The notes under the pieces: generated by a model | The model's database searches: none | Told to the model about the DNA's origin: nothing | Seen by the model: the letters and a program-made list of their open reading frames with translations, nothing else | Program-made: the position numbers and the translations under genes | Virus record (IMG/VR): IMGVR_UViG_3300030450_000982 | Span: 1 to 21,498 of that record | Length of the DNA: 21,498 bases | Reading direction: 5' to 3' (one strand) | From: a virus | Shown: piece after piece, positions 1 to 21,498 of the stretch | Layout of the letters: every line of letters starts with the position of its first letter | How positions within the stretch are numbered: the first letter of the stretch is position 1

Positions 1-493
1 GAACTAAGTGTGCAAGCAGTGCTTTGCCTCTGCTATTTAGTTGCATGTCTACTAATTTCTCTACACCATTACTAAACACCACATTAACATTGGTGTTGCC
101 TAGACTTCTTTGATTTACACAATACATCAGCAACTCGAACAGGTCTGATTGTTTAAAATATTCATGTTCTTCTTCGGTTAAGTCGTAATCTACACCTAGT
201 TCTGCCTCTATGTTTTTCTCTACGACGGAAAGTTCTTTAGCTAAATCTGGGTTGTTCCATTTTGTAGGTGCAGGCATATCTCCAGTTCTTTTTTCAGCTA
301 CATCGTGTGCCAATGCTTTTAGTATCGCTGTCTTACTGATGTCAGGTTTTAGCCAATTTAATATAACAGCAACACCCCAAGAATGACTGGCAACGCTCTG
401 TTCTCCAATAGTTAACATGGTGTGATAGCGTTTAACTTCACCTCCGTCTAAAACATTTAATACATTACTAACACTAGATTGATCTGTAATCAC
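1..493 (-). CDS. YfbR-like HD-domain 5'-deoxynucleotidase (3' end beyond window)
   Basis: I translated this reading frame by hand: it stays open from a GTG at 491-493 to the left edge, about 164 residues, so the C-terminus is missing. It carries the HD phosphohydrolase signature in the order seen in YfbR-type 5'-deoxynucleotidases: RYHTM, then SHSWGVAVILNWL, then ALAHDVAEKRTGDMPAPTKW; the His, the HD pair and the TGD-P-P-K segment are the family's metal and substrate residues. Such enzymes dephosphorylate dNMPs; a related phage enzyme, DatZ, removes dATP in 2-aminoadenine phages. The GTG is chosen because AGGAG at 500-504 lies 6 nt upstream; an internal ATG about 25 codons in would cut off part of the domain. 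The gene overlaps the preceding nuclease gene by 20 bp and is last of the visible operon. Inference: it removes a canonical dNMP so that a modified one is used. Substrate not readable from sequence. Confidence 0.82.
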   Translation of the reverse strand, partial: MITDQSSVSNVLNVLDGGEVKRYHTMLTIGEQSVASHSWGVAVILNWLKPDISKTAILKALAHDVAEKRTGDMPAPTKWNNPDLAKELSVVEKNIEAELGVDYDLTEEEHEYFKQSDLFELLMYCVNQRSLGNTNVNVVFSNGVEKLVDMQLNSRGKALLAHLV

Positions 494-1148
494 TACATAC
501 TCCTATTTTTCCAAAATGACACCACTTACAGTTTTGAACACTCGCTTTAGCAGGGTATTCTGTGGCTTCAGTTAATTTTAATGCTCTATTATGAAACACT
601 TCTTGTCTTTCTTTTATCTCGTCAACAGTATAAGAGTGTCTTGAGATTTTACCGTGGTCTAAATACCAAAGTTCAGCTTGTAAATTTGTAATACTTGGGT
701 CTCGATTATATGTTGCAGCTGCATACAACGCACATTGTTGTTCGTGTGATTCTTCGTTGCCCATAAATCTACCTGTTTTAAAATCTATAACCACTGTACG
801 ATCAGGTTTTTTAACATACGCATCAACTTTATAACGACACCAAGTGTTTTCTGTTTTCCAACCTGCTGGTTGCCAGTCTAAATCAAATGCCCAGTCCTCT
901 TCTACAGAAACACTACCTTCTATATAACCTTCCCTTAGTTGTTCAAAACCTTCTCTAAACTGTTCTAACGGTTTAGTCAAGTGACCTTCCCCTTTTATAT
1001 AAAGCTCAGCATCGTTGTGGATATTTGTACCACGAGTTGCAGCAGGATGCTGTGGTGTTGGTATTTTTTCTATACTCGCATAATAATATCGCTTTGGGCA
1101 CTGTTCAAAAACTGAAAGCCTACTGTATGACCAAGTATTACCTTGCAT
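474..1148 (-). CDS. PD-(D/E)XK exonuclease with Fe-S cysteines (RecB/Cas4-like)
   Basis: 224 residues. The nuclease core is visible: H44 (conserved N-terminal His), D109 in RYKVDAYV, then the D-x-K signature D122-F-K124 in VIDFKTGR, followed by HEQQCALYAAA at 135-145, the usual Q/Y motif. Four cysteines, C17 in FEQCPKRYYY plus C207, C210 and C218 at the C-terminus, have the spacing of the 4Fe-4S latch seen in AddB, Cas4 and RecB-like phage exonucleases. The product is probably a metal-dependent DNA 5'-3' exonuclease or end-processing nuclease acting in phage recombination or host DNA breakdown. It starts inside the end of the hydroxymethylase gene (11-bp overlap), so translation is likely coupled; no strong Shine-Dalgarno is seen. 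No cas1/cas2 lies nearby, so a CRISPR role is not supported. Confidence 0.82.
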   Translation of the reverse strand: MQGNTWSYSRLSVFEQCPKRYYYASIEKIPTPQHPAATRGTNIHNDAELYIKGEGHLTKPLEQFREGFEQLREGYIEGSVSVEEDWAFDLDWQPAGWKTENTWCRYKVDAYVKKPDRTVVIDFKTGRFMGNEESHEQQCALYAAATYNRDPSITNLQAELWYLDHGKISRHSYTVDEIKERQEVFHNRALKLTEATEYPAKASVQNCKWCHFGKIGVCSDYRSI

Positions 1149-2253
1149 TGTGACATGGTCCGATTTCTTCTTCTTCTATCTCTTCGTCACCGATTACAGC
1201 TTCTGTATCTTTTACTTCTTCTTTATTATCTAACCTTCTTTGTAGCCAGTCTATACAAGCTATCTTCCAATCTTCAGCTTTACAAAGTACATCTAATAAA
1301 TTAATTGCAGCTTGTGTTTCCCCATCTTCTCTATGTAATTGCCAAGCTCTTTCCATAGGAACAACAACATCTGCGAAAAATTGATTAGAGTAGGTTTGTA
1401 TAACATTATCTCTTGCATCGTAATCAAGCGAAATCCACTCAAAAAATTTATTCAAGTCTTCATCGAAATGTTCTGGTTCACTAACCATCGGATAAGGTTT
1501 TACATGTTTCTCGTATGGGTTAGATATCATAGGATATTTTAAAGAATAGTAATCTTGATCAGGCATAGCCTCGTCCATTTGTTTATACAGGCTAACATAC
1601 ACATGGAAACTATCACTAATTTGATTGTAAACACCAACTTCTACACCGATTCTACCAGCCATGTACTCTTGCAACATAGAAAAATGTACTGCGTTAGCAC
1701 CATATGCACCCCAGATCATATCGTTAGACCTACAACAAACAGTCATGTTTAGTTTGTTGTTTCTAATCTTAAAATATATGTGAGTATTACAAGGTGTGTC
1801 TAATGTATCTCTATCCAAATCATTATCACATTCCCACATAGCCACAACACATCTTCGGTCATCGGGTTTCTTTTTTAACCTGTTAACAATAACAGTTAGT
1901 TGATCTTGTCTATAAAAATTACGCCAACGATAACCGTAAGCACCATTAAAAGTCGCACCGTTATCGGTAAATGCAGACATACCTTTGTTGTACCTAACCA
2001 CAAAATCAACATCTTCTCTACCTTGTAACATCCACAAACCTTCCATAAAATGGAAAAAAGGATTCGCATCCCGTGGTTTCCAGAATAAAACCCTTTCGCA
2101 AGGTTTTTGATAGGTTGTAATAACAGGAGTTGTAAACTCTAAAGTCTTTCCTGCTCTACTGTCTTGTTCTTCTACGCAAGTGTCCCATCTAAATGCATCC
2201 ATACCTAACGCAAATGCTTCATGAACATTCCTGCAGTTTATTTCTTTTGCCAT
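1138..2253 (-). CDS. Thymidylate-synthase-fold nucleotide hydroxymethylase, probably dUMP hydroxymethylase
   Basis: 371 residues with a thymidylate synthase fold. Visible: EGLWMLQG at 71-78, GAYGYRWR at 104-111, catalytic Cys155 in DTPCNTHIYF, phosphate-binding CRSND at 174-178, WGAYGANAVHFSML at 181-194 and DSFHVY at 214-219. By-eye alignment with E. coli ThyA puts Asn187 at the pyrimidine-choosing Asn177, which favours dUMP; T4 dCMP hydroxymethylase has Asp there. The ThyA Trp80 position is Ser93, and the C-terminal closing segment ending in Val/Ile is replaced by an acidic tail (about 355-365, EEIEEEEIG). Both changes fit hydroxymethylation rather than methylation. An AAGGA-like ribosome site precedes the ATG. 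Its place beside hypermodification genes supports production of 5-hydroxymethyl-dUMP for incorporation into DNA. An ordinary thymidylate synthase or a dCMP enzyme remains possible. Confidence 0.85.
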   Translation of the reverse strand: MAKEINCRNVHEAFALGMDAFRWDTCVEEQDSRAGKTLEFTTPVITTYQKPCERVLFWKPRDANPFFHFMEGLWMLQGREDVDFVVRYNKGMSAFTDNGATFNGAYGYRWRNFYRQDQLTVIVNRLKKKPDDRRCVVAMWECDNDLDRDTLDTPCNTHIYFKIRNNKLNMTVCCRSNDMIWGAYGANAVHFSMLQEYMAGRIGVEVGVYNQISDSFHVYVSLYKQMDEAMPDQDYYSLKYPMISNPYEKHVKPYPMVSEPEHFDEDLNKFFEWISLDYDARDNVIQTYSNQFFADVVVPMERAWQLHREDGETQAAINLLDVLCKAEDWKIACIDWLQRRLDNKEEVKDTEAVIGDEEIEEEEIGPCHNAR

Positions 2254-2268
2254 AATTATAATCCTTGT

Positions 2269-3606
2269 TTATATTTCGTTTGTTAATTTAAAGAAATCAC
2301 TCATAATCTCTTTAGTTTTAGTTTTTACTTTGTCGCTAACTATTCCTGTCTCTAACTCACCGTAAAAACCTGTAGGATTGCCGTGAGCCAGAGAAATAAA
2401 TTGTAAACCAACTCTTTCTTTCTCAAAATGACTCAGTAAAATCCTATTGTTGTTGTGTATATCTTCTACTAAACCTTTGTCCATATTTATTGTTTCCTCA
2501 ATAATTCTTGCAAACTCTGCAGGTTCTGCATCGTGAGGCACCATCACATAGTTTTCATAAGGTCTAAAAACCTCACCGACACCTTCTTCGTTGGTAGAAA
2601 TACCATAGTTTCTAGCAATAGGTATCGTGCCTTCTATGATTCCGTCAACAACTACACGGTTAAAATGGTCACCAACTTTTGCATAAGCAACCGACCACGA
2701 AGGGTCAATCACACATTTAACAGTTCTTAACTTTTCTCGCACCTGTGCCTCGGATAGATAACCAAACCATTGCATTCCGTGCTCTAAGGCTACATCCCAT
2801 ATCTTTCTACCGTGATGTAAGTAGCTGATCTGCGGATCTTTTTCTGGTGTAACAAAGTATTGTGGTTTACATTTATCTTTTGATGTCATGTAGTTGTGCT
2901 CAATACCACCACCAGCCATGTATTTTACTGTGTTAGGTAAAAGGTGAGGAATTGCTCTAACTAAATCGTCTACATGTTTCCAGCCTTTAAAGGTTTGCAT
3001 AGATATAAACCCATCTTGTCTACTGTCCCAGCTAGGTTTTGCTTCTACACCACGCAAATCTTGCGGATTAAATATTAATGCACGAGGTACATCTAACACA
3101 GCTGCACCATGATAGGCACAAGGGTGTACACAAGCTAAACCATCTAAATGATGTGCTATTTGACTAATCCACGGATAACTTTTTTCCATGTTACCATCGT
3201 GAATAACAGCTACTTGTTTAGTCCTATCAGGTAAGTCATAGAGGTGTAACCAGTCTGTGTTACCTTCGTTATCTCGTTGTTTTGTAGGAACAGGTATCTG
3301 CCAAATAATCAAATCATACTCAGCTACATACTGTTTCCATCTACGCAGATTCCAATCACCTTTATAGGCAAATCTACTTACTTTAGGAAACAACCAACCT
3401 TTACCCTGATGTACAGGTATATCGGAGGCTCTCATCTCGTAGCCTTCTCTACTTTTAGTTGTCTTACATTTTACACTTGATCGCCAGACTAACTCTATAA
3501 AATTAACATCATGCCCTTGTAATTTTAAACCAGAGATTAGATTCTCGTTGTGGTTTATAATCCCTCCAGGACTATTGATCCCGTACATTGTAACTAATAT
3601 TTTCAT
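2269..3606 (-). CDS. GT-B-fold glycosyltransferase (GT4-like)
   Basis: 445 residues. The N-terminus MKILVTMYGINSPGGIINHN is the first Rossmann strand and glycine-rich loop of GT-B enzymes, followed by a helix (ENLISGLKLQGHDV). The second half starts near residue 199 with FISMQTFKGWKHVDDLVRAI, the usual start of the nucleotide-sugar-binding domain, and VVDGIIEGTIPIARN at 319-333 occupies the place of the acidic donor-sugar motif of GT4-type enzymes. No signal peptide or membrane segment is seen, so it acts in the cytoplasm. The ATG overlaps the upstream stop as ATGA. Phage glycosyltransferases either decorate hydroxymethylated DNA bases or modify surface/virion glycans; being next to the hydroxymethylase favours DNA (inference). 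Donor sugar and linkage are not readable. Confidence 0.78.
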   Translation of the reverse strand: MKILVTMYGINSPGGIINHNENLISGLKLQGHDVNFIELVWRSSVKCKTTKSREGYEMRASDIPVHQGKGWLFPKVSRFAYKGDWNLRRWKQYVAEYDLIIWQIPVPTKQRDNEGNTDWLHLYDLPDRTKQVAVIHDGNMEKSYPWISQIAHHLDGLACVHPCAYHGAAVLDVPRALIFNPQDLRGVEAKPSWDSRQDGFISMQTFKGWKHVDDLVRAIPHLLPNTVKYMAGGGIEHNYMTSKDKCKPQYFVTPEKDPQISYLHHGRKIWDVALEHGMQWFGYLSEAQVREKLRTVKCVIDPSWSVAYAKVGDHFNRVVVDGIIEGTIPIARNYGISTNEEGVGEVFRPYENYVMVPHDAEPAEFARIIEETINMDKGLVEDIHNNNRILLSHFEKERVGLQFISLAHGNPTGFYGELETGIVSDKVKTKTKEIMSDFFKLTNEI

Positions 3607-3914
3607 ATATCTTCCCCCAATGGATGTTGTGTCACATGTTGTTCTACCAGAATTAAATACCGACGCAAATCTTGTATGTCGTCGATAATACCTTCTGCCC
3701 TATTGTCTTGTTTGTATGCTTCAAATATATCGTAATCAAACTTTTTAACTTGGTTCTCCAACCTGTCCCATTTACGAGCCAGCATCATAAAAGCACCAAC
3801 ACCACCACGGTTTTTCCAAGATTCACCGTATGATTTTTCTGCTTTTTCTAAACAGTCAACATCGTCTTGTGCTATAGTTCTCATCATTTCGAATTTAGTA
3901 AAAGGTTGATTCAT
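3603..3914 (-). CDS. Small DUF1599/Nmad1-like protein
   Basis: 103 residues from the ATG at 3912-3914, which overlaps the upstream stop as ATGA and has AGGAG ten bases upstream. A longer start at 3941 is possible but would overlap the methyltransferase gene by 31 bp. The core is SYGESWKNRGGVGAFMMLAR at 28-47, then KWDRLENQ, an acidic stretch, and DDIQDLRRYLILVEQHV at 78-94. The KxYGxSW start and the helical Asp/Glu-rich second half resemble DUF1599, also called nucleotide modification associated domain 1, a MazG-like all-alpha group. The match is from memory of the pattern, so it is tentative. Enclosed between the methyltransferase and glycosyltransferase genes, it probably works with them, perhaps as a nucleotide-pool enzyme or an accessory subunit. 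Confidence 0.6.
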   Translation of the reverse strand: MNQPFTKFEMMRTIAQDDVDCLEKAEKSYGESWKNRGGVGAFMMLARKWDRLENQVKKFDYDIFEAYKQDNRAEGIIDDIQDLRRYLILVEQHVTQHPLGEDI

Positions 3915-4555
3915 CTTGTGTATGCTCCTATGGTGTGCCAATTTTTACCTGTGTCTCTAAATTCACGCATGGGTTTAAAACCTTGTTCAAGCATGCTATC
4001 GTGCACACCTCTACCTTTTGCTCGCCATGTAGAATCATATTGAAAATGTATCTCCATCACTAGTTTTTCAACATACTCTGGAAACACATAAGGCATAAAA
4101 CCATATTCTGCACCCTCTACATCTATTTTTATTTTATTAGGTTTAGTGTCCTGTATTATTTTATCAAAATTTAAAGCAGGAACTGTTACACAGTCTCTAC
4201 CATTAACTTCTCTTGTCATATGCAACCCTTTGTTTTTCTTAGAGTTAATGTACAAAAACACAGACTCACTGTCATCACCCACAACAGCACATTGTGTGTT
4301 AGTAGAATTAGGACTGTTCATAAGCAACAAAGCAAAATTGTCAGAATCTGGCTCATAAGCATATATCTTACTCGCACCCTGTTCTTCAGCATACAGACTA
4401 AATGCTCCAATATTTGCACCTACATCTAAAACTGTGTCACCCTCTTGAATATCCAACATATTGTAGGACGGACGAATTTCTTTAAACACATACTCGTCCA
4501 ATGTTCCAGGTCTTGCCCAACCTTTAAATTTTTCTAAATAAACTAACTCTTCCAT
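3911..4555 (-). CDS. FkbM-family SAM-dependent methyltransferase
   Basis: 214 residues with a class I methyltransferase fold of FkbM type. Motif I is VLDVGANIGAFSLYA at 43-57, the acidic ribose-binding end of strand 2 is YAYEPDSDNF at 65-74, and IKIDVEGAEYGFM at 142-154 is the highly characteristic FkbM IDVEG-E motif. FkbM enzymes are usually O-methyltransferases acting on sugars or small molecules. A GGAG site lies 9 nt before the ATG, and the gene overlaps the preceding gene by 13 bp and the following one by 4 bp, so they are co-translated. Inference: it methylates a sugar or other group added to the modified base. A role in methylating a virion or cell-surface glycan is the main alternative. 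Confidence 0.87.
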   Translation of the reverse strand: MEELVYLEKFKGWARPGTLDEYVFKEIRPSYNMLDIQEGDTVLDVGANIGAFSLYAEEQGASKIYAYEPDSDNFALLLMNSPNSTNTQCAVVGDDSESVFLYINSKKNKGLHMTREVNGRDCVTVPALNFDKIIQDTKPNKIKIDVEGAEYGFMPYVFPEYVEKLVMEIHFQYDSTWRAKGRGVHDSMLEQGFKPMREFRDTGKNWHTIGAYTR

Positions 4556-5370
4556 TTGTACAAACTCCTTGGTTTTCCTTCGCCTAATCTTACACGCTCA
4601 TATTTATCGAACTCGCAAAGGGAATGCTCGATATCACGCATTTCTAAATCTGGTACATGTACACCTATTAAATCAGGAGAGGCATGTAATAAATCTTTCA
4701 TCTCTTCTACACATTGTTTTATCTTGATTGTTTTTTCTAACGGTCTACCATGTATTCTGTTAAGACCTCGTCTTGCTCCTGGACCAGGATTTGCCCAAGA
4801 CATAATATCTTCGGCTTGGTCACCTAACCAAGTATGACGCCAATCTGTAACAACTTCGTAAGCCATAAATGGACCCATGTAGGGATAGGGTAGTAAAACA
4901 TTCCATTGGTCTTCTAACGAAAACCTTGCTTCATGTATATCGTTCATAAACTTATTGCCATCGTTAGCTATTTGATCTATTGCCCAACAGATACCTTTTA
5001 ATTTATCCATACCGTTAGGACTTTTTATAATGTATGCACCTGTAATCCATTGTGGTTCATCTTTTAAAACTTCGTAGCAAACTTCACTATCCCATAATCT
5101 ATGTAGATCATGCTCAACAAGCAGTTTACCAGTGCTTATTAGATTAAACCATCTAAAAATAATAGTAGCCATAACTACATCAGGATCGTCACGCATAGGT
5201 TCTCGTATGTTTTCTCTAAACCAAACAGTCGTTGCGTCATTTTCCCTAAACACATTAGTAAATTTATATTTTTGTAGTATAGGATCTGTAGTCCAAGGAT
5301 ATTCTTTACCACGCAATCTGCGTAAATAAATCATATGCCTTTCGTCTATAAATTCAAAAAACTTTTCCAT
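4543..5370 (-). CDS. Thymine-hypermodification superfamily protein (5-hmdU DNA kinase helical domain / amino acid:DNA transferase-like)
   Basis: 275 residues. FFEFIDERHMIYLRR at 4-18, PWTTDPIL at 25-32, FTNVFRENDATTVW at 37-50, GPFMAYEVVTDWRHT at 166-180 and NPGPGARRGLNRIHGR at 194-209 match what I know of the superfamily first called alpha-glutamyl/putrescinyl thymine pyrophosphorylase. It includes the helical domain of 5-hmdU DNA kinases and the amino acid:DNA transferases that replace a pyrophosphate on hydroxymethyluracil in DNA, and is thought related to base-flipping helical glycosylases. No Walker A motif is present, so this is a stand-alone helical unit and cannot itself be the kinase. 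A ribosome site AAGGA lies before the ATG; the gene ends inside the FkbM start. Which clade it belongs to, and so whether it transfers an amino acid, cannot be settled by eye. Confidence 0.75.
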   Translation of the reverse strand: MEKFFEFIDERHMIYLRRLRGKEYPWTTDPILQKYKFTNVFRENDATTVWFRENIREPMRDDPDVVMATIIFRWFNLISTGKLLVEHDLHRLWDSEVCYEVLKDEPQWITGAYIIKSPNGMDKLKGICWAIDQIANDGNKFMNDIHEARFSLEDQWNVLLPYPYMGPFMAYEVVTDWRHTWLGDQAEDIMSWANPGPGARRGLNRIHGRPLEKTIKIKQCVEEMKDLLHASPDLIGVHVPDLEMRDIEHSLCEFDKYERVRLGEGKPRSLYKWKS

Positions 5371-5372
5371 AA

Positions 5373-5996
5373 TTAATAATCCTTTTTAGCTTTTCTGTGT
5401 AGATATGCCCTGTGACTTTGATAAGGCATAATAAAAGCTTGATGACTAGTATGCCATTTTTCTGGTTGGTCATAACTTTTTCTAATAATTGCAGGTAGAT
5501 CGCTTTGATACACAGTCCCGTCAGCATAAGTTCCTGGTGGTAATTCTTCTATAATACAGTTATATAGATAGCGTTCATCTTCGGTAGTAAACGGTTCATC
5601 AGGCAAAGAGTCTAAATACATAGCTACATCTTCAGGTAAATGTACTTCATCGTATGAACAAGTGGTTCGATAATCTACGACATTTCTATGAAGAGGTATT
5701 CTTCTTTCTTTTATACTTGTTTTAGTAAAAGGATTTTTATTTTGGTTAAGTTGTTGTTCTGTTTGACAATCATAAGAGCAGTACACATTAAGGGGACTGT
5801 CTTTAGGTAAGAACGATTCACCACATTGTACACAAAACTTAGAACCATCGTTAGGAATATATGGTTTAACTTCTACAACATTAAGGAAAACTTGGTGACC
5901 TTTTTCTAAGGCTTCATCTAGCTTTTTATGAAGTTCTTCTTTCTTGTTCATACACTGATGATAACCTAAGTCATTAACTTTGTAAAGGACTTTCAT
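5373..5996 (-). CDS. Unknown protein with a four-cysteine zinc cluster
   Basis: 207 residues. C55-V-Q-C58 followed by Y-C73-S-Y-D-C77 gives C-x2-C-x14-C-x3-C, the pattern of a small treble-clef or MYM-like zinc finger (CxxCGxxF...YCSxxC). An amphipathic, probably coiled helix MNKKEELHKKLDEALEKG lies at 16-33; the C-terminal half has no motif I recognise and ends in a basic HRKAKKDY. The ATG overlaps the helicase stop as ATGA, and only 2 nt separate its stop from the next gene. Placed between the helicase and the hypermodification protein, it could be a DNA-binding accessory factor, but no enzymatic residues are evident. The gene is real on length and coupling; function unknown. Confidence 0.7.
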   Translation of the reverse strand: MKVLYKVNDLGYHQCMNKKEELHKKLDEALEKGHQVFLNVVEVKPYIPNDGSKFCVQCGESFLPKDSPLNVYCSYDCQTEQQLNQNKNPFTKTSIKERRIPLHRNVVDYRTTCSYDEVHLPEDVAMYLDSLPDEPFTTEDERYLYNCIIEELPPGTYADGTVYQSDLPAIIRKSYDQPEKWHTSHQAFIMPYQSHRAYLHRKAKKDY

Positions 5997-7501
5997 ATAA
6001 TTGGTTTAAAAAACTTAGATGTAGAGGGCTGTACGATATGTAGATTTTTACGAGTCCGTGTAACAGCAACATAGAATGCTCTGTTTTCTCCGTCTGGTCT
6101 AGAGTAAAGTTCGTTCCATGTTTTGACCGACATATCTGTAAGTACAACAACATTGTCTGACTCACCACCTTTTGCTGCGTGTATAGTTGACAGTCTAATT
6201 CTAGGTTTAGATATCTTTTCCCCTCTTCTTAAACAGGCTATTAGGTATTCTCTTTGTTGTGCACCTACCCTGTCGAATGCTTCATGCCATATAGCATCAG
6301 TCAAGAGTCCATGTTTTTCTTTTAATTCGTGTATGTCGAAAAACTCATCTTCCGAAACTCCAGGTAATTTTTTCTTACCTCTAGCTACACCTTTACCTAC
6401 TGACATAAAGTAGTAGATATCTCTAACTTTAGCACCAGACACTTTTCTGTCTTTTCGTAACAGTTCCCAATTACCTATTGCATCTAACAGTTCTTGTTTA
6501 ACAGACATAACATTATTTTTGATGAAAAGATATCCAATTTGTTGCAAAAATTTTTCGACCTTATTTAGTAAATAACCGTTTCTAGCAAGTACCAACCATT
6601 CTCCTTCAGAATAGTCTAGGTGTTCGTGTGAAGTGTAAACGAAAACATCACCATCAACATCTCTAGGGTGCCAGAATTTTTCTCTTCTGTTTTGTTTAGG
6701 AATACGGTTAAGAATGTTTTGTGCTACCTTGTGCACCTTTTTTGGAATCCGATAAGATTGTTCTAACACAGTTACATCACCCTTTAGTTCTACGAAAGTG
6801 TTGACATCTGCACCAGCCCATTGATAGATAGCTTGATCATCGTCACCAGCAATATGTACATGTTTAACATTAGTTGCTAGTTTCTTTATACATTCCCACT
6901 GTATTTTAGAAAGATCTTGTGCTTCGTCTACTATTAACACATCTAGATTAGGTGTGGTTTTCTCTTTTATAAACAGATACAACATGTCAGTGTAATCTTT
7001 TAGAAATCGTTCTTCTTTAAACTTTTCTAAACTTACACAAAACCAATTAACATGATTCCAAGGTATGTCTACATTTGCTTGTTCCCAATGTTCTCTTACA
7101 GATACTTTTTTATTTCTGGCAATGTTTTCTATAAATAACATTTGGTCACCCTTAGACATGCCAAACACTGCACCTTCTTCTTGTTTCAATTGCCCATTTA
7201 ATGGTTCACCCATTAATTTACTGAACTCTCGATAATGGCTTCTTGCCATAATATCTGCAGTTTTAAGACCAAGCCAGTGATAACAGAGGGAATGTATAGT
7301 TCTAAAATATACAAGTTCTTTGGGATCTAATTCAAAGCGTAGACTTGCTCTTTCAAGAGCCTCGTTTGCAGCTTTCTTAGTAAACGCTAAATAACCGATC
7401 CTGTGGGGTGCCACACCGTCCTTGAGGTAATCTTCTGTAAGACTTAATAACTTTGTTGTCTTACCAGTGCCAGGTGGTCCAAGGATGATGTTCCATGTCA
7501 C
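5993..7501 (-). CDS. UvrD/Rep-like superfamily 1 DNA helicase
   Basis: 502 residues with all SF1A motifs: Walker A GPPGTGKT at 8-15, motif Ia AFTKKAANEA at 39-48, TIHSL at 68-72, Walker B VDEAQDLS at 191-198, motif III GDDDQAIYQWAGA at 219-231, QSYR at 248-251, motif V STIHAAKGGE at 438-447 and motif VI FYVAVTRTR at 476-484. It is clearly shorter than UvrD or PcrA (about 700 residues), so the 1B/2B subdomains are reduced. The start is GTG at 7499-7501, overlapping the upstream TGA as GTGA; no in-frame ATG exists before Walker A. It probably unwinds DNA 3'-5' in phage replication or recombination, together with the primase and SSB-like protein encoded further upstream. Confidence 0.93.
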   Translation of the reverse strand: MTWNIILGPPGTGKTTKLLSLTEDYLKDGVAPHRIGYLAFTKKAANEALERASLRFELDPKELVYFRTIHSLCYHWLGLKTADIMARSHYREFSKLMGEPLNGQLKQEEGAVFGMSKGDQMLFIENIARNKKVSVREHWEQANVDIPWNHVNWFCVSLEKFKEERFLKDYTDMLYLFIKEKTTPNLDVLIVDEAQDLSKIQWECIKKLATNVKHVHIAGDDDQAIYQWAGADVNTFVELKGDVTVLEQSYRIPKKVHKVAQNILNRIPKQNRREKFWHPRDVDGDVFVYTSHEHLDYSEGEWLVLARNGYLLNKVEKFLQQIGYLFIKNNVMSVKQELLDAIGNWELLRKDRKVSGAKVRDIYYFMSVGKGVARGKKKLPGVSEDEFFDIHELKEKHGLLTDAIWHEAFDRVGAQQREYLIACLRRGEKISKPRIRLSTIHAAKGGESDNVVVLTDMSVKTWNELYSRPDGENRAFYVAVTRTRKNLHIVQPSTSKFFKPII

Positions 7502-7734
7502 TCAGATTCTTCCTCTTCTGTGTTGGCCTCACCTGTGTCAGCAAGATTGCTGTGTAGTTGTTCTTCGTTATTAGCTAGACTTTGTATTTGTCTAGATAAA
7601 GGATCTGCTGCTAAAACATCAGCTAAATCTGCAATTGCATACAACGCATCCCTGATCTGAGCCTTGATAGGCTCAGGAGTTATTTGGGATTCGAGCAGTT
7701 TTAAATACTGCTCGACATTTTCACGCATAGCCAT
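7498..7734 (-). CDS. Small acidic protein of unknown function
   Basis: 78 residues. Mostly helical in appearance (NVEQYLKLLESQITPEPIKA, then AQIRDALYAIADLADVL), ending in a strongly acidic tail TEEEESE. The ATG follows directly on the stop of the gene before it, with a second in-frame ATG two codons on (MAM), and its stop overlaps the helicase GTG, so it is translationally coupled on both sides. No ribosome site of note. It could be a helicase partner given the coupling, but I recognise no family. Confidence 0.6.
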   Translation of the reverse strand: MAMRENVEQYLKLLESQITPEPIKAQIRDALYAIADLADVLAADPLSRQIQSLANNEEQLHSNLADTGEANTEEEESE

Positions 7735-7983
7735 CTAACAGTTAGTTGCTATGTAGTAGTTAGCATATTCTACAGCCTCGTAGTCTATACTAACTCCTGT
7801 GAATTGTGATTCACACAGCTCTATAAAATCCTCAGCATCTAGAGTCAGTGCTTCACGCTTTTTCTCAACGGGAGCATCTTCATCTAAGACATTGAAGTTT
7901 TCTAGGTTAAAAGATCCAAACATGTCAAAAGTGAACTTGTCTGGCTGGTTTGCTGGATTAATTTCCATTGTTATATTCTCCAT
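7735..7983 (-). CDS. Small protein of unknown function, first gene of the hypermodification operon
   Basis: 82 residues, acidic, no motif that I recognise. Two starts are possible: the ATG at 7981-7983, or the sixth codon (ATG at 7966-7968), which has GGAG of the first codons as a ribosome site 9 nt upstream; the second start looks better supplied. It is the first gene after the promoter-like element at 8002-8035 and heads a run of eleven contiguous minus-strand genes. Its real coding status rests on tight coupling to the next gene (0-nt gap) and lack of any competing frame. Confidence 0.55.
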   Translation of the reverse strand: MENITMEINPANQPDKFTFDMFGSFNLENFNVLDEDAPVEKKREALTLDAEDFIELCESQFTGVSIDYEAVEYANYYIATNC

Positions 7984-8001
7984 TTAGTTAATATGAGACA
8001 T

Positions 8002-8035
8002 ATGATACTCCTTTACTTGTAAAAGTAAAGGGGTT
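8002..8035 (-). promoter_or_regulatory. Putative promoter P1 of the hypermodification operon
   Basis: On the minus strand, TTTACT (8029-8024) is followed after 16 bp by TATCAT (8007-8002), five of six bases matching a -10 box. The -35 lies in the repeated element, here AACCCCTTTACTTTTA, one base different from the copies at 12597-12612 and 17089-17104. Predicted transcription start is near 7995, about 12 nt before the first ATG of the gene at 7983. Confidence 0.5.
8007..8034. repeat. Inverted repeat of the ACTCCTTTACTT element
   Basis: Arms ACTCCTTTACTT (8007-8018) and AAGTAAAGGGGT (8023-8034) pair over 12 positions with one mismatch and a 4-bp spacer GTAA. It overlaps the putative promoter P1, as expected for an operator bound by a dimer. 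As plus-strand RNA the mismatch becomes a U-G pair, giving a 12-bp hairpin, but no U-tract follows, so it is not a terminator. Confidence 0.75.
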
Positions 8036-8037
8036 GT

Positions 8038-8274
8038 TTAATGTAAGGTTTTGTAAGGGAATCGAGTATCTTCTAAAGCTGACTCTGTAGCGAACGATAC
8101 TATTAAGGAAAGTGTGCGAGGATCTATGTCTGAGCGTAAGCCTATGGCAACAGCTACCCAGATAAGAGCTAATACTAATGCATCGTTTTCTTTCTCGTCT
8201 TCGGATAACATGGCATAAATTCTGCCACAAAGTTTTTCTGCAAGATCTAAGGCTTCTTGAACATCTTTTTCCAT
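8038..8274 (-). CDS. Small protein of unknown function with a hydrophobic segment
   Basis: 78 residues: an acidic helical start (EKDVQEALDLAEKL), then a hydrophobic stretch ALVLALIWVAVAIGL at about 33-47 and a further helix SLIVSFATESALE. The hydrophobic stretch could be a single membrane segment or a buried helix; charges on either side do not decide. A longer frame over the same bases (7988-8305) is Arg/Ser-rich and looks like the shadow. No clear ribosome site. Lies between the primase gene and promoter P1. No family recognised. Confidence 0.55.
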   Translation of the reverse strand: MEKDVQEALDLAEKLCGRIYAMLSEDEKENDALVLALIWVAVAIGLRSDIDPRTLSLIVSFATESALEDTRFPYKTLH

Positions 8275-8313
8275 AGACTTTAATCATAGTTCTTATTCGT
8301 TGCATTGTATACT

Positions 8314-9828
8314 TTAAAATGGTTCTTGTCTCATGTTAGGTATCTCTATTTCAGCGTCTTCCGATTGGAATGCAGGGATCGCCCATGCGTTTACACCTCT
8401 ACCTTTAATATTAAAAAACACATGTTCAGCACCCATATCTTTTAGTCTAGCTGCGATCTGGTTAGACTTCATTTCCATAAACCTATGTCTTTGTAGATAG
8501 TCTAATAAATCACGAATTCTAAAATGCGTTTTGTTTTCGTTAGTCCAAGGTTTGCCTAAAAGTATCTCTTCTCGAGTAGAGGCTTGAGCAATATCTGTAC
8601 AAAAAGATTCTAACAGTTCGTTAAACTGTCCATCGATAGATGCGTCTTGGCTTACATCTATTATCTCTAAACCATTTTCTAACAGCTGTTGTACTAAACC
8701 TTGCCAAGCAACTTCTTTCATTTTAGGTGGCATCACATTTAAAGTTTCCATACATACACGCTGAAATCTTATTTGGTTTTGTAGTTGTTCAGTTGTTAGT
8801 TCTAATCGTTTGTCATTTACCGACATAAACCAGAGAGGTGGTTGTGTATTTAGTTTAGCTAAACTAGAGAATATTGGAGCATCGTGACCTGCACCAACTC
8901 CGAACTTACAGGTTCTACACTTAGTTGGATTACAGTAAGACTTAATCGGTTCGTCACTACACTTATAGTTATATTCTTTCTTTTTATGTTGTTGTATTAA
9001 ATTAGACACTTCACTAGCAGGCAACGGTGGTTGAAAATACTTTCTGTTATAGTCTTCTAGTTTAGTTTCCCAAGCATCAGGGTGTGCTTTTTGTAGATAA
9101 ACAGCAACATTAAAGAGTCCATTGTTTCTAGTTCCTTCAGGAAACCCTTGTTTTAATAGTATTTTTAGACAAGGTGGACCAAACTCTAAGTCATCCACTA
9201 CAGCTGCAATCTCTATTTTAAATAAATCTTCAGCGTTAGTTAGTTGTCTTTCTAAAGCAAAAACTAGGAAGTCGTCTATACCTAATGCCTCAGCTTTTTC
9301 AGATAGACCATAACGAGTAGAATCTTCACCACCGAAGTATGGCATGTTTAACCAACTACCTATATCACCTCTATCAGCTAACACTTGTCGTTGTTTAGGG
9401 AATATCTCTAGTCCACCGTACCCTAACCCTGCTGCTATTTCACGCAACTTATCTTGCATATCTCCTGCTTCAACAGGCTCGGAGACGAATAACAATATAT
9501 GGGCACCACCACTTTTACTTCTACAAACAACTAATGGGAGTTTCTGTTTTTCTATTTTATCGATTAGCTCAGCCAAGTCTAAAGGATAAACATCTACATC
9601 TATACAACCCCAATGACACATATTGTCATCATTAATAGGAATAACTCCTAGACCATATTCACCTTGTAAATGTTTTTCCCAGAAAGCAATAGTTGGACCA
9701 GAGGTTTTAACGGTGACAGCTTTACCTTGTTTCTTACCGTCGTTTCTATCTTGTTTAACCTCAAAAAATCCATGTGCCCTTTCCGATCCTTTAAATAGCC
9801 GAGAAAAATTCTCTGCTGTTTTTCTCAT
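8314..9828 (-). CDS. Archaeo-eukaryotic-type primase (TOTE-like primase/prim-pol)
   Basis: 504 residues. The catalytic hhhDhD motif is GCIDVDVYP with D77 and D79; the second motif is SKSGGAHILLF (104-114) with His110; the third region has EIFPKQ at 141-146 and GSWLNMPYF at 157-165, the pairing seen in primases of TOTE conflict systems and many phages. LEFGPPCLKILLKQGFPEGT at about 214-233 with RNNGLFNVAVYLQK resembles the helical C-terminal domain (PriCT-like) of such enzymes, and C290, C299, C304 and C307 form a zinc site. It should make primers, and perhaps extend them, at the phage fork. The ATG has AAGGA just upstream. No replicative DNA polymerase is visible here; it lies elsewhere or comes from the host. 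Confidence 0.82.
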   Translation of the reverse strand: MRKTAENFSRLFKGSERAHGFFEVKQDRNDGKKQGKAVTVKTSGPTIAFWEKHLQGEYGLGVIPINDDNMCHWGCIDVDVYPLDLAELIDKIEKQKLPLVVCRSKSGGAHILLFVSEPVEAGDMQDKLREIAAGLGYGGLEIFPKQRQVLADRGDIGSWLNMPYFGGEDSTRYGLSEKAEALGIDDFLVFALERQLTNAEDLFKIEIAAVVDDLEFGPPCLKILLKQGFPEGTRNNGLFNVAVYLQKAHPDAWETKLEDYNRKYFQPPLPASEVSNLIQQHKKKEYNYKCSDEPIKSYCNPTKCRTCKFGVGAGHDAPIFSSLAKLNTQPPLWFMSVNDKRLELTTEQLQNQIRFQRVCMETLNVMPPKMKEVAWQGLVQQLLENGLEIIDVSQDASIDGQFNELLESFCTDIAQASTREEILLGKPWTNENKTHFRIRDLLDYLQRHRFMEMKSNQIAARLKDMGAEHVFFNIKGRGVNAWAIPAFQSEDAEIEIPNMRQEPF

Positions 9829-9894
9829 ATATCCTTTTTATAAGTGGCTGATTGTAATTATGTTGGGGCAACCAGCCAAACCCTCTAACCGACA
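9829..9894 (-). other. Intergenic leader of the primase gene with a short hairpin
   Basis: A 66-nt gap between the SSB-like gene and the primase. It holds arms GGCTG/CAGCC around an inner GTTG-GGG-CAAC stem (about 9846-9878), upstream of the ribosome site. No U-tract follows, so it is not a terminator; it might lower or time translation of the primase. No convincing promoter. Confidence 0.3.
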
Positions 9895-10656
9895 TTAAAA
9901 CGGTGTATCTTCGTTGCTAGTTTTTATAGCACCTGCATTTACATTTAAGCTGAACTGTTTTGCTGCTGAGTAGATAAATGAATCTTCTGCAGTAAGTTGT
10001 CCTGCTAAGGCTACATCCCAGCCATACCATGACCCTTGGTCATTCTGTTCGACCACCGAAGTGAGCGTGTATTTATGGGAGAAGGTTGGTGGTGTAAACA
10101 CATTACCATCTTTAGTTTTGATTTTAAGACCAGCCATAATAGAATTCCATTTCTTAGACTTCTTAAGTTGACTACCACTTAGAGCAATAATACCTTGATT
10201 AAAACCACCTTTGTCATCTACGATTAGTACATAGTGATTAGCAGTAGTAGAAAGAATATTGCCATTCTCTAAAAAGTCTTGTCCTTTATCGCTCTTGACT
10301 ACACTTTTTAATATTTCAGAATTGTCGTGAACACCAGCCAAGCCTTTACGCTCAGGCATCCATTCTAGGTAAGTTCTTTTATAGGCTACAGGCACAACTA
10401 CAACACCGTCAGCACCTTTGTATAAAGTGTTATCAACGGTGTTAAAGATATCGCCTTGTTCGCAACCTTTAATATGTTTACCATCTCTGGCATTAACTTG
10501 TGGGCTCATCGCTTGGATTATACGCAAAAACGGTATAGCCAAATCTTCTGAGGTTACATTCTCTAGACCAGAGTTAGCATCTTTTAGCATATCATCTACA
10601 CCTAGAGACATCTCTGTACTAGCTTTCTTTACTACTTGTTTATTTTCTTCTGTCAT
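9895..10656 (-). CDS. Putative single-stranded DNA-binding protein
   Basis: 253 residues. The N-terminal part contains DLAIPFLRIIQAMSPQVNAR (38-57), and the middle is rich in beta strands (GVVVVPVAYKRTYLEWMPER, NHYVLIVDD, SHKYTLTSV), as in a family of marine-phage proteins that I recall being called ssDNA-binding. The extreme C-terminus, SNEDTPF, ends in an acidic patch plus Pro-Phe, the same layout as the DDIPF tail through which bacterial SSBs recruit partners. The gene stands next to the primase. The ATG has an AAAGGA site about 10 nt upstream. The OB fold is inferred, not shown. Confidence 0.6.
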   Translation of the reverse strand: MTEENKQVVKKASTEMSLGVDDMLKDANSGLENVTSEDLAIPFLRIIQAMSPQVNARDGKHIKGCEQGDIFNTVDNTLYKGADGVVVVPVAYKRTYLEWMPERKGLAGVHDNSEILKSVVKSDKGQDFLENGNILSTTANHYVLIVDDKGGFNQGIIALSGSQLKKSKKWNSIMAGLKIKTKDGNVFTPPTFSHKYTLTSVVEQNDQGSWYGWDVALAGQLTAEDSFIYSAAKQFSLNVNAGAIKTSNEDTPF

Positions 10657-10662
10657 TTTTAT

Positions 10663-11226
10663 TTATCCTTTTGTTATTTTAGTTTTTTGACCTACAAATA
10701 CATTAAAGGTGTCAAACGGGAGGTCTGTACCGTTTTCCACCTGCTCTCGTGCAAACGCTTTTAGAGTCATAGGCTCTACTTTGCGATTGTTTTGGGGTGT
10801 ATAGCCTTGAGCAATTAGATTGTCCATGACATTTACAGCAGATTCGTCTTCTCCTCGACCAAACTGTACGGACACAACATTTTTTATAATGTCTTCGTGA
10901 CCGTTAGCTTTAAGCCAAGCAAATGCTTCCTCTTCCCTTTCTTTCCCTATACGAGCAGAATAAAACTGCTGTACAGAAACTTTTGAACCGTCTGCTAATT
11001 TGATCTCTGCTAAGTTGCATTCTCGCATCGCGTCAGGTAATTTTTGTTGTGAGATATCTTTAAATTCTTGTTTGAGATCTGCCAAACTTTCTTCGGCAAC
11101 TCTTATCTCTTCTTCTACTCTTAGTTGTTCTTGTGCCCAGAACGATACATCCTTAAGAGTACTGTTATCCATATCGTTTATTTCTGGTTTAGAATCTTCT
11201 TCCCACATTTTATTTATGTCTTCCAT
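10663..11226 (-). CDS. Unknown protein with N-terminal coiled coil
   Basis: 187 residues. Residues about 30-65 (FWAQEQLRVEEEIRVAEESL, then ADLKQEFKDIS) form a heptad-rich coiled coil; the rest is alpha/beta, with ADGSKVSVQQFYSARIGKER and EEEAFAWLKANGHEDIIKNV standing out. This kind of coiled-coil protein is often found beside the ssDNA-binding gene in marine phages (memory, not checked), which suggests a replication or recombination accessory. A strong GAGGAG ribosome site sits 6 nt before the ATG, and only 6 nt separate it from the SSB-like gene. I do not know its function. Confidence 0.65.
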   Translation of the reverse strand: MEDINKMWEEDSKPEINDMDNSTLKDVSFWAQEQLRVEEEIRVAEESLADLKQEFKDISQQKLPDAMRECNLAEIKLADGSKVSVQQFYSARIGKEREEEAFAWLKANGHEDIIKNVVSVQFGRGEDESAVNVMDNLIAQGYTPQNNRKVEPMTLKAFAREQVENGTDLPFDTFNVFVGQKTKITKG

Positions 11227-11240
11227 AGTTTTCTCCTCGT

Positions 11241-11546
11241 TTACCTAAACTTAACTTCTACAGGGAAATATGTGTATTCCCTATTATCCCATTTTAAAAA
11301 TTTCACTACATCGGTTTTCTTTGCAGCAAAATGTGTAGCAATCCCTATAGAAACAGGGTCGCCTATTAATAGTAAATAGTCTTCATCAGTAAAGTTCTCT
11401 AGACCAGATCTAATATCTCGCACTGACTTATCAGTTGAGAACATTAGATTGGTGTTTGGGGGGAGCAAAAACTCTAGATCACCAAAGTTTGTTGCGGAAA
11501 GCATGTTTTTATTAGTCGCTTCTTGTATCGCGTAGACTTTTGCCAT
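11241..11546 (-). CDS. Conserved phage protein of unknown function
   Basis: 101 residues. The sequence around residues 20-36 (FGDLEFLLPPNTNLMF) and 52-72 (FTDEDYLLLIGDPVSIGIAT) and the C-terminal VKFLKWDNREYTYFPVEV are the kind of conserved blocks seen in small proteins of many marine phages, but I know no function. It is the first gene after promoter P2 and so leads the replication operon (11546 leftward). The ribosome site AGAGGT is weak and 12 nt from the ATG. Confidence 0.65.
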   Translation of the reverse strand: MAKVYAIQEATNKNMLSATNFGDLEFLLPPNTNLMFSTDKSVRDIRSGLENFTDEDYLLLIGDPVSIGIATHFAAKKTDVVKFLKWDNREYTYFPVEVKFR

Positions 11547-11583
11547 TTCTTGTTTCTTACCTCTTGTTTCTTATTACTAATTG

Positions 11584-11612
11584 ATCATATCTGATCTTTT
11601 CAAAAAAGTAAA
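11584..11612 (-). promoter_or_regulatory. Putative promoter P2 of the replication operon
   Basis: Minus strand: TTTACT (11612-11607), 17 bp, then TATGAT (11589-11584). Spacing and both hexamers are identical to those on both strands of the divergent region at 12578-12662. The bases upstream of TTTACT differ (TATAC instead of ACTCC). Predicted start near 11577, leaving a leader of about 30 nt before the ATG at 11546. Confidence 0.65.
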
Positions 11613-11650
11613 GTATATTCCTATTACCTTCATGAGCAGTAATTTTTGTG

Positions 11651-11666
11651 TTTAGTGTATACTAAA
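11651..11666. repeat. Short inverted repeat, possible operator
   Basis: TTTAGT-GTAT-ACTAAA, perfect 6-bp arms with a 4-bp spacer, in the noncoding gap between terminator 11716-11748 and promoter P2. Nothing else recognisable is in 11613-11715. It may be a regulator site; it could also be chance in AT-rich DNA. Confidence 0.3.
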
Positions 11667-11715
11667 AGTTTCGCAACAGCTAATAACTTAATAACATAGC
11701 AGGAATTTTCTTATG

Positions 11716-11748
11716 TAAAAAGGGGAAACCAGTTATTGGCTTCCCCTA
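11716..11748 (-). terminator. Rho-independent terminator of the two-gene unit 11769-12571
   Basis: Read on the minus strand, AGGGGAA pairs with TTCCCCT (11747-11721), with an inner CCA/TGG pair around a short loop, and is followed by a run of five T. The stem is GC-rich in an AT-rich setting and lies 21 nt after the stop of the gene ending at 11769. It should stop transcripts from promoter P3. Confidence 0.82.
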
Positions 11749-11768
11749 TTAGAAGGATATTAGAACAA

Positions 11769-12125
11769 TCAACCGTGGGGAAAAAGAGTCTTCATTTCCT
11801 TTTCTAAATCTAACAAACAGTAAAAACTAATCCTTTCTTGATTACTTTTTTCTTCGTTGTATCTAGTCAATAGATCTGTAACACCCATACGAATCTGCAG
11901 AAACCTACTTATTTTATCCTTAGGCACTTCTTTCTCTTTAACAGACTTGAACTCGTTTAGAATAATCGAGAGGGCAAACGGAAGTTTATCCCAATCATCT
12001 GTAGGAAAGGCTACATAAGAAGACTTTTCTTTATAATTAATTATCCAGTTGTATAGGTCTAAGAGTTTTTCCCAATGATCTTCAGAAAGTTTTTCTTTTA
12101 CATTTATTACTTTTTTATTTTCCAT
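11769..12125 (-). CDS. Unknown protein, second gene of a two-gene unit
   Basis: 118 residues, mixed charge, helical in appearance (KLSEDHWEKLLDLYNWIINY, then FALSIILNEFKSVKEK), no motif I recognise and no membrane segment. It begins 2 nt after the preceding stop with no ribosome site of its own, so it is probably translated by coupling. A terminator follows at 11716-11748. The unit is opposite the SNF2 helicase operon, and small phage genes in this position are often early host-takeover or anti-defence functions; that is position-based inference only. Confidence 0.62.
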   Translation of the reverse strand: MENKKVINVKEKLSEDHWEKLLDLYNWIINYKEKSSYVAFPTDDWDKLPFALSIILNEFKSVKEKEVPKDKISRFLQIRMGVTDLLTRYNEEKSNQERISFYCLLDLEKEMKTLFPHG

Positions 12126-12127
12126 AT

Positions 12128-12571
12128 TTATACATACTCGTCTAAATAGTTTGCTTCACTACTACCGTCGTGAAAACATCTCAAGAACAAACCGTTACAC
12201 AGGTTTTGCCATTGCTCAGCATTGTTTTTAGCATAAGACTCAGGCAAAGCTAACGGCATAATTGTGTGATAGATTTCATTAAAGCTATCTAACAATTTAC
12301 CACCACTACCTTTTATACCAAAGTAATGTTTTACATCTGACACTTTCCAGTGTCTTGTCGGTTTCATACCATGTTTTACATACATATGTAAATCTCTCCT
12401 AGTACAAGAAAGATTATACATAGGTAGGTGTGTACCTTTAGAAAAGTTAGCTTCAGTGTTAGGATCTCTATCATAAGCCATACCTTTCTCAATTTGCTCC
12501 CAAAACGGGACATCACGTTTTGCCATTTTTTGAAGTTTGACAATTAACTTGTTTTTATTTTCTTTATTCAT
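12128..12571 (-). CDS. Unknown protein, first gene of a two-gene unit
   Basis: 147 residues, basic N-terminus (MNKENKNKLIVKLQKMAKRD), then TRRDLHMYVKHGMKPTRHWK at about 57-76, VSDVKHYFGIKGSGGKLLDS and a Trp/Cys-containing C-terminus. The middle could hold a small DNA-binding helical unit, but no family is recognised. The chosen ATG at 12569-12571 lies 6 nt after the TATGAT of promoter P3, so the transcript may begin at the start codon itself; no ribosome site is seen. A later start (Met16) would need a normal leader but also lacks an obvious ribosome site. Confidence 0.65.
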   Translation of the reverse strand: MNKENKNKLIVKLQKMAKRDVPFWEQIEKGMAYDRDPNTEANFSKGTHLPMYNLSCTRRDLHMYVKHGMKPTRHWKVSDVKHYFGIKGSGGKLLDSFNEIYHTIMPLALPESYAKNNAEQWQNLCNGLFLRCFHDGSSEANYLDEYV

Positions 12572-12577
12572 AAGTAC

Positions 12578-12612
12578 ATCATAAAGTCATTTACTTTAAA
12601 AGTAAAGGAGTT
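12578..12612 (-). promoter_or_regulatory. Putative promoter P3 (leftward) in the divergent region
   Basis: Minus strand: element AACTCCTTTACTTTTA (12612-12597) with TTTACT at 12606-12601, 17 bp, then TATGAT at 12583-12578. The predicted start falls at about 12571, the A of the ATG of the leftward gene. Confidence 0.68.
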
Positions 12613-12640
12613 TATTAAATATATTTTTACTCCTTTACTT
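12600..12640. repeat. Perfect 12-bp inverted repeat joining two divergent promoters
   Basis: AAGTAAAGGAGT (12600-12611) and ACTCCTTTACTT (12629-12640) are exact reverse complements, separated by 17 AT-rich bases. Each arm supplies the -35 of one of the two divergent promoters. A further mirror TTTACTTT-A-AAAGTAAA lies at 12590-12606. The 117-nt gap 12572-12689 contains nothing else except the ribosome site of the rightward gene. Confidence 0.9.
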
Positions 12641-12662
12641 ATTGTTAGTATAGTAATATGAT
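12629..12662 (+). promoter_or_regulatory. Putative promoter P4 (rightward) in the divergent region
   Basis: Plus strand: element ACTCCTTTACTT (12629-12640) with TTTACT at 12634-12639, 17 bp, then TATGAT at 12657-12662. Predicted start near 12669; a strong AAAGGAG ribosome site (12679-12685) precedes the ATG at 12690. Confidence 0.7.
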
Positions 12663-12689
12663 TGGAGCTAACTATAAGAAAGGAGAACT

Positions 12690-13181
12690 ATGAACATATT
12701 TTATGTCAACGAATGCCCTGCTACTGCTGCTCTAAATTTACCTGACAAGCTAGTCGTTAAAATGCCTTTAGAGTCTGCCCAAATGTTGTCTACTGCACAC
12801 CGTGTACTAGACGGTGACGATATAGCTGACGAACTAGGTATGTATAAGACTGCTATGAAAAACCACCCATGTACAATATGGGCACGAGAAACTAGTCAAA
12901 ATTATTTATGGCTTTATTACCATTTCTTTGCGTTATGTAAAGAATACGAAACTCGTTATGGTCGAGAGCATCTTAGTTTTACTAAACTACAGGATGCATT
13001 AGCTAGATTACCTAAAAATATAAAACACGGTTCTAAAACTGTGATGCCACAAGCTATGCCTGACCAATACAAATGCGACAACACCGTAACAGCGTATCGT
13101 GATTATGTTATTAACGAGAAACATTACGCTGAATGGAATAAAATACCTTCACGACAACCAGCTTGGTGGGTAACAGTATGA
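12690..13181 (+). CDS. Pyr_excise-like protein (pyrimidine dimer DNA glycosylase family)
   Basis: 163 residues. Conserved-looking blocks: MNIFYVNECPATAAL, KLVVKMPLESAQMLSTAHRV at 20-39, NHPCTIWARETSQNYLWL at 58-75, CKEYETRYGREH at 83-94, MPDQYK at 123-128, AYRDYVINEKHYAEW at 135-149 and PAWW at 157-160. This pattern is the one I know from phage and bacterial proteins placed in the Pyr_excise family with T4 endonuclease V. The catalytic Thr2 of T4 DenV is not present after the initiator Met, so dimer cleavage by that chemistry is doubtful and another base-related reaction is possible. Strong ribosome site AAAGGAG 4 nt before the ATG. Its stop overlaps the helicase ATG as ATGA, so the two are co-translated. 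Confidence 0.6.
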   Translation: MNIFYVNECPATAALNLPDKLVVKMPLESAQMLSTAHRVLDGDDIADELGMYKTAMKNHPCTIWARETSQNYLWLYYHFFALCKEYETRYGREHLSFTKLQDALARLPKNIKHGSKTVMPQAMPDQYKCDNTVTAYRDYVINEKHYAEWNKIPSRQPAWWVTV

Positions 13182-14623
13182 CTAAAGCCTTTGTATTTAA
13201 AACCGAACCATACGCACATCAACTAAGTGCATTAGAAAAAAGCTGTGATGAAACAGAATATGCATATTTTATGGAGATGGGTACTGGTAAGTCAAAAGTT
13301 CTTATCGACAATATTTCGCACCTACACAATAAAGGGAAAATAAACGGTGTTGTAATAGTTGCACCTAAAGGAGTCTATCGTAATTGGGTCAAACGAGAAA
13401 TACCTATACATTTACCAGACTATATAGAAAAAACTGTGTACCTATGGACTCCTAACGAGTCAGCTAAGTCTAAGAAAGAACGAGAAGATTTATTAAAACC
13501 TTCTAGTGAACTAAAGTTTTTAGTGATGAATGTAGAAGCCTTCAGTACTGCCAAAGGTGCTAAGTTTGCATGGCAGTTTATAGCTAACCATGACACGCTT
13601 ATGGCAGTAGACGAGAGTACAACGATCAAGAACCCAACAGCTAAACGCACTAAGAATATTATTAAAGTGGGTAAGTATTGTTATTATCGTAGAATCTTGA
13701 CTGGTTCGCCTGTTACACGCTCTCCTTTAGATATGTATACACAATCCCAGTTTCTAGATCCTGCTCTATTAGGGTTTAGTTCCTACTATGCATTTAGAAA
13801 TCGTTATGCTTTGTTAGTTGACAGGAGTGCAGGTGGCAGGAGTTTTAAACAAGTCGTCGGTTTCCAAAATTTAGACGAACTTAACGGTTTGATGCAAAAG
13901 TTTAGCTACCGTGTACTCAAAGAAGATTGTCTAGATCTACCTGACAAAGTTTATATCAAACGAGAGATAGAACTTTCTCCCGAACAAAAGAAAATATACA
14001 AAGAGATACAACGCTATGCTATCTCGGAACTAAGTAGCATCGGTACAGTTTCTGCTTCCTCTGTTATTACACAAATTATACGATTGCATCAAATCTCTTG
14101 TGGGTTTGCTTCTACCGATGACGGTGTAATTACAGATATAAAAAACAATCGACTGGATGAACTGATGCAGATTCTAGAAGAAACCGATGGGAAAGTGATT
14201 ATCTGGGCAAATTATCGACACGACATAATTAAACTCTATGATGTAATACGCAAAGCATACGGTGATGATAGTGTAGGTACATATTACGGTGATACTTCTG
14301 ACGAAGATAGAGAATCGTTAATCGTAAAGTTTCAAGACAAAGAAAACCCTCTTAGATTTTTTATAGGTAATACACAGACTGGTGGTTATGGTATTACTTT
14401 GACTGCTGCCAATACTGTAGTTTATTATTCTAACAATTACGATCTAGAGAAACGATTACAATCAGAAGATAGAGCTCATAGGATTGGGCAAACGAATAAA
14501 GTTACATATATCGACATCGTTTGTAAAGACACAGTCGACGAAAAAATAGTAAAAGCTCTAAGAAATAAATTAAGTCTGGCTCAAACCGTTTTAGGCGAAG
14601 ATGCCTGGAAAGACTGGTTATAG
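13178..14623 (+). CDS. SNF2-type superfamily 2 helicase/translocase
   Basis: 481 residues from the ATG at 13178, which forms an ATGA overlap with the upstream stop; an upstream start at 13163 is possible but would overlap more. Motifs: Q-like PYAHQLSAL at 11-19, Walker A EMGTGKSKV at 33-41, VAPKGVYRNW at 61-70, DEST at 145-148, TGSPVTRSPLDMY at 175-187, VIIWANYRHD at 340-349, TQTGGYGITLTAAN at 399-412 and QSEDRAHRIGQ at 428-438; the last is diagnostic of the SNF2 group. Length fits the compact phage SNF2-like helicases without extra domains. Such proteins translocate on double-stranded DNA to remodel protein-DNA complexes or remove bound proteins. Partner gene is the Pyr_excise-like protein. 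Confidence 0.92.
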   Translation: MTKAFVFKTEPYAHQLSALEKSCDETEYAYFMEMGTGKSKVLIDNISHLHNKGKINGVVIVAPKGVYRNWVKREIPIHLPDYIEKTVYLWTPNESAKSKKEREDLLKPSSELKFLVMNVEAFSTAKGAKFAWQFIANHDTLMAVDESTTIKNPTAKRTKNIIKVGKYCYYRRILTGSPVTRSPLDMYTQSQFLDPALLGFSSYYAFRNRYALLVDRSAGGRSFKQVVGFQNLDELNGLMQKFSYRVLKEDCLDLPDKVYIKREIELSPEQKKIYKEIQRYAISELSSIGTVSASSVITQIIRLHQISCGFASTDDGVITDIKNNRLDELMQILEETDGKVIIWANYRHDIIKLYDVIRKAYGDDSVGTYYGDTSDEDRESLIVKFQDKENPLRFFIGNTQTGGYGITLTAANTVVYYSNNYDLEKRLQSEDRAHRIGQTNKVTYIDIVCKDTVDEKIVKALRNKLSLAQTVLGEDAWKDWL

Positions 14624-14704
14624 GTCATATTTTCATCGCTCCACAGAGTCCTAACAGGTAGCTTTACCCTAATAATTTTACAACAAGGAACGCACACACG
14701 ATGA
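14624..14704. other. Convergent intergenic gap without a clear terminator
   Basis: 81 nt between the ends of the SNF2 gene and the leftward virion-type gene. Only a 4-bp GGTA/TACC stem is seen at about 14656-14667, with AATAATTTT further on. Transcripts from both sides may overlap or end in a Rho-dependent way. Confidence 0.4.
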
Positions 14705-16078
14705 TTATTGAGCTAATTTGAGTAATGCTTCTTTTTTTGGTATAGTTGTTAAACTATAGTGTCCCATAGACGAACTATTCCCATATGTAACAACAGGTAC
14801 TCCGTCAATTTTAAATGTTGCAACATAATCACCTGTACTGTACGCTTCAGGTCCAAAATCAATTTGACTTGCGACATCATCAGGGAGACCATAGTCAAAC
14901 TCGTCTATTGACTTACCTGTTATTTTAGCCATTTTTTTATTACGCTCGGCAATAGTCATGGTAGGAGAGGACCGAGGATTTTTTATTGGATCATGAAAGT
15001 CATCAAAAACTTTCTGAAGATCCTCGTTAATTATTTTTACTTCAGGTTCCTCATATATGTCATAGCGTTTATAAGTTCCAGGATCTGCGTTGCTTGCATT
15101 TAAATCAAAATGTGAATCAATATCCATGTTCGACAACAGATAACTTCCTCCATCGTCTTCTATATTCAATAAATCATTTTTTGTAAGTCCATTCTCTTCA
15201 AAAAAATCAAGTTGAATTTTATTTTGAGCTTTGTGGGTATCCTCATAGCCTTCAGATTGTTTTTTAATTTCAACTTTATATTCTTCTTTTCCAGCTTTTA
15301 TGATCTTAGGACTAAAGTTTTTATCTGGGAAAAACTCTTCGGGCATGTTGGCAAAATCTGTAGTTTGTAACAGCTCTTTATCACCTGCAATTGCATCGTA
15401 CACTTGTTTTTGTTTACTTAAAAATTTAGTTGGGTTTAGTTTAGCCATTGTACTTCCTGTTCTCCTTAATAGTGGTGCTAAAGGAGAAGTCATTACACCT
15501 AAAGTAGCGATGCCTGCTCCCATGCCTTTATTAAATTGTCGCCTACTTGGGTCAGAAAGTAAAGGAGTTTTTTCTATTGTTTCTGTTGGTGTTTCACGAG
15601 AGCCTCTAAAAGCTCTGTTAATACCATAAGGAAGTAATGCAGTTGCACCCATAATACCAGCACCCAAAGGATTATCTTTACGCAACTCACCTTCTGCGTC
15701 TCCTAACAATGCACCTGTTTCTACACCTGCTGCAGTTGCAGCTGTTCTAGGGTAGAGTGAACTGCCACCACTTAAAACCATTAGTGTTTGATCTAATGCA
15801 CCTAAATCAGACATATCTGTGAAAGCCTCGCCCATCGGTCTATTGAGTGGAACTTCTTCGCTGATGTTTCCTTGTTCGTCTCTAGGTAGTGTAGAACCAT
15901 AAGTTCTTTGTAGATATTCTAGGTATTTATCTTCTTCGCTTTCACCTAACAGTCCTTCGCCTAAGATTTCACCATATTTTGGACCAAGTGCTTGAACTAA
16001 ACGATAACGAGCTTCATCTCGCCAAGAACGGTTATTCCCGAAGAGGGTATTGTCTATTGGCTTAACTTCTTGAGCCAT
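14705..16078 (-). CDS. Putative virion/ejection protein with a twin-arginine-like segment
   Basis: 457 residues, not recognised. Residues about 105-155 are small and hydrophobic (SSLYPRTAATAAGVETGALL, then LGAGIMGATALLPYGI), as in the neighbouring proteins. Near 177-205 comes DPSRRQFNKGMGAGIATLGV, followed by MTSPLAPLLRR: the RR-x-F plus hydrophobic stretch looks like a Tat signal but lies internally. The C-terminal half is acidic and hydrophilic and ends in a compact domain (VATFKIDGVPVVTYGNSSSM). It follows the preceding gene by 5 nt, with a weak GAGG site 12 nt from the ATG. By position after the other long proteins, an internal virion or DNA-ejection protein is plausible; a membrane-active role is inferred only. 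Confidence 0.6.
   Translation of the reverse strand: MAQEVKPIDNTLFGNNRSWRDEARYRLVQALGPKYGEILGEGLLGESEEDKYLEYLQRTYGSTLPRDEQGNISEEVPLNRPMGEAFTDMSDLGALDQTLMVLSGGSSLYPRTAATAAGVETGALLGDAEGELRKDNPLGAGIMGATALLPYGINRAFRGSRETPTETIEKTPLLSDPSRRQFNKGMGAGIATLGVMTSPLAPLLRRTGSTMAKLNPTKFLSKQKQVYDAIAGDKELLQTTDFANMPEEFFPDKNFSPKIIKAGKEEYKVEIKKQSEGYEDTHKAQNKIQLDFFEENGLTKNDLLNIEDDGGSYLLSNMDIDSHFDLNASNADPGTYKRYDIYEEPEVKIINEDLQKVFDDFHDPIKNPRSSPTMTIAERNKKMAKITGKSIDEFDYGLPDDVASQIDFGPEAYSTGDYVATFKIDGVPVVTYGNSSSMGHYSLTTIPKKEALLKLAQ
15535..15568 (-). promoter_or_regulatory. Intragenic copy of the ACTCCTTTACTT element
   Basis: Exact 12-mer on the minus strand at 15568-15557, coding for T-P-L-L within the 457-residue protein. 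TTTACT is followed after 17 bp by GACAAT (15540-15535), four of six for a -10. It may be an internal promoter, an extra operator or a chance match kept by codon use; function is doubtful, presence of the repeat is certain. Confidence 0.35.
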
Positions 16079-16083
16079 AGGTT

Positions 16084-17064
16084 TTATGAACCTCGTAGTT
16101 CAGCTATTTCTTTTCTAAGTGTACGAAGTTTAGACTCGAGTCGTTTTTGAGTAGCAGGTGCCATATCGCCACCCTCTAGTTCAAGTTCTCTTTGTATTCT
16201 ATTAGCGATTTGTTCTTTATTATTTGCTGCGACTAAATCTTTTGCTACAGCTTTCTCTCCAGCCATAGCAGGATTGTCTAGTTTAGTGATGGTCATACCA
16301 ATGTTACCGTCTTGTGATGGGATAGTTTCTATCTCTATCATTTCTCCAGTTTTTCTGTTAGTTCCTTGCATTCTAACAGGAACTGAGAAATCTTGGTTAA
16401 ACATAAAATTGTCGCCTTCAAAACCTTGGTCTATTAAACGACCTACTTCACCATCCACTTTTTCTGCTGCACTTACACTACCGTCGTTTCTAAACACTCT
16501 ACTTGTAGATTGACCTCTGCTTGTACTCATAAGATCATAAATTTGATTATCTATCTCGTCTATTTCATCACTAGGATAATACCTACGAGCTGCACTTTCT
16601 GGCATTCGTTCAGTCATAACCTCATAATCTTTTATTAACTCTTTTTTCTTTGCCTCTAACTTATCGATTTCAGGTTGTGATGTTCGAATTCCACCTCCAC
16701 CTCCACCTGACATACCATCGCCCATTCTACTTCTTAGTGTAGCTATGCCTCTGTTTAAACCTTTGGCTCCAAGATTAAGTCCTTCAGCTACTTTACCAGC
16801 AAACGGAATAGTAGAAGCTGCAGCAGTACCACCGATAACGGTGTCTAATAAACCACTGCCAATATTACCTTCCATAAAATTCTGTTTAGCTCTTTCGTTA
16901 TATACACCAGCCTCAACTGCAGCTATGGCATCCCCAACTCCTGGAGTTAAATATAAACCCATCTGATCTGTAAAAGGTAGTTGTTCGAACACAGAATATG
17001 CAGACATAGGATCACCAGCTTGTATCTGCTGTATTACTTGTTCATATAAATCTTTTCTAGCCAT
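16084..17064 (-). CDS. Putative virion/ejection protein with amphipathic segment and glycine run
   Basis: 326 residues, not recognised. Residues about 39-100 alternate small and hydrophobic residues (LTPGVGDAIAAVEAG, GSGLLDTVIGGTAAASTIPF, AGKVAEGLNLGAKG), the type of helix-rich, Ala/Gly-rich stretch found in phage proteins that enter membranes with the DNA. A run of six Gly (about 119-124) acts as a flexible linker; a charged region follows, and the C-terminus is a coiled coil (NRIQRELELEGG to LRTLRKEIAELRGS). No ribosome site precedes the ATG at 17062-17064; the promoter-like element at 17070-17104 would place a transcript start at or next to the ATG. Confidence 0.6.
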   Translation of the reverse strand: MARKDLYEQVIQQIQAGDPMSAYSVFEQLPFTDQMGLYLTPGVGDAIAAVEAGVYNERAKQNFMEGNIGSGLLDTVIGGTAAASTIPFAGKVAEGLNLGAKGLNRGIATLRSRMGDGMSGGGGGGIRTSQPEIDKLEAKKKELIKDYEVMTERMPESAARRYYPSDEIDEIDNQIYDLMSTSRGQSTSRVFRNDGSVSAAEKVDGEVGRLIDQGFEGDNFMFNQDFSVPVRMQGTNRKTGEMIEIETIPSQDGNIGMTITKLDNPAMAGEKAVAKDLVAANNKEQIANRIQRELELEGGDMAPATQKRLESKLRTLRKEIAELRGS

Positions 17065-17069
17065 ATCTT

Positions 17070-17104
17070 ATTCTCGGTTATCTGCCTCTAAAAGTAAAGG
17101 AGTT
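17070..17104 (-). promoter_or_regulatory. Promoter-like copy of the element before the 326-residue gene
   Basis: Minus strand: AACTCCTTTACTTTTA (17104-17089), identical over 16 bases to the copy at 12612-12597, lies in the last codons of the upstream gene. TTTACT (17098-17093) is followed after 17 bp by GAGAAT (17075-17070), four of six. The -10 is weak, so promoter activity may need an activator; start predicted near 17063. Confidence 0.45.
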
Positions 17105-17608
17105 ATTAGGTAATGTTTCTATACCTATTGGAGCAAAACCTTGAGGTGCTGTTCCAGCAGGAAGTGATGAAAAATCAATATTGTTCATCGGGTTGATAAA
17201 AGTATTAATGTTAAATGGATCAAATCCTAGGTTGCCTATGTTGTAGTAATCTATAGCAGGATTATTAAGATCGTTGATGTTAACACCTTGAGTTTGTAAA
17301 TAATCGTCAATTAAATCTTGTGTATTTAAACCAGTGTTAGTTGTACCACCAGTTCCACTAGTGTCTGTTCCACCTGTTGTATCATCACCACCTGTACCTA
17401 CATCACTTGTATCTTCAGTTGTAGTTCTAGGTGGAAACATGTTAGCATAAGTTGCTGCTTGTTGATTGGCTAAATTTTGTGCAGCAACATTAGTTTGCCC
17501 TGCTCTCATAACTTGATCTGCTGCTTGTTGATCGATATTAGTTGGTGGACTATAGGTATTCATAAGAGTTTGTATCCCTGTACCTGTTCCATAATTTAAT
17601 CTAGCCAT
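17078..17608 (-). CDS. Low-complexity protein, probable small virion component
   Basis: 176 residues. N-terminus contains a helical Gln/Ala/Asn-rich stretch (NVAAQNLANQQAATYANMF), the middle (about 60-93) is a Thr/Gly/Asp linker (DVGTGGDDTTGGTDTSGTGG), and the C-terminal third is rich in Asn, Ile and Phe (NPAIDYYNIGNLGFDPFNIN). No cysteine and no enzymatic motif. Start ATG overlaps the upstream TAA as TAATG, with AGGA 9 nt before it. Such composition suits a flexible structural or scaffold-like protein; no family recognised. Confidence 0.6.
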   Translation of the reverse strand: MARLNYGTGTGIQTLMNTYSPPTNIDQQAADQVMRAGQTNVAAQNLANQQAATYANMFPPRTTTEDTSDVGTGGDDTTGGTDTSGTGGTTNTGLNTQDLIDDYLQTQGVNINDLNNPAIDYYNIGNLGFDPFNINTFINPMNNIDFSSLPAGTAPQGFAPIGIETLPNNSFTFRGR

Positions 17609-20571
17609 TATTCACTTTCCTCGTCTTCATAATTATTATATTGTTCATCGCTCAAACCTAAAAGGGCATTCTCAAGTTCTAGTGTCATTTTTTCTAGCCT
17701 GTCAGGATCAATCGTAGGATCATTTGCTGAGATTTGTGCTATAATATCAGCACCAAGTTGACCAGCAGCATAACCTGTTGTTCGTACACTAGGGTTTTCT
17801 ATCATTGTTGTAAGATATCGTAAACCTGTAGGAGAAGCTAAGACTTTACCCAGTATATTTAGTTTAACTAAAGTAGCAACATTCTGTAGTGGATTAAGTG
17901 CTATCTGAGCAGCTACTAAACCACCTGAAAAAGAACCACTACCTGTTGTTAAAAAACTAGCTTTTTCTGCAAATCTTTCTAAAGCTTGTGCTGTTTCAGG
18001 ACCGAATGCTGCATTTATTCTAGCAGGCATTCCTTCTTTTTGTATAAATTTCAATAAGTTATTACCGTTAAGTATTACACCAACTGGGTCTATTTTAGTT
18101 GTATCGTAAACATTGTCTAACAGATTAACCATAAACTTTTGTTTAAAACCATCAACGATTTCAGGAGCCTCTTTGCTATAATAATTTATAAATGCTGTTA
18201 TGTCTTGTGATTTAGCTTTAGTTGTAAGCCAAGGAATCACTTCTTCAGGTGACAGCGTACCTATTTGTTTTTGGAAATTAGCATCTAAAAATTTAAACTG
18301 GTCGTCAACAGTTTTTACATAATCTTTTACTAGATTAGTGAACTCTCCAGTTTTACCAGAATCTAGTGAATCGAGTAGAGAAGTTCGTATCCTAACGACA
18401 TCTTCTTTAGGTATAAATTTTTGAGCAGCGTTTAGTTGTTCTAACGATCTTATTATAGTTGGTGCACTATTGCCGTATAAAGCAGGAAAACTTGTACCTA
18501 ATTGTTTTATTTGTTTTAACACAGAACCTACAGAGAAATTACCTTCTATATCTGTTGCGTTAGCTAACATAGAGTCGAAATGTCCACTCTGTAACATTTT
18601 TCTTGCAGCTTCTGGGTCGTCAGTAGCTTTTATGAATTGATTAACTTTGCCTGGAGAGTTTCTAACAACAACTTGATTAATTAAAAGATCAGGATCTACA
18701 CCGTCAACTCTTGTAAGTTTTTTAATTAAACGGTTGTCAAACAGTGCGATTCCATCAGCGTAAGAAGAAGTTGCTTCTTTTAGTTTTAAAAGACCTGCTT
18801 TTGTGTTTTCTAATTCTTTAGGTGTTAGAGTTCTTTCTCTAACTACTGTGTTACCGTTTTTGTCTATAAAACGCACAGCTTTTACACCGTTGTTTATAGC
18901 TAAGTCAAAACCTTCGTTAGCTGCAGACTTTAACATGTTGAATTGTTTTGTACCAAAACCTTTTAACATTTCATCTGAGTATGCTGCGTCACCAAACATT
19001 GTTCTAAGTGCTTGCATATGTGTTGAAGTTATATTGCTAGGCATCTCAATTATATCCTTTAGCATCTGTATAGTTATTTCACTTACACCAGCCATTGGTT
19101 CACCGTCAGCTTTTTTAGGCAACCTGTCTAAGATATTTTGAGCTTCTCGTTTAAGTGCTGAAGTTGGAACTATAGCTTTATTACCTAATAACTGGTCGGC
19201 TTCGTTATACAACAAAGCTACTGAATCTTGAAACTCAGCATACGCTTTATTTACAGAACCTGATAAATTAGTTCCTACATTTTCAGGTACTTCCCCTATA
19301 CCTACTCTACCTACTACTGCGTCTGACTCTGCTTTAATTGCACCTTTTAGAGTTTCTAGTGATGTGTCTACAGCTAATTCAATTGCTGATTTAGACTTTT
19401 CCCTTTGTAATTGTATTAATGCACCTAACTCTTCTTCACCAAGTTTAGGAAAAACTTTACCCATAAAAGGGTCAAACGGTTCAGCGTCAACTTCTTTCAG
19501 AAATCCGTTTACCTTGTCTGCTAGATATTTAACATTCGTAACATTTTTCTGTTGGTTATAACCGAATATAGTTTCTACCAAACCAGAGAATCTACCTAAA
19601 ATTGGTCTACCTGCAGATTTAGCTACATCAGGAACTGCTCCTTCTTCAACTAATTCCCTGACTAATTCATATGTTTCTCTAACTCCTGGTCCAGAAGCTG
19701 CATCTACTCTAGGTGCATATGTATAGGTTTTTAAATTAAATATTCCCCTTTCACCAGTTGGGATGCGTTTTTCAGCAGGAGAAAATAACGCTTTACCTGT
19801 ACCAACTAATGCTCGTCCACCTAATTCTGCTGCACCACCGAGTACAGCTTCATTACGAACATCTCTAGCTATCTCTCGTACTGATTGTTGTTGCATACCT
19901 AAACCAGACTCAGTTAACTCTTCTAATGTTTTAGCAGCACCTGCTGCACCTGCACTAGCTAATGTTGCAGGAAGTAAACCTAACTGTCTAGATGCAATAC
20001 TCGCTAACAGAGTAGCTGTTATTTCAGGTGAACTACCAGCTAAATCTGCAATATCGCCTTTGTCATATGTTCCTGGATTGTCTATAGTAAGAGGTTTATC
20101 TCCAGGAGTTCCCCCTAGTTGCTCACGAAACTCAGGCATAATAGCGTATCTTCCGTATTTATCTGTAGTCCAACCAACACCTTCTGGTCCAACTTTATCG
20201 GTAAGATAGGCTTCTTTTTCGCCAGCAGTATCCATAAAACTCAGACCTCTGCGTAATTTACTATTAGGCAAACCACTGTAGTCAAAACTCTCTTCTCGCA
20301 AACCTGAGAAAAGTTCCATAGCTATGTCTTTTTGAGCACTACCTGCTATTGGTGCGTCATATATAGGCATACCGTCTGGTCCGATAGGATAATCGGCACG
20401 AGATGCATAGTCTATTGGTCCACTACTTTTACCTGTAATTAAAAACTCTAGTTGTGAAAGTTCTTCTTCGTTTAGATCATATATAAAATCTCTTTGTTCT
20501 TTCGCACTAGCACTTTTGAAAGCCTGAAACAGAACATCGTCAATAACTCTGTTTTGATTTGGATCAGCCAT
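17608..20571 (-). CDS. Large putative internal virion/ejection protein
   Basis: About 987 residues from the ATG at 20569-20571; a GTG one codon earlier (20574) is equally in frame. Largely helical and Ala-rich, without a recognised catalytic motif. Hydrophobic, small-residue segments lie at about 182-214 (PEITATLLASIASRQLGLLP and following), 243-265, and near the C-terminus (FSGGLVAAQIALNPLQNVAT, then LVKLNILGKVLASPTGL). The tail is acidic (NNYEDEESE). Length, helicity and membrane-compatible segments resemble the big internal virion or DNA-ejection proteins of podoviruses. No transglycosylase Glu motif was found by eye. It overlaps the end of the preceding gene by 8 bp. Confidence 0.65.
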   Translation of the reverse strand: MADPNQNRVIDDVLFQAFKSASAKEQRDFIYDLNEEELSQLEFLITGKSSGPIDYASRADYPIGPDGMPIYDAPIAGSAQKDIAMELFSGLREESFDYSGLPNSKLRRGLSFMDTAGEKEAYLTDKVGPEGVGWTTDKYGRYAIMPEFREQLGGTPGDKPLTIDNPGTYDKGDIADLAGSSPEITATLLASIASRQLGLLPATLASAGAAGAAKTLEELTESGLGMQQQSVREIARDVRNEAVLGGAAELGGRALVGTGKALFSPAEKRIPTGERGIFNLKTYTYAPRVDAASGPGVRETYELVRELVEEGAVPDVAKSAGRPILGRFSGLVETIFGYNQQKNVTNVKYLADKVNGFLKEVDAEPFDPFMGKVFPKLGEEELGALIQLQREKSKSAIELAVDTSLETLKGAIKAESDAVVGRVGIGEVPENVGTNLSGSVNKAYAEFQDSVALLYNEADQLLGNKAIVPTSALKREAQNILDRLPKKADGEPMAGVSEITIQMLKDIIEMPSNITSTHMQALRTMFGDAAYSDEMLKGFGTKQFNMLKSAANEGFDLAINNGVKAVRFIDKNGNTVVRERTLTPKELENTKAGLLKLKEATSSYADGIALFDNRLIKKLTRVDGVDPDLLINQVVVRNSPGKVNQFIKATDDPEAARKMLQSGHFDSMLANATDIEGNFSVGSVLKQIKQLGTSFPALYGNSAPTIIRSLEQLNAAQKFIPKEDVVRIRTSLLDSLDSGKTGEFTNLVKDYVKTVDDQFKFLDANFQKQIGTLSPEEVIPWLTTKAKSQDITAFINYYSKEAPEIVDGFKQKFMVNLLDNVYDTTKIDPVGVILNGNNLLKFIQKEGMPARINAAFGPETAQALERFAEKASFLTTGSGSFSGGLVAAQIALNPLQNVATLVKLNILGKVLASPTGLRYLTTMIENPSVRTTGYAAGQLGADIIAQISANDPTIDPDRLEKMTLELENALLGLSDEQYNNYEDEESE

Positions 20572-21498
20572 CACCCTGCACTATTTTAAGCAGATTTGCT
20601 CTTCTGGTGGTTAAATCATCTGTACTCATGGAAGACCTAGTTCTAAGATTATCTGGTACTCGTCGACCTTCAAGTACAAACTCTATACCTTGAATACCGT
20701 CTTGTATTTTTTTCTGAATATTTTCCCAACGAAGTAAGAAATCCTGTTTGTTTTTAAAAGGTTTACCAGAGATAACTTCTCTGACTAATTCTCTGTCTTC
20801 ATTACTGAATCTGGATTCTTTAAGTATTTCTTCAATAAGATCTACTTCTGCTAGATTAGTGTAAAAAGCTGCCATCGTCGCCTCTGATGGTATCTCTATT
20901 CCTGGGATTACATCTGCTAAAATTTTAGCAGGAGTTGATTTCCACCATTCACCTTTAATACCTGTAATGTTTTCAGGTGCAACTTCTAAAATTTTTCCTA
21001 AAACAGACCATTGTTGTTCTAACCTATACAATGCATTAGCTTGTAGTAAATCTTCTTGACTTGCCTTAGGTAGTTTTACCTCAGGGATAGTAACAATTGC
21101 ATTTATTTTGGGATCTTCTATGTCTAAACCTATACTTAAAGCAAACTGAGAAGGAGTCAATTCACCAAAAGGTAATCTTTCTCTAACTGTTTCACCTTCA
21201 GTTCTTTCCGATGCTGTGTCTATAGTTTGCATATACAGCATTCTATATTTCTTTAACTGTGCTAATTTAGTTGCATCATCTTTTTCAATTAAACCATTTA
21301 TGAATGGTTCTTGTGTCATCTTAGTTACAGCTTGCTGATTTAATGCATCTGTTGCACTTACATCTGGATAATCCATTGCGTATGGATCTTTTGGCTCTAA
21401 ATCACTAAATTTTTTGGAAACTGCATAAGCATCTACACTTTCTGCCGTGTACGAGCCTAACAGTTCTATTAGATCTTTAGTTGTGTCACCTTTGTTAC
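20564..21498 (-). CDS. Putative virion-associated protein (5' end beyond window)
   Basis: The frame stays open upstream of the ATG at 21374-21376 to the right edge; the extra 40 codons read as normal protein (DLIELLGSYTAESVDAYAVS, then KKFSDLEPKDPYAMDYPDVS), so the true start is outside and at least 311 residues are encoded here. Acidic and helical, with QDLLQANALYRLEQQW-like helices, a LPFGELTPSQFALSIGL segment and an Arg-rich C-terminus (RRVPDNLRTRSSM, TTRRANLLKI). No domain recognised. Its stop overlaps the large protein gene, so both belong to the same late-type operon. Confidence 0.65.
   Translation of the reverse strand, partial: NKGDTTKDLIELLGSYTAESVDAYAVSKKFSDLEPKDPYAMDYPDVSATDALNQQAVTKMTQEPFINGLIEKDDATKLAQLKKYRMLYMQTIDTASERTEGETVRERLPFGELTPSQFALSIGLDIEDPKINAIVTIPEVKLPKASQEDLLQANALYRLEQQWSVLGKILEVAPENITGIKGEWWKSTPAKILADVIPGIEIPSEATMAAFYTNLAEVDLIEEILKESRFSNEDRELVREVISGKPFKNKQDFLLRWENIQKKIQDGIQGIEFVLEGRRVPDNLRTRSSMSTDDLTTRRANLLKIVQGDG

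Follow-up and report, generated by a model that had tools for sequence, protein, structure and literature searches.

The stretch of DNA examined here (the window, 21,498 nucleotides) comes from a marine bacterial virus and raises the question of what modified base is built by a set of hypermodification genes from which the kinase of the studied pathways is missing. The reading favored here, with a probability of about 0.6, is that the unit would make glycosylated, probably O-methylated 5-hydroxymethyl-2'-deoxyuridine (5-hmdU) in the phage DNA by a kinase-free route; the broader proposition, that the genes serve a DNA hypermodification for which 5-hmdU is the starting base, has good support. 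An earlier, sequence-only reading had suggested a methylated, sugar-bearing hydroxymethyluracil as the product of an unusual gene set. The former is still the best-supported product; the latter description is too strong, because HTVC023P-type pelagiphages, which belong to the same lineage (52-57% terminase identity), have already been reported to carry the synthase and aG/PT-PPlase1 (HEL) pair near PolA, some of them with a 5'-deoxynucleotidase and a glucosyltransferase (PMC9599517).

The genes concerned (Table 1) lie close together on a single strand, with overlapping stop and start codons (ATGA), and therefore likely constitute a single unit. That they form a contiguous multi-gene unit, as first proposed, is upheld, the genes being confirmed by Pfam and PHROGs and, for the GT-B enzyme, mainly by predicted structure. 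The initial gene list was right as to the synthase, the GT-B, the FkbM methyltransferase, the 275-aa protein and the HD-domain 5'-deoxynucleotidase; its 'DUF1599-like' protein is unsupported, and it omitted two members of the unit, namely the PD-(D/E)XK exonuclease and the zinc-ribbon protein. Within the window no tRNA or Rfam elements were found, and promoter and terminator scans gave signals not meaningfully above those of shuffled sequences; a nucleotide search of its first 10 kb against cultured phages gave no match.

Table 1. Genes of the unit and its upstream neighbor (window coordinates), with family evidence
Feature	Coordinates	Strand	Evidence and remarks
HD-domain 5'-deoxynucleotidase (YfbR-like)	2..493	-	PF12917 E=1.5e-15; truncated by the record's left end
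PD-(D/E)XK (Cas4/RecB-like) exonuclease	474..1148	-	PF12705 4e-19; phrog_69 exonuclease 1.3e-23
Thymidylate-synthase superfamily enzyme, predicted dUMP hydroxymethylase	1138..2253	-	PF00303 3.6e-23; phrog_5131 2.7e-117
GT-B glycosyltransferase, predicted DNA 5-hmU glycosyltransferase	2269..3606	-	Pfam 1.2e-5; predicted structure
Small conserved protein, ~103 aa	3603..3914	-	ATG at 3914; no Pfam family
FkbM-family methyltransferase, predicted sugar O-methyltransferase	3911..4555	-	PF05050 1.6e-13; NCBIfam TIGR01444 8e-20
HEL, 275 aa, aG/PT-PPlase clade 1	4543..5370	-	PF18723 HMUDK_hel 1.3e-47; predicted 5-hmdU-DNA recognition factor
Zinc-ribbon protein, fast-evolving	5373..5996	-	No Pfam match above cut-off
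UvrD-type helicase	5993..7501	-	PF00580 2.6e-31; upstream neighbor, replication module

The synthase-like enzyme bears on the first step of the pathway. Among 14 aligned members the uracil-type Asn (equivalent to E. coli N177) and the catalytic Cys are invariant, while W80 and H147 (E. coli numbering) are replaced in all 14; the enzyme also scores far under the NCBIfam thymidylate-synthase cut-offs. In thymidylate synthase this Trp is needed for hydride transfer, and it is also replaced in the solved CMP hydroxymethylase MilA. Because the uracil-type Asn is kept and the hydride-transfer Trp is lost, the enzyme is probably a dUMP hydroxymethylase, in agreement, by this residue criterion and the PHROGs assignment, with what had been proposed for it. 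Its nearest cultured relatives are found in YuA/PaMx11-type phages, a group that includes M6, whose DNA contains 5-hmdU derivatives (PMC6449724).

By its Pfam match the 275-aa protein, termed HEL, is the helical partner of 5-hmdU DNA kinase; the HMM search that could have placed it outside the thymine-hypermodification superfamily placed it inside. In BFVD it matches the 637-aa 5-hmdU DNA kinase of SP10, and also phiW-14. Forty of its residues are invariant over kinase-bearing and kinase-free loci. The HEL profile had no match to PDB sequences at E<=10; its AlphaFold2 model (pLDDT 95) is closest among solved folds to the PaMx11 gp46 5-PmdU glycinyltransferase (Z 11.3), followed by DUF2419 and by HhH DNA glycosylases.

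The kinase itself was absent from the window, as originally noted, and was not found in the remainder of the 32.9-kb record. Because that record is a linear fragment that breaks off on the left within the HD gene, absence from the window alone is weak proof, and longer relatives were needed. By both Pfam and a custom HMM the PF18748 kinase is absent from the record itself (G000) and from its relatives G003 (61 kb) and G007 (62 kb), which are records of unproven completeness; a Walker A scan of the two longer ones found only the terminase and UvrD motifs and no spare Walker A protein. The amino acid:DNA transferase (ADDT; PF18724) is missing from the same three records, and most marine records, those of 61-62 kb included, lack both families, for which YuA and Sonora are positive. 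The custom HMM was used because an earlier search with PaMx11 gp49, which matched nothing anywhere, lacked a positive control; the controls of the HMM are its own training sequences, and its sensitivity is to known kinase types only. On these searches, the absence of the kinase characterizes the lineage and is no artefact of the window. (The biochemistry ascribed here to the kinase and ADDT is taken from Pfam names, PDB titles, PMC6449724 and general knowledge.)

These absences bear on a phosphorylated route, in which an unrecognised or host kinase would act on 5-hmdU, HEL would be the transferase, and the glycosyltransferase and FkbM would modify the group thus attached or work elsewhere. The fold shared with the glycinyltransferase points in that direction, as does a C-terminal Cys-containing motif that HEL and ADDT have in common by eye, and phage SP-15 illustrates that a sugar and a sugar-phosphate can coexist on a single thymine derivative (PMC5977210). 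Yet neither the PF18748 kinase nor ADDT was detected in the lineage, the HEL and ADDT profiles fail to align significantly (hhalign probability 2%), and kinase and GT-B never occur together in HEL loci. A phosphorylated route is accordingly regarded as unlikely.

What takes the place of the kinase is suggested by the company that HEL keeps. Each of 57 non-redundant HEL loci has exactly one of five partner alternatives (GT-B in 23, TAGT in 12, kinase in 9, a SAM methyltransferase in 8, and radical SAM with CL10, another putative glycosyltransferase, in 5), a regularity that arises partly by construction, inasmuch as the definition of several partner families started from HEL neighborhoods and only their non-overlap is free of this. 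The HELs linked to GT-B do not form one clade (AU p=2e-5); therefore partners have been exchanged. Counting against the favored reading, a methyltransferase is present in one large group without the kinase, where neither GT2 nor TAGT nor a glycosyltransferase of the window type was detected, which implies that HEL needs no glycosyltransferase. It is tentatively proposed, as an idea still short of even odds, that HEL is a general presenter of 5-hmdU in DNA to interchangeable decorators (kinase, GT-B, TAGT, methyltransferase or radical-SAM set), one per phage. If so, ocean phages would harbor a modular thymine-hypermodification family whose product here, methylated glycosyl-5-hmdU, has not been described previously.

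The decorator in this unit would be the GT-B enzyme. Its Pfam score is weak, lying just under the cut-off, but its predicted structure is clear, so that the original assignment holds: the AlphaFold2 model (pLDDT 94.6) matches T4 alpha-glucosyltransferase (AGT) with hmU-DNA at Z 26.1 over 333 residues, tied with the non-DNA GT4 enzymes PimA, HepE and TarM; GT4 folds are widespread, which counts against a specific DNA role. Its profile matches glycogen synthase/GT4 entries in the PDB; the FGF matches, the only ones obtained with the single sequence, were dismissed as spurious. Neither it nor its relative in L111 matched any cultured phage, and PF20691 (TAGT), present in other HEL phages, had no match in G000. 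Relatives of the enzyme lie within 3 kb of HEL/synthase or of a TET/JBP dioxygenase in 33 of 38 non-redundant loci, and none of 12 records carrying the non-HEL (mostly TET-type) loci encodes a C5-cytosine methyltransferase. Modelling and gene context predict that the enzyme glycosylates a hydroxymethyl pyrimidine in DNA, with 5-hmU as acceptor.

GT4 and FkbM enzymes, however, commonly serve surface glycans. Clusters of phage glycosyltransferases have also been interpreted as glycan-modifying (PMC7824862), and the position of FkbM varies; hence a second alternative, in which the synthase would yield dTMP or plain 5-hmdU while the two transferases modify host or virion glycans, being neighbors by chance or through early-gene grouping. 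This too appears improbable: the association of the glycosyltransferase family with HEL/synthase or TET/JBP recurs across distant phages, the order HEL-GT-synthase-HD is conserved among relatives, and TAGT, kinase and GT-B substitute for one another.

The FkbM family assignment likewise agrees with the earlier proposal. FkbM occurs in 15 of 23 GT-B loci and in 1 of 34 other HEL loci (Fisher p=3e-7, not tree-corrected), an association that is not significant after tree correction, there being only 3 independent pairs. It is absent from the close relative L098, and in other relatives the slot holds an FkbM that is 33-35% identical. Direct O-methylation of 5-hydroxymethyluracil by FkbM, with the glycosyltransferase making a precursor or acting elsewhere, is conceivable given a related group with only a SAM methyltransferase (PF13489) beside HEL and synthase, but it is the least probable alternative, for FkbM tracks GT-B rather than HEL or synthase alone and the PF13489 enzyme belongs to a different family.

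For the favored glycosylation route we infer each catalytic step, as well as the sugar, the methyl acceptor and the recognition role of HEL. The synthase-like enzyme would convert dUMP into 5-hydroxymethyl-dUMP while the HD phosphatase depletes the pools of competing deoxynucleotides; phage PolA would then place 5-hmdU where T would otherwise go; HEL, which resembles DNA glycosylases and partners the 5-hmdU kinase in YuA-type phages, would recognise or expose 5-hmdU in DNA; the GT-B would transfer a sugar from a nucleotide sugar to the 5-CH2OH, at the point where relatives use a kinase; and FkbM would O-methylate that sugar.

Phages of the M6/YuA/PaMx11 type share much of this arrangement, with HEL 38-46% and synthase 42-45% identical, an HD phosphatase after the synthase (gp18 in YuA; likewise in PaMx11) and an adjoining PolA. 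They differ in having a P-loop 5-hmdU kinase beside HEL, ADDT, and PLP, radical SAM or FAD enzymes, all of which are absent here, where GT-B and FkbM instead lie between HEL and synthase. The HTVC023P-type relatives resemble the present phage in having synthase and HEL near PolA. T4 AGT has the same fold and also belongs to a phage DNA hydroxymethyl-pyrimidine pathway, but is 12% identical and acts on 5-hmC DNA, in contrast to the 5-hmU acceptor predicted for this HEL-bearing system. In TET/JBP systems (base J, phage TAGT) a hydroxymethyl pyrimidine is likewise followed by a glycosyltransferase, and relatives of the window enzyme adjoin TET/JBP; here, however, the synthase is predicted to introduce the hydroxymethyl group into the nucleotide, and the GT-B does not match the TAGT family. 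Glucosylated 5-hmdU in phage genomes was stated to be unreported in 2019 (PMC6449724). If the favored reading is right, marine phages related to those of SAR11 build a glycosylated thymine without the kinase route of the studied systems, a likely substrate is assigned to an uncharacterised GT-B family, and the one-partner-per-locus rule could predict a phage's thymine modification from its sequence; such modified DNA could escape restriction and hinder library preparation, and these phages might consequently be under-sampled.

The small protein yielded no Pfam family above chance, either alone or in 26 relatives, which leaves a DUF1599/Nmad1 identity unsupported; its family comprises 65 ORFs in related loci, mostly (by group) between synthase and PolA. 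For the zinc-ribbon protein, relatives were detectable only in L011 and L013, both among the nearest phages. The exonuclease family, with 29 ORFs in related loci, adjoins the synthase and is a conserved neighbor with a probable replication or recombination role, and the UvrD-type helicase family is conserved as well, with 67 ORFs in related loci.

All genes of the modification unit lie on the minus strand and encode, in order of transcription, a UvrD helicase, a zinc-ribbon protein, HEL (PF18723), an FkbM methyltransferase, a small protein, a GT-B glycosyltransferase (GT), a thymidylate-synthase-superfamily enzyme, a PD-(D/E)XK exonuclease and an HD 5'-deoxynucleotidase, the last being truncated by the left end of the 32,929-base linear virus record whose first 21.5 kb form the window. 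ATGA overlaps at the FkbM/small protein and small protein/GT junctions fit a single translationally coupled unit. The gene assignments of the sequence-only reading are borne out, except that the small protein is not recognizably DUF1599. The best explanation (probability roughly 0.6) is kinase-free glycosylation of 5-hmdU in DNA, the sugar probably being O-methylated; its weakest links are the role of HEL, the identity of the sugar and the methyl acceptor. Each part belongs to a known kind; the novelty lies in their combination and in the pattern of partner exchange.

This pattern emerges from 57 non-redundant HEL loci (each at least 9 kb), every one of which (57/57) has exactly one partner type--the window GT-B family (23), the PF20691 glycosyltransferase TAGT (12), the P-loop 5-hmdU DNA kinase (9), a PF13489 methyltransferase (8), or a radical SAM enzyme with the putative GT CL10 (5)--where the presence of at least one partner is partly circular, since HEL neighbourhoods served to define several of the partner families, but the non-overlap of partners is free of circularity. 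GT-B and TAGT are non-overlapping in record-wide searches as well. On the HEL tree, a single clade of GT-B-linked HELs is rejected (AU p=2.3e-5), and TAGT requires at least three changes and the kinase at least four; the FkbM slot is itself exchanged (33-35% identity between close phages). CL10 may be a distant GT-B (hhalign E 0.004, probability 8%). Among the HEL/synthase loci with CL10 and a radical SAM/SPASM enzyme (L018, L026, L027, L028 and L034), three also carry a cytidylyltransferase-cupin protein; a different, probably more complex thymine modification is predicted for these loci. The AlkB-like oxygenase of one marine subgroup is a candidate for a role in modification or repair.

The closest cultured relatives of the window synthase are those of PaMx11/YuA-type phages (42-45% identity). 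In an alignment of 14 members with E. coli ThyA (sequence supplied by the analyst; ThyA numbering), all 14 keep the nucleophile C146, the uracil-recognizing N177, R166, H207 and Y209, and all 14 have W80 and H147 substituted. Trp80 of thymidylate synthase controls the hydride-transfer step; the solved CMP hydroxymethylase MilA likewise lacks this Trp, although its base-recognizing residue is Asp, where the window family has Asn. Given this role of Trp80, the retention of N177, the replacement of W80 and scores far under the NCBIfam thymidylate-synthase cut-offs argue, at the level of sequence, that the enzyme would be a dUMP hydroxymethylase. A dUTPase, expected if dUMP chemistry replaces dT, occurs in the 62-kb relative G007.

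In YuA, PaMx11 and Sonora the P-loop kinase is followed by HEL; SP10 has a HEL-like domain within a 637-aa 5-hmdU DNA kinase. Searches of the whole virus record, window included, and of close marine relatives found neither this kinase (PF18748) nor the amino-acid:DNA transferase (PF18724); YuA and Sonora served as positive controls. A custom kinase HMM, which recovered known kinases at 1e-54 or better, had zero matches in the 61- and 62-kb relatives; read whole, these two encode no Walker A proteins besides terminase and UvrD. HEL is strongly conserved even without the kinase (40 invariant residues). The fold nearest to its model (pLDDT 95) is the PaMx11 gp46 5-PmdU glycinyltransferase (Z 11.3); DUF2419 queuine-salvage enzymes and HhH DNA glycosylases come next. 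In a helical protein, Z values of this order may reflect shared arrangement only and do not imply activity.

A profile search for the GT yielded 68 loci; the 38 non-redundant ones have a synthase (25), HEL (24) or a TET/JBP dioxygenase (8; PF12851 confirmed at four, E down to 7.6e-28) within 3 kb, with at least one of these at 33/38. Among the five others, L120 and L135 start at a contig end, L140 lies amid structural genes, and L124 and L163 have a radical SAM/SPASM enzyme next to the GT but neither TET nor HEL nor synthase in the vicinity, which makes a third context of the family. C5-cytosine methyltransferase was found in 0/12 records (possibly incomplete) behind non-HEL, mostly TET-type GT loci, which would favour thymine, in preference to 5-methylcytosine, as the base on which TET acts there. 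The GT model (pLDDT 94.6) matches T4 AGT with hmU-DNA at Z 26.1, joint best with several ordinary GT4 enzymes. A cytidylyltransferase-like protein of the 61-kb relative G003 might supply the GT with a nucleotide-activated donor.

FkbM occurs at 15/23 GT-B loci versus 1/34 other HEL loci (Fisher p=3e-7); because only three pairs are tree-independent, this association is suggestive. One record (L111/L165) shows an independent arrangement, with HEL, GT and synthase adjacent and FkbM upstream of UvrD. This would fit FkbM as a sugar O-methyltransferase whose step follows that of the GT.

Further features in the window, its record and related loci
Location	Strand	Feature	Pfam match	Context
window:8314-9828	-	primase with TOTE-type archaeo-eukaryotic primase domain	PF22548 2.9e-10	conserved beside modification module
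L002:16334-17899		521-aa highly acidic protein, dense E/F-rich stretches	none	far end of the record that contains the window
L018:10894-12932		CL10 and radical SAM/SPASM enzyme		HEL/synthase locus; also L026, L027, L028, L034
L078:13243-13860		AlkB-like 2OG-Fe(II) oxygenase	PF13532 2e-19	near HEL/TAGT/synthase; also L060, L071, L076, L079
L094:14441-14884		dUTPase	PF00692 1.2e-25	G007
L058:9468-9971		pyrimidine-dimer DNA glycosylase-like	PF03013 1.7e-10	directly before HEL in much of TAGT subgroup; 18 related ORFs
L124:8001-10309		window-GT relative, radical SAM/SPASM enzyme directly after		large phage contig
L163:8001-10401		window-GT relative, radical SAM/SPASM enzyme directly after		large phage contig
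G003 24738-25142 (L091:4738-5142)		small cytidylyltransferase-like protein	PF01467 2.4e-13	relative
G007 48023-52876 (L096:8023-12876)		curli/type VIII secretion set	CsgG PF03783 1.6e-47; CsgF PF10614 9.5e-17	close relative

The terminase of G007, a close and long relative, is 52-57% identical to those of HTVC023P-type pelagiphages and 58% to that of phage DSL-LC04. For the HTVC023P-type lineage, a synthase and aG/PT-PPlase1 pair near PolA, sometimes accompanied by a 5'-deoxynucleotidase and a glucosyltransferase, has already been published (PMC9599517); aG/PT-PPlase1 is here taken to be the HEL family, because BFVD entries so named match the HEL model. The curli set of G007, also reported for HTVC023P-type pelagiphages, further includes FecR and a CHASE2-adenylate cyclase.
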